From: Rhodobacterales bacterium 32-67-9
GTDB lineage: Bacteria > Pseudomonadota > Alphaproteobacteria > Rhodobacterales > Rhodobacteraceae
Reading direction: 5' to 3'
Length of the DNA stretch: 64,000 bases
NCBI GenBank assembly: GCA_002280515.1
Contig: NCEA01000001.1
Span: 41,762-105,761, forward strand
A program made the position numbers and the translations under genes. Position 1 is the first letter of the stretch, and each line of letters begins with the position of its first letter. Positions 1 to 64,000 of this stretch are shown here, in pieces. The notes below the pieces were generated by a model. The model was given only the letters and a program-made list of their open reading frames with translations. It ran no database searches and was not told the origin of the DNA.

Positions 1-847
1 CGCCGACCTCGCCCACGGCTGCGGCGCCGTAGGGCTCCATAACCGCACGGAGTTTCCGCAGAAAATCAATGTTCTCCGGCTGGTTCTTCGAGTGAATATG
101 CTCCTGCCAGTTATAGGGGTTGACCGCCGGCGCTATGCTGTCGTTGCGCCGCTCGGCCGGCAGTGGAGGATTGTCGCGCAAGAGCTTGTCTGCGAAGTAG
201 AAGTTGATCGTATCGAGACGGAACCCGTCCACCCCCCGGTCAAGCCAGAACCGCGCGGTGTCGAGCAGTTCCGCCTGGACCGCCGGGCAGTGGAAATCGA
301 GATCGGGCTGCGAAGCCAGGAAGTTGTGCAGGTAATACTGCATCCGCCGCGCATCCCAGGTCCAGGCGGAGCCGCCGAAGATCGAAAGCCAGTTGTTGGG
401 CGGCGTGCCGTCCGGCTTCGGATCGGCCCAGACATACCAGTCGGCGCGCGGATTACCCCGGTCGGCGCGGCTTTCGATGAACCACGGATGCTGGTCGGAG
501 GAATGGCTGAGCACGAGGTCGATCATCACCCTGAGCCCGAGATCGTGGGCCCGCACCACGAGCGCGTCGAAATCGGCGAGCGTCCCGAACATCGGATCGA
601 CATCGCGGTAATCCGCGACATCGTAGCCGTAATCCTTCATCGGCGAGGTGAAGAAGGGCGATATCCAGACCGCGTCCGCGCCAAGTCCCGCAACATGATC
701 AAGGCGTTGCGTGATACCCTTCAGGTCGCCGATACCGTCGCCATTCGTGTCCTGAAAGCTCCTCGGGTAGATCTGGTAGATCACCGCACCGCGCCACCAG
801 TCGCGGTCGCCGGCCAGTTGCGCCGCCTTCGCCAGCCCCCTTGCCAT
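1..847 (-). CDS. aglA: Alpha-glucosidase, GH13 (3' part outside the window)
   Basis: Hydrolyses alpha-glucosides such as maltose, sucrose or trehalose to glucose in the cytoplasm after uptake by the adjacent transporter. The 282 visible codons start MARGLAKAAQLAGDRDWWRG and contain the family's opening strand (AVIYQIYPRSFQDTNGDGIG), the ISPFFTSPMKDYGYDV segment, and a DGFRLDTINFYF stretch. In the last of these the Asp of GFRLD is the expected catalytic nucleophile of GH13. The C-terminal half of the barrel is beyond base 1. The start at 847 lies 5 bases from the aglG stop, so this is the last visible gene of an aglE-F-G-A operon. In relatives an aglK ATPase follows; it would lie outside the window. 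Family identity is clear; exact substrate is inferred from context. Confidence 0.9.
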   Translation of the reverse strand, partial: MARGLAKAAQLAGDRDWWRGAVIYQIYPRSFQDTNGDGIGDLKGITQRLDHVAGLGADAVWISPFFTSPMKDYGYDVADYRDVDPMFGTLADFDALVVRAHDLGLRVMIDLVLSHSSDQHPWFIESRADRGNPRADWYVWADPKPDGTPPNNWLSIFGGSAWTWDARRMQYYLHNFLASQPDLDFHCPAVQAELLDTARFWLDRGVDGFRLDTINFYFADKLLRDNPPLPAERRNDSIAPAVNPYNWQEHIHSKNQPENIDFLRKLRAVMEPYGAAAVGEVG

Positions 848-851
848 CGCC

Positions 852-2000
852 TCAGCCCCCTTTCACCGACCCGGCGAGGAGGCCCCGCACGAGGAATTTC
901 TGCATCGAGAAGAAGACCAGAAGCGGCACCGCGATCGAGACAAAGGCCGAGGCGGCGAGAATCTCCCAGTCGCCGCCGCGCGAGCCCAGAAGGTTCACCA
1001 GACGCCCCGTGAGCACAAGCTTGTCGTCCTGCGGGCCGAGGAAGACCAGCGCCACCAGAAGGTCGTTCCAGGTCCAGAGGAACTGGAAGATGGCGAAGCT
1101 CGCCAGCGCCGGGAAGGACAAGGGCAGCACGATCCGGGTGAATATCTGGAAATCCGTCGCCCCGTCCACGCGCGCCGTTTCCATCACCTCGCGCGGCAGG
1201 CCCGCCATGTAGTTGCGCAGGAGGTAGATCGCCAGCGGAAGCCCGAACCCGGTATGGGCAAGCCAGATGCCGATATAACTTTTCGGATCGAAACCAAAGG
1301 CTTGCCCGACGGAGTTGTAGACCTTCAATAGCGGGATAAGCGACATCTGCAAGGGCACGACGAGAAGCCCGACAACCGCCGCGATCAGGAGCGCGCGGCC
1401 CGGAAACCGCATCCACGCCAGCGCATAGGCGGCGAAGGCGGCGATCAGGATCGGGATCACCGTCGCCGGCACCGCGACGGTCATCGAGTTCAGGAACGAC
1501 CGGCCGAGCCCGGCGGCGGTCAGCACATTGGCGTAATTCGCCGTCGTGAAGCGTGGCGGCACCTCGGCGGTGTAGAAGATGCGTTGCCCGCGGGTGCCGG
1601 CGAAGCTCTCGGCCCCCGACAGTTCGAAGGCGCCGTCGCCTGTCACGACAAGCCGCACGCCGTCCTTCAGCTCGGCCGTCTCGCCGGGGGCGAAGGCCGC
1701 AGGCGCACGCGAGGAAAAGCCGAAGGCCGAGACGCGGCCGCCGCCGGGGCCTTCCAGCACGGAGCCGGTCAGGACGTAGCGGCCGTCGACGATTTCCTCT
1801 CCCTCCCCGGCGGGCGCGCGGAAGACAAGGTTCTGCGACGAGGTCGAGAGCGCAGTCCACCAGCCCGAGACCGCGATCTGGTCCTTGTCGCGGAACGACG
1901 AGACCAGAAGCCCCGCCGTCGGCAAGGTCCAGAGCAGGACGAGGAGGACGACCGAAAGATGGACCACCCAGGCGAGCGGCGATCTGGTGCCGGGCAGCAT
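852..2000 (-). CDS. aglG: Alpha-glucoside ABC transporter, inner-membrane permease AglG
   Basis: Membrane permease of the MalG type that forms half of the channel for alpha-glucosides. The 382-residue protein starts MLPGTRSPLAWVVHLSV. It has one N-terminal membrane segment, then a roughly 100-residue extracytoplasmic insert, then the usual block of membrane segments. The permease loop that contacts the ATPase is near residues 270-290 (EVMETARVDGATDFQIF). An upstream in-frame start would add 54 Arg-rich residues that overlap aglF and look non-coding, so the ATG at 2000 is chosen. It overlaps the aglF stop by one base, which implies translational coupling. The large periplasmic insert is typical of AglG proteins and may contact the binding protein. 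Confidence 0.88.
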   Translation of the reverse strand: MLPGTRSPLAWVVHLSVVLLVLLWTLPTAGLLVSSFRDKDQIAVSGWWTALSTSSQNLVFRAPAGEGEEIVDGRYVLTGSVLEGPGGGRVSAFGFSSRAPAAFAPGETAELKDGVRLVVTGDGAFELSGAESFAGTRGQRIFYTAEVPPRFTTANYANVLTAAGLGRSFLNSMTVAVPATVIPILIAAFAAYALAWMRFPGRALLIAAVVGLLVVPLQMSLIPLLKVYNSVGQAFGFDPKSYIGIWLAHTGFGLPLAIYLLRNYMAGLPREVMETARVDGATDFQIFTRIVLPLSFPALASFAIFQFLWTWNDLLVALVFLGPQDDKLVLTGRLVNLLGSRGGDWEILAASAFVSIAVPLLVFFSMQKFLVRGLLAGSVKGG

Positions 2001-3010
2001 CAGCGATCCCCCGCCTCGGCCCGGGCATTCCGTATGTTCCAGACCATGATCGGCACGACGAGGACCATGATCACGATGGCGATGGTCGCGCCCCGGCCGA
2101 AATCGCCGCCGCCCCGGAACATCCAGTCGAACATCAGGTTGGCGAGGACCTGACTGTTCCATTGCCCGTTGGTCATGGCGAGCACAATGTCGAAGACCTT
2201 GAGTACCGTGATGGTGATCGTGGTCCAGACCACCGCGATGGTGCCCCAGATCTGCGGCACCATGATCCGTAAGAAGATCTGGATGCCCGAGGCGCCGTCG
2301 AGGACCGCCGCCTCGATGGTTTCTTCCGGTATACCGCGCAGCGCGGCCGAGAGGATGACCATGGCGAAGCCGGTCTGGATCCAGATCAGGATCACCATCA
2401 GGAAGAAGTTGTTCCAGAACGGCACCGCGATCCAGGCCTGCGGCACGCCGCCGAAGGCCACCACGACCGCGTTCAGAAGGCCGATCTGTTCGGAGCCTTC
2501 GCCCCTGTAATCATAGACGAATTTCCAGATCACCGCGGCGCCGACGAAGGAGATCGCCATCGGCATGAAGATCAGCGACCGAGCGAGGTTGCCCCAGGCG
2601 ATCCGATCGGTGAGCGCGGCGGCGACCAGGCCGAGGAAGGTCGATGCGGCGGGCACCATCAGAAGCCAGAGGAAATTGTTGAAAAGCGACTCGCGAAAAC
2701 CGGGGTCGCTCACCAGCCAGCGGTAGTTGGCGAGCCCGACGAAACCCTGCCCGCCCCGGTCGTGGAAGCTGAGCCAGATCGAGGCGAAGACCGGGTAGAC
2801 GAGGTAGAGGCCAAGCGCGATGAGCGCCGGCCCGAGGAAAAGCCAGGGCCGGATCAGCGCGGCGCGGGCGATGTTGCGCGAGGCGGCGGACCGGTCGCCG
2901 GCATGGGCCGGGAACACCCGGTCAAGCAGCCAGTTCGATCCCCAGAAATAGAGCGCGGCCCCGGCGATGCCGGCGACGATCGTGAAAAGCGCGGTCCAGA
3001 GCTGTTCCAT
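2000..3010 (-). CDS. aglF: Alpha-glucoside ABC transporter, inner-membrane permease AglF
   Basis: Partner permease of the MalF type, 336 residues. An N-terminal membrane helix (LFTIVAGIAGAALYFWG) is followed by a cytoplasmic linker and then six predicted membrane segments. The ATPase-contact loop reads EETIEAAVLDGASGIQIF near residues 230-247. It lies between aglE (39 bases upstream) and aglG (overlapping), so it is co-transcribed with both. It should import alpha-glucosides together with AglG, the binding protein AglE and an ATPase (AglK) that is not visible here. Length and context match AglF of rhizobia and Rhodobacterales. Confidence 0.88.
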   Translation of the reverse strand: MEQLWTALFTIVAGIAGAALYFWGSNWLLDRVFPAHAGDRSAASRNIARAALIRPWLFLGPALIALGLYLVYPVFASIWLSFHDRGGQGFVGLANYRWLVSDPGFRESLFNNFLWLLMVPAASTFLGLVAAALTDRIAWGNLARSLIFMPMAISFVGAAVIWKFVYDYRGEGSEQIGLLNAVVVAFGGVPQAWIAVPFWNNFFLMVILIWIQTGFAMVILSAALRGIPEETIEAAVLDGASGIQIFLRIMVPQIWGTIAVVWTTITITVLKVFDIVLAMTNGQWNSQVLANLMFDWMFRGGGDFGRGATIAIVIMVLVVPIMVWNIRNARAEAGDR

Positions 3011-3049
3011 GCCCCCTCCTCTCGCGGGTCGTCGCCGGCCGGGGCTAAC

Positions 3050-4405
3050 TTACTTGATCGCGTCCCATTCGGCCTGGATCTCTGCCGCCACGTCCTCGGC
3101 CGACTTGCCGCCGGCATAGTCGACCATCCCGGTCCAGAAGGCGCCTGCGCCGATCTTGCCGGGCATCAGGTCAGAACCGTCGAAACGGAAGGTGGTGGCG
3201 TTCAGGAGGATCTCGCCCTGCTTTTTCAGTGCGGCATTGGCATAGGCCTCGGGGTTCACCGCCTTGAAGGGCGTGAGGAACCCCGATTGCGCCATCCAGA
3301 TCTCATGCGCGATTGGTGTCTTCAGGAAGGCGATGAAGGCGCGCGCCGCCTCGCCGTCCCTGGTGATCATGGCCAGCGTCCCGGCGCCGAGCACCGGCTT
3401 GCCGAGGTCCTTGCCCGCATAGGCCGGCATGTAGAAAAAGTCGGCGTCGCGCCCGAGTTCCGTGCCTTCGGGGAAGAACGAAGGAATGAACGAGGCCTGG
3501 TGATGCATGTAGCATTTCGGCGGCGAGGCAAAGAGGCCCTTGGGGCTGTCGCGGAAGTCGGTCGTGGCGACGGCAGCCGCCCCCCCGTCGACGAAGGCAT
3601 TATTGCGCGCGAACCAGCCGAATTCCTTGATCGCGCCGGTGATGGCGGGATCGGTGAACGGCAGGTCGTTGGTGACCCACCTGTCGTAGACATCCGGCGG
3701 CGCGGTGCGCAGCAGCATGTCCTCGACCCAGTCGGTCGCGGGCCAGCCGGTCGCCCCGCCCGAGCCGAGCCCGATGCACCAGGGCGTGCCGCCATCGGCG
3801 ACGATCTCTTCGGTCAGCGCCCTGAGGTCCTCCATCGTGCCGGGAACCTCGTAGCCGGCATCCTCGAAATTCTCCGGCACGTACCAGACCAGCGACTTCA
3901 CGTCGATCTTGTAGGGAAAGGCATAAAGCGCCTTCGCCCCGTCTGCGCCAGCGTAGGTGCCAAGGCCGACCCAGCTTTCCCCGGCGGCGTAATTGTCCCT
4001 CAGCCACGCCCCGGTGTCGTCGCCGAGCGGCACCAGCAACCCCTTTGCGGCAAGATCGCCGATCAGCCCCGGCTGCGGCAGAATCGCGATGTCGGGGGGT
4101 GAACCGGCCTGGGTGTCGATGACGATCTGCTGTTCGTAATTCTCCGAGGAGGAGTAGCTGACCGTCACCCCGGTGGCGGCGGTGAAATAGGCGAGCACGC
4201 TTTCGACCAGCACCTGATCCTCGCCGCGCCAGGGACCGAAGATGGTGATGGATTGACCGTCCAGGTTGTAGGCCTCGGCAAAGCCGTCATAGCTTGCCCA
4301 GTTGAAGCGCACATCCTCGCCCGGCGCGAATTTCAGCTCCTGCGCCGCCGCAGCGCCGGCCAGAAGCGCCAGCGTCGCGGCGCCCGCGCATAGGTATCCG
4401 TTCAT
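3050..4405 (-). CDS. aglE: Alpha-glucoside ABC transporter, periplasmic binding protein AglE
   Basis: Captures alpha-glucosides in the periplasm and delivers them to AglFG. The 451-residue protein begins MNGYLCAGAATLALLAGAAA, a signal peptide expected to be cut after AAAAQ. The rest has the pattern of family 1 solute-binding proteins, for example SITIFGPWRGEDQVLVESVL early in the mature protein. The ATG at 4405 is preceded by GGAGGGGAGGATCGC, an excellent ribosome site. A longer in-frame version beginning 21 codons upstream has no signal peptide and is rejected. First gene of the agl operon; a perfect palindrome (4465-4478) lies 60 bases upstream. Confidence 0.9.
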   Translation of the reverse strand: MNGYLCAGAATLALLAGAAAAQELKFAPGEDVRFNWASYDGFAEAYNLDGQSITIFGPWRGEDQVLVESVLAYFTAATGVTVSYSSSENYEQQIVIDTQAGSPPDIAILPQPGLIGDLAAKGLLVPLGDDTGAWLRDNYAAGESWVGLGTYAGADGAKALYAFPYKIDVKSLVWYVPENFEDAGYEVPGTMEDLRALTEEIVADGGTPWCIGLGSGGATGWPATDWVEDMLLRTAPPDVYDRWVTNDLPFTDPAITGAIKEFGWFARNNAFVDGGAAAVATTDFRDSPKGLFASPPKCYMHHQASFIPSFFPEGTELGRDADFFYMPAYAGKDLGKPVLGAGTLAMITRDGEAARAFIAFLKTPIAHEIWMAQSGFLTPFKAVNPEAYANAALKKQGEILLNATTFRFDGSDLMPGKIGAGAFWTGMVDYAGGKSAEDVAAEIQAEWDAIK

Positions 4406-4770
4406 GCGATCCTCCCCTCCGGTCTTTGCCGCTTTGGCTATCCATAGCCTTTCATGGGGAAATTCCAAAGCGCTTTGGCGGCCGGATCGGGTATTGGCTC
4501 AAATCGTCCCGCACGTCCGGATCGGCGACGGTCGCGTGTCAAAGGGCGCGCCGGACAACCGTGCAAGGCTACGAACGCGGGGGCTGGGTGGCCCTGCCCG
4601 CACAACCGCCGGCCGAATTCCGGCACCGGGCCTGCCCTTTCGGGCCGGGCGGCGGCAATCAAAAAACATGTCTCCCCGATCGATGCAGGATTCGCGTGCT
4701 TGAAGCGGACCCCGAAAGCATCCTATCACGCCTGTGCCAGGTTCCTGGCCAACGCCCCGGCAAAGTGAAG
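4406..4770. promoter_or_regulatory. Divergent control region between aglE and glk
   Basis: A 365-base stretch between two divergent genes with no credible reading frame. It holds the CCAAAGCGCTTTGG palindrome (4465-4478) and a second, weaker inverted repeat GGCTAT-CC-ATAGCC at 4436-4449 just upstream of aglE. The remainder (about 4480-4760) shows no clear sigma70 boxes, RNA structure or repeat that I can support. No regulator gene is located here, so the LacI-type regulator expected to act on it must lie elsewhere. Confidence 0.5.
4465..4478. promoter_or_regulatory. Perfect 14-bp palindrome, probable LacI-family operator
   Basis: CCAAAGCGCTTTGG is a perfect palindrome with a central CG step, the form expected for LacI-family operators. 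It lies 60 bases upstream of aglE and about 290 bases upstream of glk. In Rhodobacterales and rhizobia the agl genes are controlled by the LacI-type repressor AglR. Assigning this site to AglR is inference, since no regulator gene is in the window. Confidence 0.6.
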
Positions 4771-5736
4771 ATGCGGATGCCTGATACCCTATCGCTCGTG
4801 GCCGATGTCGGCGGCACCAATACCCGGGTCGCGCTGGTGCGCGCAGGCGCGGTCGACCGCGCGACGATCCGGCGCTTCGCCAATGCCGATTTCCCCGGCC
4901 TCGGCCCGGTGCTCGCCCGCTATCTCGAAGAGGCCGCAAGCCCGGCCTGCACCGGGGCCTGCGTCGCCGTCGCGGGGCCGGTCGACGGCGGCGTGGCGCG
5001 ACTGACGAACCTCGACTGGACGATCGACCGGGCCTCGGTCGCCACCGGCGCGGGCCGCGTCGCAGTCCTCAACGATCTTCAGGCCCAGGGTCAGGCGCTT
5101 GGCCATATCGCGGCCGACTGCCTGCGCCCGCTGATCGCGGCGGAGGGCGCCAAGCGCAGCGACGGCCCGCAACTGGTGATCGGTGTTGGCACCGGCTTCA
5201 ACGCCGCTGTCGTGCACGAAACACCGGGTGGCCGTATCGTCACCGCCTCCGAATGCGGCCATGCCGGTCTTCCTGTCCGCACCGAGGCCGATCTCAGGCT
5301 GATGCGGTCGGTCGAGACGGTGCACGGATTTGCCGGGGTCGAGGACGTGCTGTCGGGGCGCGGGCTCGAACGGCTCTTTGCCTGGGCGGCGGCCGAGGCG
5401 GGGCGGAGCGACCGGCCCGGCGCCTCCGCGATCATGGCGGCGATCGCCGCGGGGGACGACCCGGTCGCGGTTGAGACCGGGCGCACCTTCGTGCGCCTTC
5501 TCGGCACCGTCACCGGCGATCTCGCGCTGACCCACCTGCCCTTCGGCGGCATCTACCTGATCGGCGGCGTCGCCCGCGCCTTCACCGGCCATTTCGGGCG
5601 GTTCGACCTTGCCGGGGCGTTCCGCGACAAGGGGCGGTTTTCCCCGTTCATGCGCGAATTCGCCGTCTCGATCATCGAGGACGACTATGCCGCGCTCGAA
5701 GGCTGCGCCCGCTATCTGGACAGCATCGCCGTCTGA
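4771..5736 (+). CDS. glk: Glucokinase
   Basis: Phosphorylates glucose with ATP to glucose 6-phosphate, feeding zwf-pgl of this locus. The 321-residue protein opens MRMPDTLSLVADVGGTNTR, whose DVGGTNTR is the phosphate-1 loop of the ROK/hexokinase fold. It also carries VAVAGPVDGGVARLTNLDW, the LNDLQAQGQALG segment with its catalytic Asp, and GVGTGFNAAV followed by ECGHAGLPV. The length is normal for bacterial Glk. A second possible ATG lies at 4777. A much longer upstream extension in frame is not conserved-looking. The stop is 4 bases from the convergent pgi stop. Confidence 0.93.
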   Translation: MRMPDTLSLVADVGGTNTRVALVRAGAVDRATIRRFANADFPGLGPVLARYLEEAASPACTGACVAVAGPVDGGVARLTNLDWTIDRASVATGAGRVAVLNDLQAQGQALGHIAADCLRPLIAAEGAKRSDGPQLVIGVGTGFNAAVVHETPGGRIVTASECGHAGLPVRTEADLRLMRSVETVHGFAGVEDVLSGRGLERLFAWAAAEAGRSDRPGASAIMAAIAAGDDPVAVETGRTFVRLLGTVTGDLALTHLPFGGIYLIGGVARAFTGHFGRFDLAGAFRDKGRFSPFMREFAVSIIEDDYAALEGCARYLDSIAV

Positions 5737-5740
5737 CCTC

Positions 5741-7345
5741 TCAGCCTTCGCCCCTCAGCGCCTCGACCAGCATCCGGGTCGAGCCGTCCTTGCCCTCGGC
5801 ACTCTCGCGCCCCGCGAGGATCGGCTCGAGCGCGAGCGCCAGTTCCTTGCCAAGCTCCACCCCCCACTGGTCGAAGGAATTGATCCCGAGGATTACGCCT
5901 TCGACAAAGACCCGGTGTTCGTAGAGCGCCACGATCTGGCCCAAGGTGAAGGGCGTGAGCCGGTCGTAGACCAGCGTGGTCGAGGGCCGGTTGCCGGGAA
6001 ACACCCGGTGGCGCGCCTGACGGTCAAGCTCGGCGCCGGTCAGGCCCTTCTTCGCCATGATCGCCCGCGCCTCGTCGAGCGAGCGGCCGCGCATCAGCGC
6101 CTCGGACTGGGCAAGGCAGTTGGCGACAAGGAGCAGGTGCTGGTGGGCGAGGTCGGGTTCATGCCCCGCCTTCGCGACCATGAACTCGCACGGCACCACC
6201 CGGGTGCCCTGATGGATGAGCTGGTAGAAGGCGTGCTGGCCGTTCGTCCCCGGCTCGCCCCAGACGACGGGGCCGGAGTTCACCGGAAGGTCGGACCCGT
6301 CCATCGCCACGCGCTTGCCGTTGCTCTCCATCTCGAGTTGCTGGAGATAGGCGGGCAGCCGCGACAGGCGCTGGTCATAGGGCAATACGGCGCGGGTGGC
6401 ATGGCCGCAGATCTGGTTGTGCCAGATGCCGACGAGGGCCAGCATGACGGGCAGGTTGTCGGCGAAGGCCGCATCGCGGAAATGCGCGTCCATCGCCCTG
6501 CCGCCCTCAAGGAACGCATCGAACGCTTCCGGCCCGATGGCGATCATCAGGGAAAGCCCGATCGGCCCCCACATCGAGTAGCGCCCGCCAACCCAGTCCT
6601 CGAAGCCGAAGACCCGGGCGGCGTCGATGCCGAAGGCGGCGGTGCGGTCGGCGGCTGTGGAGACGGCGGCGAACTGCGCGGCGGGGTTGGCGACGCGCCT
6701 CGCCATCCATGTGCGCGCCGTCTCGGCGTTGGTCATCGTCTCGATCGTGGTGAAGGTCTTCGAGGCAACGATGACAAGCGTGGTTTCGGGGTCGAGCGGC
6801 GCCAGCACGTCATGGACATGCGCCCCGTCGACGTTCGAGACGAAATGCGCCCGGGGCCCGTCGGCATAGGGCGCCAGCGCAAGGTAGGCCATCGCCGGGC
6901 CAAGATCGGAGCCGCCGATGCCGATATTGACGATGTCAGTGATCGCCCCCCCCTGCCCGGTAAAGCGGCCCGCGCGCACATCGCGGGCGAAGGCGGCCAT
7001 GCGCTCATGGGTGGCCCGAACCTCCGGCATGACGTCGCGGCCATCGACGAGGACGGAACCGGAGAGGTTGCGCAGGGCGGTGTGAAGGACCGCCCGCCCC
7101 TCGGTCTCGTTGATCTTTTCGCCGGCGAACATCGCGTCGCGCTTGCCGGCCACGCCCGACGCCTCGGCGAGCCGGATCAGCAGGTCGCGGGCATGGGTGT
7201 CGATCGCGGTCTTGGAATAGTCGAAGAGAAGGCCATCGGCCCGGATCGAAAAATGCCGCGCCCGGTCAGTGCCGTCGAAGAGCGACAGGATCGGCCGGTC
7301 TTCCAGGCGCTTGCGGTGAAAGCGCAGATCATCCCAAAGGCTCAT
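5741..7345 (-). CDS. pgi: Glucose-6-phosphate isomerase
   Basis: Interconverts glucose 6-phosphate and fructose 6-phosphate in the cytoplasm. The 534-residue protein begins [18 protein letters not shown]. It contains the two family signatures: [17 protein letters not shown] (the SKTFTT phosphate loop) and [21 protein letters not shown]-terminal signature residues occur in [12 protein letters not shown]. The start at 7345 is preferred over ATG at 7351 because AGGGGA then sits 6 bases upstream. It lies 25 bases after pgl, so zwf-pgl-pgi form one transcription unit. This grouping suits an Entner-Doudoroff/pentose-phosphate lifestyle, with Pgi recycling fructose 6-phosphate. Confidence 0.95.
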
Positions 7346-7370
7346 CGACATTCCCCTCGTACTGAAACTC

Positions 7371-8042
7371 TCATTCGGCCCAGTGCACCGTCGCATTCGC
7401 CAGGACCGCACGCACCGGCGCCTCGGTCTCGAGCAGGTCCTGCGCCCGGTCGAGCGCCGCGCGTTTTTCTGCCCCGGTGATCAGGATATGGCAAGACATC
7501 GCCCCGGCAAGGACCGGCGCGGTCAGCGTCACGCGCGGCTCCGCCGCACCGGGCGCGCGCATCGGCAGGAGGATCGGCGCATCGGCGGCGAGCGCTTCCT
7601 CCAGCCGGTCGGCGCCGGGAAAGAGCGAGGCGGTGTGCATGTCGGCGCCCATGCCGAGCAGGAGGACCGAGATCGGCAGGCAGGGCGCGATCGCGGCCGA
7701 GAGCGTGTCGAGCACGTCTTCCGGCTGTGGCGCGTCGGCGTAAAGCGGCACGTACTGCGCGGCGGCGGCACGGCCGGTCAGCATCCGCGCCTTCAGAAGC
7801 CGCCCGTTAGAGCGCGGATGGCTTTCCGGCACCCAGCGTTCGTCGTTGAGAAAGACCGACACCCGGCCCCAGTCGAGGCTGACGCCCGAAAGCACGTCGA
7901 AGACCGGGCCGGGCGTGGTGCCTCCGGGCAGGCAGAGGCTCGCCCTGTCATGCTGGCGCAGCGCCATTGCAAGTTCGCTCGCCAGATGGTCGGCGAGGTC
8001 GAACATCATCAGTTCGCGGTCGGGATATTCGATGACGTCCAT
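7371..8042 (-). CDS. pgl: 6-phosphogluconolactonase
   Basis: Hydrolyses 6-phosphogluconolactone, the product of Zwf, to 6-phosphogluconate. The 223-residue protein has the NagB/RpiA-like fold signatures: [18 protein letters not shown] near residue 35, [20 protein letters not shown] near residue 70, and [17 protein letters not shown] near residue 128. Its length is normal for the DevB/Pgl type. It sits between zwf (58 bases upstream) and pgi (25 bases downstream), matching the usual zwf-pgl pairing. Confidence 0.94.
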
Positions 8043-8100
8043 CGCAGCCTTTCCTTTCAGCCCCGCGCCTGTCCGGCCCGACCCTTGCCGGCGCGGCCGG

Positions 8101-9564
8101 TCATTCGCGGATCTCCCGCCACCTCCGGCCGTCGCGGTGGACGAGCATCAGCGCGTCCTCCGGGCCCGAGGATCCGGGGTCGTAGCCCTTCGGCCGGTCG
8201 CCGCGCGCCTCCCAGCCGGCGATGATCGGGTCGGTCCAGGCCCAGGCGGCCTCGACCTCGTCGCCGCGCATGAACAGCGTCTGGTTGCCGCGGATCACAT
8301 CCATGATCAGTCGTTCGTAGGCGTCGGGAATGTCGGTCCCGTCCTCGCCGAGCGCCTCGGCGAAGGACATGTCCAAGGGCACCTCGGTCAGGCGCATGCC
8401 GCCCGGCCCCGGCTCCTTGATCATCACAGAAAGCGTCATCCCCTCGTTCGGCTGGAGCCGGATGGAAAGCACGTTCTCGCGCCAGCCCTCCTCCTCGCCG
8501 AAGATCGAATGCGGCACTTCCTTGAAGACCACCGCGATCTCGGAGGCGCGGGCACGGAGCTTCTTGCCGGTGCGCAGGTAGAAGGGCGTGCCCTTCCAGC
8601 GCCAGTTGGCGATCTGCACTTTCATCGCGATATAGCTTTCGGTGCGCGAGGCCGGATCCTCGGCGTCCTCGACGTAGGATGGCGCGCCGCCGGCCTTCGG
8701 GCCGCCGCGATACTGGCCGCGCACGATGTCGTCGGGCCGCACCTCCTGCAGCGCGCGGATCACCTTCAGCTTCTCGTCCCGCACCGCGTCGGGGTCGAAG
8801 CGGTAAGGCGGTTCCATCGCAATCAGGCAGAGAAGCTGCATCAGGTGGTTCTGCACCATGTCCCGCATCGCGCCCGAGCGGTCGTAATAGGCCCCGCGGC
8901 CGCCGACGCCGACCGTCTCGGCCACGGTGATCTGGACGTGATCGACATGGCGCGCGTTCCACAAGGGTTCGAAGAGGATATTGGCGAAGCGGACCGCCAT
9001 CAGGTTCTGCACCGTCTCCTTGCCGAGGTAATGGTCGATCCGGTAGATCTGGCCCTCGCTGAAATGCTCGGCCAGCGTGGCGTTGAGCGCCTTGGCACTT
9101 TCAAGGTCGCGGCCGAAGGGTTTTTCGACGACGATCCGCGCTTCGGGACCGGCGATTCCGTGGCGGTGGAGCCGCTCGGCAAGATCACCGAAAAGCGCGG
9201 GCGCGACCGAGAAGTAGAACGCCTGCACGACATCCTTGCGCACGATCCGGGCAAGGTCCGTCCATCCGGCCTCGCCCTTCGCGTCGACTGCGACGTAATG
9301 GACATGGCCGAGAAAGCGGGCGAGCGTCTCGCCATCGCGCTTGCCCTCGGCGATGAACTCGGAGACCGCATCGGCGACCAGCGCGCGGAAGCCCTCGTCA
9401 TCCATCTCGCCGCGCGCAGCACCGATGATGCGGGCATCGTCCGGCATCTGGCCGGCGAGGAAGCGGCGGTAGAGCCCCGGCAGGATCTTGCGCCGCGCCA
9501 GGTCGCCGGTGCCGCCGAAGATGACGAGGTCGAACGGATCAACCGGAATCACGCGTGAGACCAT
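8101..9564 (-). CDS. zwf: Glucose-6-phosphate 1-dehydrogenase
   Basis: Oxidises glucose 6-phosphate to the lactone with NAD(P)+, the committed step into the Entner-Doudoroff and pentose phosphate routes. The 487-residue protein shows the nucleotide-binding IFGGTGDLARRKILPGLYR near residue 15, EKPFGRDLESAKALN near residue 147, and the active-site RIDHYLGKETVQNLMAVRF near residue 174. Length and motifs are standard. It is the first gene of zwf-pgl-pgi, and a perfect palindrome (9585-9596) lies 20 bases upstream of the start. Confidence 0.96.
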   Translation of the reverse strand: MVSRVIPVDPFDLVIFGGTGDLARRKILPGLYRRFLAGQMPDDARIIGAARGEMDDEGFRALVADAVSEFIAEGKRDGETLARFLGHVHYVAVDAKGEAGWTDLARIVRKDVVQAFYFSVAPALFGDLAERLHRHGIAGPEARIVVEKPFGRDLESAKALNATLAEHFSEGQIYRIDHYLGKETVQNLMAVRFANILFEPLWNARHVDHVQITVAETVGVGGRGAYYDRSGAMRDMVQNHLMQLLCLIAMEPPYRFDPDAVRDEKLKVIRALQEVRPDDIVRGQYRGGPKAGGAPSYVEDAEDPASRTESYIAMKVQIANWRWKGTPFYLRTGKKLRARASEIAVVFKEVPHSIFGEEEGWRENVLSIRLQPNEGMTLSVMIKEPGPGGMRLTEVPLDMSFAEALGEDGTDIPDAYERLIMDVIRGNQTLFMRGDEVEAAWAWTDPIIAGWEARGDRPKGYDPGSSGPEDALMLVHRDGRRWREIRE

Positions 9565-9584
9565 CTGTCCTGATCCTTTTGTCC

Positions 9585-9596
9585 GTTAGCGCTAAC
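9585..9596. promoter_or_regulatory. Perfect 12-bp palindrome upstream of zwf, probable LacI-type operator
   Basis: GTTAGCGCTAAC is a perfect palindrome with a central CG step, 21 bases upstream of the zwf start, where a bound repressor would block transcription. The outer bases differ from the agl/glk palindrome, but both share the AGCGCT core. They may belong to the same or to two related LacI-family regulators. No regulator gene is nearby. Confidence 0.55.
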
Positions 9597-9679
9597 AGGA
9601 ACGCTCTTAGCGCCTTCCTCGGCACAAGTCTAGCATTGCCGATGCAACGTGACCATGTCGCCGCGCCGACCCCGGAGGC

Positions 9680-9701
9680 AAGGTGGGTTTCAACCCACCT
9701 T
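9680..9701. terminator. Stem-loop downstream of the AcuI-type gene; copy of a local repeat
   Basis: Perfect 10-base arms AAGGTGGGTT and AACCCACCTT separated by TC, 14 bases beyond the stop of the minus-strand reductase gene and between it and zwf. There is no T-run, so it is at best an imperfect intrinsic terminator. On the minus strand it reads GTAAGGTGGGTTGAAACCC, closely matching the hairpin at the soeC stop (19165-19182). Confidence 0.55.
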
Positions 9702-9715
9702 ACAGGTGTCACTTG

Positions 9716-10711
9716 TCAGGCGTTCACGTCGACGACGACCCGGCCCTGGACCCGGCCCTTCAGGATGTCGGCGCCAAGTTTCGGCAGATCGGACAGGGTG
9801 GCAGGCCGGATCATCGCCTCCAACCTCTCCATCGGCAGGTCGCGGGCGATCCTTTCCCACGCGCGGAGCCGGTTCGCATAGGGTTGCATCACGCTGTCGA
9901 TGCCAAGAAGATTGACGCCACGCAGGATGAACGGGGTGATCAGCGCGCCGTCGATCGCCGCCCCGCCCGCCAGTCCGACGGCGGCGACGGAGGTTCCGTA
10001 CTTCATCTGCTTCAGCACCCGGCCAAGCATCGCCCCCGCGACGGCATCGACGCAGCCCGCCCATTGCTCGCCCTCGAGCGGCTTGCGGGTGACTTCCGTC
10101 AGATCCTCGCGCGCGACGATCTGGCTGGCGCCGAGGCCTTTCAGGTAATCCGCCGTCTCCGGCCGGCCGGTCACCGCCGCGACCTCGTGGCCGAGCTTCG
10201 CAAGGATCGCCGTCGCGACCGAGCCGACGCCGCCCGCCGCACCGGTCACCAGAACCGGCCCGTGCCCCGGCACCAGCCCGTGATCCTCAAGCGCCATCAC
10301 CGCCAGCATCGCGGTCAGTCCGGCGGTCCCGACCGCCATCGCCTGCCGGGTAGAGAGCCCCGTCGGCAGCGGCACCAGCCAGTCGGCGCGGACGCTGGCC
10401 TTTTGCGCGTAGCCGCCCCAATGCGCCTCGCCCACGCGCCAGCCGGTCAGCACCACCTTGTCGCCGGGCTTGTAGCGCGCGTCGGAGGACGCCTCGACCG
10501 TGCCGGCAAAGTCGATCCCGGGCACATGCGGGTAGTGGCGGACAAGCCCGCCGCCCGGCCCGATGCAAAGCCCGTCCTTGTAGTTCACCGTCGAATATTC
10601 GACCGCGACCCGCACGTCGCTGTCGGGCAGCCGGCTTTCCTCGATCGCCTCGACCGAGGCCGAGGTCTGGCCGCTTGTCTCATCCTTGGTGACCACCAGC
10701 GCATTGATCAT
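9716..10711 (-). CDS. Zinc-free medium-chain reductase, AcuI/YhdH type
   Basis: NADPH-dependent reductase of the YhdH/AcuI branch, whose best-known member reduces acryloyl-CoA to propionyl-CoA. The 331-residue protein starts MINALVVTKDETSGQTSASV behind CGAGGAGACAGGC, a strong ribosome site. It has the branch motifs VEYSTVNYKDGLCI, HVPGIDFAGTVEAS, VVLTGWRVGEAHWGGYAQKA and the cofactor loop VTGAAGGVGSVATAILAKLG, followed by VTGRPETADYLKGLGAS. There are no zinc-ligand cysteines, as expected. It stands alone downstream of the transporter ATPase gene. It could be AcuI itself or a paralogue, and no other DMSP or 3-hydroxypropionate gene is visible, so I leave the symbol blank. Confidence 0.82.
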   Translation of the reverse strand: MINALVVTKDETSGQTSASVEAIEESRLPDSDVRVAVEYSTVNYKDGLCIGPGGGLVRHYPHVPGIDFAGTVEASSDARYKPGDKVVLTGWRVGEAHWGGYAQKASVRADWLVPLPTGLSTRQAMAVGTAGLTAMLAVMALEDHGLVPGHGPVLVTGAAGGVGSVATAILAKLGHEVAAVTGRPETADYLKGLGASQIVAREDLTEVTRKPLEGEQWAGCVDAVAGAMLGRVLKQMKYGTSVAAVGLAGGAAIDGALITPFILRGVNLLGIDSVMQPYANRLRAWERIARDLPMERLEAMIRPATLSDLPKLGADILKGRVQGRVVVDVNA

Positions 10712-10889
10712 GCCTGTCTCCTCGTATCCGGTATGTCGCGCTGGCCCGCCGCCAGGCGCGCCCGCCGGTCGAAGCATGCCAAAGCCGGTCGTGGTGCGGC
10801 AAGCCCCCATATGCCGCAACCGGCGGATTGCCCGCCACGTACGGGCCGACGGCTATGCCGGGGCCGGTCGCCCTGCCCCCGGCCCGTGT

Positions 10890-12536
10890 TCAGCCCTTGC
10901 CGGCCTTCGCCGCCCTCTCCCTCAAGAGCTTCGTCAGCCAGTCGGGGTCCATCTCGGGTACCGAGGACAGGAGAAGCTCGGTATAGGGATCGTGCGGCGG
11001 CTCGAACATTTCCAGTTTCGGCCCCTTCTCCACCACCTTGCCGTTCTGCATAACCACCACCTCATCTGCGATGGAACGCACGGTGGCGAGGTCATGGGTT
11101 ATGAACATGTAGGCCAGGTCGAACTCCGATTGCAGCCGGTCGAGCAGCTTCAGGATGCCTTCCGCGACCAGCTGGTCGAGCGCCGATGTCACCTCGTCGC
11201 AGATGATGAACTTCGGCTCGGCCGCCAGCGCCCTCGCGATGCCGATCCGCTGCTTCTGCCCGCCGGACAACTCCGAGGGAAGCCGGTCGATGAACTTGTC
11301 CGGTTCCAGTTCGATCAGGTGCAGCAGGTCGCGGATGCGGTCGGTCAGCGCCTTGCCGTTCAGCCCCAGGTACATCTGCGCCGGCCGCCCGATCAATTCG
11401 CGCAACCGCAGCTTGGGGTTCAGCGCGGTGTCGGCCATCTGGTAGATCATCTGCGCCTGCCGAAGCTGGTCGCGGCTGCGCTGACGGTAATCGGCCGGCA
11501 GCGGCGCCCCGTCGAAGAGGATCGCCCCCCGGCGCGGCGGCAGAAGCCCGGTGATCACCCGCGCGGCGGTGGACTTGCCCGAACCGCTTTCGCCCACCAC
11601 GGCGACAGTGCGGCGCTTGTGGATGTCGAAGCTGATGTCCTTCAGGATATCGGCCGCGCCGTAGCCCGCGGTGACATTGCGGACCGAGACGACCGGCGTC
11701 GTGCCCTTCGCCACCGGCGGCTGCACCGGCCGGGCGTAGCTCCGGACCGCCCAGAGGGTCTTGGTATAATCCTCCTTCGGGGCCGCGAGCATGGTGCGGG
11801 TATCAGCCTCCTCGACCTCGTCGCCGCGCAGAAGGACCTTGATCCTGTCGGCCATCTGCGCGACCACGGCGAGGTCGTGGGTGATGTAGATCGCCGCGGT
11901 GTCGAACTGTGCGACAATGTCGCGGATCGCCGCCAGAACCTCGATCTGCGTTGTCACGTCGAGCGCGGTCGTCGGTTCGTCGAAGATGATCAGGTCCGGC
12001 CGGCAAGCCATTGCCATCGCGGTCATCGCCCGCTGCAACTGGCCGCCCGAGACCTGATGCGGATAGCGAAAGCCGATCTCTTCAGGGTTGGGCAGGCGCA
12101 TCCGGCGGTAAAGCTCCACCGCGTCGCGCTCGGCCTCGGCCCGGCTCATCACGCCGTGCTGGACCGGCGCCTCGCTATACTGGTCGATGAGCTTGTGGGC
12201 CGGGTTGAAGCTTGCCGCCGCCGACTGGGCGACATAGGCGATGCGCTTGCCGCGCAGGCCGCGCCGCTGGGCTTCCGTGGCCGCCCTGAGGTCGATCCCG
12301 TCGAAGTCGATGGTGCCGCCGGAAATCCGGCAGCCGTCGCGGGTGAAGCCCATCGCGGCCAGGCCGAGCGTCGACTTTCCCGCCCCGCTTTCGCCGATGA
12401 GGCCGAGCACCTCGCCCTTGTGGAGCGTCAGGTCCACGCCCTTGATGATCGGCGACCAGGTCTCCTCCGACCGACCCTCGATATGGATGTCGCGGAGGGT
12501 CAGGAGGACGGGCTTTGCCGGGTTGGTATCCTTCAT
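10890..12536 (-). CDS. Dipeptide-type ABC transporter, fused double ATPase
   Basis: Energises the permeases encoded just upstream. The 548-residue protein contains two complete ATPase domains. Domain 1 (about residues 10-260) has Walker A GESGAGKST, signature VSGGQLQRAMTAMAMA and Walker B LIIFDEPTTALD. Domain 2 (about 295-530) has Walker A GESGSGKST, signature LSGGQKQRIGIARALA and Walker B FIICDEVTSALD. The fused arrangement replaces separate DppD and DppF subunits. It follows the DppC-type permease by 4 bases. The oligopeptide-type family also imports opines, glycosides and other solutes, so the substrate is not fixed by sequence. Confidence 0.88.
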   Translation of the reverse strand: MKDTNPAKPVLLTLRDIHIEGRSEETWSPIIKGVDLTLHKGEVLGLIGESGAGKSTLGLAAMGFTRDGCRISGGTIDFDGIDLRAATEAQRRGLRGKRIAYVAQSAAASFNPAHKLIDQYSEAPVQHGVMSRAEAERDAVELYRRMRLPNPEEIGFRYPHQVSGGQLQRAMTAMAMACRPDLIIFDEPTTALDVTTQIEVLAAIRDIVAQFDTAAIYITHDLAVVAQMADRIKVLLRGDEVEEADTRTMLAAPKEDYTKTLWAVRSYARPVQPPVAKGTTPVVSVRNVTAGYGAADILKDISFDIHKRRTVAVVGESGSGKSTAARVITGLLPPRRGAILFDGAPLPADYRQRSRDQLRQAQMIYQMADTALNPKLRLRELIGRPAQMYLGLNGKALTDRIRDLLHLIELEPDKFIDRLPSELSGGQKQRIGIARALAAEPKFIICDEVTSALDQLVAEGILKLLDRLQSEFDLAYMFITHDLATVRSIADEVVVMQNGKVVEKGPKLEMFEPPHDPYTELLLSSVPEMDPDWLTKLLRERAAKAGKG

Positions 12537-12540
12537 CGCC

Positions 12541-13464
12541 CTACTCCTTCAATCCGCTGGCGCGGTGGAGCATCCAGTCCACCACGAAGTTGACCGCCAC
12601 GGTCAGGAGCGCGATGGCACCCGCCGGCAAGAGCGGCGTCACGTCGCCGAAGGTGATCAGCGCCGCGTTCTCGCGCACCATCGAACCCCAGTCCGCCGTC
12701 GGAGGCTGAATTCCGACGCCAAGGAACGAGAGCGCCGAGATCGCGAGGAAGACGAAGCAGAAGCGCAGGCCGAACTCCGCCACCAGCGGCGCCAGCGCGT
12801 TCGGCAGAATCTCCCGCGTGATCAGCCGCCAGAGCCCCTCGCCCCTGAGCCGGGCGGCCTCGATATAGTCCATCACCACGATGTTGAGCGCCACCGACCG
12901 CGCCAGCCGGAAGACCCGGGTGGAATCGATCGTGGCGATCACCAGGATCAGCGTCGTCACCGAGGTGCCGAAGATGGTGAGGAGCAGCAGCGAGAAGATC
13001 AGCGACGGGATCGCCATCAGGATATCGACGATCCGGCTCAGGATCTGGTCGAGCCAGCCACCGACCGTCGCCGCCAGAAGTCCGAGAATCGAGCCCATGG
13101 TGAAGGCGAGCGCGGTGGTGGCGAAGGCGATGCCCACCGTGTTGCGCGCGCCGTAGATCAGCCGGGTCAGCATGTCGCGTCCGAGGTTGTCGGTACCGAG
13201 GAGATGGGTCGCGTCCCAGGGCAGGAACTGCGCGCCCACAACCTCGCGCTCCGCGTAAGGCGCGATGAGCGGCGCGAAGAGTGCCACGACGACGTAGATC
13301 AGGATCACCAGCATGCCGAAGCCGGCCGTGAGCGGCGCGGTGCGCAGCATCCGCGCGGTCGCACCCCGCGTGAGCGCGATGGTGGCGGCGCGGAACAGCC
13401 AGCCGGCCCCGAGGGCGACCGCAATCGCGACCGCGATCCAGAAGAGGTTGATGAGGATTGTCAT
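12541..13464 (-). CDS. Dipeptide-type ABC transporter permease, DppC type
   Basis: Inner-membrane permease of 307 residues. It has an N-terminal membrane helix pair, the GTDNLGRDMLTRLIYGARN segment that marks the DppC branch (near residue 95), and the ATPase-contact loop DYIEAARLRGEGLWRLI near residue 205. It is followed closely by the ATPase gene and preceded by the DppB-type gene (12 bases). It should form a heterodimeric channel with that protein. Confidence 0.9.
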   Translation of the reverse strand: MTILINLFWIAVAIAVALGAGWLFRAATIALTRGATARMLRTAPLTAGFGMLVILIYVVVALFAPLIAPYAEREVVGAQFLPWDATHLLGTDNLGRDMLTRLIYGARNTVGIAFATTALAFTMGSILGLLAATVGGWLDQILSRIVDILMAIPSLIFSLLLLTIFGTSVTTLILVIATIDSTRVFRLARSVALNIVVMDYIEAARLRGEGLWRLITREILPNALAPLVAEFGLRFCFVFLAISALSFLGVGIQPPTADWGSMVRENAALITFGDVTPLLPAGAIALLTVAVNFVVDWMLHRASGLKE

Positions 13465-13476
13465 GCCCGCCCCTTC

Positions 13477-14430
13477 CTATTTGCGGTGAATGAGACGCGG
13501 GTTCGACAGGGTCGACAGCACGTCCGCGGTCAGGTTGAGAAGGACGTAGGCCGCGGCAAAGATCAGCGCGACTGCCTGCACCACAGGGAAGTCGCGCTTC
13601 GACACGCTGTCAACCATGAGCTGGCCAAGGCCGGGATAGACGAACACCACCTCGACCACGACAACCCCTGTGACGAGATAGGCGAGGTTCAGGGCCACCA
13701 CGGTGATGATCGGCGCCAGCGCGTTCGGCAGCGCGTGCTTCAGGATCACCCGCATCGGCTTCATCCCCTTCAGCCGCGCCATCTCGATGTAAGGCGAGGC
13801 GAGAAGGTTGATGATCGCCGCCCGCGTCATCCGCATCATGTGCGCGGTGACGACCAGCGTCAGCGTCAGCGCCGGCAGGAAGGTGCGGTAGAGCGCCTCG
13901 CCGAACCCCACGGTCGCATCCATCCGTGACATCGAGGGGAAGAGACCCGACTGGGCGAGGACGAAGATCAGGATATAGGCGACGAAGAACTCCGGGAACG
14001 AGATCGAGCTCAGCGCCATCGCGTTCACCGTCCGGTCGAAGATCGAATTGCGGTAAAGCGCCGCGAGGATGCCGAGCAAAAGCGACAGCGGCACCGAGAT
14101 CGCGGCGGCATAGAGCGCGAGGAACAGGGTATTGCCGAGGCGCGTCGCGATCAGGTCGGCGATGGGCCGCTTGTTGGCCAGCGAGGTGCCGAAATCGCCC
14201 TGCAACGCGCCGAAGAGCCAGTTGAAGTAGCGCGTGTACGCCGGCAGGTCGAGGCCAAGCTCTTTCCGGAACGCCGCCACCGTCTCGGGTGTTGCCGACT
14301 GCCCGAGAATGTTCTGCGCCAGATCACCGGGCAAGAGCTCCGTCGCGCCGAAGATGATCACCGAGATCACGAAGAGCGTGAGAACCCCGAGGCCCAGGCG
14401 CTTGGCGATCATTGTCCATATGACAGACAC
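13477..14430 (-). CDS. Dipeptide-type ABC transporter permease, DppB type
   Basis: Inner-membrane permease of 317 residues that starts MSVIWTMIAKRLGLGVLTLF. The N-terminal helix with the following LLPGDLAQNILGQSATPETV stretch is diagnostic of the DppB branch. The ATPase loop reads SPYIEMARLKGMKPMRVILKHALPN in two overlapping parts (near residue 210), followed by VVVVEVVFVYPGLGQL. It lies 98 bases downstream of the binding protein; that gap contains a strong stem-loop (14498-14521), as often seen where binding protein must exceed permease. Confidence 0.9.
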   Translation of the reverse strand: MSVIWTMIAKRLGLGVLTLFVISVIIFGATELLPGDLAQNILGQSATPETVAAFRKELGLDLPAYTRYFNWLFGALQGDFGTSLANKRPIADLIATRLGNTLFLALYAAAISVPLSLLLGILAALYRNSIFDRTVNAMALSSISFPEFFVAYILIFVLAQSGLFPSMSRMDATVGFGEALYRTFLPALTLTLVVTAHMMRMTRAAIINLLASPYIEMARLKGMKPMRVILKHALPNALAPIITVVALNLAYLVTGVVVVEVVFVYPGLGQLMVDSVSKRDFPVVQAVALIFAAAYVLLNLTADVLSTLSNPRLIHRK

Positions 14431-14497
14431 GTGTCAGCCCCCCTGTTCACGAATTCTTCCGGATCGTTGCCGTCCGGCTTGGCCCCGGAGGGCAGAT

Positions 14498-14521
14498 GGC
14501 CCCGGCGCGAACGCCGGGGCC
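14498..14521 (-). terminator. Strong stem-loop between binding protein and permease genes
   Basis: Perfect 10-base arms GGCCCCGGCG and CGCCGGGGCC with a CGAA tetraloop, 7 bases after the binding-protein stop. There is no T-run, so it more likely stabilises the upstream mRNA or attenuates transcription than fully terminates. A hairpin of the same kind separates glpV from glpS (36510-36538). Confidence 0.6.
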
Positions 14522-14528
14522 TCATGGA

Positions 14529-16094
14529 TCAGACGAACCACCAGCGCTCGAAGGCACGCAGGCCGTCCATGCCCTGGTTCGCGCCGACGACCTCAGGCAC
14601 GCCGACCTTGTCGGTATGCGCCATGACGTAGCTCGCGAACATCGGGATAACGGTGCCGCCCTGGTTGGCGAGGAGGTCCTGCATTTCCCAGTACATGGCG
14701 CGGCGCTTGTCGTCGTCGAGTTCCGACCGCGCGGCGATCAGAAGCTCGTTGAAGCGCGCGTTGTCCCAGAAGCTTTCGTTCCACGGCGCACCACCCGAAT
14801 AGGCGGTCGAGAACATCAGGTCCGGAGTCGGACGACCGCCCCAGTAGGAGGCGCAGAACGGCTTCTTCATCCAGACGTTGTCCCAGTAGCCGTCGCTCGG
14901 TTCGCGCACGACCTCGATGTTGATGCCGGCAGCCGCCGCGCGTTCGGAGTAGAGAACGCCCGCGTCCACCGCGCCCGCGAAGGCGCTGTCGGCCACCGAG
15001 AGCTGGACGCTGAGCGAGTCCATCCCGGCTTCCTTGAGGTAGAACTTCGCCTTGTCCGGATCGTAGGTCTTCTGCTCGAGTTCGGTATTGTAGTAAGGCT
15101 GCTGCGCCCCCATGGGGATGTCATTGCCGATCGAGCCGTAGCCCTGCAGGATCTTGTCGACCAGTTCCTGCCGGTCGATTCCGTATTTCAGCGCCTGACG
15201 CACGTTGTTGTCGCTGAAGGGCGTCGCACGGGTGTCCATCACGAAGACGTAGTGCTGGTTGCCGGCCACCGGCAGGATCACCAGCCCCGGCGCCCGCTGC
15301 AAGAGGGTCACGGTGTTCAGGTCGACGCTGTCGATCACGTCGACCTCGCCGGTGATGAGCGCGTTCTGGCGCGCCGCGGAATCGACGATGGCCAGCGCCT
15401 CGATCCCGTCGAACCAGCCGCGGTCGGTCTTCCAGTAGTTCGGGTTGCGCGACATCTTCACCGAGACGCCCGGCTCGAAGCTGTCGAGCACATAGGCGCC
15501 GCAGCCGTCGGTCGTCATCGGGTCGATCTTGCCTTCGCTCGACGGCAGGATGACGAGGTGGTAGTCCGCCACGATGAACGGGAAGTCGGCATTGCCGCCC
15601 GAGAGCGTCACGACGACGGTGTCACCCTCCGCCTTGATGTCGGTAATCGGGTCGACAAGGGGCTTCGCGGCCGATTTCGACTCCTCGCCGCGATGGTAGT
15701 TGAGCGAGGCAACCACGTCGTCGGCCGTCAGCGTCTTGCCGCTGTGGAAGGTCACGCCCGAACGGATCTTTAGGGTCCAGGTCGCGGCATCGGCCGAGGC
15801 TTCCCAGCTTTCGGCGATCTCGCCCACCAGCGACCCGTCCGACGCGATCTCGGTCAGGGTGGCGTTACGGGCGACGTTGAAGCACTGGACGAACTGCGAA
15901 TCCCAGGTCGCGGGATCAAGGCTGTCGGTCGTGTTGCCGCTGGCGAAGGCAACCCTGAGGATGCCGCCGCGCTTCGGCTCGGCCATCGCGCGCCGCACGC
16001 TGGCGGACAGGATCAGCCCGGCGGCGCCGAGTGCGGTCGCGCCCTTCAGAAGTCCACGGCGGCTTAGGCCGTTCTGGGATCTCAAGTCTGTCAT
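14529..16094 (-). CDS. Dipeptide-type ABC transporter, substrate-binding protein (family 5)
   Basis: Periplasmic capture protein of 521 residues. The N-terminus carries a twin-arginine export signal (SRRGLLKGATALGAAGLILS) followed by an Ala-rich cleavage region near residue 38. The mature part shows the SBP_bac_5 pattern: GGILRVAFASGNTTDSLDP, then ESWEASADAATWTLKIRSGV and TFHSGKTLTADDVVASLNYH. It heads the transporter operon. Immediately upstream lies the remnant of a mandelate-racemase-family gene (16156-16463). Family 5 proteins bind peptides, but also opines, nickel or sugars, so the ligand is unknown. Confidence 0.9.
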   Translation of the reverse strand: MTDLRSQNGLSRRGLLKGATALGAAGLILSASVRRAMAEPKRGGILRVAFASGNTTDSLDPATWDSQFVQCFNVARNATLTEIASDGSLVGEIAESWEASADAATWTLKIRSGVTFHSGKTLTADDVVASLNYHRGEESKSAAKPLVDPITDIKAEGDTVVVTLSGGNADFPFIVADYHLVILPSSEGKIDPMTTDGCGAYVLDSFEPGVSVKMSRNPNYWKTDRGWFDGIEALAIVDSAARQNALITGEVDVIDSVDLNTVTLLQRAPGLVILPVAGNQHYVFVMDTRATPFSDNNVRQALKYGIDRQELVDKILQGYGSIGNDIPMGAQQPYYNTELEQKTYDPDKAKFYLKEAGMDSLSVQLSVADSAFAGAVDAGVLYSERAAAAGINIEVVREPSDGYWDNVWMKKPFCASYWGGRPTPDLMFSTAYSGGAPWNESFWDNARFNELLIAARSELDDDKRRAMYWEMQDLLANQGGTVIPMFASYVMAHTDKVGVPEVVGANQGMDGLRAFERWWFV

Positions 16095-16155
16095 GTCGTC
16101 CTCCTTGTTGTCGGTTCGTGTTTTTCGTCAGTAACGTCGCCTGGGAAGGCCTGCG

Positions 16156-16463
16156 TCAAGCCTTCACTGCGATCATTTCGGCGCTCTTTTGGTATTTCGC
16201 CCGGTCGAGCCATGCCGGATCGCCCCGCCCCAGCCTGGTCCATCGGGAATGCGGACCTTGCCGTTCCGGACGGCGAAGGGATCGCCCCGGAACACCCGCC
16301 GCGGCCAGGGGCAATAACCGTCGCCCTCGATTGAAAATTCGAAGTATTTCCCGGCGTTGAAGGTGGAGCACTGGCCCCAACCGGTGGCGCCATCCTCGGC
16401 GGTGACTCGTGTGAAACGGACGTGTTCGTCACAAAAGGTCTCGACGGACGAGATCTTCACCAT
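16156..16463 (-). pseudogene. Remnant of a mandelate racemase/muconate lactonizing enzyme family gene
   Basis: Starts MVKISSVETFCDEHVRFTRV behind an AAGGGGAG ribosome site and continues TAEDGATGWGQCSTFNA, the normal first 37 residues of this enolase-superfamily group. The frame then jumps directly to GKYFEFSIEGDGYCPW and NGKVRIPDGPGWG, which in the family is the extreme C-terminus. The capping and barrel domains between them, roughly 290 residues with all metal ligands, are missing. A second lesion follows GPGWG: the expected DPAWLDRAKYQKSAEMIAVKA is in another frame and ends at 16156. The product cannot be a working enzyme. Position at the head of the transporter operon suggests that the transporter once served this enzyme's substrate, probably a sugar acid or a related compound. 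A 113-residue frame over the same bases is a shadow. Confidence 0.85.
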
Positions 16464-16606
16464 CCAGGCCCGCTCCCCTTGCCCGACCGTGCGCCGGTCA
16501 AACCGGTGGCAGGCGCTCCGTTCAGTCGTGTCTAAAATGCGTCGTTTCGACACTGGTCCTCAAAACCGACGTTAGACCTTCGAAAAGCGACTTCAAGTGT
16601 TTTTTG

Positions 16607-16622
16607 TTGATTGGCCGATCAA
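16607..16622. promoter_or_regulatory. Inverted repeat TTGAT-TGGCCG-ATCAA, possible operator
   Basis: TTGATTGGCCGATCAA has perfect 5-base arms. It lies about 145 bases upstream of the remnant gene and 23 bases past the HpsN-type stop, where the promoter of the transporter operon is expected. The form resembles GntR-family sites, but no regulator gene supports this. The rest of 16464-16645 is non-coding, with no other clear signal. Confidence 0.35.
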
Positions 16623-16645
16623 CTTAAAGCGCGCGGCCGGCAAGG

Positions 16646-17959
16646 TCAACCGCCGCGTCGCGGCCCGAGGTCGAACTTCTCGCCGGGGAATGCCTTTTCC
16701 AGGCGGATATCGGCGGAACGGGCGTGGCCTTCCATCCCCTCGTGGCGCGAGATTCGGGCGGTGACGGCGGCAAGGTCGCGCAGCGCCTCGGGGGCGACTT
16801 CCTGCCAGGTCACGGTCTTGAGGAACTTGTGCACTGACAGCCCGCCGGTATAGCGCGCCGCGCCCGAGGTCGGCAGCACATGGTTGGTCCCCGCCGCCTT
16901 GTCGCCGAACGCGACCGTCGTCGCGGCGCCGAGAAAGAGCGACCCGTAGGCCCTGAGCCGTAAGCGCCACCAGTCGAGATCGGTGGCCTGCACATGCAGA
17001 TGCTCCGGCGCGACGCGGTCGGCATGGGCGGCCATTTCCTCGCGTGTGTCGCAAAGGATAACCTCGCCGCGCCCCGACCAGGCGGCGGCGGCAGCGGTGC
17101 GGTTCGGCTCCGGCAGGGTGGCGATGCAGGCCGGCACCCGGGCCATCACCGCCGCGGCAAGATCGGCGCTGTCGGTCACCAGCCAGACCGGAGAGGTCGG
17201 CCCGTGCTCGGCCTGCCCGACAAGGTCGGCGGCAACGAGATCGGCATCGGCGCCGGCGTCGGCGATGACCATGCTGTCGGTCGGCCCCGCCACCATGTCG
17301 ATCCCGACCCGACCGAAAAGTTGGCGCTTGGCCTCGGCGACATAGGCGTTGCCGGGGCCGACGAGGATGTCGGCGGCGGGCAGGCCGAACTGGCCGAAGG
17401 CCATCGCCGCGATCGCCTGTACGCCGCCAAGCGCGAGGATGCTGTCGGCGCCGCAGAGGTCGAACGTGTAGAGGATCGCCGGCGGAATCCCGGCACCGGG
17501 GCGTGGCGGGGTGGCGGCGGCGACATGGGCGACGCCCGCGACCTTCGCCGTCGTCACCGTCATCAGTGCCGAGGCGATGTGGCTGTAGCGTCCGCCCGGC
17601 ACATAGGCACCGGCGGCGGCGATCGGGATCAGCCTCTGCCCGACCCGGAGGCCGGGGCGAAGCTCCACCTCCGTCTCCCGGCAACTCGCCCGCTGGGCGC
17701 GGGCGAAGGCGGCGATGTTCTCGTGCGCATAGCGGATGTCGTCCTTCAGCCCGTCAGGCACCAGAGCGGAGGCGGCCTCGATCTCGGCGCGTGGAACGAC
17801 CACCGGCCCGGTCCAGCCGTCGAGCCGCTCGGCATAACTGCGGGTGACGGCCTCGCCCCCGGCCTCGATCTCGGCGAGGATTCGCGCCACCGTCACCTGC
17901 ACCTCGGCGGACAATTCGGCCTCTGCGGCCGCTGCCTGCTTGAAAAATCTCACACCCAT
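16646..17959 (-). CDS. HisD-family dehydrogenase resembling sulfopropanediol 3-dehydrogenase (HpsN)
   Basis: NAD-dependent four-electron alcohol dehydrogenase of the histidinol dehydrogenase fold, 437 residues. Visible family features are YVPGGRYSHIASALMTVTTA, VGPGNAYVAEAKRQLFGRVG, IDMVAGPTDSMVIAD, QAEHGPTSPVW (Gln and His zinc ligands), RVAPEHLHVQA, GTNHVLPTSGAARYTGGLSV and RHEGMEGHARSADIR. The GGRYSHIAS and TNHVLPT wording fits the HpsN branch better than true HisD. HpsN converts dihydroxypropanesulfonate to sulfolactate. ATG at 17959 has GGTGG 6 bases upstream; a GTG at 17968 is possible. There is no histidine operon here. The divergent LysR gene is its likely regulator. The substrate could also be a non-sulfonated polyol. 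Confidence 0.75.
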   Translation of the reverse strand: MGVRFFKQAAAAEAELSAEVQVTVARILAEIEAGGEAVTRSYAERLDGWTGPVVVPRAEIEAASALVPDGLKDDIRYAHENIAAFARAQRASCRETEVELRPGLRVGQRLIPIAAAGAYVPGGRYSHIASALMTVTTAKVAGVAHVAAATPPRPGAGIPPAILYTFDLCGADSILALGGVQAIAAMAFGQFGLPAADILVGPGNAYVAEAKRQLFGRVGIDMVAGPTDSMVIADAGADADLVAADLVGQAEHGPTSPVWLVTDSADLAAAVMARVPACIATLPEPNRTAAAAAWSGRGEVILCDTREEMAAHADRVAPEHLHVQATDLDWWRLRLRAYGSLFLGAATTVAFGDKAAGTNHVLPTSGAARYTGGLSVHKFLKTVTWQEVAPEALRDLAAVTARISRHEGMEGHARSADIRLEKAFPGEKFDLGPRRGG

Positions 17960-18060
17960 GATCGCCACCTTTTTCCGTTACCGGCGCGGACAGCCTTGAC
18001 CGGACCCACCGCCACGTTCACTTTCCCGAAAGTTCCGCCCCGCAACCGCCCTGGACCGCC

Positions 18061-19026
18061 ATGCTCGCCAAAGGCATCACCCTGCGCGCGCTCGAACTTT
18101 TCGAGGCGATCGCCCGGACAGGCACGGTCGCCGACGGCGCCCGCGCGGTGGGGCTGAGCCTGCCGGCCGCCTCGCAGCAATTGTCGAACCTCGAAGCCTC
18201 GCTCGGCACCGCGGTCTTCGACCGCGCGCACCGGCCGCTCGGCCTGACGCCGGCGGGCCGGATCCTGCTGCACCGCGCCGAGGCGGCGCTGAGCCAGATC
18301 CGCCAGGCGCAGGCCGAGCTTACCGTGCTCGACATCGCCCATCTGAAAAGCCTCCGGCTTGGCGTCATCGACGACTTCGACGCCGAGATCACGCCGAACC
18401 TCGTGATCGCGCTGGCCAAGAACCTGCGCAACTGCGACTTCCGGCTGACCACGGCGCCGAGCCATGACCTGACCGCGATGATGGCCGCCCGGACGCTCGA
18501 CCTTGCCGTCGCCGCCGCACCGCAGGACGCGCTGGCCGGGATCCGCGAACATCCGCTGCTGCGCGACCCCTATCTGATTGCCGTGCCGCGCGGCTTCGTC
18601 CTGCCGAAGGGCCGCGAACTCGACGCGCTGCGCGCGCTGCCGCTTCTGCGCTATGACCGCGCCCAGTTCATGGGCCGCCAGATCGAGGCGCATCTGGCCC
18701 GCCACCGGATCAGCCTGCCCGACCGCTTCGAGATCGACAGCAACCAGTCGATCATGGCGCTGGTCGCCAGCGGCGCCGGGTTTTCCATCACGACGCCGCT
18801 GGCGCTCCTGCGGGCGCGGGCGTTCCTCGACGAGGTCGACATCCATCCCCTGCCGCTGGCGGCGATGTCGCGCACCATCTCGCTCTTCGCGCCGGCCGAC
18901 CAGCGCGACGATGTCGCGACCGAAATCGCGCGCACGCTCCGCGCGACGATGGCGGCGCGGCTGATCGCGCCGGTGCAGGGCCTTGCCCCCTGGCTTGGCG
19001 ACAGTTTCGCCGTCATTCCCGCCTAG
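18061..19026 (+). CDS. LysR-family transcriptional regulator
   Basis: DNA-binding regulator of 321 residues. The N-terminal winged helix-turn-helix (about residues 7-65) reads LRALELFEAIARTGTVADGA then GLSLPAASQQLSNLEASLGT, followed by the long linker helix. A LysR substrate-binding domain follows (about 95-300). It is divergent from the HpsN-type dehydrogenase with about 100 bases between them, the usual arrangement for a LysR regulator and its target. The effector is not predictable. Start at 18061 fits the standard N-terminus. Confidence 0.88.
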   Translation: MLAKGITLRALELFEAIARTGTVADGARAVGLSLPAASQQLSNLEASLGTAVFDRAHRPLGLTPAGRILLHRAEAALSQIRQAQAELTVLDIAHLKSLRLGVIDDFDAEITPNLVIALAKNLRNCDFRLTTAPSHDLTAMMAARTLDLAVAAAPQDALAGIREHPLLRDPYLIAVPRGFVLPKGRELDALRALPLLRYDRAQFMGRQIEAHLARHRISLPDRFEIDSNQSIMALVASGAGFSITTPLALLRARAFLDEVDIHPLPLAAMSRTISLFAPADQRDDVATEIARTLRATMAARLIAPVQGLAPWLGDSFAVIPA

Positions 19027-19164
19027 ACCCGCGCTCACGATCCCTCCGCCGCCAAACGTGGCACGCCGCCGATTGGGGGGACGGAAAGGCCTCGCGGCAA
19101 GCGCCGCCGGTCAGGTTTCGCAAGATCGAAGGATGGATTTCAAAACGTGGAACGTGCGCCGGCA

Positions 19165-19182
19165 GGCGGGTTCAAACCCACC
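19165..19182 (-). terminator. Stem-loop abutting the soeC stop; copy of a local repeat
   Basis: Arms GGCGGGTT and AACCCACC (one G-T wobble) around CA, directly beyond the soeC stop codon. On the minus strand the sequence runs GTAGGGTGGGTTTGAACCC, closely similar to the hairpin at 9680-9701. It probably ends or stabilises the soe transcript. The remaining bases 19027-19164 between the LysR gene and this site show nothing else. Confidence 0.5.
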
Positions 19183-20073
19183 CTACGCCGGGTCGCCCTG
19201 GCGCTGGCCATAGTAAAGGCCGACGACATGCTCGGCCTCGGCAAAGAAGAGCCATCGGGCGACGAAGGCGCCGACGATATGGACCACGAAAATCGCGGCC
19301 ATATAGGGCAGGACCGGCGGCACGACGAGAAGGCCGAGCAACGGCAAGAGCGCCGCGAGGACCACGGCGATCACCCGCAACCGCCGGGCATGGCGGCGAC
19401 CGACGACATGGATCATTTCTCGCGTGAGGTAGTTCGGCCCGGTATGGGCGGGCGCGAATTGCCGGACCGTGCCCCCCTTTCCGAGCCCCGTCGCGGTCGA
19501 AAGCGTCTGCCCCGCCGCCCGGAACCGCCCGTCGCCGAGCCGGAAGGCCGTGATCAGCAGCACCCCGAGCACAAGGCAAAGAAGCGCCGCGATCCGCGCC
19601 TGCCCGCTCAGGATCGCGCCGGAGGTCGCGGCGAAGCCGAGAAAGAGCGCCGGCGTCGTCCAGTGGTTCCAGCGCGGCACCGTCTTCAGCTGGGCATAGA
19701 TCATCGAGGTCGAGACCACCGTGAGGACGCAGACCGCCGCCGCCACCGCACCGAAATGGCCCGGCAACCCGCCGCCGAAGATCGCCGCCAGCGCCAGGGG
19801 CGCGAGCATGAGGAGCGCCCCCGCCGAGGCCCAGGCCTCGCGGCTGAGCCAGCTTGTCCGCCACTGGGTGAAGGCGCGCAGCGCCCGCGACGGATTGCCG
19901 AGATGGAAGGTCGAGGCCAGAAGCCCGGCGACGGCAAGCCCGTAGCCCAGGCCCCAAAGCAGGAAGGCGGCCGCGCCATAGACCTCGACCGCGCCGAGCG
20001 CGAGGAAGGCCAGGAGGCCGAAACCCGCGCCGGAGAGGACCGTGAAGGCGATGACGGAGGGGGCGGGATGCAT
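19183..20073 (-). CDS. soeC: Sulfite dehydrogenase (quinone), membrane anchor SoeC (DmsC family)
   Basis: Anchors the SoeAB dimer to the inner membrane and passes electrons to quinone. The 296-residue protein starts MHPAPSVIAFTVLSGAGFGL and has about eight hydrophobic segments in the DmsC arrangement, including the conserved ASTFHLGNPSRALRAFTQWR region near residue 55. The start overlaps the soeB stop by one base. Its last codon runs straight into the repeat hairpin. Family assignment is solid; the Soe label rests on the neighbours xsc, tauZ and soeAB. Confidence 0.85.
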   Translation of the reverse strand: MHPAPSVIAFTVLSGAGFGLLAFLALGAVEVYGAAAFLLWGLGYGLAVAGLLASTFHLGNPSRALRAFTQWRTSWLSREAWASAGALLMLAPLALAAIFGGGLPGHFGAVAAAVCVLTVVSTSMIYAQLKTVPRWNHWTTPALFLGFAATSGAILSGQARIAALLCLVLGVLLITAFRLGDGRFRAAGQTLSTATGLGKGGTVRQFAPAHTGPNYLTREMIHVVGRRHARRLRVIAVVLAALLPLLGLLVVPPVLPYMAAIFVVHIVGAFVARWLFFAEAEHVVGLYYGQRQGDPA

Positions 20074-20807
20074 CAGAACTTCTCCAGCAGCCGGTCGAGC
20101 CAGCCGGCGAAGCCGGTGGCGGGCGTTTCAAGGAGCGGCGTCAGCGGCCCGTCGGGGGCGGCGCCCTTCTTGCGGGGTGGCAGGTACTTGTTCACCGGCT
20201 TCGTCCCCATTTCCGGCATCAGGTCATAGCCGCCGCGCTCGGCCACCAGCCGGCTGACGGCACTGCCGGGATCGCCGAGATCGCCGAAATGCCGTGCGCC
20301 GGTCGGACAGGTGCGGACGCAGGCCGGCATCCGGTCCTCCTCGGGCAGGTTCTCGTTGTAGATGCGGTCGACGCAGAGCGTGCATTTCTTCATCACCCCC
20401 GCCGAGGGGTCGAGTTCGCGCGCGCCATACGGGCAGGCCCAGGCGCAAAGGCCGCAGCCGATGCAGGCGTCCTCGTTCACCAGCACGATCCCGTCCTCGG
20501 CACGCTTGTAGCTGGCGCCGGTCGGGCAGACCGTAACGCAGGGCGCATCCTCGCAGTGCAGGCACGAGCGCGGGAAGTTGACGATCTCGGCCGGGCCGGC
20601 TTCGGGCGTGACTTCGTAGCCGTGGACCCGGTTGAGGAAGGTGCCGCAAGGCTCTGACCCGTAAGCATTCTGATCCGAGAGCGGCGCCCCGTAACCCTGG
20701 TCGTTCCAGCCCTTGCAGGCGGTGACGCAGGCCTGGCAGCCGACGCAGGTGTCGAGGTCGATCACCAGCCCGAGTTTCTTCGCCGAGGGCGGCGGCAGCG
20801 CGGTCAT
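20073..20807 (-). CDS. soeB: Sulfite dehydrogenase (quinone), iron-sulfur subunit SoeB
   Basis: Electron-transfer subunit of 244 residues with four [4Fe-4S] binding sets: CVGCQACVTAC (residues 21-31), CLHCEDAPCVTVCPTGA, CIGCGLCAWACPYGA, and CTLCVDRIYNENLPEE ending in ACVRTCPTGARHF. No export signal is present, so the subunit is cytoplasmic. ATG at 20807 overlaps the soeA stop (ATGA), and its own stop overlaps soeC. A much longer in-frame reading upstream is the soeA shadow. Confidence 0.9.
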   Translation of the reverse strand: MTALPPPSAKKLGLVIDLDTCVGCQACVTACKGWNDQGYGAPLSDQNAYGSEPCGTFLNRVHGYEVTPEAGPAEIVNFPRSCLHCEDAPCVTVCPTGASYKRAEDGIVLVNEDACIGCGLCAWACPYGARELDPSAGVMKKCTLCVDRIYNENLPEEDRMPACVRTCPTGARHFGDLGDPGSAVSRLVAERGGYDLMPEMGTKPVNKYLPPRKKGAAPDGPLTPLLETPATGFAGWLDRLLEKF

Positions 20808-23590
20808 GGCCGGTTCCTCCGCGCCGGCGGTACCGGCGAACGGAGCGGCGGGAATTCCGGCTGCGCTTCGTGCGGCGGGACCGCCTTCTCGATCCGCACC
20901 CGCAGGTCGAACCAGGCCGCCTGCCCGGTCACCGGGTCGGAGTTCGACCAGCGCAGCCCGTCGCCCTTCTCGGGCAGAAGTTCGTGAATCAGGTGGTTGA
21001 GAAGAAAGCCTTTCGTCGCCTCCGGTGCCGCGGGGTCGAGGGCCCAGGCCCCCTTCCGCTTGCCGATCGCATTCCATGTCCAGATCGTGTTCGCGTTCAA
21101 GGCCGCCATATGCGCGACCGGCACGGTGATCGTGCCGGTGGGCGAGGTCACGCGGGCCCAGTCGCCGTCGCGGAAGCCGTGCGTCTCCCACAGCGCCGTC
21201 GGCAGGTAGAGCGGGTTGACCCCGTGGATCTGCCTGAGCCAGGCGTTCTGCGAGCCCCAGGAGTGATACATCGCCATCGGACGCTGGGTCAGGGCATGGA
21301 TGGGATAGTCCGCCGCCGCCGCATCGCCGAAAGGTTCGTACCAGACCGGCAGCGGGTCCATCGCCTGTTTCAGCCGGGCGCGCAGATGCTCCGGCGGCTG
21401 CAGGTCGCCGTGGCCTTCGGCGGCCAGTCGGAAGCGTTGCAACGGCTCCGACCAGAGCGAGAAGAGATAGGGCTGCGGCTTGTCGTAAAAGCCGAGCGAG
21501 ACCGCCCAGTCCTGATAGGCGGCGTTCCACGGCTTGAAGAAGGCGGCCTCCTCGGGGACATGCTCGACGCAGAAACCGCCGTTGGCGATGTAGCGTTCCA
21601 ACTGGTCCGGATTCGGCGCGCCGCGCCCGGTCTTTTCGCCGTCGCCGCGCCAGCCCATCAGCGGGCCGATCCCCGGCCGCCGTTCGTGCCGGACCATGTA
21701 ATCCGCGTAATCCCGGTACTTTGCGTGACCTTCCTCATCGACGAAACCGGGCAGGCCAAGCCGTGCGCCAAGATCGACCAGCACCGACTGGAAGCCGCGC
21801 ACGTCGCGGTCAGGCTCCACCACCGGCCAGCGGATCGCGTCCGCCGCCGCATCCGCCTCGCAGATCGGCCGGTCGAGCAGGCTGATGCAGTCGTGCCGCT
21901 CCAGATAGGTGGTGTCGGGCAGGATCAGGTCGGCATAGGCCACCATCTCGGAGGCATAGGCATCGGAATAGATGATGTGCGGAATCTTGTAGGCGCCGTC
22001 CGCGTCGGTGTCGGTCAGCATCTCCATCACCGCACCGGAGTTCATCGACGAGTTCCACGACATGTTCGCCATGTAGAGCAGGAGCGTGTCGATCCGGTAG
22101 GGATCGCCGGCATGGGCGTTCGGGATGACCATGTGCATCAGCCCATGCGCCGAGAGCGGGTTTTCCCAGCTGAAGGCCTTGTCGATCCGCGCCGGGCTGC
22201 CGTCCGCCTTCAGCGCCAGATGCTGCGGCCCCTGCACGAAGCCAAGATGCGGACCGCCGAGGGGCTTGCCCGGAACGCAGTCGCAATGCGGCGTCGGATG
22301 CGCCTCCGGCGGTTTCGGATAGGGCGGCTTGAAGCGGAAGCCGCCTGGTGTCTCGACCGAACCGATGAGGATTTGCAGCAGATGCAGCGCGCGGGCGGTC
22401 TGGAACCCGTTGGAATGGGCCGAGATACCGCGCATGGCGTGGAACGCCACCGGACGGCCCACCATCGCCTCGTGGCGGTCGCCGCGGAAATCGGTCCACG
22501 GCCGGTCGAGGATCACCGGCATGTCGAAGGCCGCATGGGCGATCTCGGCCGCGAGGGCGCGGATGCGGCCGGCGGCAATCCCGGTGCGTTCCGCCACCGC
22601 CTCGGGCGCGTAGTCGTCGGACAGATAGCGTTCGGCCAGATGCTGGAAGACCGTGCGGCAACCGTCGTGGGTCGCGCCGAGGTCGGGTTGCACGCCCTTC
22701 CGGTCGAAGGGCGCGGGCTTGCCGGTGGCCCGGTCGATGACCAGAAGCTTGCCGTCCTTGTCGCGCAAGAGAAGCCCGTGGCCCGGCCCCTCCGCCGCAT
22801 CGACGAGGCAGGGCGCGTTGGTGAAGCGGGCGAGGTAATCGAGGTCGATCTTGCCGGCGCGCAGCAGTTCGTGGATCAGCGCGAGGATCAGAAGGCCATC
22901 GGTCCCCGGCGTGATCCCGTACCAGTCGTCGGCAACCCCGTTGTAGCCGGTGCGGATCGGGTTGACGCCGATCACCCGCGCCCCCCGCGCCTTCAGCTTG
23001 CCGATGCCGATCTTGATCGGGTTCGAATCGTGATCCTCAGCCACGCCGAAGAGGATGAAGAGCTTCGCGCGGTCCCAGTCGGGCTGGCCGAATTCCCAGA
23101 ACGCGCCGCCCATCGTGTAGATGCCGGCCGCCGCCATGTTGACCGAGCAGAAGCCGCCGTGGGCCGCGTAGTTCGGTGTGCCGAAGCCCTGCGCCCAGTA
23201 GCTGGTGAATGACTGCGACTGGTCACGGCCGGTGAAGAAGGCGAGCTTTTCCGGCATCGTTTCGCGCAGCGGATTCAGCCAGCTCACCGCCAGGTCAAGT
23301 GCCTCGTCCCAACTGATCGCCTCGAACGCGCCGGAACCGCGCGGGCCGACCCGCTTCAGCGGCGTGCGGAGCCGCGAGGGGGCGGTGACCTGCATGATCC
23401 CCGACGCCCCTTTGGCGCAGAGAACGCCCCTGTTCACCGGATGGTCTCGGTTGCCCTCGATATAGGACACCTTGCCGGATTTCAGGTGCACATTGATGCC
23501 GCAGCGGCAGGCGCACATGTAGCAGGTGGTCTTGCGCACCTCGTCCGACACCTTGGGAGATGTGTCCAGTCTCGGCTCTTGAAGGCCCAT
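20804..23590 (-). CDS. soeA: Sulfite dehydrogenase (quinone), molybdopterin catalytic subunit SoeA
   Basis: Catalytic subunit of 928 residues, of the DMSO-reductase superfamily, predicted to oxidise sulfite to sulfate. It starts MGLQEPRLDTSPKVSDEVRK with no twin-arginine signal, so it acts in the cytoplasm as known for Soe enzymes. The N-terminal cluster motif is CYMCACRCG with a fourth Cys in GVLCAKGASG. The molybdopterin-binding segments follow, for example FFTGRDQSQSFTSYWAQGFG and GVNPIRTGYNGVADDWYGIT. The C-terminal domain contains HSWGSQNAWLRQIHGVNPLY. A 67-residue upstream in-frame extension is Arg/Ser-rich and overlaps ackA, so the ATG at 23590 is used. Linkage to xsc is the basis for the sulfite assignment. 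Confidence 0.87.
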   Translation of the reverse strand: MGLQEPRLDTSPKVSDEVRKTTCYMCACRCGINVHLKSGKVSYIEGNRDHPVNRGVLCAKGASGIMQVTAPSRLRTPLKRVGPRGSGAFEAISWDEALDLAVSWLNPLRETMPEKLAFFTGRDQSQSFTSYWAQGFGTPNYAAHGGFCSVNMAAAGIYTMGGAFWEFGQPDWDRAKLFILFGVAEDHDSNPIKIGIGKLKARGARVIGVNPIRTGYNGVADDWYGITPGTDGLLILALIHELLRAGKIDLDYLARFTNAPCLVDAAEGPGHGLLLRDKDGKLLVIDRATGKPAPFDRKGVQPDLGATHDGCRTVFQHLAERYLSDDYAPEAVAERTGIAAGRIRALAAEIAHAAFDMPVILDRPWTDFRGDRHEAMVGRPVAFHAMRGISAHSNGFQTARALHLLQILIGSVETPGGFRFKPPYPKPPEAHPTPHCDCVPGKPLGGPHLGFVQGPQHLALKADGSPARIDKAFSWENPLSAHGLMHMVIPNAHAGDPYRIDTLLLYMANMSWNSSMNSGAVMEMLTDTDADGAYKIPHIIYSDAYASEMVAYADLILPDTTYLERHDCISLLDRPICEADAAADAIRWPVVEPDRDVRGFQSVLVDLGARLGLPGFVDEEGHAKYRDYADYMVRHERRPGIGPLMGWRGDGEKTGRGAPNPDQLERYIANGGFCVEHVPEEAAFFKPWNAAYQDWAVSLGFYDKPQPYLFSLWSEPLQRFRLAAEGHGDLQPPEHLRARLKQAMDPLPVWYEPFGDAAAADYPIHALTQRPMAMYHSWGSQNAWLRQIHGVNPLYLPTALWETHGFRDGDWARVTSPTGTITVPVAHMAALNANTIWTWNAIGKRKGAWALDPAAPEATKGFLLNHLIHELLPEKGDGLRWSNSDPVTGQAAWFDLRVRIEKAVPPHEAQPEFPPLRSPVPPARRNRP

Positions 23591-23613
23591 TTTGTTCCCT
23601 AACCCTGCCCGTT

Positions 23614-23631
23614 GGCGGAACGTTCTCCGCC
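23614..23631 (-). terminator. Small stem-loop between ackA and soeA
   Basis: Arms GGCGGA and TCCGCC around a six-base loop, inside the 82-base gap between ackA and soeA. It is the only noticeable structure there and lacks a T-run. It may attenuate or process the transcript between the Xsc-AckA part and the SoeABC part of the locus. Confidence 0.35.
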
Positions 23632-23672
23632 TTTGCCGCGCGATGCAAGTCCATAGTGCCGAATGATCGGGG

Positions 23673-24815
23673 TCATGCGCCAGCCCCGCCAAGGCAGGCC
23701 CGCACGTCGGCCGCGATCTGTGCCTCCTCCGCCGCCGGGACGATGACGACGGCCGGGCCGCCCGCGTCGATCCGGGGGCTGTTCGCGGCATTCGCCGCCG
23801 GGTCGAGCGTCACGCCGAGATAGCCGAGACCGTCAGCGATCGCCGCCCGCACCGCCCTGTCGTTCTCGCCGATGCCGCCGGTGAAGGCGACGCAGTCGAG
23901 CCCGCCCATCGCCGCGATCATCGAGCCGGCATGGCGGACCGCCCAGTAGCAGAAATGCGCGATGGCAAAGCGCGCCGCGTCGGTGCCGGCGGCGTGCAGT
24001 GCCCGCATGTCCGACGCGCCACCAAGCGCCAGCAACCCGCTTTCGCGGTTGAGGATGCGCGCGGCACCTTTGATCCCGTGATCCTCTGCCAGCCGCAGCA
24101 CCGCGTTGCCGTCAATCCCGCCGGTGCGGGTGCCCATCGTCAGCCCGTCGAGCGGCGAATAACCCATCGTTGTCGCGACCGAGACCCCGCCCCGGATCGC
24201 GCAGAGCGAGGCGCCGTTGCCGAGATGCAGCGCCAGGACCCGCTCCGGCAGCGCGCCGAGCATCGCGGGCAGCCGTGCCGTCAGGCTCCGGTAGGAAATG
24301 CCGTGAAAGCCGTAGCGGCGGATCCCTTTCGCCGCCTCCGCAGCCGGCAGCGCGTAGCGCCACGCGACTTCCGGGTTGGTGGCATGGAAGGCCGTGTCGA
24401 AGGCCGCGACATGCGGCAGGTCGGGCGCAAGACGCCGGAGCGCGCGGATGCCGGCAAGGTTGTGCGGATTGTGCAGCGGTGCAAGCGGGATGCAGGCAGC
24501 GATCGCCTCCTCCACAGCGTCTGTGACGCGGATGCTTTCCGTCAGGTCGCCGCCGCCATGCACGATCCGGTGGCCGGCGGCGGCAAGGCGCGACAGCGGA
24601 TAGCCCGCCGCCGCGAACCCGTCGAGCAGCAGCGCCAGCGCGCGGTCGTGATCGGGCGCCGCGCAGTCCAGCTCCGGTCCCGCCATCTTCAGCCGCGCCT
24701 CGCCGCCGATCTCGGTCACCGACCCGCTGGCGATCACGCTGTCGCCGGCCCCGAACAGCGCAACCTTGATCGAGGAGGAGCCGGCATTGACGACAAGGAT
24801 CAGATCGCCGGCCAT
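23673..24815 (-). CDS. ackA: Acetate kinase
   Basis: Transfers phosphate from acetyl phosphate to ADP, giving ATP and acetate. The 380-residue protein has all family signatures: LVVNAGSSSIKVALFGAG at the N-terminus, AAGHRIVHGGGD near residue 83, AFDTAFHATNPEVAW, RYGFHGISY, LALHLGNGASLCAI, MGTRTGGIDGN and FTGGIGEND. It starts one base after the tauZ stop and lies between tauZ and soeA. In well-known taurine loci the acetyl phosphate made by Xsc is handled by phosphotransacetylase (Pta). Here AckA takes that position, yielding ATP directly. Confidence 0.94.
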   Translation of the reverse strand: MAGDLILVVNAGSSSIKVALFGAGDSVIASGSVTEIGGEARLKMAGPELDCAAPDHDRALALLLDGFAAAGYPLSRLAAAGHRIVHGGGDLTESIRVTDAVEEAIAACIPLAPLHNPHNLAGIRALRRLAPDLPHVAAFDTAFHATNPEVAWRYALPAAEAAKGIRRYGFHGISYRSLTARLPAMLGALPERVLALHLGNGASLCAIRGGVSVATTMGYSPLDGLTMGTRTGGIDGNAVLRLAEDHGIKGAARILNRESGLLALGGASDMRALHAAGTDAARFAIAHFCYWAVRHAGSMIAAMGGLDCVAFTGGIGENDRAVRAAIADGLGYLGVTLDPAANAANSPRIDAGGPAVVIVPAAEEAQIAADVRACLGGAGA

Positions 24816-24816
24816 C

Positions 24817-25563
24817 TCAGACCACCGATTTCACGAGGCCGAGCGAGGCCAGTGCCGCGAGCAGCAGGATGGCGAAGCGGCGAAAGTTCTGCGGTTCGGC
24901 TTGCAGGAAATGCCGCCCGCCGAGCCAGATGCCGAGCGTCAGCAGCGGCAGCGCCACGGCGACGGCGAAGAAGGTGTCGCGGCTGACCAACCCGTGCCAC
25001 CAGAGCAACGGCAGGGTCCAGAGATCCATCAGGGTGAAATAGCAGATGAGCGTCGCCCGGAAGGCCGCCGCGGCGAAGGGCTGGGCCGCGAAAAAGACGA
25101 CGACCGGCAAACCGCCGACCCCCGCCGCATTGGCCGCGCCGGAGATGAAGCCGGCGCCGAGATGGGCCGGGTCTCCGGCTGCCCGCGTCATCCGCAGCCC
25201 CGCCACGAGGCCCGCGCACATCACCAGGATGATCCCCGACACGACCCCGCGCGCGACATCGACCGACACCCCGGCCAAGAGCGCGAGCCCGGCCGGCACA
25301 CCGACGAGGCATCCCGCCGTCAGCGTCATGCAGCGCCGCCAGTCGATATGGCCCCTTATGCCGCGCCATTGCTGGAAGGTCAGCAGGAAGTCGGCGAGCG
25401 TCACCACCGCGATGAACGGACGCGGGTCGGTGACGAGGCCGGCCGAGGCCATGATGATCGCGGCCGAGCCAAAGCCCGAATAGCCCCGGACGAAGGCGGC
25501 AACGAAGATCGCCGCCGCCATCCATAGCGCCGCTCCGGTCTCGAGGCCGAAGGGAAGCGCCAT
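24817..25563 (-). CDS. TauE/SafE-family permease, probable sulfite exporter (TauZ-like)
   Basis: Inner-membrane protein of 248 residues with about eight hydrophobic helices in two repeats. The first repeat contains FVRGYSGFGSAAIIMASAGL and the second has GFISGAANAAGVGGLPVVVF. These Gly-rich motifs mark the TauE/SafE family. ATG at 25563 lies inside the xsc stop (TGATG), showing translational coupling; a GTG one codon upstream is possible. Positioned right after xsc, it most likely exports sulfite released by Xsc, as proposed for TauZ of Paracoccus and Rhodobacter. Confidence 0.82.
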   Translation of the reverse strand: MALPFGLETGAALWMAAAIFVAAFVRGYSGFGSAAIIMASAGLVTDPRPFIAVVTLADFLLTFQQWRGIRGHIDWRRCMTLTAGCLVGVPAGLALLAGVSVDVARGVVSGIILVMCAGLVAGLRMTRAAGDPAHLGAGFISGAANAAGVGGLPVVVFFAAQPFAAAAFRATLICYFTLMDLWTLPLLWWHGLVSRDTFFAVAVALPLLTLGIWLGGRHFLQAEPQNFRRFAILLLAALASLGLVKSVV

Positions 25564-27338
25564 CACGCTCCCTTCTGGGGCCGCATGTCGGCCGGGTCGA
25601 TTCCGGCAACCTCGACCGGCTTCTTCATCGCGTCGCGGCGGAAGGGCTCGCCCAGTTCCTGGTTGATCAGCGCCTCGATGAAGGTGGTCTTGCCGGCCTT
25701 CTGATCCTTCAGCGCCTGGTTCAGCGCGGCGGTCAGCTCCTCCATCGTCTTCGCCTGCAAGCCCTTCAGCCCGCAGGCCTGGGCGATACCGGCATAGCTG
25801 ACCCCGTCATTGAGTTCGGTGCCGACGAAGTTGTCCGAGTACCAGAGCGTCGTATTGCGCTTTTCCGCGCCCCACTGGTAGTTGCGGAAGACCACCATGG
25901 TGATCGCCGGCCATTCCTTGCGGCCGACCGCCACCATCTCGTTCATCGAGATCCCGAAGGCGCCGTCACCGGCGAAACCCACGACCGGCACATCGGGGTT
26001 GCCGATCTTGGCGCCGACGATCGAGGGGAAGCCGTAGCCGCAGGGACCGAAAAGGCCGGGGGCAAGGTATTTGCGCCCCACCTCGAACGACGGATAGGCG
26101 TTGCCGATGGCGCAGTTGTTGCCGATGTCGGACGAGATGATCGCCTCTTTCGGCAGCGCCGCCTGGATCGCGCGCCACGCCATGCGCGGGCTCATCCACT
26201 CAGGCTTGGCCTTGCGGGCGCGGTCATTCCAGGTGGTGCCGGGATCGTCCTGCTCGTGATCCATCGAGGTCAGTTCCTGCGCCCAGGCCGATTTCGTCTT
26301 CGAGATCAGCGCCTTGCGATCCGCCCGCCCGGCGTCGCCCGCCGCGTCGCCAAGCTGTGCGAGGATGCTCTCGGCCACGCGCTTCGCGTCACCGACAATA
26401 CCGACGGCCACCGGCTTCGTCAGGCCGATCCGGTCGGGATTGATATCGACCTGAATGAGCTTCGCACTCTTCGGCCAGTAGTCGATGCCGTAACCCGGAA
26501 GGGTCGAGAACGGGTTGAGCCGTGTCCCGAGCGCCAGCACCACGTCGGCCTTGGAGATCAGCTCCATCGCCGCCTTCGAGCCGTTGTAGCCCAAGGGTCC
26601 GGCGAAGAGCGGATGCGAGCCGGGGAAGGCGTCGTTGTGCTGATAGTTGCAGCAGACCGGCGCATCGAGACGTTCGGCCAGTGCCTGCGAGGCGGGGATC
26701 GCGCCGCCCAGAACCACGCCCGCGCCGTTCAGGATCACCGGGAACTTCGCGCCCGTCAGCAGCTTCGCCGCCTCGGAAATCGCGTCCGCCCCGCCCGAGG
26801 GACGCTCGAAATCGACGATGGCGGGCAGCTCGATGTCGATCACTTGCGTCCAGTAATCGCGCGGCACGTTGATCTGCACCGGCGCCGAAAGTCGCTTGCC
26901 CTTGGTGATCACCCGGTTCAGCACCTCGGCGATGCGGCTGGGATCGCGCACCTCTTCCTGATAGGCGACCATGTCCTTGAAGGCGGCCATCTGCTCGACT
27001 TCCTGGAAGCCACCCTGCCCGATGGTCTTGTTCGCCGCCTGCGGCGTGACCAGAAGCATCGGCGTGTGGTTCCAGTAGGCGGTCTTCACGCAGGTGACGA
27101 AATTGGTGATGCCCGGCCCGTTCTGGGCAATGATCATCGCCATCTTGCCGGTGGTGCGGGTGAAGCCGTCGGCCATATAGCCGCCGTTGCATTCATGCGC
27201 CACGTCCCAGAAGGTGATGCCCGCACGCGGGAAATAGTCCGAGATCGGCATGAAGGCCGACCCGATGATGCCGAAGGCATGTTCGATTCCGTGCCGTTGC
27301 AGGACTTTGACAAAGGCTTCCTCGGTGGTCATCTTCAT
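25563..27338 (-). CDS. xsc: Sulfoacetaldehyde acetyltransferase
   Basis: Thiamine-diphosphate enzyme that converts sulfoacetaldehyde and phosphate to sulfite and acetyl phosphate. The 591-residue protein starts MKMTTEEAFVKVLQRHGIEH behind GGGAGATACGCC. It has the three domains of the ThDP synthase family. The cofactor motif is GFAGDGAFGISMNEMVAVGR with the downstream VVFRNYQWGAEKRNTTLWYS, and ETP-like residues lie near VRDPSRIAEVLNRVITKGKR. Extending to an upstream start adds Arg-rich residues and is rejected. A CTGG-type box (27390-27399) precedes it. Its stop overlaps the tauZ-like start. Confidence 0.94.
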   Translation of the reverse strand: MKMTTEEAFVKVLQRHGIEHAFGIIGSAFMPISDYFPRAGITFWDVAHECNGGYMADGFTRTTGKMAMIIAQNGPGITNFVTCVKTAYWNHTPMLLVTPQAANKTIGQGGFQEVEQMAAFKDMVAYQEEVRDPSRIAEVLNRVITKGKRLSAPVQINVPRDYWTQVIDIELPAIVDFERPSGGADAISEAAKLLTGAKFPVILNGAGVVLGGAIPASQALAERLDAPVCCNYQHNDAFPGSHPLFAGPLGYNGSKAAMELISKADVVLALGTRLNPFSTLPGYGIDYWPKSAKLIQVDINPDRIGLTKPVAVGIVGDAKRVAESILAQLGDAAGDAGRADRKALISKTKSAWAQELTSMDHEQDDPGTTWNDRARKAKPEWMSPRMAWRAIQAALPKEAIISSDIGNNCAIGNAYPSFEVGRKYLAPGLFGPCGYGFPSIVGAKIGNPDVPVVGFAGDGAFGISMNEMVAVGRKEWPAITMVVFRNYQWGAEKRNTTLWYSDNFVGTELNDGVSYAGIAQACGLKGLQAKTMEELTAALNQALKDQKAGKTTFIEALINQELGEPFRRDAMKKPVEVAGIDPADMRPQKGA

Positions 27339-27389
27339 GGCGTATCTCCCTGGATCTGGCCCGGTTCTATGCCGGGACAGACCCCCTCT

Positions 27390-27399
27390 GTAGGGCCAG
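27390..27399 (-). promoter_or_regulatory. CTGG-type box upstream of xsc, probable TauR site
   Basis: Minus-strand CTGGCCCTAC, 52-61 bases upstream of the xsc start and abutting the tauR stop. The identical decamer occurs upstream of tpa. A weak second half, CTGTCCCGGC, lies 19 bases further along. TauR of Rhodobacter is known to bind direct repeats of the CTGGACYTAA type; I infer that this is one. Confidence 0.55.
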
Positions 27400-28881
27400 T
27401 CAGGCGGGCTTGTTATGTCCAGTTCCGTGCAGCGCCTCGGCGAGAAGCCCGATGCCTTCCGGAATCCGGCTCTGCGCGATCGAGGAATAGGCCAGCCGAT
27501 AATAATTGCCCGGCGCCGTGCCGGGCGCAAAGAAGACCCGCCCCGGCTCGATCAGCACGCCCCGGCCCCTGAGTTCCGCCGCCAGCGCCCCGGTATCGAC
27601 CCCGGCCGGCGCCCGCATCCAGAAGCTCGAACCGCCGAAAGCGCCAAGCCCGGCGATCTCCAGCCCGTTGGCGCGGATCGCCTCGTCCATCGTGGTGCGG
27701 CGGCGCTTGTAGGCCTGGCCCAGCCGGTTGATCAGCGCGTCGTAATGACCGAGGGCGAGGAAATAGGCGACGGTGCGCTGGATATGGCCCGGCGGATGGC
27801 GCAGCATCGCGGCGCGCAACGCGCGCGCCTCGCGGATAAAGGCCTCCGAGGCCACGAGGTAGCCAAGCCGCAGCCCCGGAAACAGCGATTTCGAAAACGA
27901 GCCGGCATGGATCACCCGCCCCTCGCGGTCGAGCGATTTCAGGGCTGGCGCGGCAGGTTTCAGGAACGACATCTCGAATTCGTAGTCGTCCTCGACGACA
28001 AGGAAATCCTCCCGTCCCGCACGCTCCAGCAGCGCCATGCGGCGGTCCATCGGCATGGTGGCATTGGTCGGGCAATGATGGCTCGCCGTGGTGAAGACCG
28101 CCGCGATCCCCTCGGGCAACGCCTCGGGCGGCAGGCCATCCTCGTCGACATCGACGGGCCGGATCTCGGCGCCGAGTTGGTTCAGCACCGCGCGCAGGCC
28201 CGGATAGCAGGGGTTTTCCACCGCGACCGGACTGCCCTGGGCGAGCAGCACCTCCGCCGTCAGCCAAAGCGCGTTCTGCGCCCCCATGGTCAGGAGGATC
28301 TCTTCGGGGCGCGCGGTTATCCCACGCCGCGGCAGGATCGAACGCATGATGTATTCCACCAGCATCGGGTCGTCGCGCTCGTAGAAATCGTCGGTCAGCG
28401 CCTCGAAATCGCGCTTGCCAAGGGCGCGCAGCGCGCATTGGCGCCAGTTCTGGTGGTCGAAGAGGCTGGCGTCGGCCTGCCCGTAGATGAACGGATAGGG
28501 ATAGGCGTGCCAGTCCTGCGGCTTCGCCGGCAGTTCATGGCGCGAAAACCGCCGTCCGACGATCCGCTCCCAATCGACGCTGTCGCGGCGCGGACGGTCC
28601 GCGACGACGAAACCGGGCTGGACCGGCGCGGTGTCCGAGACGTAATAGCCCGACCGCCCCCGGGCGGAGAGGTAATCGCCCGAGACAAGCTCGGTATAGG
28701 CCAGCGTCACGGTTATCCGGCTGACGCCCAGATGCTGCGCGAGACCGCGGCTCGACGGCAGCTTCTCGCCCGGCCGGAACCGGCCGCGCAGGATGCCCTC
28801 GGCCACCATCTGCTGGATCTGCTGTTGCAGCGTCCCGTTGAAGCCGGGGGCAAGAAAGAAGCTTTCGGCGGGGATCGACAT
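27400..28881 (-). CDS. tauR: MocR-type (GntR/aminotransferase) regulator TauR
   Basis: Activator of taurine catabolism, 493 residues. The N-terminal GntR winged helix (about residues 15-85) has GRFRPGEKLPSSRGLAQHLG and VSRITVTLAYTELVSGDYLS. An aminotransferase-like domain follows (about 120-485) with the PLP-lysine segment VIHAGSFSKSLFPGLRLGYL. This MocR architecture is characteristic of TauR. It lies between tpa and xsc on the same strand. Direct CTGG repeats begin 3 bases upstream of its start, suggesting control of its own gene. The effector is probably taurine bound through PLP, as for the family. Confidence 0.9.
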   Translation of the reverse strand: MSIPAESFFLAPGFNGTLQQQIQQMVAEGILRGRFRPGEKLPSSRGLAQHLGVSRITVTLAYTELVSGDYLSARGRSGYYVSDTAPVQPGFVVADRPRRDSVDWERIVGRRFSRHELPAKPQDWHAYPYPFIYGQADASLFDHQNWRQCALRALGKRDFEALTDDFYERDDPMLVEYIMRSILPRRGITARPEEILLTMGAQNALWLTAEVLLAQGSPVAVENPCYPGLRAVLNQLGAEIRPVDVDEDGLPPEALPEGIAAVFTTASHHCPTNATMPMDRRMALLERAGREDFLVVEDDYEFEMSFLKPAAPALKSLDREGRVIHAGSFSKSLFPGLRLGYLVASEAFIREARALRAAMLRHPPGHIQRTVAYFLALGHYDALINRLGQAYKRRRTTMDEAIRANGLEIAGLGAFGGSSFWMRAPAGVDTGALAAELRGRGVLIEPGRVFFAPGTAPGNYYRLAYSSIAQSRIPEGIGLLAEALHGTGHNKPA

Positions 28882-28883
28882 TT

Positions 28884-28915
28884 CTGGCCTTATGAGCGTC
28901 CAAAACTGGACCCAC
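28884..28915 (+). promoter_or_regulatory. Two direct CTGG boxes upstream of tauR, probable TauR site
   Basis: CTGGCCTTAT at 28884-28893 and CTGGACCCAC at 28906-28915, a direct repeat with 22-base spacing, i.e. two helical turns. They sit immediately upstream of the tauR start, so binding would block its transcription. Agreement with the tpa and xsc boxes is at CTGG-C-Y-TA. Confidence 0.6.
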
Positions 28916-28996
28916 GACCAGAAAGCGCCAAACCGGCGCCGCCGTCAAGCCGCGCCGGCTCCTGCCCCCGCCGTCAGATTCTTCTGTTCGAAAATA

Positions 28997-29050
28997 CCTC
29001 GGGGGTGTGGGGGCAGCGCCCCCACGAGGGATCGCCCGCGCCAGCGGGCG
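28997..29050. terminator. Two stem-loops downstream of tpa, within a repeat-like sequence
   Basis: Hairpin 1 has perfect arms CGCCCGC and GCGGGCG at 29033-29050, 9 bases past the tpa stop. Hairpin 2 has arms GTGGGGGC and GCCCCCAC at 29007-29025, flanked by the pairing CCTC/GAGG. Beyond it, on the minus strand, comes GAGGTATTTTCGAACAGAAG. From general familiarity, sequences of this kind recur between genes in many Rhodobacterales genomes. It probably ends the tpa transcript. Confidence 0.6.
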
Positions 29051-29059
29051 AAACCCGGT

Positions 29060-30439
29060 TCAGGAAAAGACCCGTGTCAGCGCCTTGTCGATCGCGCCCG
29101 TGATCTCGTCGATGTCATCCGCCGTGGCGATCAGAGCCGGCGAGAGGCAGAGCGTGTTGTTGAAGCCCGTCAGCGAGCGGTTGGTGGCGCCGATGATCAC
29201 GCCCTGCGCCATGCAGTCGGCGACCACGGCCTGAACCTTCTTTTCGTCCACCGGCTCCCTGGTCTGGCGGTCGGCCACCAGTTCGGCGCCGCAGAAAAGG
29301 CCCTTGCCGCGCACGTCGCCGATCACCCGGTGCTTGTCCATCAGCGCGTGGAGATTGTTCATCGTCCGCTCGCCCATCTTCACCGTGTTGGCCAGGAGCC
29401 CTTCGTCCTCGATGATCCGCATGTTCTCGACCGCCGCCGCCGGCCCGGCCGTGCAGCCGCCGAAGGTGGAGATGTCGCGGAAATAGTTCATCGGGTCCGA
29501 GGCGTCGTCCTTGAACATCTCGAAGACCGCCTCGGTCGTGACACAGCAGGCGATCGCGGCATAGCCGGAGGCGACGCCCTTCGCCATCGTCACGAAGTCC
29601 GGCTTCACCCCGTAATGCTGGTAGCCGAACCAGGTGCCGGTGCGCCCGACTCCACAGACGACCTCGTCGATATGCAAAAGGATCTCGTACTTCTTGCAGA
29701 TCTCGGCCACCCGTTCCCAGTAGCCCGCCGGCGGCACGATGACGCCGCCGCCCGCCGTCACCGGCTCAAGGCAGAGCGCGCCAACGGTATCGGGGCCCTC
29801 GCGCAGGATCACCTCCTCGATCGCGTCGGCCGCCCGCTCGCCGTAATTCTCGACGTCCCACTGCTTGCGGTATTCGAGGCAATGGGGAACCTTGACGAAG
29901 CCCGGCACGAAGGGTCCGTACTGCGCATTCCGTTCCTCCTGCCCGCCGGCCGACATCGCCGCGATGGTGGCGCCGTGGTAGTCGCGGTCGCGGTAAAGGA
30001 TCTTGTGCTTCTTGCCGCCATAGCGCTTGTGGGCGATCTGGCGGATCATCTTGAAGGCCTTCTCGTTCGCCTCGGAGCCGGAGTTGGTGTAGTAGACCCG
30101 GCTCATGCCCGGCATCTTCTCGATCAGCATCTTGGCGAAGATCGAACCGGGGATGGAGCCCGCCGAATTGGCGAAATAGTTCATCTTCACCAGTTGGTCA
30201 TAGACCGCCCGGGCGATCGACTCGCGGCCGTAGCCCACGTTCACCGTCCAGACCCCGCCCGAAACCGCGTCGAGATGTTCCTTGCCCCGCGCGTCCCAGA
30301 GACGCATCCCCTTGCCTTCGACCATGATCCGGGGATCGTTGGTCTCGAAGGGCTTGTGCTGGATCAGGTGATGCCAGAGATGCGCGCGGTCGGCTTCGAC
30401 CACTTCGGAAATATCGTTGGAATACACAGCGTTGTTCAT
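29060..30439 (-). CDS. tpa: Taurine-pyruvate aminotransferase
   Basis: PLP enzyme that moves the amino group of taurine to pyruvate, giving sulfoacetaldehyde and alanine. The 459-residue class III aminotransferase starts MNNAVYSNDISEVVEADRAH. Features are YYTNSGSEANEKAFKMIRQI, the DYHGATIAAMSAGG segment, LLHIDEVVCGVGRTGTWFGY, and PDFVTMAKGVASGYAAIACC with the PLP lysine. An in-frame reading 14 codons longer adds nothing recognisable. The length and N-terminus agree with characterised Tpa. Direct CTGG boxes lie about 110 bases upstream. It is the first gene of the taurine locus. Confidence 0.93.
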   Translation of the reverse strand: MNNAVYSNDISEVVEADRAHLWHHLIQHKPFETNDPRIMVEGKGMRLWDARGKEHLDAVSGGVWTVNVGYGRESIARAVYDQLVKMNYFANSAGSIPGSIFAKMLIEKMPGMSRVYYTNSGSEANEKAFKMIRQIAHKRYGGKKHKILYRDRDYHGATIAAMSAGGQEERNAQYGPFVPGFVKVPHCLEYRKQWDVENYGERAADAIEEVILREGPDTVGALCLEPVTAGGGVIVPPAGYWERVAEICKKYEILLHIDEVVCGVGRTGTWFGYQHYGVKPDFVTMAKGVASGYAAIACCVTTEAVFEMFKDDASDPMNYFRDISTFGGCTAGPAAAVENMRIIEDEGLLANTVKMGERTMNNLHALMDKHRVIGDVRGKGLFCGAELVADRQTREPVDEKKVQAVVADCMAQGVIIGATNRSLTGFNNTLCLSPALIATADDIDEITGAIDKALTRVFS

Positions 30440-30547
30440 CTGCCTTGCCTTTTCTGGTGCGCTGCCGCCTTGCCGGATCATGCCGGATTTTCCGCGCCGG
30501 GGGAATGCGGGGCCAGTGCTGAAATCATCACGAAAGCGAAATCCCCC

Positions 30548-30580
30548 GTAGGGCCAGAACGCGCCCTCCGTTAAGACCAG
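30548..30580 (-). promoter_or_regulatory. Two direct CTGG boxes upstream of tpa, probable TauR site
   Basis: On the minus strand CTGGTCTTAA (30571-30580) is followed 23 bases later by CTGGCCCTAC (30548-30557). The first is one base from the CTGGACYTAA form reported for TauR; the second is identical to the xsc box. A further CTGG starts at 30588. Placement 109-141 bases upstream of tpa fits an activator site. Confidence 0.65.
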
Positions 30581-30632
30581 ATTGCCAGAGACCTTTCACT
30601 TTCCGAAATCGGCCGGGTCAATCCCGGACCGC

Positions 30633-31775
30633 TCAGTATCCGGGCGAGCCGAAACTCGGCACCGGGCCGTTCACCGCCGCCAGCCGTTCGAGATTGACGA
30701 TGGTGGAGAGCATGATCCGGTCCTGGCTCCAGTCGCCCGGCTTCTGGATCGCGACCGAGGCGGTCAGCGTCAGCGCCAGAACCGGCCCCGCCAGCAGCGC
30801 GAAGACCAGGCGCGGGTGCCGCTCGGCCCGGCCCTCGATCACCGACATCATGCGGCGCTTGAGCAGTGCGGCCGAGCGGCTGCCGAAGACCCGGTTCTCG
30901 GTCCGCACGAGCGCCACCACCGGCGCCTCGACCGCCAGCAACCTGCGCGGCCGCAGCCCGTCATGGCAGACCCTGAGGAGGCAGTCGCAATAGGCCGCGA
31001 CATCGTAGCCGCGCCGCGACAGAACCTGCCGGTCGCAGGAAAGCTCGCGCAACTCCTCTACCTGATGCTTCCAGACGTAGAAGGCCGGGTTCCAGAACAG
31101 GAATGGCCGGATCAGGCCGAGAACGATCTCCCACTCCACGTCGCCCTGGCGCAGATGCTGCAACTCGTGGCCGAGCGCGATCCTGAGGTCGTCCTCGCGC
31201 GCCAGCATCGCCGAGGGCAGCACCACGATCCGCGACCGTATCCCGCGGGTGGAAAACGGCACGCTCGCGGTGTCCGAAACCCGCAGCTCGACCCGGCCGA
31301 AGCGGCGCCAGACATAGCTCTCGGCGATCAGCCGGCGCAGCGACAGGATGCTCCAGCCGAGCCGGGCGAGGCAGGTCAGGATGCCCGCCGCCAGGGCCCA
31401 TTGCACGACCTGCCCGGCCGGCGAGGTCATCGCCTCCGCGAACCGGCTCCGCAGGTTCAGCATCTCCTCCAGTGCCGAGGGGTTCATCTCGATCCGGCCC
31501 TGAAGGTATTGCGCCACGATGAAGTCGGCGAGGTTGACCGAAGGCCCCGACGCGACATAACCGGCCTGGCTCACGAGCGCGAAGAGCGCCACGAAGACCG
31601 GGCTGACGATGACGGCGAGGAAGACCGCGCGCAGCATCTTCAGCCGCGCCGTGACGGCATGGGACAGCCCCGCAATGTCGAGGAACCGGGCAAGGACGAA
31701 CCAGAGGCCGCAGACGAAGGCCAGAAGCAGGTTCACATCGAGATAGGCATCGAAAAGGGTGTCAGCGTTTATCAT
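30633..31775 (-). CDS. M56-family membrane metallopeptidase, BlaR1-like, without a beta-lactam sensor domain
   Basis: Membrane zinc peptidase of 380 residues. Several hydrophobic segments (about residues 10-35, 50-75, 120-145) precede a cytoplasmic catalytic region with RIALGHELQHLRQGDVEWE, whose HELQH is the HExxH zinc motif, and ELSCDRQVL with the third ligand Glu. A last hydrophobic segment is near residue 325. BlaR1/MecR1 end in a penicillin-binding sensor of about 250 residues; this protein ends at 380 with only about 40 residues after the helix. The signal sensed is therefore unknown. It overlaps the BlaI-type gene by 14 bases, so the pair likely works as receptor-protease and cleaved repressor. 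Confidence 0.82.
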   Translation of the reverse strand: MINADTLFDAYLDVNLLLAFVCGLWFVLARFLDIAGLSHAVTARLKMLRAVFLAVIVSPVFVALFALVSQAGYVASGPSVNLADFIVAQYLQGRIEMNPSALEEMLNLRSRFAEAMTSPAGQVVQWALAAGILTCLARLGWSILSLRRLIAESYVWRRFGRVELRVSDTASVPFSTRGIRSRIVVLPSAMLAREDDLRIALGHELQHLRQGDVEWEIVLGLIRPFLFWNPAFYVWKHQVEELRELSCDRQVLSRRGYDVAAYCDCLLRVCHDGLRPRRLLAVEAPVVALVRTENRVFGSRSAALLKRRMMSVIEGRAERHPRLVFALLAGPVLALTLTASVAIQKPGDWSQDRIMLSTIVNLERLAAVNGPVPSFGSPGY

Positions 31776-32157
31776 CCCTGAGCCTCTTATCTATCAGCGC
31801 CCGGATCTCGTCGAGCGCCTCCTGAGACAGATCGTCGTCATCGACCAGCCGCGCGACGAGAGTCGCCGGGGCGTTGTCGAACAGCTTTTCGGAGAGGTTC
31901 TTCAGCGATCGCGACTGATAGGCGTCCTTGCTCAGCGTCGCCGTGTAGATAAAGGTCTTGCCCTGTTTCGTGCTGGTCACGAAATCCTTTTGTTCGAGGA
32001 TCCTGAGGATCGTCGCCGCCGAGGTATAGGCGAGCTTGCGCGCCGGCGCGAGTGCGTCCTGCACGTCGCGCACCGTCGCAGCACCCAGATCCCAGAGCTT
32101 CGACATGAATTCCAGCTCCACTTCGGTCAGGAATTTCGTCTTCTTCTTTGCGCTCAT
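31762..32157 (-). CDS. BlaI/MecI/CopY-family repressor
   Basis: Winged-helix repressor of 131 residues. It starts MSAKKKTKFLTEVELEFMSK and continues KLWDLGAATVRDVQDALAPA and LAYTSAATILRILEQKDFVT, the DNA-binding half. A C-terminal dimerisation helix pair follows (about residues 85-131). BlaI-type repressors are inactivated by proteolysis through the partner M56 peptidase, which is encoded directly downstream here. ATG at 32157 is chosen over a start 23 codons upstream that would overlap the probable operator (32178-32194). Confidence 0.88.
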   Translation of the reverse strand: MSAKKKTKFLTEVELEFMSKLWDLGAATVRDVQDALAPARKLAYTSAATILRILEQKDFVTSTKQGKTFIYTATLSKDAYQSRSLKNLSEKLFDNAPATLVARLVDDDDLSQEALDEIRALIDKRLRDDKR

Positions 32158-32177
32158 TTCGGCTTCGGTCCTGATAC

Positions 32178-32194
32178 TGCACGATCCTCGTGCA
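32178..32194. promoter_or_regulatory. Inverted repeat upstream of the BlaI-type gene, probable operator
   Basis: TGCACGA-TCC-TCGTGCA, perfect 7-base arms, 20 bases upstream of the repressor start. BlaI-family repressors bind inverted repeats and usually control their own operon. The sequence differs from the staphylococcal TACA/TGTA operator, so the match is positional, not by consensus. Confidence 0.5.
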
Positions 32195-32238
32195 CCCTTT
32201 CTACTAAGCTTTTCATCTTTCTCCAAACGCTATGGCAC

Positions 32239-32637
32239 TCACACCTTCCAGAAGCAGAAGACGCCCCATGCGACGGAAAGCGCCAGCGGCCACCAGAGCG
32301 GCATCCCGATGAGGCCGAGCCAGGCCATGAAGATGTAGCTGGTGCCGAGCAGCGTGATGAAAAGCCGGTCGCCCCGGGTCGTCGTCAGGCCAAGCACGCC
32401 GCGACGCTCGTCGCCGCCGGGACGGCGGATCTCGAGCACTGTCAGCACCGCCATCGCCGAGAAGATGCCGACGAAGACCGCGAGTGTCGCCGGCGTCCAG
32501 GCCATCCAGAACGAGGGCCAGAGCGGCTGGGTCCAGGAAAACGGTTTGTCCACCGGCTTGCCGACATTGCCCCAGCCGGCCTGCTGGGCCGAAGCCAGCC
32601 CGGGAAGAAGCGTCAGAAGGATCGCGAGGTAACGCAT
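32239..32637 (-). CDS. glpU: Small membrane protein of the glycerol transporter operon (DUF2160, GlpU-like)
   Basis: A 132-residue protein that starts MRYLAILLTLLPGLASAQQA, a likely signal peptide or first helix. Further hydrophobic segments follow: MAWTPATLAVFVGIFSAMAV, then FITLLGTSYIFMAWLGLIGM and the C-terminal helix. The middle motif LEIRRPGGDERRGVLGLTTT and RGDRLF is typical of DUF2160 proteins found in GlpSTPQ operons. The ATG overlaps the glpQ stop. The function is unknown; in Rhizobium the corresponding gene is called glpU. A far longer reading of the same frame is only the shadow of glpP and glpQ. Confidence 0.8.
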   Translation of the reverse strand: MRYLAILLTLLPGLASAQQAGWGNVGKPVDKPFSWTQPLWPSFWMAWTPATLAVFVGIFSAMAVLTVLEIRRPGGDERRGVLGLTTTRGDRLFITLLGTSYIFMAWLGLIGMPLWWPLALSVAWGVFCFWKV

Positions 32638-33434
32638 CACACCCTCCCCAGGGCGAAGCCCTTGGCGATATAGTTGCGGACGAACCAGATGACGATGGCG
32701 CCGGGGATGATCGTCAGCGTCCCGGCGGCGGCCAAGAGGCCCAACTCGTAGCCCGCCGAAGAGGCGGTCTTGGTCATCGTCGCGGCGATGGGCTTGGCGT
32801 AGACCGCCGTCAGGGTCTTGGCCAGCAGAAGCTCCACCCAGGAGAACATGAAGCAGAAGAACGCGGCGACGCCGACCCCCGCCTTGATCGTCGGCAGGAA
32901 CACGGTCGCGAAGAAGCGCGGGAAGGAATAGCCGTCGACGAAAGCGGTCTCGTCCAGCTCCTTCGGCACCCCGCCCATGAAGCCTTCGAGAATCCAGACC
33001 GCGAGCGGGATGTTGAACAGGCAATGCGCCAGCGCCACCGCCCAGTAGGTGTCGAAGAGCCCCACCGCCGAGTAAAGCTGGAAGAACGGCAGCGCGAAGA
33101 CCGCCGCCGGCGCCATCCGGTTGGTCAGAAGCCAGAAGAAGAGCTGCTTGTCGCCGAGGAAACGGTAGCGCGAGAACGCATAGGCCGCCGGCAACGCGAC
33201 CGTGACGGAAATCACCGTGTTGATGGAGACATAGGCGATGGAGTTGATGTAGCCCCAATACCAGGTCGGATCGGTGAAGATGGTCCGGTAGCTGGCCAGA
33301 GTCCAGGTCTGCGGGAAGAGCGAGAAGCCACCGAGGATCTCCTGCGTGGTCTTGAAGCTCATCGCCACCAGCCAGTAGATCGGCAGCATGAGAAAGAGGA
33401 TGTAGAGGATTGGAATTATGGAGCGTTTTTTCAT
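32637..33434 (-). CDS. glpQ: Glycerol-type ABC transporter permease GlpQ
   Basis: Inner-membrane permease of the MalG type, 265 residues. It starts MKKRSIIPILYILFLMLPIY and has six membrane segments. The characteristic SFKTTQEILGGFSLFPQTWT follows the first helix. The ATPase-contact loop is VPKELDETAFVDGYSFPRFF near residue 180. It is coupled to glpU by an ATGA overlap and lies 9 bases after glpP. With GlpP it should form the glycerol (or related polyol) channel. Confidence 0.87.
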   Translation of the reverse strand: MKKRSIIPILYILFLMLPIYWLVAMSFKTTQEILGGFSLFPQTWTLASYRTIFTDPTWYWGYINSIAYVSINTVISVTVALPAAYAFSRYRFLGDKQLFFWLLTNRMAPAAVFALPFFQLYSAVGLFDTYWAVALAHCLFNIPLAVWILEGFMGGVPKELDETAFVDGYSFPRFFATVFLPTIKAGVGVAAFFCFMFSWVELLLAKTLTAVYAKPIAATMTKTASSAGYELGLLAAAGTLTIIPGAIVIWFVRNYIAKGFALGRV

Positions 33435-33443
33435 CTTGATCCC

Positions 33444-34307
33444 CTATTTCGCATCGTTGCGCGTCATCAGAGTGTAGAAGAGCCACGACACGAAGAGCGT
33501 GATCGCGAAGTAGATCAGGCTCATCGCCGCGGCGGGGCCGAGGTCGAACTGGCCAAGCGCGATCTTCACGAGGTCGATCGAGAGCAGCGTGGTGGAGTTG
33601 CCCGGCCCGCCGCCGGTTAGCACGAAGGGCTCGGTATAGATGTTGAAGCTGTCCATGAAGCGCAGCAGCACCGCGATGGTCAGCACCTGCTTCATCTTCG
33701 GCAACTGGATGTAACGGAAGACCGACCAGTTCGACGCCCCGTCGATCTTCGCCGCCTGGTAATAGGCATCGGGGATCGAGACGAGCCCGGCGTAGCAGAG
33801 CAGCACGACGAGCGAGGTCCAGTGCCAGACATCCATGACGATCACCGTGATCCAGGCGGCGACCGGGTCCTGCGTCATGTTGTAGTCGATGCCGAGCGTG
33901 TGGTTCATCAAATAGCCCAGAAGACCGATGTCGGGCAGCGTGAAGATGTTCCACATCGCGCCCACGACGTTCCACGGGATCAGCATCGGCAGCGCCATCG
34001 TGACGAGGCAAACCGGCACCCAGAACCCCTTGCGTGGCATCGACAGCGCGATGATCACGCCGAGCGGCACCTCGATCGCGAGGATCATCGCGGTAAACAG
34101 GAACTGCCGGCCAAGCGCGGCATGGAACCGCTCGGACCGCAGGATCTGCTGGAACCAGTCGAGCCCCTGCCAGAAGAAGACATTGTCGCCGAACGTCTCC
34201 TGCACCGAGTAGTTGACCACCGTCATCATCGGCACCAGCGCGTTGAAGGCGACGAGGATCAAGACCGGCAGGACGAAGAACCAGCCCTTCTGATTGACCT
34301 TGCGCAT
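33444..34307 (-). CDS. glpP: Glycerol-type ABC transporter permease GlpP
   Basis: Inner-membrane permease of the MalF type, 287 residues, starting MRKVNQKGWFFVLPVLILVA. The N-terminal stretch NALVPMMTVVNYSVQETFGD and the contact loop IPDAYYQAAKIDGASNWSVF (near residue 210) are typical of the GlpP/UgpA branch. The start overlaps the glpT stop by one base. It pairs with GlpQ. Confidence 0.87.
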   Translation of the reverse strand: MRKVNQKGWFFVLPVLILVAFNALVPMMTVVNYSVQETFGDNVFFWQGLDWFQQILRSERFHAALGRQFLFTAMILAIEVPLGVIIALSMPRKGFWVPVCLVTMALPMLIPWNVVGAMWNIFTLPDIGLLGYLMNHTLGIDYNMTQDPVAAWITVIVMDVWHWTSLVVLLCYAGLVSIPDAYYQAAKIDGASNWSVFRYIQLPKMKQVLTIAVLLRFMDSFNIYTEPFVLTGGGPGNSTTLLSIDLVKIALGQFDLGPAAAMSLIYFAITLFVSWLFYTLMTRNDAK

Positions 34308-35386
34308 CAGGCGGCCCTCCCTTTCTCGCTGGCGATCCAGCCGTCGCGGTAAAGCCGGGTCTGGTCAGGCCGGAAGGCGAGGTGCACGGTCTCTCCCTGC
34401 CCCGGCACCGCACCCTCGACGATGGCGCTGATCCTTGTGTCGCCGGCGATGGCCTCGACCACCGAATGACGGCCGAGGTCAGAGACCTTGCGCACCGTTG
34501 CCGGCAGGCCGGTCGCGGCCAGTGTCACGAATTCCGGCCGGATGCCGATCTCGTGGCGCCCCGCCCCCGGCGCGACGCCGCCTTCGAGCGTCACCGCCGC
34601 GCCGTTGAAGAAGGCCGTCTCCCCCTTCAGCTCCGCCGGCAGCACGTTCATGCCGGGCGAGCCGATGAAATGGCCGACGAAGGTATGGGCGGGGCGTTCG
34701 AAGAGTTCGACCGGCGTGCCGATCTGCACGATCTCGCCGTCCTGCATCACCACGACCTGATCAGCGAAGGTCAACGCCTCGGTCTGGTCATGCGTGACAT
34801 AGATCATCGTCACCTTCACCCTCTGGTGCAACTCCTTGAGTTTGGAACGCAATTTCCATTTCAGATGCGGGTCAATCACGGTCAGCGGTTCGTCGAACAT
34901 CACCACGTTCACGTCGTCGCGCACGAGGCCCCGGCCCATCGAGATCTTCTGCTTGTTGTCGGGGCTGAGGTTCGACGCGCGGGTCTTCAGCATCTCCGTC
35001 ACTTCGAGCATCGCGGCAATCTCCGCCACGCGGGACGCGACCCGCGCCTCGTCGACACCCCGGTTGCGCAAGGGAAAGGCGAGGTTGTCGTAGACCGTCA
35101 TCGTGTCGTAGATGACCGGGAACTGGAACACCTGCGCAATGTTGCGCCTGTCGGGCGGCAACCCGGTCACGTCCTCTCCGTCGAACAATATCCGCCCCTC
35201 GGACGGTTGAAGAAGCCCGGATATGATGTTGAGAAGCGTCGATTTTCCACAACCTGATGGCCCGAGAAGCGCATAGGCGCCGCCGTCCTGCCAGTCGAGG
35301 TTGATCTCCTTCAGCGCATAATCCTCGGGCCCCTTCGGATTGCCCATGTAGCTGTGCCGCAGCTTGTCGAGGGTGATCTTCGCCAT
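34307..35386 (-). CDS. glpT: Glycerol-type ABC transporter ATPase GlpT (degenerate signature motif)
   Basis: One of two different ATPases of this transporter, 359 residues, starting MAKITLDKLRHSYMGNPKGP behind GGAGGGCGGC. Walker A is GPSGCGKSTLLNI (about residues 40-52), the Q-loop is AQVFQFPVIYDTMT, Walker B is VVMFDEPLTVIDP and the H-loop is VTHDQTEALTF. The ABC signature, normally LSGGQ, reads NLSPDNKQKISMGRGLVR. A C-terminal regulatory domain of the MalK/UgpC type follows (about 240-355). The altered signature is balanced by a canonical one in GlpS. Confidence 0.88.
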   Translation of the reverse strand: MAKITLDKLRHSYMGNPKGPEDYALKEINLDWQDGGAYALLGPSGCGKSTLLNIISGLLQPSEGRILFDGEDVTGLPPDRRNIAQVFQFPVIYDTMTVYDNLAFPLRNRGVDEARVASRVAEIAAMLEVTEMLKTRASNLSPDNKQKISMGRGLVRDDVNVVMFDEPLTVIDPHLKWKLRSKLKELHQRVKVTMIYVTHDQTEALTFADQVVVMQDGEIVQIGTPVELFERPAHTFVGHFIGSPGMNVLPAELKGETAFFNGAAVTLEGGVAPGAGRHEIGIRPEFVTLAATGLPATVRKVSDLGRHSVVEAIAGDTRISAIVEGAVPGQGETVHLAFRPDQTRLYRDGWIASEKGRAA

Positions 35387-35396
35387 GCCGCCCTCC

Positions 35397-36461
35397 TCAG
35401 GCAACGAAAGCGCCGTCGGGCGCGAAATAAAAGCACTGGGCCGGGTCCATGAAGAACTCCCGGTCCTCGCCCACCCGATAGGGATGCACACCTGGCGCGA
35501 GCGAGACCCAGGTCTCCGCCCCCATGCGGAAATGCGCGGTGGATTCCGATCCGGACAGCTCGGTGATCTGCACCGTCCCGGTCATCGGCACATGGGCGCG
35601 GTCCGTCCGGACCGGCGAGATGTAGTTGGGCCGGATCGCCACCGTGTAAGCCCCGTCCTTCAGCCCCGCCGCCGCGCCGGTCAGCGCCCAGCCGACACCG
35701 TGGCCAAGTTCCATCCGGTCGCCCTTCTTCGTTACCGGCGCGGAATTGATCGGCGGGTCGGAGAAGACCTTGGCAGAAGTCAGCGTGTTCGGGTTGCGGA
35801 AGATCTCCGCCGTCGGGCCGAACTGCGTCACCCGCCCGTCCTGCATCAGCGCCGTGCGGCCACCGAGCATCAGCGCCTCGGCCGGTTCCGAGGTTGCATA
35901 GACCACGACCGCGCCGCGACCGGCGAAGAGGTCCGGCAACTGGTCGCGCAACTCCTCGCGCAGCTTGTAGTCGAGGTTGGCGAGCGGCTCGTCGAGGAAG
36001 ACAGCGGTCGATTCCTTGGCGATGGCGCGCGCCAGCGCGGTGCGCTGCTGCTGACCGCCCGACAATTCATGCGGCCGGCGGTGCAGCATCGGGCGAAGTT
36101 GCAGCACGTCCGCCGCCGCCTCCACCCGTCCCTGGATCTCCGACTTCGCGAGGCCTGCGACCCGCAAGGGGGAGGCGATGTTGTCGAAGACGGTCATGTG
36201 CGGATAGTTCACGAAGAACTGGTGGACGAGGCTGATGTTGCGCTTTTGCGGCGACATCCCGGTCACGTCCTTGCCATCCATCAGGATGCGGCCTGAGGCC
36301 ACCCGGTCGAGCCCCGCCATCGCCTTGATCAGCGAGGTCTTGCCCGATCCCGTCTCGCCCAGGAGGACGTTGAACCGTCCCGGCTCCAGCACGAGGGTGG
36401 TTTCCTTGATATGCGTCACCTGGCCCACGCGCTTGGTGATCGCTTGCAGTTCCAGCGCCAT
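35397..36461 (-). CDS. glpS: Glycerol-type ABC transporter ATPase GlpS (H-loop histidine missing)
   Basis: Second ATPase, 354 residues, starting MALELQAITKRVGQVTHIKE. Walker A is LLGETGSGKTSLIKAMAG, the signature ELSGGQQQRTALARAIAK is canonical and Walker B is AVFLDEPLANLD. The H-loop, normally THD, reads VVYATSEPAEALMLGG, so the switch histidine is replaced by Ser. A regulatory C-terminal domain follows. An upstream start adding ten residues is possible but has a poorer site. Paired with GlpT, it should give one intact and one degenerate ATP site. Confidence 0.88.
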   Translation of the reverse strand: MALELQAITKRVGQVTHIKETTLVLEPGRFNVLLGETGSGKTSLIKAMAGLDRVASGRILMDGKDVTGMSPQKRNISLVHQFFVNYPHMTVFDNIASPLRVAGLAKSEIQGRVEAAADVLQLRPMLHRRPHELSGGQQQRTALARAIAKESTAVFLDEPLANLDYKLREELRDQLPDLFAGRGAVVVYATSEPAEALMLGGRTALMQDGRVTQFGPTAEIFRNPNTLTSAKVFSDPPINSAPVTKKGDRMELGHGVGWALTGAAAGLKDGAYTVAIRPNYISPVRTDRAHVPMTGTVQITELSGSESTAHFRMGAETWVSLAPGVHPYRVGEDREFFMDPAQCFYFAPDGAFVA

Positions 36462-36509
36462 GTCCCCTCCCCGGATCGACGTCCCGCGCATCTTTGCGGC
36501 GGTGAGTTT

Positions 36510-36538
36510 GGGCCGGGGCGCGCGTGCTGCCCCGGCCC
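36510..36538 (-). terminator. Strong stem-loop between glpV and glpS
   Basis: Perfect 10-base arms GGGCCGGGGC and GCCCCGGCCC with a nine-base loop, in the 119-base gap after the binding-protein gene. A second imperfect stem, CCGCCCG/CGGGCGG, lies at about 36545-36570. No T-run follows. It probably stabilises glpV mRNA or attenuates transcription into glpSTPQU. Confidence 0.6.
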
Positions 36539-36580
36539 TGCCCGCCCGGTTGTCCGGGTCGGGCGGTTCTTGTCAGCGCC

Positions 36581-38320
<1,740 letters not shown>

Positions 38321-38366
38321 CCTGTCTCCTCCCTGAGATATGAGAGCCAGTTTCCCTGGCTAAGCG

Positions 38367-38410
38367 ATAATCTGCTCAGCTGTTAGCGTTTGTCAAACTA
38401 AAACTTTAGT
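38367..38410 (-). promoter_or_regulatory. Sigma70 promoter of glpV with adjacent inverted repeat
   Basis: On the minus strand TTGACA (38391-38396) and GATTAT (38367-38372) are separated by 18 bases, about 47 bases upstream of the glpV start. Just upstream of the -35 box lies ACTAAA-AC-TTTAGT (38397-38410), a perfect inverted repeat that could be an operator. The flanking 38395-38460 is strikingly AT-rich for this genome and may act as an UP element. Confidence 0.6.
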
Positions 38411-38724
38411 AGAAAAATAGATGTCGGTATTTTTTCCTCAAGTATCTGTATTTTAACAATTAAACCGGCAGAAATCTCCACCGCCTGCCGCAAATTTCCC
38501 GCATCCCCGCAGACGCGCGCATTCCCGGACACCATCTTCGTGGCCGCATCCGGATCGCCCTTTGCGGGTGTCGGATTTCCCAATCTCGCCCGGTTTTAGG
38601 CACAGAATGGCCATCCCACCATGGTGAAGTGTCCGCAACCACAAGCGACCCGGAGCCCCGGAAGATGACACCAGCCGCCCCCATGACGGACCCGGCAACC
38701 GCCCACACCCGACGCGGAAGGCCG
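38411..38724. other. Intergenic stretch upstream of the LapG-type protease gene
   Basis: About 310 bases between the glpV promoter and the protease gene. The first 50 bases are AT-rich and continue the glpV control region. The remainder is GC-rich. Short frames here (for example 38398-38583 on the minus strand) have no family resemblance or ribosome site. The promoter of the protease gene must lie here, but I cannot place it. Confidence 0.4.
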
Positions 38725-39318
38725 ATGTCACGCCTGCACCGTCTGCTTGTCGTGTCGTTGATCGGTCTCGTTGCCTCCTCCGGGGCCGCTGCGGCACCGA
38801 GGCCCGCCACATCGCACCTTGTCGCGGTCCAGCCGATCGCGGCGCCGAAGGGGGTGGGCGAGATCTGCCGTCTCTACGACTGGGCCTGCGCCGGCCCGAC
38901 CGGTGCCCGCATTCCGGCGAAGGCAATGCTTGCCGTCGCCCGCTCCGTCAACACCTCGGTCAACGCCCGCGTGCGCGCGGTCTCCGATCGCCAGCAATAC
39001 GGCCGCGAGGACGTCTGGGCCCTGCCGACCGCACGTGGGGGCGACTGCGAGGATTTCGCGCTTGCCAAGAAACAGCGGCTGGTTGACGCCGGCCTATCGC
39101 CGGCGTCGCTGCTGATCGCGACCGTCCTCGACCGGCAACGCAATCCGCATGCCGTGCTCGTGCTCAGAACCGGGTCGGGCGACTATGTGCTCGACAACCT
39201 GACCAGCCGAATCCTGCCCTGGCAGGACACCGGTTACAGCTTTCTCAGGATGCAGAACCCGGACAAGCCACGCCTTTGGGACGCGATCCTCGCCGGAGGA
39301 ATCTTCGCGCAGTCCTGA
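38725..39318 (+). CDS. Transglutaminase-like cysteine protease, LapG/BTLCP type
   Basis: Exported cysteine protease of 197 residues. A signal peptide (MSRLHRLLVVSLIGLVASSG, cleavage after AAAA) precedes the catalytic domain. The triad is visible: Cys108 in GGDCEDFALAKKQRL, His142 in RNPHAVLVL, and Asp157 in YVLDNLT. LapG members cut large adhesins at an Ala-Ala site under control of the c-di-GMP receptor LapD. No LapD or adhesin gene is in the window, so the target is unknown. ATG at 38725 with GGAAGG upstream is chosen over a start 32 codons earlier that would bury the signal peptide. Confidence 0.82.
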   Translation: MSRLHRLLVVSLIGLVASSGAAAAPRPATSHLVAVQPIAAPKGVGEICRLYDWACAGPTGARIPAKAMLAVARSVNTSVNARVRAVSDRQQYGREDVWALPTARGGDCEDFALAKKQRLVDAGLSPASLLIATVLDRQRNPHAVLVLRTGSGDYVLDNLTSRILPWQDTGYSFLRMQNPDKPRLWDAILAGGIFAQS

Positions 39319-39327
39319 ACCGCCGCG

Positions 39328-39684
39328 TCAGATGCCTTTCGGCGATTCCTTCTCGGGCCTGTCAGCCGGGGCACGATCGTTGTCATTATCGCGCGGTGGG
39401 AGCGGCGCTCCGGTCGAGGCGGTTGCCCCATCCGAGAGCACTGCGGCCACGTTCGGGCAGACCTGCAGCGCATAAGTCAGGATCAGCGGCAAATCACGGC
39501 TGCGCTGAAGCCTGCGAATTTCGCGACGCGTAAACTCGGTGCGCTCGCAGAGAAATTCGGCCTGCTCCTGCAAGGCCGCCGTCATGGTCGGCGCGGCGAC
39601 GACCGCCCCGGACGGCAGCGAGAGCGTTGCCGCCAGCACAAGGGCCGGAACGCCGCGCGACGAAAAAGCGATAAATCTGTTCAT
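39328..39684 (-). CDS. Hypothetical exported protein
   Basis: I do not recognise this 118-residue protein. It starts MNRFIAFSSRGVPALVLAAT, a plausible signal peptide cut after VVAAP. A short helical part follows with two cysteines (EFLCERTEF and LQVCPNVAAV), then a polar, Pro-rich tail ending in GAPLPPRDNDNDRAPADRPE. A longer reading starting at 39813 adds a poor extension. It is convergent with the LapG-type protease gene, the two stops being only 9 bases apart. Confidence 0.55.
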   Translation of the reverse strand: MNRFIAFSSRGVPALVLAATLSLPSGAVVAAPTMTAALQEQAEFLCERTEFTRREIRRLQRSRDLPLILTYALQVCPNVAAVLSDGATASTGAPLPPRDNDNDRAPADRPEKESPKGI

Positions 39685-39870
39685 GGCCTGAACCCCCACA
39701 GCGGCCGTGACGCCCCCGCGTCCGAACCGCATTCCTTGAAAAACACCCGCCAAAAGCATCGCACATCCGGATCCGATTGTGACCAGAAAAAGGCCGCCAT
39801 CCGGCCAGAACATGGCACATGTTGCGAAAATGCTGACAATGACCGCTATATCGGGCGGATTGACGCCGGG

Positions 39871-41478
39871 TTAGCCCCCGGTGCGGCTGTCCGCGATCCG
39901 CGCCCCGGCGCGTGCGGACAGCGCCATGATCGTCAGGCCGGGATTGTGGAACGGGTTGGTCGGGAACACTGCGGAATCGGTGACATAGACGTTCGCCGCG
40001 TCGTGCAGCCGGCTCTGCGCATCGGTCACATGCCGCTTCGGGTCGTCGCCCATGCAGGCGCCGCCTGTCTCGTGGATCGACGATCCGGGGATCAGCGCGC
40101 CTTCCGCCGTATAGACCAGGGGCCCGGCCAGTCGGTACGCGAGCTTCGAGACCAGGCTTTCGCGCCCCAGAAGGTCGTCGGGAAGGCCGAACACCTCCGA
40201 CACCTCTTTCAGGCTTTCATTCATGTCGCGGATCATCGCGCGTTCGTTCTCCGAATGCGTCAGCGTGACCTCCGCCACCGGAATTCCCCAGGCATCGCGC
40301 CTCGCGGGGTCGATCTCCACCCGGTTGTCGGCCCGTGGCAGCACCTCGCCGATCGCCATGAAGAACCAGCCCGGTTCCAGTCGCCCGACCGAACCCAGAA
40401 GCGAATAGCCGCGCAGGAAGCCCCGCCCGTCGTTGCCGCCGACATTGCGGAACGAGGGGATGTAGATCCCCGATTGCTGGCCGAAATCGTAAGGATCGTG
40501 GCCCGCCCCCATGCCCTCGATCTCCGGCAGGGTTCCGGCGCGAAAGACCATGAGGTGATCGGAAAGATAGCGCCCGAGATTGCCGGAGGAATTGCCAAGG
40601 CCGTCGGGATGCCGCCCACCCCGCGAATTCAGCAGAATCCGCACGCTTTCGATGGTCGAGGCCGCAACCGCGACATGGCGCGCAGCCACCGTGATCCGCT
40701 CGCGGCTGGCTGCGTCGATATAGGTCACCCCGGTCGCAAGCCCGGTTTGCGCATCGGTCTCGATCCGCTCGACCACCGCGTTCGGACGAAGCTCAAACCG
40801 CCCGGTCGCCTCGGCGGCGGTCAGGGGTGGCGGCCTCCGGTCCGGCATGTGGTGGATGATCCGGCAGGTTGTGGCCGGCCGGTCGGGCCACTTGTCGGCC
40901 ATCTCGGCCAGCAGCCGGCGCTCGGCCCCGGTCAGCGGATGGGGGCCGGAATAGAAGCCGTCGGGCAGGTTCGCGATACCCGCCGCCTCGCCGGTCACGC
41001 CGAGGAATTCCTCGACCCGGGCATACCAGGGCGCGAGGTCGGCGTAGGAGACGGGCCAGCTGTCGCCGAACCCGTCCGCCTCGGCTGCCTTGAGGTCGAG
41101 GTCGGAGATACGGAGCGCATTTCTTCCCCAAAGATGCAGCCGCCCGCCGACCTGCCGCGACCGGTACCAGTTGAAGCGGGCGCCCGCCCCGGTCGTGTAG
41201 GGGTTTTGCCGGTCGTTGAGGAAAAGATGCGCGGTCTGCGGCGTAAAGGACATGCAGCGGGCCTGCACCTGCTGGCCCTTCAGGATCGCCATGACCCGGG
41301 TCAGGATCGAGACCCGGCTGCCGCCTTCGTGATCGGGTGCCGGGAAGTCCGCCCGGGGGTCAAGCTTGCGCCCCGCCTCCAGCATCAGCACGCGCGCGCC
41401 CCGCTCCGCCGCCTCCTTCGCGACCCAGCCTCCCGAGGCGCCCGATCCGATGACGACAAGATCCCAGGGCGCGCTCAT
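39871..41478 (-). CDS. GMC-family FAD oxidoreductase
   Basis: FAD-dependent sugar or alcohol oxidase/dehydrogenase of 535 residues. The N-terminal dinucleotide fold is DLVVIGSGASGGWVAKEAAE followed by RVLMLEAGRKLDPRADFP. The GMC flavin segment YRSRQVGGRLHLWGRNALRI comes next. The C-terminal active-site region contains SSIHETGGACMGDDPKRHVT and ends NPFHNPGLTIMALSARAGAR with the catalytic His/Asn context. It overlaps the glycosyltransferase gene upstream by 4 bases. With the Gfo/Idh/MocA protein it may modify a sugar of the polysaccharide, which is inference from linkage. Confidence 0.85.
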   Translation of the reverse strand: MSAPWDLVVIGSGASGGWVAKEAAERGARVLMLEAGRKLDPRADFPAPDHEGGSRVSILTRVMAILKGQQVQARCMSFTPQTAHLFLNDRQNPYTTGAGARFNWYRSRQVGGRLHLWGRNALRISDLDLKAAEADGFGDSWPVSYADLAPWYARVEEFLGVTGEAAGIANLPDGFYSGPHPLTGAERRLLAEMADKWPDRPATTCRIIHHMPDRRPPPLTAAEATGRFELRPNAVVERIETDAQTGLATGVTYIDAASRERITVAARHVAVAASTIESVRILLNSRGGRHPDGLGNSSGNLGRYLSDHLMVFRAGTLPEIEGMGAGHDPYDFGQQSGIYIPSFRNVGGNDGRGFLRGYSLLGSVGRLEPGWFFMAIGEVLPRADNRVEIDPARRDAWGIPVAEVTLTHSENERAMIRDMNESLKEVSEVFGLPDDLLGRESLVSKLAYRLAGPLVYTAEGALIPGSSIHETGGACMGDDPKRHVTDAQSRLHDAANVYVTDSAVFPTNPFHNPGLTIMALSARAGARIADSRTGG

Positions 41479-42395
41479 GGCTTCTTCGTCACATAGCCCC
41501 AGACCTCACCCAGAATCCAGGAGGTCGTGAGGATCATCGTGTAAGGAAGCGCCTTCAAGTATCTGATCCCCCGACCCTTTTGCATCTGGGTCAAGCCGTG
41601 GCGGACCCAGAGGAGCGGTGGAATCAGCGGACTCATCAGGATCAGCTTCCAGCGCTCGCGCTCAGAGATCGTCATGGTGCGGATATGCCCGAAAAGCCGG
41701 CCCCAGTGGAAGCGTTCGGGGATGAGGTAGGAAAGAGTGCAGGGCGGCCGGCCGTGGAAGATGATCATCTCGTTCGACAGCCAGAGCTTCTCGCCCTTCT
41801 TCATCAGATAATCATGCAGGACCGGCTCGTGGTAGCGTTCCTTCCACAAATGCCGCATTTCCTCAAGGGCTTGGCGGGAATAGCTCACGTTCACGTCCGA
41901 CACCCATTCCGCCGGACCGCTGTGGAACGGCAGGCCGTAGCGGCCGAAATCGGTGAGGTAGAAGGCCCAGTTGAGAAGGCTCGCCGGCTCGCGACACTCG
42001 ATCCCGCCGCCGACCACATGGCAGCCGGTCTCGGCATGGAGGCGCACGATCTGGCGCGCCCAGTCGGCGCGCGGGTGGCCGCGATCCTCGAGAATCGCGA
42101 TGATCCGGCCTTTCGATGCCGCCAGCCCCCGCGCCCGCCGACGGTCATAGAGTTCGTGCAGCCCCGCCTCGGTGGTGATCGGGTGGATCGGCTCGATCCG
42201 GCCGATGTCGAGGAAGGTCACCGTCGGAAACTCTGCCGCCATCGCCGGCACTTCCGGCCGGCTCGCGTCGTAGGGCAGGATCACTTCGTGGCTCGGCGGG
42301 TTGTCGAAGGACGTGACCGCGCGCAGGAAATCGCGCAAGGGTTCGCCGCCGTCGATGATGGTGACGACGATGGAAAGCTCCGGCCCCTCGCTCAC
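41475..42395 (-). CDS. Family 2 glycosyltransferase
   Basis: Probable polysaccharide glycosyltransferase of 306 residues. The N-terminal GT-A fold starts ELSIVVTIIDGGEPLRDFLR. The segment GRIIAILEDRGHPRADWARQ (near residue 97) takes the place of the usual DxD region, with EDR. C-terminal hydrophobic segments near residues 245-300 suggest membrane association. Both ends overlap neighbouring genes by 4 bases, so it is translated with the MocA-type and GMC genes. The acceptor and donor sugars are unknown. Confidence 0.75.
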   Translation of the reverse strand: MSEGPELSIVVTIIDGGEPLRDFLRAVTSFDNPPSHEVILPYDASRPEVPAMAAEFPTVTFLDIGRIEPIHPITTEAGLHELYDRRRARGLAASKGRIIAILEDRGHPRADWARQIVRLHAETGCHVVGGGIECREPASLLNWAFYLTDFGRYGLPFHSGPAEWVSDVNVSYSRQALEEMRHLWKERYHEPVLHDYLMKKGEKLWLSNEMIIFHGRPPCTLSYLIPERFHWGRLFGHIRTMTISERERWKLILMSPLIPPLLWVRHGLTQMQKGRGIRYLKALPYTMILTTSWILGEVWGYVTKKP

Positions 42396-43444
42396 GGCAC
42401 CATTGCCCCAAGGTTCTCCAGCTTAACCGGCAACCCGGTGCGCGCGCTCTCAGTGACCGCCGCCGCCACCTCGACCGCCCGAAGCGCCGCATGACCGTCG
42501 GCGATCCGCAGGCCGGTGCCGCCGTCGGTCAGCGCGATGAACTCCGCCAGCTCCCGCTGGAACGAGGCGAGCGCCGTCGTCTTCCACGACCGCAGCTTCT
42601 CGCGGATCTGGATATCGAGGTAGCGCTTGCGGACGGTGGTCGTCGCCCCTCCGGGTTTCTCCATCGTGATCAGCATGTTCTCCATCGGCGCGTAGGCACC
42701 GCGCACCATGCCGTGCGATCCGTAGACCTCGACCGCGCTCTTGTAGCCCTTCCAGTCGGTCCATGTCGCCTGGTAGATCGCCGGGACGCCCGAGGGCGAT
42801 TTGAAGATCGCCATCGCATTGTCCTCCGACCCCGGCACCTTCCAGACCTTTTCGGTCGCCACGCCGTAGACTTCGGTGATCTCGCCCAGAAGGTGCCGCG
42901 CCATGTCGGTCATGTGGATGCCGACGTCCCAGAGCGCTCCGCCGCCGGATATCTCCGACTTGTATTCCCAGTCGAAGGCGAATTTCGGCAGGCCCTCGTG
43001 GCCGCCATAGACCCGGATATGGTCGATCTCGCCTATCTTTCCACTCTCCATCACGTCCTTCACATAGGCAAAGGCCGGATAGTAGCGCATGTTGAACCCG
43101 GCGCCGAGATGGCGCTTGCCGGCCTTGGCGGCGGCGAGGATGCGGCGGCTACCCTCCACCGTGTGGTGCAGCGGCTTTTCCGACAGGACATGCAGCCCCC
43201 GTTCGAACGCGGCGAGGCACAGGGGTTCGCGAACATGGGCGGGGGTGGAAATCACCACCGCGTCCATCGGCACCGCGAGGAACGAGCCGAGATCGGTGAA
43301 AGCCGGCGCGCCATGGGCCTGCGCGCGCGCCTTTTCCATCGTCATGTCCATGACGGCGGCAAGCTCCGCCTTCGGCTCCGCCAGGATCGTCGCGACCCGC
43401 ATCTGGCCGATCTTGCCCGCCGCCCCGATCACTCCGATCCGCAT
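42392..43444 (-). CDS. Gfo/Idh/MocA-family sugar dehydrogenase
   Basis: NAD(P)-dependent oxidoreductase of 350 residues. The Rossmann N-terminus is MRIGVIGAAGKIGQMRVATI. The family motif appears as GLHVLSEKPLHHTVEGSRRI, where EKP is the conserved triad contributing the catalytic Lys. The second domain contains GGGALWDVGIHMTDMARHLL with the substrate-binding Asp and His. It is the first gene of a three-gene operon with the GT2 and GMC genes. The substrate is probably a sugar or sugar nucleotide, not identifiable from sequence. Confidence 0.85.
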   Translation of the reverse strand: MRIGVIGAAGKIGQMRVATILAEPKAELAAVMDMTMEKARAQAHGAPAFTDLGSFLAVPMDAVVISTPAHVREPLCLAAFERGLHVLSEKPLHHTVEGSRRILAAAKAGKRHLGAGFNMRYYPAFAYVKDVMESGKIGEIDHIRVYGGHEGLPKFAFDWEYKSEISGGGALWDVGIHMTDMARHLLGEITEVYGVATEKVWKVPGSEDNAMAIFKSPSGVPAIYQATWTDWKGYKSAVEVYGSHGMVRGAYAPMENMLITMEKPGGATTTVRKRYLDIQIREKLRSWKTTALASFQRELAEFIALTDGGTGLRIADGHAALRAVEVAAAVTESARTGLPVKLENLGAMVP

Positions 43445-43609
43445 GTGCCGTCCTTCCCGTCCGCCGGCGCGGACGAAGCCCGAATTCCGAAAATCAATGC
43501 AAAGCGGCTAGCATGGCGGCCGGATTCGGGCCAGCCTGCGTGCGCCGGACGGGTTTCAATGGCGCCGGCCTGTGGCTATTCTGCGCTGCGGCGGCAAAGG
43601 GGTGAGGAC

Positions 43610-44677
43610 ATGGAAACAGCGATGGCGGGCGTGGCGGTCTTCGTCACCGGCGCGACGGGCTTCATCGGCCGGCGACTGGTCGCGGCGCTGCATGATGCGG
43701 GGGCCGAGGTGACGGTGCTGACCCGCAGCCGCGCCGGCCTTGCCGAGCTGCCGCCCGGTATCCGGGCCGAGATCGGCGGGATGGACGACGCGGGGCTTCT
43801 GGCGCGCGCGCTCGCCGGGCAGGCGGTGCTCTTCAACCTCGCCTATGACGTCCGCGCTTCGGCAGCCGAGAACCTCGCCGCCTTCGACCGGCTGATGGAG
43901 GCCGCGCGCAAGGCGGGCGTCGGCCGCGTCGTCCACACCTCGTCCATCGTCGTCTACGACGCCTGGCCCGACCTCGATTGCGACGAGGGCGGTTCGATGG
44001 ACCGGCCCGGCGGCAGCCCCTACCGGCAGGCCAAGATCGCGATGGAGCAGCGGCTCCTGTCCGGCCCGCTTCCCGCCGCGATCCTTCAGCCGACCATCGT
44101 CTACGGCCCCGGTTCCGCGCTATGGACCGACGGGTTCGCCGAGGCGCTCCTGGCCGGCGGCGTGGTGCTGCCGGAGCCGGAAGGGCTTTGCAACGGGGTC
44201 TTTGTCGACGACGTGGTGCAGGCGTGCCTGCGCGCTGCCGTCCTCTCCGATCTCGGGCGCGAACGCTTCGTGATCTCGGGGCCGGAGCCCTTCGCCTGGT
44301 CGGCGCTGCTCGACGGCTATGCCGCGATCCTCGGGCAGGGAACGGTGCGCCGCGTGCCGCTCGCCGAGATCGAGCGCACGCTCGGCCCGAAGGCCGACGA
44401 AAGCGCCGGTCACGGCCCCTCGCTCGCCGCGCGGATCAGCGCCGTGGCGCGCCGGCTGATCGGGCACAAAAGGTTCGAGGCACTGGTTCGGGCGCTAAAG
44501 AGGCGGCTGTCGAAAGCGGGTGAGCTTTATCCCAACCACCACCTTCTGGAGGAATATTCCGGCAGGGGTGTCTGCCGCATCGGCCATGCGCAATCCCGGC
44601 TTGGTTACGCGCCGGCCTACGATCTGGAACGCGGGCTGGCGGCGACGGCGGAGCATCTGCGGGCGATGAAAGCTTGA
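43610..44677 (+). CDS. NAD-dependent sugar epimerase/dehydratase family protein
   Basis: Extended short-chain dehydrogenase of 355 residues starting METAMAGVAVFVTGATGFIG behind AAAGGGGTGAGGAC. TGATGFIGRRLVAAL is the cofactor loop. The catalytic Ser/Tyr/Lys appear as VVHTSSIVVYDAW and SPYRQAKIAMEQ, with Tyr-x3-Lys. The C-terminal 100 residues are longer than in simple epimerases. It is divergent from the MocA-type gene with 165 bases between, and convergent with a GT4 gene. A much longer in-frame reading from 42491 is a shadow over the MocA-type gene. The product is likely a nucleotide-sugar enzyme. Confidence 0.8.
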   Translation: METAMAGVAVFVTGATGFIGRRLVAALHDAGAEVTVLTRSRAGLAELPPGIRAEIGGMDDAGLLARALAGQAVLFNLAYDVRASAAENLAAFDRLMEAARKAGVGRVVHTSSIVVYDAWPDLDCDEGGSMDRPGGSPYRQAKIAMEQRLLSGPLPAAILQPTIVYGPGSALWTDGFAEALLAGGVVLPEPEGLCNGVFVDDVVQACLRAAVLSDLGRERFVISGPEPFAWSALLDGYAAILGQGTVRRVPLAEIERTLGPKADESAGHGPSLAARISAVARRLIGHKRFEALVRALKRRLSKAGELYPNHHLLEEYSGRGVCRIGHAQSRLGYAPAYDLERGLAATAEHLRAMKA

Positions 44678-44699
44678 TAGCGCGGGTAGACGGCCGGTG

Positions 44700-45842
44700 C
44701 TATCCGTGCCCGGCCAGCGCGAAATAGGTCTTTTCGAACTGACGATGCACCCAGTCCGGATCGAAGCGGTCGAGCTTCGATTTCCCCAGCGCCGCCTTTG
44801 CCATTGCCAGGCGCAGGCGGTCATCGCCGAGGATCCGTGTGACCGCCGCCGCGATCGCCTCGACATCGCCGATCGGCACCACGGCACCGACCTCGTCGTC
44901 GATCAACTCGACTACGCCGGAACAGGCGGTCGCCACCGCCGGTATCCCGGCCTGGAACGCCTCGACGATGGTGAAGGGCAAGGCCTCCCACCGCGAGGTC
45001 AGGAGGAAAAGGTCCGAGGCGCGCAGGTAAAGATGCGGCCGGTTCACCCGGCCGAGGAAGCGCAGGTGGGTCTCGACACCCCGGTCGCGCGCCATCGCCG
45101 CCAGCTTCGCCTCGTCCACCCCGTCGCCGGCGACGACGAAGCGGAAGCCGGGGTGATCGCCGATCATCCGCGCCACCGCCTCGATCAGGACGTCGATGCC
45201 CTTCTGGTGTTCGAGCCGCGCGACGGTGATGATCACCCGCTCGCCGTCGCCCAGCAACTCGCGCCGAAGTTCGGCGACCTCCGCCTCGGTGTCGGGCGGC
45301 GGCGGTGCCACGCCAAGGCCGAGCACCTTCAGCTTCGCCTCCGGCACCCCGCCGATCTTCGCCAGATCCTCGGCCGAGCGATGCGACGGGGTGATCACCA
45401 GATCCGCCTTCGACGCGATCCCGCCGAAGGACGTGATGCGCGAGGGTTCCGACCCGTGATAGGTCACGGCAAGCGGGATGTTGAGCCCGCGCCTTGCGAG
45501 GTTCGCCACGAGGGCCGGCGCCGATTCGTGGGCATGGATCAGGTCGACGCGGTTCCGCTTCAGCCAGCGGCGCAAGAGCCAGGCCGATTTTCCCACGCTG
45601 AAAAGCCGCGCCGGCAGCGAACCGCCCTCGCCGGAGACATATTTCGTCGGCAGGTCGAGGAAATCCGGCTCCGTCTCCGGCCCCGCCCAGGCGGCGGGCG
45701 TGCCGCCCAGCGTCACCCTATGGCCCTGCCCGCGCATCCAGTCGCGAAGCGCGAGGACATGGCGGGTAATGCCGCCGACCCCGAACTGGGTCTGCATCTC
45801 CAGAACGTGAAGCCGCCCGCCCGCGGAAGTATCCTTCGCCAT
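44700..45842 (-). CDS. Family 4 glycosyltransferase
   Basis: Retaining glycosyltransferase of 380 residues with a GT-B fold. The N-terminus is MAKDTSAGGRLHVLEMQTQF followed by GVGGITRHVLALRDWMRGQG. The C-terminal domain carries TVARLEHQKGIDVLIEAVAR and the donor-site EALPFTIVEAFQAGIPAVAT, with the E-x7-E motif. An upstream in-frame extension of 64 residues is Arg-rich and rejected. It is divergent from a second GT4 gene, with 248 bases between them in which I see no defined promoter. Confidence 0.85.
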   Translation of the reverse strand: MAKDTSAGGRLHVLEMQTQFGVGGITRHVLALRDWMRGQGHRVTLGGTPAAWAGPETEPDFLDLPTKYVSGEGGSLPARLFSVGKSAWLLRRWLKRNRVDLIHAHESAPALVANLARRGLNIPLAVTYHGSEPSRITSFGGIASKADLVITPSHRSAEDLAKIGGVPEAKLKVLGLGVAPPPPDTEAEVAELRRELLGDGERVIITVARLEHQKGIDVLIEAVARMIGDHPGFRFVVAGDGVDEAKLAAMARDRGVETHLRFLGRVNRPHLYLRASDLFLLTSRWEALPFTIVEAFQAGIPAVATACSGVVELIDDEVGAVVPIGDVEAIAAAVTRILGDDRLRLAMAKAALGKSKLDRFDPDWVHRQFEKTYFALAGHG

Positions 45843-46090
45843 CGTGCCAAATTCGCTTTTGCCAGCCCAGCCCAGTCCATAGCGCAAGCGCGCCCCGGCC
45901 GCACCTGCAAGATGGGCCGGACCGGCAATTCCCCCGATGATCGGCGCCGGCGGGGAAACGAAGTGGCGGATTTGCCACCTTTGCCCACGGCCCGGTCGGG
46001 TGCCGCGCCGGACCCGAGCGAAGCGGTTGGGCACCGGCGCGAATTCGGCTTAGGAAGGACCGGACCAACAGCGAAAGGACGCGCCACGCG

Positions 46091-47263
46091 ATGCATGTCG
46101 GGATCGACGCCAGCGCCTGGGACAACGAACGCGGATTCGGGCGCTTCACCCGCAGCCTCGTCGCGGCGCTGGCGACGCGGGACAGCGGCTTTCGCTATAC
46201 GCTCCTTTTCGGCCACCCGCCGGAACGGCCGGTGCCGGCGGGCGTCGAGACGGTGATCGCCGGGGCAGAGCAGTCGATGTCGGAGGCCTCTTCCGGCACC
46301 GGGGCGCGGGCCGGCGCCGACATGCTGACGCTGTCGCGGGCGGCGGCGCGGCTCGGGGCCGATCTCTTCTTCTATCCGGCGAGCTATTCGTTCTTCCCGC
46401 TGCTCTCGCGGGTGCCGAAGCTTGTCTGCATCCACGACACGATCCCCGAACGCTTCCCCGACCTGATCTTTCCGACCCGGCGCAACTACCGGCTCTGGCA
46501 GGCGAAAAGCTGGCTCGCGCGGGTGCAGGCACGGCGCATCCTGACCGTGTCTGAGGCGTCGGCTACGGATATCGCGGCGATGCTCCGTGTGCCGCGCGAC
46601 CGGATCGACGTGACGACGGAGGGGGCGGACGAGACGTTCCGGCCGATCACCGACACGGCCCGCCTTGCCGCCGCCCGCGCCCGCCACGGCATCGCCGTGG
46701 ACGACAAGGTGCTGATCTACATCGGCGGCTTCAACCGCCACAAGAACGTGCTGAGGCTGATCGAGGCGATGCCGGCGATCCTTGCCGCCTGCCCCGAGGC
46801 GCGGCTGGTCATCGTCGGCCGCACCACCGGCGACCGGTTCTGGGACAATGTCGACGAGCTGAAGGCCGGCGCCTCGGCCGATGCCCGCGCCTCGGACCGG
46901 ATCGGCTTTGCCGGCGAGATTTCCGATGCCGACATGGCGGAACTCCTCAACGTCTCCGTCGCGCTGGTCTTCCCCTCGCTCTGGGAAGGGTTCGGCCTGC
47001 CGGCGGTCGAGGCGATGCAATGCGGGACGCCGGTTCTCGCCTCCGACCGCAGCAGCCTGCCGGAGGTCGTGGGCGACGGCGGTCTTCTCTTCGATCCCGA
47101 GCGGACGGAGGACCTTGCCGGCGCGGCGATCCGTCTTTTGACCGAGCCAGGGTTCCGCGACCGCCTCGCGGCCCGGGCGCTGGCCCGGAGCCGGGATTTC
47201 ACCTGGGAGAAGAGCGCTGAACTGACCGAAGCTGCATTCCGGCGAACGATAGGACGCACCTGA
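46091..47263 (+). CDS. Family 4 glycosyltransferase
   Basis: Retaining glycosyltransferase of 390 residues, GT-B fold. It starts MHVGIDASAWDNERGFGRFT. The C-terminal domain has YIGGFNRHKNVLRLIEAMPA, VGRTTGDRFWDNVDELKAGA and the donor-site LWEGFGLPAVEAMQCGTPVL with E-x7-E. The N-terminal IDxxxW...GRFTRSLV pattern is common in mannosyl- and rhamnosyl-transferases of O-antigen or exopolysaccharide clusters. Its stop is 15 bases from a long inverted repeat, beyond which the GDP-mannose gene is convergent. Confidence 0.87.
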   Translation: MHVGIDASAWDNERGFGRFTRSLVAALATRDSGFRYTLLFGHPPERPVPAGVETVIAGAEQSMSEASSGTGARAGADMLTLSRAAARLGADLFFYPASYSFFPLLSRVPKLVCIHDTIPERFPDLIFPTRRNYRLWQAKSWLARVQARRILTVSEASATDIAAMLRVPRDRIDVTTEGADETFRPITDTARLAAARARHGIAVDDKVLIYIGGFNRHKNVLRLIEAMPAILAACPEARLVIVGRTTGDRFWDNVDELKAGASADARASDRIGFAGEISDADMAELLNVSVALVFPSLWEGFGLPAVEAMQCGTPVLASDRSSLPEVVGDGGLLFDPERTEDLAGAAIRLLTEPGFRDRLAARALARSRDFTWEKSAELTEAAFRRTIGRT

Positions 47264-47277
47264 ATCCGCAGCGTGAA

Positions 47278-47428
47278 GGGCCGCGCCCGACCCTCGGGTG
47301 GGCGCTTCACTGCGGTTGCACGGCGCGCTTTATTGCGCCAATCACCTCCGACGGATTTCATAAGCCCGACGTCGCAAGCGCCCTTCCGGGGGGAGGGTCG
47401 GGCGCGGCCCGGGCTGGTCGCCCGGGCC
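47278..47428. repeat. Long inverted repeat with terminal hairpin between convergent genes
   Basis: GGGCCGCGCCCGACCCTC (47278-47295) and its exact complement GAGGGTCGGGCGCGGCCC (47393-47410) form perfect 18-base arms. Pairing resumes inside with GGGCGCTT (about 47300-47307) and AAGCGCCC (47376-47383). The core contains a smaller stem GGCGC-GCTTTATT-GCGCC. Adjoining on the right, GGCCCGGGC and GCCCGGGCC (47406-47428) make another stem. It may be a bidirectional terminator, a structured RNA or a miniature mobile element. No target-site duplication is obvious. Confidence 0.65.
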
Positions 47429-47452
47429 AAGGGTCGATGATGAGCCCGCCCC

Positions 47453-48859
47453 TCAGGCGCGCCCGAACTCGTCCTCGATTCGCTCGATATCGTCCTCTTC
47501 GAGGTAGGTGCCGGTCTGCACCTCGATGATCTCGACCGGGATCTTGCCGGGATTGGCCAGCCGGTGGACCTCCCCGATCGGGATATAGACGCTCTCGTTC
47601 TCGTGCAGGACCGAGACCTCGCCCCCGAGCGTCACTTCCGCCGTGCCGCGCACAACGACCCAGTGCTCTGCCCGGTGATGGTGCTTCTGCAGCGACAGCC
47701 GCGCGCCGGGCTTCACCACGATCCGCTTGACCCGGAAGCGCTCGCCAAGGTCCATCGTCTGATACCAGCCCCAGGGCCGGTGGTTGCGGATATGCTCGAC
47801 TGCCTCGGCCCGACCCGCGCCTTTCAGCGCCCCCACCAGCGCCTTCACCTCCTGCGCCTTGTCGCGCGGCGCGACCATGATCGCGTCCGGCGTCTCGACG
47901 ATGGCGAGGTTCTCCACCCCCAGCGCACAGACCAGACGGTTCTCCGAATGGATGAGGTTGCCGCGCGCGTCCATCGCTACCGCGTCGCCGCGGATCGCGT
48001 TCTCGTCCGCGTCGCGCTCCGAGGCCGCCCAGACCGCGTTCCAGTCGCCGACATCGGACCAGCGGAACCCGGCCGGCACCACGACCGCCTCTGCGGTCTT
48101 TTCCATGAAGGCATGGTCGAACGAGATCGCCTTGACGCCCGCGAAGGCCTCGCCCGGGATCAGCATGCCGAGATCGGGTTTCATCGCCGCGACGGCGGCC
48201 GCGACCGCCCGCACCGCCTCCGGCTCCAGCGCGCCGAGCGCGTCGATAAGCCAGCCGGCGCGGAAGCAGAACATGCCGGCATTCCAGAGGCAGCCCTCGA
48301 AGATCAGCCGGTGGGCGCGCTCCTCGTCGGGCTTCTCGACGAAGCGGACGACCTTGAAGGCGCCGCCCCCGGCCGCCGCGCCCGGCTTGATATAGCCATA
48401 GGCGGTCGAGGGGTCGGTCGGCGTGACCCCGATTACCGCGATCCCGGCCTTCGTCACCGCGGTCGCGGCGGTCCGGATCGCGGCGCGGAACCCGTCCGCC
48501 TCGCGGATCAGGTGGTCGGAGGGCATCACCGCGAGGATCGCGTCGGGATCCTCGGCCGCCGCGATGGTCGCGGCCAGAAGCACCGCCGCCATCGTATCGC
48601 GCCGCGCCGGCTCGATCACGACGCGGGCCTTCGGCGCCACCGCCTCGACCTGGTCGCGGATGGTGAAGCGCACGGCATGCGACCCGATCACCATCGGCTC
48701 CGCGAAACCCGGCCCCGCCGCCCGGCGGAGCGTCATCTGCAACAGTGTCTCGTCGCCGACGATGGGCAAAAGCTGCTTGGCCATCCCCTCGCGCGAGACC
48801 GGCCAGAGCCGCGTCCCCGTGCCGCCGCAGAGGATCACCGGAAGGATCGTCCCGCTCAT
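47453..48859 (-). CDS. Mannose-1-phosphate guanylyltransferase/mannose-6-phosphate isomerase
   Basis: Bifunctional enzyme of 468 residues making GDP-mannose. The N-terminal nucleotidyltransferase begins MSGTILPVILCGGTGTRLWP with SREGMAKQLLPIVGDETLLQ. FVEKPDEERAH and EKTAEAVVVPAGFRWSDVGD are further signatures. The C-terminal cupin isomerase domain (about residues 350-468) has RPWGWYQTMDLGERFRVKRI and LSLQKHHHRAEHWVVVRGTA with the metal-binding His residues. The architecture is that of ManC/AlgA/CpsB/XanB. It follows the arylsulfotransferase-like gene by 16 bases, so they are co-transcribed. The phosphomannomutase-type gene at 50486 supplies its substrate. Confidence 0.93.
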   Translation of the reverse strand: MSGTILPVILCGGTGTRLWPVSREGMAKQLLPIVGDETLLQMTLRRAAGPGFAEPMVIGSHAVRFTIRDQVEAVAPKARVVIEPARRDTMAAVLLAATIAAAEDPDAILAVMPSDHLIREADGFRAAIRTAATAVTKAGIAVIGVTPTDPSTAYGYIKPGAAAGGGAFKVVRFVEKPDEERAHRLIFEGCLWNAGMFCFRAGWLIDALGALEPEAVRAVAAAVAAMKPDLGMLIPGEAFAGVKAISFDHAFMEKTAEAVVVPAGFRWSDVGDWNAVWAASERDADENAIRGDAVAMDARGNLIHSENRLVCALGVENLAIVETPDAIMVAPRDKAQEVKALVGALKGAGRAEAVEHIRNHRPWGWYQTMDLGERFRVKRIVVKPGARLSLQKHHHRAEHWVVVRGTAEVTLGGEVSVLHENESVYIPIGEVHRLANPGKIPVEIIEVQTGTYLEEDDIERIEDEFGRA

Positions 48860-48875
48860 CGCACGCCCTCCCCGG

Positions 48876-50129
48876 TCATTTCGCGCATTGCGGCACCGTA
48901 GTCAGGTAGCCCGGCGGCAACTGCTCGGAATAAAGCACCAGCGTGTTGTAGGTATCGTCGAGGATATTGTTGTATTCCCGCACGATCCGCCCCTCCGGCG
49001 TCACCTCCATCACCCGGCCCTGGATGGTCGAGGTGATCATCCAGTTGCCGTTCCTCAGGTGCTGGTGCTTGCCCATGATGAAGCTGTCGAAGCTGAGGCC
49101 CGTACCTTCGAACAGGTCGCGCGCCTGGCCCGTCTTCGGATCGACCTGGATGATGGACGATCGGAAGCGGTCGGTATTGTTGGAAAAGACCGTGATCGTG
49201 CCGTCGGGCTGGAAATCGGCGTCGTGCTGGTGCTGCCAGGGCCCGTATTGCGCCCATTTGACGGCCCCCGTCTTGCGGTCGATCACGGCCAACTGGTCGA
49301 TATTGCGGTTGGAGATCAGGAGGTCGCCCGCCGCGAATTGCGGGAAGGCCGCCGCCATCTCCGGCATCAGTTCCTCCAGATCGTTCGGGTGGAAGAGGTC
49401 GGCCCGGTCGCCGTACTGGATGGTGCGGTCGAACTTGTAGTCCTCGGGGATCACCATCGCCAGCCGGTCGGCGGGCGACTTCGCGATCACGTCGTCGATG
49501 AGGTCGATCGATTCGAGGATATCGCCCGTCTCGGGATCGAAGCGGATCATCCGCTGGTCCTCGCCGCCGTTCCAGATCGCCGACTGCCAGGTCCAGTAGC
49601 CGTCCACCCCGCGTTCGATCGAATGGTGGTAGATCTGGTCGGTCTTGGCCCAGACCGGATCGCCGCAGGCGTCGAGCCGCGCCATCCCCGGCGCGTCGTC
49701 CCAGACGACAAGGACCGAGCCGTCCGGCAGCATCGTCGCGATATGCGCGAATTCGCCCGGGCTGCCGCCCTCCTTGATCCGCGAATAGTCGATGGGCCGC
49801 GTGTTCACCACGGTGCCGGCCTCGTCCAGAAGGTCGAGGTGATAGGTCTGGGTCGGCCCGTCAAAGCGGTTGATCACCCAGTAGCCCGGCATCGCGGCGG
49901 CCGCGTCGTGGATCACGTGGCGCTCGTCGGGTACGTCGGCCTTGCGCCTTGCATAGGTATCCTGCTGGAGGAAGAGCCCGGTCGCCCGGAACGACCGCCA
50001 GGCGGTCTGCGCCTCGGCGACCTTCTGCCAGGGCCACCATTCCTTGTAGGTCGTCCACATCCCGACAAGGAAGGTGCCGAGAAGGGCGAGGAAGACAGCG
50101 GCGAGGATCGAAAGGGTCTTTGCGTTCAT
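48876..50129 (-). CDS. Membrane-anchored arylsulfotransferase-like (beta-propeller) protein
   Basis: A 417-residue protein that starts MNAKTLSILAAVFLALLGTF, a single N-terminal membrane helix or uncleaved signal, with the rest periplasmic. Repeated blade-like strands follow: TQTYHLDLLDEAGTVVNTRP, FAHIATMLPDGSVLVVWDDA, IYHHSIERGVDGYWTWQSAI, YGPWQHQHDADFQPDGTITV and LRNGNWMITSTIQGRVMEVT. His-rich blade tips of this sort resemble the arylsulfotransferase (ASST) family, whose enzymes pass sulfate between phenolic compounds. I cannot confirm the catalytic His from sequence alone. Co-transcription with the GDP-mannose gene suggests a role in polysaccharide modification. ATG at 50129 excludes a 17-residue poor extension. 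Confidence 0.65.
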   Translation of the reverse strand: MNAKTLSILAAVFLALLGTFLVGMWTTYKEWWPWQKVAEAQTAWRSFRATGLFLQQDTYARRKADVPDERHVIHDAAAAMPGYWVINRFDGPTQTYHLDLLDEAGTVVNTRPIDYSRIKEGGSPGEFAHIATMLPDGSVLVVWDDAPGMARLDACGDPVWAKTDQIYHHSIERGVDGYWTWQSAIWNGGEDQRMIRFDPETGDILESIDLIDDVIAKSPADRLAMVIPEDYKFDRTIQYGDRADLFHPNDLEELMPEMAAAFPQFAAGDLLISNRNIDQLAVIDRKTGAVKWAQYGPWQHQHDADFQPDGTITVFSNNTDRFRSSIIQVDPKTGQARDLFEGTGLSFDSFIMGKHQHLRNGNWMITSTIQGRVMEVTPEGRIVREYNNILDDTYNTLVLYSEQLPPGYLTTVPQCAK

Positions 50130-50485
50130 GCGAAATCCATGAATGAATCGGCGCGGCGCACCGCAGTGATGGGCGGACAATAGACGGAGCGTTGCGCCAT
50201 AGCGACCCCGCGCCGCAATGCGCGCGGAATTGGCCGGGGGCCGGAAACAATTTTTCGCCTCGTGCGCATTTCACCCTGTTTCGCCGCCAACGCGGACCCG
50301 GCGCGCAAGAATCCCCGAGCTCAAATCCACCGCCGCCGCCCAAATCCGTTGCGGCACCGGCCCCGTCAGGTTCAGGCTACGCCCAACCGCCTGCCACGAT
50401 CAATCTCGGTTATCGCCGGCAGGCTCGACATCCGCCGCCGATCTGTCACAATCCTCGGCGCTAAGGAGTTGAAAAAGCGGCGGAT
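50130..50485. other. Divergent intergenic region, 356 bases, no gene found
   Basis: Lies between the arylsulfotransferase-like gene and the phosphohexomutase gene, so both promoters should be here. Several overlapping short frames (for example 50192-50528) are Arg/Pro-rich and have no ribosome site. A CTAAGGAG sequence is at 50461-50468, 18 bases before the mutase ATG, somewhat far for a ribosome site. I cannot place -35/-10 boxes with confidence. Confidence 0.4.
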
Positions 50486-51874
50486 ATGGCACCGAAATTC
50501 GGAACGAGCGGGTTGCGCGGGCTGGTGAGCGAGCTGACGGACGGGCTTTGCGCCGGCTACGCGCGCGCCTTTCTGGCGGCGGTGCCGCATCGCGGCCTCC
50601 TGATGATCGGCCGCGATCTGCGCCCCTCCTCGGCGCGGATCGCGCGCGCGGTGGCGGCGGCGGCGCTGGAACAGGGGCTTCGGGTGCGCGACTGCGGCGA
50701 ACTGCCGACCCCGGCGCTGGCGCTGGCGGCGATGACCGGGGGGGCGCCCTCGATCATGGTCACCGGCAGCCATATCCCCGCCGACCGCAACGGGCTGAAG
50801 TTCTATTCTGCGAAGGGCGAGATCACCAAGGCCGACGAGGCCGCGATCCTTGCCGCCTATGCCGGCGACACCGCCGCCCCCGCCGCCACGCCCGAACCCT
50901 GCGACACCGCCCTTCCCGCCTATGCCGACCGCTACCGCGACGCCTTCGGGGAGGCCGCGCTTTCCGGGCTGCGGATCGGGGTCTATGAGCAGTCCACGGT
51001 CGCCCGCGACCTCTTCTGCAACCTTCTCGCCCGCCTTGGCGCCGGGGTGGTGCCGCTCGGCCGGTCCGACATCTTCGTCCCGGTCGATACCGAGGCGGTG
51101 GACGACGCGACCCGCGCCCGGCTTGCCGGCTGGGCGGCGGAACATCGGCTTGACGCGATCGTCTCTGCCGATGGCGACGCAGACCGGCCGCTGGTGGCCG
51201 ACGCAGAGGGCGCGGTGATCCCCGGCGACATCCTCGGCACGCTGACAGCGCTCGCGCTCGGGGCGCGGACGGTGGTGACGCCGGTCTCCTCCAACACGAT
51301 GATCGAGGCGACGGGGCGTTTCGCAGAGGTGGCGCGCACCCGCATCGGCTCGCCCCATGTGATTGCCGCGATGGAGGCCCGGATGCACGACCCCTCGGCC
51401 CGCACCGTCGGGTTCGAGGCGAATGGCGGCTTCCTTCTCGGGTTCGATGCTGCCGGCCCCACCGGCCCGCTCGCCCCGCTCCTCACCCGCGATGCGCTGC
51501 TGCCGATCCTCGTCCCCCTTGCCGAGGCCGCCCGCACCGGCCGACCGCTTGCCAGCCTTGTCGCGGCGCTGCCGGAGGGGCGCACCGCCAGCGACCGGCT
51601 GGAAAACGTGGCGACCGAAGCCTCGCAGGCCTTCGTCCGGCGGCTGACCGACGACGCCACGGAACGTGGGCGCTTCTTCGCGGACCTCGGCCCGGAAGCC
51701 GGCATCGACACGACCGACGGGCTCCGTATCCGCTTCGCCTCGGGCGCCATTGTGCATCTGCGGCCCTCCGGCAACGCGCCGGAGCTTCGCTGCTACGGCG
51801 AGGCCGGCGATGCGGCGGAGGCCGGCGCACTCGTCCGTCGCACCCTTGCCGCGATCCGCGCCGCGATGGCTTGA
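50486..51874 (+). CDS. Phosphomannomutase/phosphoglucomutase family enzyme
   Basis: Alpha-D-phosphohexomutase of 462 residues that should make mannose 1-phosphate (or glucose 1-phosphate) for nucleotide-sugar synthesis. It starts MAPKFGTSGLRGLVSELTDG. The catalytic Ser loop is MVTGSHIPADRNGLKFY (Ser95). The metal loop DAIVSADGDADRPLVADAEG has the DGDxDR motif. The sugar-binding GFEANGGFLLGFD (near residue 310) and the C-terminal phosphate-binding LRPSGNAPELRCYGEA complete the set. The ManC-type protein encoded nearby needs mannose 1-phosphate, so phosphomannomutase is the more likely role. Confidence 0.88.
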   Translation: MAPKFGTSGLRGLVSELTDGLCAGYARAFLAAVPHRGLLMIGRDLRPSSARIARAVAAAALEQGLRVRDCGELPTPALALAAMTGGAPSIMVTGSHIPADRNGLKFYSAKGEITKADEAAILAAYAGDTAAPAATPEPCDTALPAYADRYRDAFGEAALSGLRIGVYEQSTVARDLFCNLLARLGAGVVPLGRSDIFVPVDTEAVDDATRARLAGWAAEHRLDAIVSADGDADRPLVADAEGAVIPGDILGTLTALALGARTVVTPVSSNTMIEATGRFAEVARTRIGSPHVIAAMEARMHDPSARTVGFEANGGFLLGFDAAGPTGPLAPLLTRDALLPILVPLAEAARTGRPLASLVAALPEGRTASDRLENVATEASQAFVRRLTDDATERGRFFADLGPEAGIDTTDGLRIRFASGAIVHLRPSGNAPELRCYGEAGDAAEAGALVRRTLAAIRAAMA

Positions 51875-51924
51875 CGGTTCCTGGCCGCCGGGGCACCGTC
51901 GCGGCAACCGCCGAAAGGACCGCC

Positions 51925-52485
51925 ATGACCCGCCTTGCCCGCACCCTCGCCGCCATCGATGCCGCCAACGCCGCCGATCCCGACCGGAGCGAAGGCGCCC
52001 CCGCCGCGCTGCTTTACGGCGAGCGGATGACGGCGGAGCTGGAGCTTCTGGTCCCGGAGGCCTCCGAAGACGTCCGGATCGCCGCGCGCGGTCAGCATAT
52101 CGAACGATGGACCTCGCGGCGCTCCGACTATCCGGAAGGACGCGAGGGCTACCTCGCCTGGCGCCGCGACCTCGGCGCCTTCCATGCCCGCCGGGTGGGC
52201 GAGATCATGGCGGCCGAAGGCTACGGGCCCGAAAGCGTGGAGCGCGTCGGGCGGATGATCCGCAAGGAAGGCATCAAGCGCGACCCCGAGGTGCAGGCGC
52301 TCGAGGATGTGATCTGCTTCACCTTCCTGCGCTGGTACTTCCAGCCCTTCGCCGAGGGGCGCGACGCCGAGGCGCTGGAGCGAATCGTGGCCAAGACCGC
52401 GCGCAAGATGTCGGCCGGGGCGCGGGCGCGGGCGCTCCAGGACTTCGACCTGCCGGAACCCTTCGCCGCCGCCTTTCGCGACTGA
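51925..52485 (+). CDS. DUF4202 family protein
   Basis: A 186-residue protein of the uncharacterised DUF4202 family. It starts MTRLARTLAAIDAANAADPD behind GAAAGGACCGCC. Family-typical stretches are LLYGERMTAELELLVPEASE, AARGQHIERWTSRRSDYPEG and REGYLAWRRDLGAFHARRVG, and RMIRKEGIKRDPEVQALEDV. The conserved His, Arg, Glu and Asp residues in RGQHIERW and LEDVICFTFL suggest an HD-like metal site, which is speculation. It starts 50 bases after the phosphohexomutase and is likely co-transcribed. Confidence 0.8.
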   Translation: MTRLARTLAAIDAANAADPDRSEGAPAALLYGERMTAELELLVPEASEDVRIAARGQHIERWTSRRSDYPEGREGYLAWRRDLGAFHARRVGEIMAAEGYGPESVERVGRMIRKEGIKRDPEVQALEDVICFTFLRWYFQPFAEGRDAEALERIVAKTARKMSAGARARALQDFDLPEPFAAAFRD

Positions 52486-52655
52486 GTCCCAAGGCACAAC
52501 CCTGCATTGCGACGCTGGCGGGTTGTCGCCCAATCCTGTTTCGCATTCGTAACTTTTCCCCGGTCTTCATCCGCAAACTGTTGCCATAAGGACTCGCAAT
52601 CCAGCGGAATGCCGCGACGCGGCTTGGCGGATCGGCGGGCCGGGAGCAGAATCAC

Positions 52656-52684
52656 TTGACGGTGTCGAACGGCGGCCCTATTTG
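52656..52684 (+). promoter_or_regulatory. Sigma70 promoter upstream of a 55-residue gene
   Basis: TTGACG (52656-52661) and TATTTG (52679-52684) with a 17-base spacer, about 90 bases upstream of the small gene at 52777. Between them and the gene lies an 18-base perfect palindrome GCGGCCCTCGAGGGCCGC (52741-52758), which would form a stem in the leader. The rest of 52486-52655 shows nothing recognisable. Confidence 0.5.
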
Positions 52685-52776
52685 CGCCGCGCCAAAACCA
52701 CCGTCACGTGTGAGTATGGCCTGAGGACAGGTTTGTTGACGCGGCCCTCGAGGGCCGCCCGGGAAGGAAGAGACCG

Positions 52777-52944
52777 ATGGAATTGCCGAAGCAGATGAAT
52801 GCCGGCTCCGAACAGCCGCGCCGTCAGACGCAGCAAGGGCAGAGCGAGGACGCCCCGCAACGCCGCAAGCAGAATTCCCAGGTGGCGGAAACCGCCTCGG
52901 AGCAGATGCAGGCGACCCATTTCAGCGACTGGGCCTCGATCTGA
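52777..52944 (+). CDS. Small hypothetical protein (55 residues)
   Basis: Not a known family. The frame starts MELPKQMNAGSEQPRRQTQQ and ends ATHFSDWASI. The product is very polar, Gln-rich, with no membrane segment or cysteine. Support for it as a gene comes from GGGAAGGAAGAGACCG directly before the ATG, a plausible promoter, a clean stop, and isolation between two unrelated genes. The strong leader palindrome hints at regulation. The function is unknown. Confidence 0.6.
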   Translation: MELPKQMNAGSEQPRRQTQQGQSEDAPQRRKQNSQVAETASEQMQATHFSDWASI

Positions 52945-52997
52945 GCCTTTTCGCCCCGGATCGGGACGGCTAGTCTGAGGCTCCGCAGGGAGCCCCG

Positions 52998-53348
52998 ATG
53001 TCCGACCCCGTCTCGACCATCCCCAATCTCGGCCCCGCCTCGGAGGCAGCCTTCGCCCGCGCCGGCATCCATTCGGCCGAGGAGTTGCGCGCGCTCGGGG
53101 CGGACGCGGCCTATCTGAAGCTCCTGCAAGCGGGCACGCGACCGCATTTCATCGGCTATTACGTTCTGGTCATGGGCCTTCAGGGCCGGCCCTGGAATGA
53201 TTGCCAGGGCGCCGAGAAGGCCGCCCTGCGCAAGAGTTTCGACGCGCTGAAGGCAAGCGCCGCCGCCACGCCCTCAAAAGACAAGGACCGCGCCCGGCTG
53301 GACGCGGTCCTCGACGAGATCGGGCTTATCGCCAGGCGGCCGGGTTGA
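52998..53348 (+). CDS. TfoX C-terminal domain protein
   Basis: A 116-residue protein consisting of the TfoX/Sxy C-terminal domain alone. It starts MSDPVSTIPNLGPASEAAFA and continues RAGIHSAEELRALGADAAYL, the helix-hairpin-helix-like segment of the domain. The full-length competence regulator has an additional N-terminal domain that is absent here. Stand-alone copies are common in Alphaproteobacteria and have no proven function. The ATG follows AGGGAGCCCCG. Confidence 0.82.
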   Translation: MSDPVSTIPNLGPASEAAFARAGIHSAEELRALGADAAYLKLLQAGTRPHFIGYYVLVMGLQGRPWNDCQGAEKAALRKSFDALKASAAATPSKDKDRARLDAVLDEIGLIARRPG

Positions 53349-53391
53349 GCCCGAAGGGAGTGCGGCCCCGGAGGCGCGGAACCGTCCGGTG

Positions 53392-53814
53392 TCAGCCGAC
53401 GAGTTCGAGGCCCGAGAAGAAATAGGCGATCTCGACCGCGGCGGTTTCCGGTGCGTCGGAGCCGTGGACCGAGTTTTCCCCGACCGAGAGGGCGAATTCC
53501 TTGCGGATCGTGCCGTCGGCCGCGTTGGCGGGGTTGGTGGCGCCCATCACTTCGCGGTTCTTCGCGATGGCGCTCTCGCCTTCGAGAACTTGCACCACGA
53601 CCGGCTCGGAGGCCATGAATTCGCAGAGCTCGCTGTAGAAGGGCCGCTCCTTGTGGACCTCGTAGAACTTGCCGGCCTGGGCGAGGCTGAGGTGGATGCG
53701 CTTCTGCGCGACGATCCTGAGGCCCGCTTCCTCGAACTTGGCGTTGATCTTGCCGGTCAGGTTGCGGCGGGTCGCGTCGGGTTTGATGATGGAAAGCGTG
53801 CGTTCGGTCGCCAT
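53392..53814 (-). CDS. ndk: Nucleoside-diphosphate kinase
   Basis: Balances nucleoside triphosphate pools by phosphate transfer through a histidine. The 140-residue protein starts [20 protein letters not shown]. The active site is [20 protein letters not shown] with His117. Length and motifs are standard. Its leader begins with a short tandem repeat (53850-53884). It is divergent from the ABC-F gene. Confidence 0.97.
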
Positions 53815-53849
53815 GTCTTATGCCTCTGATCTGGTGCGGCCGGGCCGCG

Positions 53850-53884
53850 TATCGGTTCGGTTTCGGTTCGGTATCGGTTCGGGG
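53850..53884. repeat. Short tandem repeat in the ndk upstream region
   Basis: Three near-identical copies of a unit around TATCGGTTCGGT, i.e. TATCGGTTCGG, TTTCGGTTCGG, TATCGGTTCGGGG, 35-70 bases upstream of ndk. Such repeats can vary in copy number by slippage and would alter promoter spacing. Confidence 0.6.
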
Positions 53885-53937
53885 CGCCTGCTAGCATGGC
53901 GGCGCAGGATTGAAAAGGTGGCGCGGGCGGCGGGGGC

Positions 53938-53974
53938 GGATGCCTCCGGCGGGGATATTTCCGGCAAGATGAAG
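53938..53974. repeat. Repeat-like intergenic sequence upstream of the ABC-F gene
   Basis: The run GGATGCCTCCGGCGGGGATA followed by TTTCCGGCAAGATGAAG resembles an intergenic sequence that, from general familiarity, recurs in many Rhodobacterales genomes. Only one copy is present in this window, so repeat status cannot be shown here. Confidence 0.35.
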
Positions 53975-54020
53975 CCGGGAGTGCTTTCGCAGCCCCGGCG
54001 CCTCTGCTATGCGCCCCGCC

Positions 54021-55865
54021 ATGCTCAGGATTTCCGACATCACCTATTCGGTCGAAGGCCGCCCCCTTTTCGAGGGCGCCTCGGCCGTTGTCCCGACCGG
54101 CCACAAGGTCGGCCTCGTCGGCCAGAACGGCACCGGCAAGACCACGCTCTTCCGGCTGATCCGGGGCGAGTTGGCGCTCGAGGGTGGCGAGATCGCGATG
54201 CCGGCGCGGGCGAAGATCGGCGGCGTGGCGCAGGAGGTGCCGTCGTCCGCGACCTCGCTTCTCGATACGGTGCTCGCCGCCGATACCGAGCGCGCGGCGC
54301 TGATGGCGGAGGCGGAAAGCGCGCAGGATCCGCACCGGATCGCCGAGATCCAGCACCGGCTTGCCGATATCGACGCCTGGTCGGCGGAGGCGCGCGCTTC
54401 GGCGATTCTCAAGGGCCTCGGCTTCGACACCGAGGCGCAGGCGCGGCCCTGTTCGGACTTTTCCGGCGGCTGGCGGATGCGGGTGGCGCTGGCGGGCGTG
54501 CTTTTCGCGCAACCCGACCTTCTTCTCCTCGACGAGCCGACGAACTATCTCGATCTTGAGGGCGCACTCTGGCTCGAAAGCTATCTCGCGAAATATCCCC
54601 ATACGGTGATCATCGTCAGCCATGACCGCGGGCTTTTGAACCGCGCCGTGGGGGCGATCCTGCATCTGGAGAACCGCAAGCTCACGCTCTGGTCGGGGCC
54701 TTACGACCACTTCGCCCGCCAGCGGGCCGCCCTGCGCGCGGCGCAGGCCGCCGAGGCCAAGAAGCAGGAGGCGCGCCGCGCCCATCTGCAAAGCTTCGTC
54801 GACCGGTTCAAGGCCAAGGCCTCGAAAGCCGTGCAGGCGCAGAGCCGGGTGAAGATGCTGGAGAAGATGACGCCGATCCTGGCGCCGGAGGAGGCGAAGA
54901 AGGTGATCTTCACCTTCCCCGAGCCCGAGCAGTTGTCGCCGCCGATCATCACCATGGAGGGCACCGCCGTCGGCTATGACGGCCCGCCCGTGCTGCGCCA
55001 CCTCGACCTGAGGATCGACCAGGACGACCGGATCGCGCTTCTTGGCCGCAACGGTGAGGGGAAGTCGACGCTCTCGAAGCTTCTGGCCGGCAAGCTCGCG
55101 CCCTGCGCCGGCAAGGTGGTGCGGTCATCTAAACTCCGGATCGGTTATTTCGCCCAGCATCAGGTCGACGAGCTTTATCTCGACGAGACACCACTCCAGC
55201 ACATCCTGCGGCTCCGGCCGGCCGAGGGGCAGCCGAAGCTCCGGGCGCGGCTCGCGGGCTTCGGGCTTGGCGCCGATCAGGCCGACACCGTGGTCGGCCG
55301 GCTTTCGGGCGGACAGAAGGCGCGGCTCTCGCTTCTTCTGGCAACGATCGACGCGCCGCATCTCCTGATCCTCGACGAGCCGACCAACCACCTCGACATC
55401 GAAAGCCGCGAGGCTCTGGTGGAGGCGCTGACCGAATATTCCGGCGCGGTGATCCTCGTCAGCCACGACATGCACCTGCTCGGCCTCGTCGCCGACCGGC
55501 TCTGGCTGGTGAAAGGCGGCGCGGTGGCGCCTTATCCGCACGATCTCGACAGCTACCGCAAGGAACTCCTGGCCGGCGACGACGCCGACAAGGCGCCCGA
55601 GAAGCCGAAGGACAAGCCGCCGCGCCCGTCGCGCGACACGGTGCTGGCGCTGAAGTCGGACCTGCGGCGGTCCGAGGAAAGGCTGGCCAAGCTCAACGAG
55701 ATGCGCGACAAGCTTGCGGTGAAGCTGGCCGACCCCGAGCTTTACGAGCGCCCCGGCGAGGCGGTCGTCTGGCAGAAGAAATATGCCGAGGTGATGGAGG
55801 CGCTCGACCGGGCCGAGGCATTGTGGCTCGCGGCGGCGGAAAAGCTCGAAGCGGCGGAGGCGTGA
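54021..55865 (+). CDS. ABC-F family ATPase
   Basis: Soluble ATPase with two ABC domains and no membrane part, 614 residues; members act on ribosomes (EttA, Uup, YheS) or in DNA-related roles. It starts MLRISDITYSVEGRPLFEGA. Domain 1 has GQNGTGKTTLF, FSGGWRMRVALAGVLFAQP and LLLLDEPTNYLDLEGALW. The linker region (about residues 230-300) is Lys/Arg/Ala-rich. Domain 2 has GRNGEGKSTLSK, RLSGGQKARLSLLLATI and LLILDEPTNHLDIESREAL. A C-terminal coiled-coil extension (about 530-614) contains DLRRSEERLAKLNEMRDKLA, as in Uup/YheS. A start 4 codons upstream (54009) is also possible. Confidence 0.9.
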   Translation: MLRISDITYSVEGRPLFEGASAVVPTGHKVGLVGQNGTGKTTLFRLIRGELALEGGEIAMPARAKIGGVAQEVPSSATSLLDTVLAADTERAALMAEAESAQDPHRIAEIQHRLADIDAWSAEARASAILKGLGFDTEAQARPCSDFSGGWRMRVALAGVLFAQPDLLLLDEPTNYLDLEGALWLESYLAKYPHTVIIVSHDRGLLNRAVGAILHLENRKLTLWSGPYDHFARQRAALRAAQAAEAKKQEARRAHLQSFVDRFKAKASKAVQAQSRVKMLEKMTPILAPEEAKKVIFTFPEPEQLSPPIITMEGTAVGYDGPPVLRHLDLRIDQDDRIALLGRNGEGKSTLSKLLAGKLAPCAGKVVRSSKLRIGYFAQHQVDELYLDETPLQHILRLRPAEGQPKLRARLAGFGLGADQADTVVGRLSGGQKARLSLLLATIDAPHLLILDEPTNHLDIESREALVEALTEYSGAVILVSHDMHLLGLVADRLWLVKGGAVAPYPHDLDSYRKELLAGDDADKAPEKPKDKPPRPSRDTVLALKSDLRRSEERLAKLNEMRDKLAVKLADPELYERPGEAVVWQKKYAEVMEALDRAEALWLAAAEKLEAAEA

Positions 55866-55869
55866 GGGT

Positions 55870-56487
55870 TTGGAACCGGCATTCTACATAACCGCCTTCG
55901 TCACGCTCTTCGTGATCATCGACCCGATCGCGCTGGCGCCGCTCTTCGTTGCGCTGACGCAAGGGATGGATGTCGCGCAGCGCCGCGCGGTGGCCTTGCG
56001 CGCCTGCGTCGTCGCCATCGCGCTGATGACGCTCTTCGGGCTGCTCGGCGACAAGATCCTGAGCGTGATCGGCATCTCGATGCCGGCCTTCCGCATCTCC
56101 GGCGGCATCCTTCTGTTCGTCACCGCGCTCGACATGCTCTTCGAACGGCGCACCCAGCGGCGCGAGGGCCAGCATGCCGATCCGCACCACGACCCGTCGG
56201 TGTTTCCGCTCGCCACGCCGCTGATCGCGGGGCCCGGCGCCTTCACCACGATGATCCTGCTGGTCAACAACTCGCCCGCAACGGGGCTTGCCCATACCCT
56301 CGCCATCCACGGCGTGATGATCGCGGTCGTGGCCTGCGCCTTTCTCTTCTTCCTTGCCGCCGGGCTGATCGAGCGTGCCCTCGGCCGCACCGGGATCGTG
56401 GTCATCACCCGGCTTCTCGGCATGCTTCTGGCGGCACTCTCGGTGCAGTTCGTGCTTGACGGCATCAAGGGCACCGGGCTCCTCTGA
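55870..56487 (+). CDS. MarC-family membrane protein
   Basis: Inner-membrane protein of 205 residues with about six hydrophobic helices. The first helices read YITAFVTLFVIIDPIALAPL and the third has FRISGGILLFVTALDMLF. After a His-rich cytoplasmic loop, FPLATPLIAGPGAFTTMILL is the family's conserved Pro/Gly segment. The start codon appears to be TTG at 55870, with GGAGG 9 bases upstream and 4 bases after the ABC-F stop. No in-frame ATG lies near the expected N-terminus. MarC proteins have no established transport function. Confidence 0.85.
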   Translation: MEPAFYITAFVTLFVIIDPIALAPLFVALTQGMDVAQRRAVALRACVVAIALMTLFGLLGDKILSVIGISMPAFRISGGILLFVTALDMLFERRTQRREGQHADPHHDPSVFPLATPLIAGPGAFTTMILLVNNSPATGLAHTLAIHGVMIAVVACAFLFFLAAGLIERALGRTGIVVITRLLGMLLAALSVQFVLDGIKGTGLL

Positions 56488-56490
56488 GCC

Positions 56491-57024
56491 ATGGATTCAA
56501 ACGATCTTCCCCGCCTCGTCTATCTGGTGCTGCTGCTCGCCGTCGTCGGCGGCTATTTCCTGATGGAGAGCCGCCGCAACCTTGGCAAGACCATTGCGAT
56601 CTCGGGCCTTTGGGGCGACATCAGGCGCGGCGCTTTACCGACCGAGGCGGTGGTGCGCGGCGACACGCTCGAAGTGCCGGTGGCCGAGGACGGTCATTTC
56701 TATCTGACGGCGGAGGTGAACGGCACGAAGGTGCTCTTCGTCGTCGATACCGGCGCCTCCGACATCGTGCTGACCGAGCGCGATGCGGAGCGGGTCGGGC
56801 TGAACCCGGCAACACTCAACTACTTCGGCACTGCGATGACGGCGAACGGCCCGGTGGAGACGGCGCCGGTGCGCCTCGGTACGCTGTCGCTGGGCGGTCT
56901 CACCGATACCAACGTGCCGGCGGTGGTAAACGGCGGCGCGCTTGACACTTCTCTTCTGGGGATGAGCTACCTCGGCCGCCACGAGGTCACCTTCACGCGC
57001 GACCGGCTGATCCTGAGGCGTTGA
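56491..57024 (+). CDS. Retropepsin-like clan AA aspartic protease, membrane-anchored
   Basis: A 177-residue protein with an N-terminal membrane helix (LVYLVLLLAVVGGYFLME) and a single aspartic-protease lobe. The catalytic motif is VLFVVDTGASDIVLTERDAE near residue 81, and the second conserved element is TSLLGMSYLGRHEVTFTRD. The single lobe would work as a homodimer, as in retropepsins. It follows the MarC gene by 3 bases. Its last 32 bases overlap the convergent acyltransferase gene. The substrate is unknown. Confidence 0.85.
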   Translation: MDSNDLPRLVYLVLLLAVVGGYFLMESRRNLGKTIAISGLWGDIRRGALPTEAVVRGDTLEVPVAEDGHFYLTAEVNGTKVLFVVDTGASDIVLTERDAERVGLNPATLNYFGTAMTANGPVETAPVRLGTLSLGGLTDTNVPAVVNGGALDTSLLGMSYLGRHEVTFTRDRLILRR

Positions 57025-58063
57025 GGGTCCGGCGGCGCACCGACCGCCACGCTTCCACTGCGAACAGCAGCCCGATTCCGCTGATCACCGCGATACAGCC
57101 GCAAAATGCGAGAAACGCCGGCGTCGACGCGAAGTCCTCGACCGAGGTCAGTTTCCAGAAGATCACGACGACGAATCCGTGCATCAGGTAGATCGGCAAC
57201 GTGGCCCGGCCAAGACGTGTCAGAAGGCCCGGTCCAACCGGCGCTAGCAGGATGAACAGAACCGCGGCCAGCCCCCCAGAGGTGATGGTTGCCACCCGTA
57301 TCAGTGCGGCAGGAACCTGTCCCTGCGCGAAGGCCGCATAAGGGCTGCTTCCGTAGAGCAGTGACAGATCCCAGCCGGCATAGCCGGCAAAGGATGCCAT
57401 CCCGGCAAGCAGCAGGAGTGGACCTGCAGCCCAGACGAATGTCCTCGTTCCGATCCCGGGTACGCTCTTTGCAATCCAGTATCCCGACAGGAACGCCGGA
57501 AAGAAGACCAAGGTCCGAGACAGGCTCAGCGTTCGGTCCACGCCATCGACGTATCCGGCCGCAAGTGCGATGATGATCGCCAGCGGGATCGACACGGCTG
57601 GCTGCAAACGCGCGAAAAGCGGAAACATGGCGCGCCACGCCGCGAGACTGGCGAGAAACCAGAGGATCCAATGCGGCGTCAGAAGACCGCCGACGCGCTC
57701 CGGCGCCAGCTTCGCCAGAAATGGCCAGTAGGCCAGCTGATAGATCACCAGCGGAAACAGCAGCGAGCGCGCAATCCGATCGAGTGTGGTGCCGGCAGGG
57801 GCCGGCCGCGCGACCATTCCGCTGATCATCGCAAAGGCAGGGATATGGAATAGGTAGATTCCGGCATAGACGGCGGAAGCGATACGGTCGGAAAACGTCG
57901 CCACTTCTATCAAGTGGCCCCATATCACCAGCAGGATAAGCATTCCCTTCGCGTTGTCGTAGCGAAGCGTCCTGCCGGTGTCCGGCTTGCCGGGGTGCGC
58001 GAGGCTTGCGCTCTGTGCGTCGGTGCTTTGCAGGCCAGGTCGGGCCAAACGATCTTCGCTCAC
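56993..58063 (-). CDS. Acyltransferase-3 family membrane protein (OpgC/OafA-like)
   Basis: Integral membrane protein of 356 residues with about ten hydrophobic segments. It has the acyltransferase-3 opening RTLRYDNAKGMLILLVIWGH, in which the His near residue 50 is the family's conserved catalytic residue, then YLFHIPAFAMISGMVARP. Members transfer acetyl or succinyl groups to periplasmic glycans or O-antigen. A GTG start at 58063 overlaps the holC stop (GTGA), and GGGG precedes it. Its 3' end overlaps the protease gene. Codon usage looks less extremely GC-biased than its neighbours, and it separates holC from the ABC-F group, suggesting insertion. Confidence 0.8.
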   Translation of the reverse strand: MSEDRLARPGLQSTDAQSASLAHPGKPDTGRTLRYDNAKGMLILLVIWGHLIEVATFSDRIASAVYAGIYLFHIPAFAMISGMVARPAPAGTTLDRIARSLLFPLVIYQLAYWPFLAKLAPERVGGLLTPHWILWFLASLAAWRAMFPLFARLQPAVSIPLAIIIALAAGYVDGVDRTLSLSRTLVFFPAFLSGYWIAKSVPGIGTRTFVWAAGPLLLLAGMASFAGYAGWDLSLLYGSSPYAAFAQGQVPAALIRVATITSGGLAAVLFILLAPVGPGLLTRLGRATLPIYLMHGFVVVIFWKLTSVEDFASTPAFLAFCGCIAVISGIGLLFAVEAWRSVRRRTLNASGSAGRA

Positions 58064-58524
58064 CCCCCATTCTCCGCCTTTTTCTGCCAGCCGCCGCCCT
58101 CCTCGCTCCAGTATTGCGCGGTGATCCCGGCGCCGGTCAGCGCCTTCCACTGTCCCCGCGCCTGGTCGAGCGCGGCCGGGTCGTTGCCGTCGAAGAGGAT
58201 GCAGACCCGCTCCAGCCCGGCGCAGTCGCCGGCCGTCACCTCGGCCCCGTCCACCGCCATCAGGCATTGCGCGCCGTTCGGGATGCCGGTCCCGGTGGTC
58301 AGCAGGATCGGCTGGTCGGCGTCATGCCTGCCGCCCGCGACCCCATGCGGCAGGAAGCTTTCGTCGCCGCCCTGCCAGAGCTTCTGGTCGAGCCAGTCCA
58401 GCCGCGCCGCGTCGGTGCCGCGCACCACGACATGCCAGCCCGCCTGCAACGATTTCGCGAGGAGAAGCGGCAGCGTCGCCTCCAGGGGCGAGCGGGTCAG
58501 ATGATAGAAGAGCGCGGCGCCCAT
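58060..58524 (-). CDS. holC: DNA polymerase III chi subunit
   Basis: Accessory subunit of the clamp loader that links to single-strand binding protein. The 154-residue protein starts MGAALFYHLTRSPLEATLPL with LLAKSLQAGWHVVVRGTDAA. Family features LDWLDQKLWQGGDESFLPHG and PILLTTGTGIPNGAQCLMAV follow, and WKALTGAGITAQYWSEEGGG lies near the C-terminus. It overlaps the pepA stop by one base and runs into the acyltransferase start. The pepA-holC pairing is conserved in proteobacteria. Confidence 0.93.
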   Translation of the reverse strand: MGAALFYHLTRSPLEATLPLLLAKSLQAGWHVVVRGTDAARLDWLDQKLWQGGDESFLPHGVAGGRHDADQPILLTTGTGIPNGAQCLMAVDGAEVTAGDCAGLERVCILFDGNDPAALDQARGQWKALTGAGITAQYWSEEGGGWQKKAENGG

Positions 58525-59993
58525 CAGCCTTCCAGCATGTCGCGCACCAGCCGGTCGAGCGCCATCACCCCCCAGCCGGTCGCCCCCTTCGGCGCCAGCG
58601 TGGTTTCCTTCGGCGGCAGCGCCACCCCGGCGATGTCAAGATGGCACCACGGCACCTCGTCCCTGACGAATCGCCTGAGGAACTGCGCCGCGGTGATCGA
58701 GCCGGCCGGCCGGCCGCAGGAATTCTTCATGTCGGCAAGCCGCGACTTCAGCATCGCGTCATAGGCCGGCCCCATCGGCATCCGCCAGGCGCCCTCTCCC
58801 TCGGCCGCCGCCGCCTTGAGGAAGGCGGCGCACAGCGTGTCGTCGTTGGAAAAGACCCCGGCATTCTCGTGGCCGAGCCCGACGATGATCGCACCGGTCA
58901 GCGTGGCGAGGTTGATCATGCCGGTGGGCTTGAACCGCTCCTGCGCGTACCAGAGCACGTCAGCGAGGACGAGCCGCCCCTCGGCGTCGGTGTTGATGAC
59001 CTCGATCGTGTCACCCTTCATCGAGCGCACGATATCACCCGGCCGCTGCGCCCGCCCGTCCGGCATGTTCTCGACCAGTCCGACGAGGCCGACGACGTTT
59101 GCCTTCGATTTGCGGAGCGCCAGGGTCCGCATGACGCCCGCGACGACGCCGGCGCCACCCATGTCCATCGTCATCTCCTCCATACCCGCGGAGGGCTTGA
59201 TCGAGATGCCGCCGGTATCGAAGACCACGCCCTTGCCGACCAGCGCGAAGGGCGCATCGCCTTTCTTGCCGCCCGTCCACTGCATCACCACGACCTTGGA
59301 GGGGCTTTCGGAGCCCTGCCCCACACCGAGAAGCGCCCGCATCCCGAGCTTTTCCAGCGCCGGTTCCTCCAGCACCTCGACCTCGAGCCCGATCTCGCGC
59401 ATCGCGACGAGGCGGTCGGCGAAATCGCTGGTGGTCAGCACGTTCGCCGGTTCGTTCACCAGGTCGCGGGTGAAGCAGACGCCCTCGGCCAGCGCCGTCA
59501 GCGGGGCGGCCTTGTCCGCCACCGCCTCGGGATCGTCGACGAGCATCGTCACCGGCCCCTTCGCCGGTGTGTCGGCGGTGTGGTAGAGCGAGAAGTCATA
59601 GGCCCGGAGCGTCAGGCCGAAGGCAATGTCGGCGGCGCGCGGATGGTTTGCGGCCAACACGACGGCACCCGCCTCGCCCAGCGCCCGGCCGATCGCGGCC
59701 CCGGCCTTGCGCGCCTCGGCGACGGTAGCGCGGCGCGGCAGCTTCACGAGTTGCACCGCCTCCGCCGTGAGCCCGGAGGGATAGCTGAGGTCGAGCGCCT
59801 CGCCGGTCTTCAGCTTGTCCCAGGCCTTGCCCTCCAGCGCCCGACGGATCGCGCCGCGCGTCGCACGGTCAAGCCGCCTGGCCACCGCGCCGAGCTTGCC
59901 GTCCGGCCCGACCATAAGCGCGACCCGCCCTGCGGCGCCGATCAGGGGATCGAACTCGGTCCTGGCAAAGTGAACGGTCAGCGGCGCTGTCAT
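58524..59993 (-). CDS. pepA: Leucyl aminopeptidase (M17)
   Basis: Cytoplasmic manganese/zinc aminopeptidase of 489 residues. The catalytic domain (about 160-489) has the signature NTDAEGRLVLADVLWYAQER. Metal and active-site segments include ALVGKGVVFDTGGISIKPSA and MTMDMGGAGVVAGVMRTLAL. The N-terminal domain is the usual M17 alpha/beta fold. It is divergent from lptF, with 123 bases between them, and coupled to holC. Confidence 0.95.
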   Translation of the reverse strand: MTAPLTVHFARTEFDPLIGAAGRVALMVGPDGKLGAVARRLDRATRGAIRRALEGKAWDKLKTGEALDLSYPSGLTAEAVQLVKLPRRATVAEARKAGAAIGRALGEAGAVVLAANHPRAADIAFGLTLRAYDFSLYHTADTPAKGPVTMLVDDPEAVADKAAPLTALAEGVCFTRDLVNEPANVLTTSDFADRLVAMREIGLEVEVLEEPALEKLGMRALLGVGQGSESPSKVVVMQWTGGKKGDAPFALVGKGVVFDTGGISIKPSAGMEEMTMDMGGAGVVAGVMRTLALRKSKANVVGLVGLVENMPDGRAQRPGDIVRSMKGDTIEVINTDAEGRLVLADVLWYAQERFKPTGMINLATLTGAIIVGLGHENAGVFSNDDTLCAAFLKAAAAEGEGAWRMPMGPAYDAMLKSRLADMKNSCGRPAGSITAAQFLRRFVRDEVPWCHLDIAGVALPPKETTLAPKGATGWGVMALDRLVRDMLEG

Positions 59994-60116
59994 GGCTTGT
60001 CTCCGGCATGGTTTTGCCGGACCCTACCGCCCACCCCGGCCCTTGGCCAGATATGAGTTTTCCCGACCGCCGGTTTCGGCTAGGGATGGGGCCGAGGCAG
60101 ACAGGAGTGAGACAGG

Positions 60117-61247
60117 GTGTCGAAATTCGACAGATATTTGCTGTCGCAGCTGATGATGCTCTTCGGCTTCTTCGCGCTGATCCTCGTCTCGGTCTACTGG
60201 ATCAACCGGGCGGTCGCGCTCTTCGACCAGCTCATTTCGGACGGGCAGTCGGCCTGGGTGTTCCTTGAATTCACCGCGCTCACCCTGCCGAACGTGATCC
60301 GGCTCGTCCTGCCCGTCGCCGCCTTCGTCGCCTCGGTCTACGTGACCAACCGGCTCTCGGCGGAAAGCGAGCTTGTGGTGATGTCTGCGACCGGGTTCTC
60401 GCCGTTCCGCCTCGCCCGGCCGGTTGTCTATTTCGGCCTCATCGTCACGCTGATGATGGCGATCCTCATGCATGTATTGGTGCCGGCGAGCCGCGCCAAG
60501 CTGTCCGAACGGCGTGGCGAGATCGCCGAGAACGTGGCGGCGCGGTTCCTGACCGAGGGTGCCTTCCTGCATCCGGCCGACGGAATCACCTTCTATATCC
60601 GCAAGATCACGCCCCTCGGCGAATTGCAGGACATCTTCCTCGCCGATGCGCGCATGGCCGACAAGAGCACGATCCACACCGCCGAACGCGCGCTTCTGGT
60701 GAAAAGCGAGGACGGCCCCAAGCTGGTGATGTTCGACGGCATGGCCCAGATCCTCGACGGTACGACCGCGGCGCTCGCGGTCACGCGGTTCGCCGATTTC
60801 TCCTACGATATCGGCGCGCTGATCGGCGCCGGCGCGGAGCGGCCACCGTCGGTGGAGGAGATGCCGACACTGACCCTTTTGCGATCCGACGACGCCGCGG
60901 CAGAAAAGCTGGGCACGACGCGGAGCGAGATGCTCCTCGAAGGTCACGGCCGGCTTTCGCAGCCGTTCCTCGCCCTCGTCGCGGCGCTCATCGGGTTTTC
61001 GACACTTCTCACCGGCGGGTTCAGCCGCTTCGGCCTCTGGCGCCAGATCGGGCTTGCCGTCGGGCTTCTGGTCTTCGTCCAGTTCCTCGCGAACGGCGCG
61101 ACGAGCCTCGTGACCGGGCGCGCGGCGCTCTGGCCGGTGCTTTATGCGCCGATCGTCGCGGGGCTGGCGCTGACCGCGCTGTTCCTGACCATGGCGGGGC
61201 GGGTGCGCCGGGTCCGGCACGGACTGGCCTCGGCGGTGGCGTCATGA
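60117..61247 (+). CDS. lptF: LPS export permease LptF
   Basis: Inner-membrane permease of the LptB2FGC transporter that extracts LPS from the inner membrane. The 376-residue protein starts at GTG (60117): MSKFDRYLLSQLMMLFGFFA, with AGGAG about 12 bases upstream. Six membrane segments flank a large periplasmic beta-jellyroll (about residues 120-265). RLSAESELVVMSATGFSPFR is the coupling region that contacts LptB. It overlaps lptG by 4 bases. Confidence 0.93.
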   Translation: MSKFDRYLLSQLMMLFGFFALILVSVYWINRAVALFDQLISDGQSAWVFLEFTALTLPNVIRLVLPVAAFVASVYVTNRLSAESELVVMSATGFSPFRLARPVVYFGLIVTLMMAILMHVLVPASRAKLSERRGEIAENVAARFLTEGAFLHPADGITFYIRKITPLGELQDIFLADARMADKSTIHTAERALLVKSEDGPKLVMFDGMAQILDGTTAALAVTRFADFSYDIGALIGAGAERPPSVEEMPTLTLLRSDDAAAEKLGTTRSEMLLEGHGRLSQPFLALVAALIGFSTLLTGGFSRFGLWRQIGLAVGLLVFVQFLANGATSLVTGRAALWPVLYAPIVAGLALTALFLTMAGRVRRVRHGLASAVAS

Positions 61248-62341
61248 CGCTTTCGCTCTATATCGCGCGGCGCTTCCTTGCCACGCTGGCAATGGTCTTC
61301 GGCGGTTTCTTCGTGCTGCTCTACCTCATCGACATGATCGAGCAGATCCGCCGTTTCGCCAGCGCCGACCTCGGCCTTGGTGCCGCCGCCGAACTGGCCG
61401 CGCTGAACACGCCGCAGGCGGTCTACCGGATCCTGCCGATGATCGTGATCCTCGCCTCGATCGCGCTCTTCCTTGCCCTTGCCCGGTCGTCCGAACTCGT
61501 GGTGATCCGCGCCGCCGGCCGCTCCGCTCTCAGGATGCTCGTCGCACCGCTCGTCGCCACGCTGCTCGTCGGCGCAGTCGCCGTCGCCGTCCTCAACCCC
61601 ATCGTCGCAGGCACGTCCAAGCGTTACGAGGTGCGCGCCAACCAGCACAAGCTCGGCGATGGCAATGTGCTGTCCGTCACCCGCGAGGGGCTCTGGCTGC
61701 GCCAGGGCGGGCCCGAGGGCCAGACCGTGATCCGCGCGGCGCGGTCGAATTTCGACGGGACCGTGCTTTACGACACGACGTTCGTCGCCTTCGCCGAGGC
61801 GAGCGGCCCCATCGCCCGCGTCGAAGCAGCCGAGGCGACGCTGACCGACGGGGCCTGGCTTTTGACCGACGCGAAGGAATGGAGCTTCGTGCCGGGTGGC
61901 AACCCCGAACGCGAGGCGGTGCGGCACGACACGATGCGGCTGCCGTCCGAACTGACCGCCGACCAGATCCGAGACAGTTTCGGCACGCCCTCGACCGTGC
62001 CGATCTGGGACCTGCCGGCCTTCATCTCGGGGTTGGAGCGGGCCGGCTTTTCGGCGCGCAAGCACAATGTCTGGTTCCAGATGGAACTTGCGCTGCCGCT
62101 GCTTCTTGCCGCGATGGTGCTGGTCGGCGCGGGGTTCACCATGCGCCACGCCCGTTCGGGCAGGACCGGGATCATGGTGCTTCTCGCCGTGGTCTCGGGC
62201 TTCGCGATCTTCCTTCTGCGCAACTTCGCCCAAGTGCTCGGCGAAAACGGCCAGATCCCCGTCCTCCTCGCAGCCTGGAGCCCGCCGGTCGCGGCGCTTC
62301 TTTTGTCGCTGACCTTGCTTTTGCACCTTGAGGAGGGCTGA
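61244..62341 (+). CDS. lptG: LPS export permease LptG
   Basis: Partner permease of LptF, 365 residues. It starts MTLSLYIARRFLATLAMVFG, overlapping the lptF stop (ATGA). The LptB coupling region is ARSSELVVIRAAGRSALRML near residue 85. The periplasmic jellyroll occupies about 125-265, and three C-terminal helices follow. The stop is immediately followed by the lptD ATG, completing an lptF-lptG-lptD operon. Confidence 0.94.
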   Translation: MTLSLYIARRFLATLAMVFGGFFVLLYLIDMIEQIRRFASADLGLGAAAELAALNTPQAVYRILPMIVILASIALFLALARSSELVVIRAAGRSALRMLVAPLVATLLVGAVAVAVLNPIVAGTSKRYEVRANQHKLGDGNVLSVTREGLWLRQGGPEGQTVIRAARSNFDGTVLYDTTFVAFAEASGPIARVEAAEATLTDGAWLLTDAKEWSFVPGGNPEREAVRHDTMRLPSELTADQIRDSFGTPSTVPIWDLPAFISGLERAGFSARKHNVWFQMELALPLLLAAMVLVGAGFTMRHARSGRTGIMVLLAVVSGFAIFLLRNFAQVLGENGQIPVLLAAWSPPVAALLLSLTLLLHLEEG

Positions 62342-64000
62342 ATGCGCCGGCTGATCGCTACCCTCGCCCTCTGGCTTCTCGCCCTGCCGGCGCTGGCGCA
62401 GGACGCCGCGACGCTGGTCGCCGACTCGTCGACGGCACCGGGACCGTGGTGCTGGCCGATTCCGCCGAACTGTCGCGCGACCTGACGAACGGCATCCTCA
62501 GCGGCGCCCGCATGGTACTCGACGACCAGTTGCAGATCGCGGCAACCGAATTGGCGCGGATCGACGGGCGCTTCACCCGGCTCAGCCGTGTCGTCGCCTC
62601 GTCCTGCCAGGTCTGCCCGTCGAACCCGACACCCTTGTGGGAAATCCGCGCCCGCCGGGTGGTCCATGACCAACGCGAGCGACAGCTTTATTTCGACCAT
62701 GCGCAGTTCCGCGTCGCCGGTCTGCCGATCTTCTACGTGCCGCGCCTCAGGATGCCGGACCCGACGCTGAAACGCGCGACCGGCTTTCTCATGCCGCGCT
62801 TCCGGACCACCACTGCGCTGGGGCCGGGCCTCAAACTGCCATATTTCTTCGCCATCGGCGACAGCCGCGACCTGACGCTGACGCCCTATATCTCGGCCAG
62901 CAAGACGCGCACGCTCGAATTCCGCTACCGGGAGGCGTTCCGCACCGGTTCGGTCGAGGTCAATGGGGCGCTGACCCGCGACGACCTCTTGCCGGACGAG
63001 ACCCGAGGCTATCTCTTCGCGACCGGCGAATTCGACCTGCCCCGCGACTTCAAGCTCGATTTCGCCATCGAGGCCGTGAGCGACGACGCCTATCTCCTCG
63101 ACTACGGCATCGACGACATCGACCGGCTGGCAAGCGGCGTCTCGGTCACCCGGACGCGGCGCAACGAACATATCGACGCGCGGATCTTCCGCTACTGGTC
63201 AATCCGCGCGGGCGACGACAACTCGGTCCTGCCGGTGCTGGTCGGCGACCTCACCATCCAGCGCCGGTTCACGCCGCGCTATCTCGGCGGCGAAGGACAG
63301 TTCAGCTTCGACCTGCACAGCCAGCGCCGGTCCTCCTCGGTCGCGATCGACGCCAATGGCGACGGCGTGACCGACGGTCGCGACCTCAGCCGCGCGACCG
63401 CCACGCTCGACTGGCGACGCAACTGGGTGCTGGGCAACGGCATGGTCGTTTCGGGCGCCACCGAGGTGACGGCCGATTTCTACGCGATCAGCGAGGACGC
63501 GGCCTTTCCCGGCACCGTCACCCGGCTGACCCCCTCCGCCGCGATCGAGCTTCGCTGGCCCTGGGTCAGACCGGCCTCACGGGGCGGCGCCACCCATGTG
63601 CTGGAGCCCGTCGTGCAGCTGGTCTGGAGCCCCGACAGCACCGACACGGTCCCGAACGAGGACAGCCAGATCGTGAATTTTGACGAAGGCAACCTCTTCG
63701 GGTTCAACCGCTTTCCCGGCGCCGACCGGCACGAGCTTGGCCAGCGCCTGAACGTCGGCCTGTCGTGGACCCGCTACGACCCGAAGGGATGGTCGCTCGG
63801 GGTGACGGCGGGGCGGGTCTTCCGGGAAAGCGACCTCGGCCAGTTCTCCGCCGCCTCCGGGCTTGACGGCACCGCGTCTGACTGGCTTGTCGCGACGCAG
63901 TTCCAGACCGCCGAAGGGCTCGACATCACCAACCGCGCGGTGTTCGACGATTCCTTCAGCGTCAGCCGCGAGGAATTGCGCATCGCCTTCGACGCCGACC
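62342..64000 (+). pseudogene. lptD: LPS assembly outer-membrane protein LptD, broken near the N-terminus (3' end outside the window)
   Basis: ATG at 62342 directly after the lptG stop gives a normal signal peptide, MRRLIATLALWLLALPALAQ, then DAATLVADS. The frame then runs into nonsense and a TGA at 62483-62485 (47 residues). The true continuation, VDGTGTVVLADSAELSRDL, starts at about 62428 in another frame and stays open to base 64000. It includes the conserved SRVVASSCQVC, TPLWEIRARRVVHDQRERQL and GFLMPRFRTT. Compared with family members, roughly 45 residues of the OstA/LptA-like jellyroll are missing and the join is out of frame. LptD inserts LPS in the outer membrane. Either a real inactivating deletion or an assembly/sequencing error is possible. 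Confidence 0.8.

Follow-up and report, generated by a model that had tools for sequence, protein, structure and literature searches.

LptD and the release factor RF1 are essential, and a few Gram-negative bacteria survive without LPS. The LptD encoded in the window (the whole 64,000-nucleotide stretch of DNA analyzed here) is of the type found in Defluviimonas-type Rhodobacteraceae, being 90% identical to the protein of one metagenome-assembled genome (L036, MAG WOFB24) and 89% identical to that of a second relative (G013). It shares with them the signal peptide block, the barrel, the upstream lptF-lptG pair, and the next gene. These relatives keep a segment of 46 codons plus 1 nt in lptD, whereas the lptD of the window lacks the segment and is out of frame. 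The relatives that could be named by their LptD belong to Defluviimonas and other Rhodobacteraceae, and several are metagenome bins. Spurious pseudogenes arising from genome assembly have been documented in general (Cooley and Wright 2024, PMC11017572). We compared the lptD lesion with relatives and with other genes of the same draft genome (G000), and we are highly confident that it is a draft-assembly artefact that does not exist in the organism itself.

The lptD locus and its missing segment

The window corresponds to G000:C42:41762-105761. Its base 64000 is the last base of contig C42 (105,761 bases), and this contig end falls within lptD. The features of the locus are as follows.

60117..61247, plus strand: lptF, LptF/LptG-type permease, intact (Pfam PF03739, E 2.5e-62, 211 bits, profile 1-349 of 353)
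61244..62341, plus strand: lptG, LptF/LptG-type permease, intact (Pfam PF03739, E 8e-64, 216 bits, profile 2-352 of 353)
62342..62425, plus strand: 5' piece of lptD with signal peptide and first mature residues (82% identity to G013 LptD residues 1-28)
62424..62426, plus strand: probable false join where 139 nt of the relatives are absent, with a junction ambiguity of 1 nt (alignment to relatives)
62426..64000, plus strand: remaining lptD in another frame, cut at contig end 64000 and resuming on C33 after about 25 missing nt (PF04453, 158.7 bits, curated cut-off 22.4; profile positions 2-340 of 384 are covered, the contig end truncating the match)

Gene order is the same as in relatives. The lptF and lptG genes lie directly upstream, and the end of lptD and the next gene, probably surA by its likeness, follow on contig C33 in the order seen in G013.

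The lptD reading frame opens at 62342 (MRRLIATLALWLLALPALAQDAATLVAD...) and closes with a stop at 62485 after 47 aa. The downstream frame stays open over 556 codons, starting at 62332 and running to the window end, and its first ATG, GTG, or TTG codon is a GTG at 62446, 3' of any signal peptide. With 46 codons plus 1 nt absent, the N-terminal OstA-like domain is not complete in one frame behind the signal peptide. Downstream of the break, the barrel part is 89% identical to G013 and stays in a single frame as far as the contig end. When lptD was aligned to G013, the closest relative among the genomes searched (about 87% nucleotide identity here), the match stopped at 62425 and resumed at once 139 nt further on in G013. 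The break lies after 62424 or 62425, an ambiguity of 1 nt, which corresponds to C42:104185/104186. Comparison with a second genome, G010, also gave a loss of 139 nt. Since 139 equals 3 x 46 + 1, the loss is out of frame. An earlier note on this DNA had proposed an out-of-frame deletion near the 5' end of lptD, had estimated it at 130 to 140 bases, and had described lptF and lptG as looking intact. The alignments bear out the deletion and its size, and both permeases match nearly the full PF03739 profile. The note's view that the residues LVADS survive is correct up to "AD"; the "S" already lies to the right of the break, and the relatives continue differently after "AD."

Among 40 relative loci tested, the missing segment was carried in one frame and without a stop in the 39 that gave a match, the exception being L046, a C-terminal fragment. 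At least 44 of the 46 residues were aligned in 36 of these 39 loci, while the other three were partial, their match beginning inside the segment. The 40 loci include the query itself (L019), and some look like one genome fetched twice.

We considered whether a shortened but working LptD could be rescued by translational frameshifting or by an internal start. The downstream frame, open from 62332, does overlap the upstream frame as far as 62485. Against such a rescue, the interval 62335-62485 contains neither an XXXYYYZ heptamer nor a long homopolymer, and we rejected programmed frameshifting for lack of the slippery heptamer. The first internal start codon, GTG 62446, comes only after the signal peptide, and slippage would not bring back the 46 residues, which the 39 matching loci retain in full or as far as the match extends. 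The chance that either route yields a functional protein seems close to nil. We also rejected replication slippage between direct repeats. A degenerate 13-nt repeat, with copies 150 nt apart, flanks the region in L036, but deletion between these copies would remove 150 nt in frame, and the observed loss is 139 nt.

Contig C33 carries, at its end, the C-terminal part of lptD together with the following gene. In the coordinates of the relative, the ends of C42 and C33 do not overlap, and about 25 nt of lptD between them are missing. Judged against relatives, lptD thus appears to be damaged twice, by 139 nt near the 5' end and by about 25 nt at the contig break. Contig C33 has a further peculiarity: its first 8 kb match G013 near 1.67-1.68 Mb, and the sequence beyond about 95 kb corresponds to 2.64-2.68 Mb of that genome, so that G000:C33 near 95 kb would contain either a rearrangement or a misjoin.

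Search for a replacement and the LPS pathway

The earlier note had proposed searching the rest of the genome for a second lptD; a profile search recovered a single LptD in G000. LptD was matched in 40 of the 41 genomes searched, G000 included. When the N-terminal protein of a relative was used as the query against G000, we recovered the known 5' piece and otherwise only two matches with E values of 0.375 and above. The relative's DNA for the missing segment gave short matches only, the best spanning 26 nt (E 9e-4), which is at chance level. We therefore rejected a second copy or a fusion, given one LptD and chance-level matches elsewhere for the missing segment. The LPS genes tested (LptA-like, LptE, LptF, LptG, and LpxC) were all present in G000, the LptA-like protein once. 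Among the genes tested, there were no signs of a genuine lptD loss, such as other LPS genes lost or changed or a second lptD.

Similar losses elsewhere in the draft genome

The draft G000 comprises 3.7 Mb in 60 contigs, with a completeness of 93.64% and a contamination of 2.02%. We surveyed the whole of C42, the whole of C33, and 160 kb of the 241-kb contig C49 by calling genes in the corresponding stretches of G013 and seeking them in G000. Frame changes were scored in 308 orthologues and in-frame gaps of at least 8 aa in 287 best matches. Of 309 orthologues, 300 were readable in a single frame across 88% or more of their length. Seven frame-changing junctions were seen in the 308 orthologues, and those in well-conserved genes affected lptD (139 nt), an M32-type peptidase gene (41 nt), a LysR gene (71 nt), lon (155 nt), and a PBP1A-family gene (107 nt). 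Six in-frame missing pieces were seen in the 287 matches. We kept those in prfA (38 aa, 114 nt), an oxidoreductase gene (33 aa, 99 nt), lon (17 aa, 51 nt), and an aspartic protease gene (14 aa, 42 nt). The total is nine missing pieces of 41-155 nt in eight genes, with flanks of at least 82% identity. The lon loss of 155 nt was also found against a further genome, G001. The labels M32 peptidase, oxidoreductase, mandelate racemase, and acyltransferase are presumptive, and a partial M32 query had no match in NCBIfam.

Several gaps were left out of the nine. These are a mandelate-racemase-like gene (810 nt, 7 nt of ambiguity, a 4-nt frame change, low identity), the gene 'B|79679' (66-68 nt, flanks about 73%), and two gaps in 'A|355357' (flanks 57-60%). 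The single extra in-frame piece in G000 (41 aa, flanks 57%) was also left out. The first of these lies in the window at about 16180-16480 (C42:57941-58242), where a mandelate-racemase/enolase-like remnant lacks about 810 nt relative to G013, with a junction ambiguity of 7 nt, a further 4-nt frame change, and identity below that of its surroundings. From these features it looks like true gene decay.

A tenth loss, of about 128 nt, was found across a gene boundary at C33:22833/22840, and it was also seen against G001. At this site (G000:C33:22833-22840), two adjacent genes are fused into one 392-aa open reading frame. It corresponds to 'B|42048' in the forward list of genes flagged without a frame change; the other flagged gene, 'B|84244', is divergent.

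The losses do not spare core genes. At G000:C33:126484-127422, prfA has lost 114 nt in frame, the GGQ motif included. It is the only RF1 found in G000, and its residues 1-212 and 248-351 were matched, the GGQ falling in the unmatched part. The other release factor hit in G000, 40% identical, is presumably RF2. On the same contig, lon (51 and 155 nt missing) and the PBP1A-family gene (107 nt missing) are apparently broken in the assembly at G000:C33:18353-20522 and 41081-43526. Within the window, a clan AA aspartic protease gene (TIGR02281) at 56491-57024 has an in-frame gap of 42 nt against G013 close to the N-terminal hydrophobic segment, and this is probably another drop-out. Nearby, about 1 kb at window 57020-58059 is absent at the same place in G013 and overlaps a minus-strand acyltransferase-like open reading frame (56993-58267).

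Loss sizes were multiples of three in four of the nine cases (51, 99, 114, and 42 nt, as opposed to 139, 41, 71, 155, and 107), which is close to the expectation without selection. The joins were nearly blunt in the six of the nine that were examined, with an ambiguity of 0-1 nt in five and 2 nt in one. For the lon and prfA joins, the matching pieces in plain BLAST alignments share 5-6 nt, and there may be slight microhomology there. The stretches examined contain no N. We also saw no frameshifts of 1-2 nt in the surveyed G000 orthologues, so that the assembly is otherwise good. Read drop-out caused by hairpins or high G+C was not supported: six missing segments (lptD, M32, LysR, lon 155, PBP1A-family, and 'B|79679') were ordinary, showing neither unusual G+C nor strong folding when compared with random segments.

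When, conversely, G000 genes were sought in G013, two frame entries resulted from 304 orthologues. One was the M32 event again, viewed from the opposite genome, and the other was of 1 nt and lay in a shadow frame opposite lon. Reverse in-frame gaps in 287 matches largely mirrored the forward list. Among reverse flags without a frame change, 'C33|22503' is the tenth loss, 'C33|65832' and 'C33|116504' are divergent, and 'C33|101972' is a counter-example, a 99-aa gene from which a clean 179-nt piece is missing in G013 (G000:C33:102064-102242; G013:C2:2671581-2671583). This piece is spanned in six same-genus genomes (G016, G001, G002, G010, G020, and G004), and its absence in G013 is either real or an error of that genome. 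Missing pieces thus number 10 in G000 versus 1 in G013 (sign test, approximately 0.012 by our own arithmetic).

As small controls, we sought the G013 genes in G010 and G001, covering 200 kb per genome. There were no frame-changing junctions in 73 orthologues (G010) or 50 orthologues (G001), and no in-frame missing pieces in 39 and 26 matches, respectively; one extra 8-aa piece was seen in G010. In the reverse direction, the controls gave one frame entry of 1 nt in 70 orthologues (G010) and none in 43 (G001), with no in-frame gaps of at least 8 aa in 41 and 23 matches. Comparison of G010 with G001 revealed no frame changes in 10 and 9 orthologues. By themselves, the frame changes in G000 and the controls (5/308 versus 0/123) do not differ significantly.

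Readings of the lptD lesion

Four things are observed directly: pieces are missing, they outnumber those of the reverse case, they fall without regard to frame and essentiality, and the contig breaks within lptD. Losses resembling that of lptD were found in unrelated genes irrespective of frame and essentiality, in nine pieces across eight genes plus a tenth. Because the same draft lacks similar pieces of other indispensable genes, the lptD gap is almost certainly an assembly error. Short stretches would have been lost during assembly or in later processing, and the flanks would have been closed up almost bluntly, leaving no run of N. For the exact technical cause, our best guess is the removal of N-runs from scaffold gaps, or faulty closure of such gaps; a local coverage drop-out is another candidate.

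A real deletion would mean a strain or population with an lptD null allele, living without LptD or with a compensating change. Its join is clean but for 1 nt, the downstream barrel is 89% identical to G013 with no other frame change before the contig ends, and the genus may have real deletions that are similarly clean and of comparable length, as with the 179-nt piece that G013 lacks; LPS-less survivors are also known among a few Gram-negative bacteria. Yet only one LptD is present, the barrel shows no decay, the LptA-like protein, LptE, LptF, LptG, and LpxC are kept, and other core genes in this assembly have comparable losses, among them the catalytic motif of RF1. We consider a real deletion highly improbable. 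Even less probability attaches to a strain that truly lacks a working LptD, surviving with no LPS at its surface or exporting it by an unknown route, in which the lesion would be one of several large core-gene deletions produced by an unusual deletion process in the lineage. A cell whose RF1 lacks GGQ is not expected to live. It is not credible that a single living cell combines an RF1 lacking GGQ with broken versions of the PBP1A-family enzyme, Lon, and LptD, whereas all four are accounted for together by a faulty assembly.

Alternatively, a minority or dead-end deletion variant in a strain mixture could have entered the consensus, for example if the genome is a metagenome bin. A 60-contig draft with 93.6% completeness and 2% contamination would be compatible with such a mixture, and several of the named relatives are metagenome bins. 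Independent minority deletions would nevertheless have to win in eight genes, core ones included, which makes this origin exceedingly unlikely.

We return to a draft-assembly drop-out as the preferred explanation, under which the organism, judging by its named relatives a Defluviimonas-type member of the Rhodobacteraceae, most likely has an ordinary, intact lptD. The earlier note had named an assembly or base-calling collapse as the simplest alternative to a real lesion, and the series of like drop-outs in the same draft, including the loss of the catalytic motif of the only RF1 found, supports an assembly collapse. The note's other suggestions, a real lesion with unusual LPS export, a second copy, or a fusion, are not supported, given the single LptD, the chance-level matches, and the presence of the LPS genes tested. 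The segmental losses in core genes of G000 are invisible to its completeness and contamination scores (93.64 and 2.02). A "broken gene" in this draft should be taken as biology only after comparison with further genes of the assembly. The cases that we draw on from PMC11017572 are frameshifts and internal stops, whereas G000 shows segmental losses of 41-155 nt and no 1-2 nt frameshift in the surveyed conserved genes. It resembles those cases in that its genes seem to be broken in the assembly for technical reasons.
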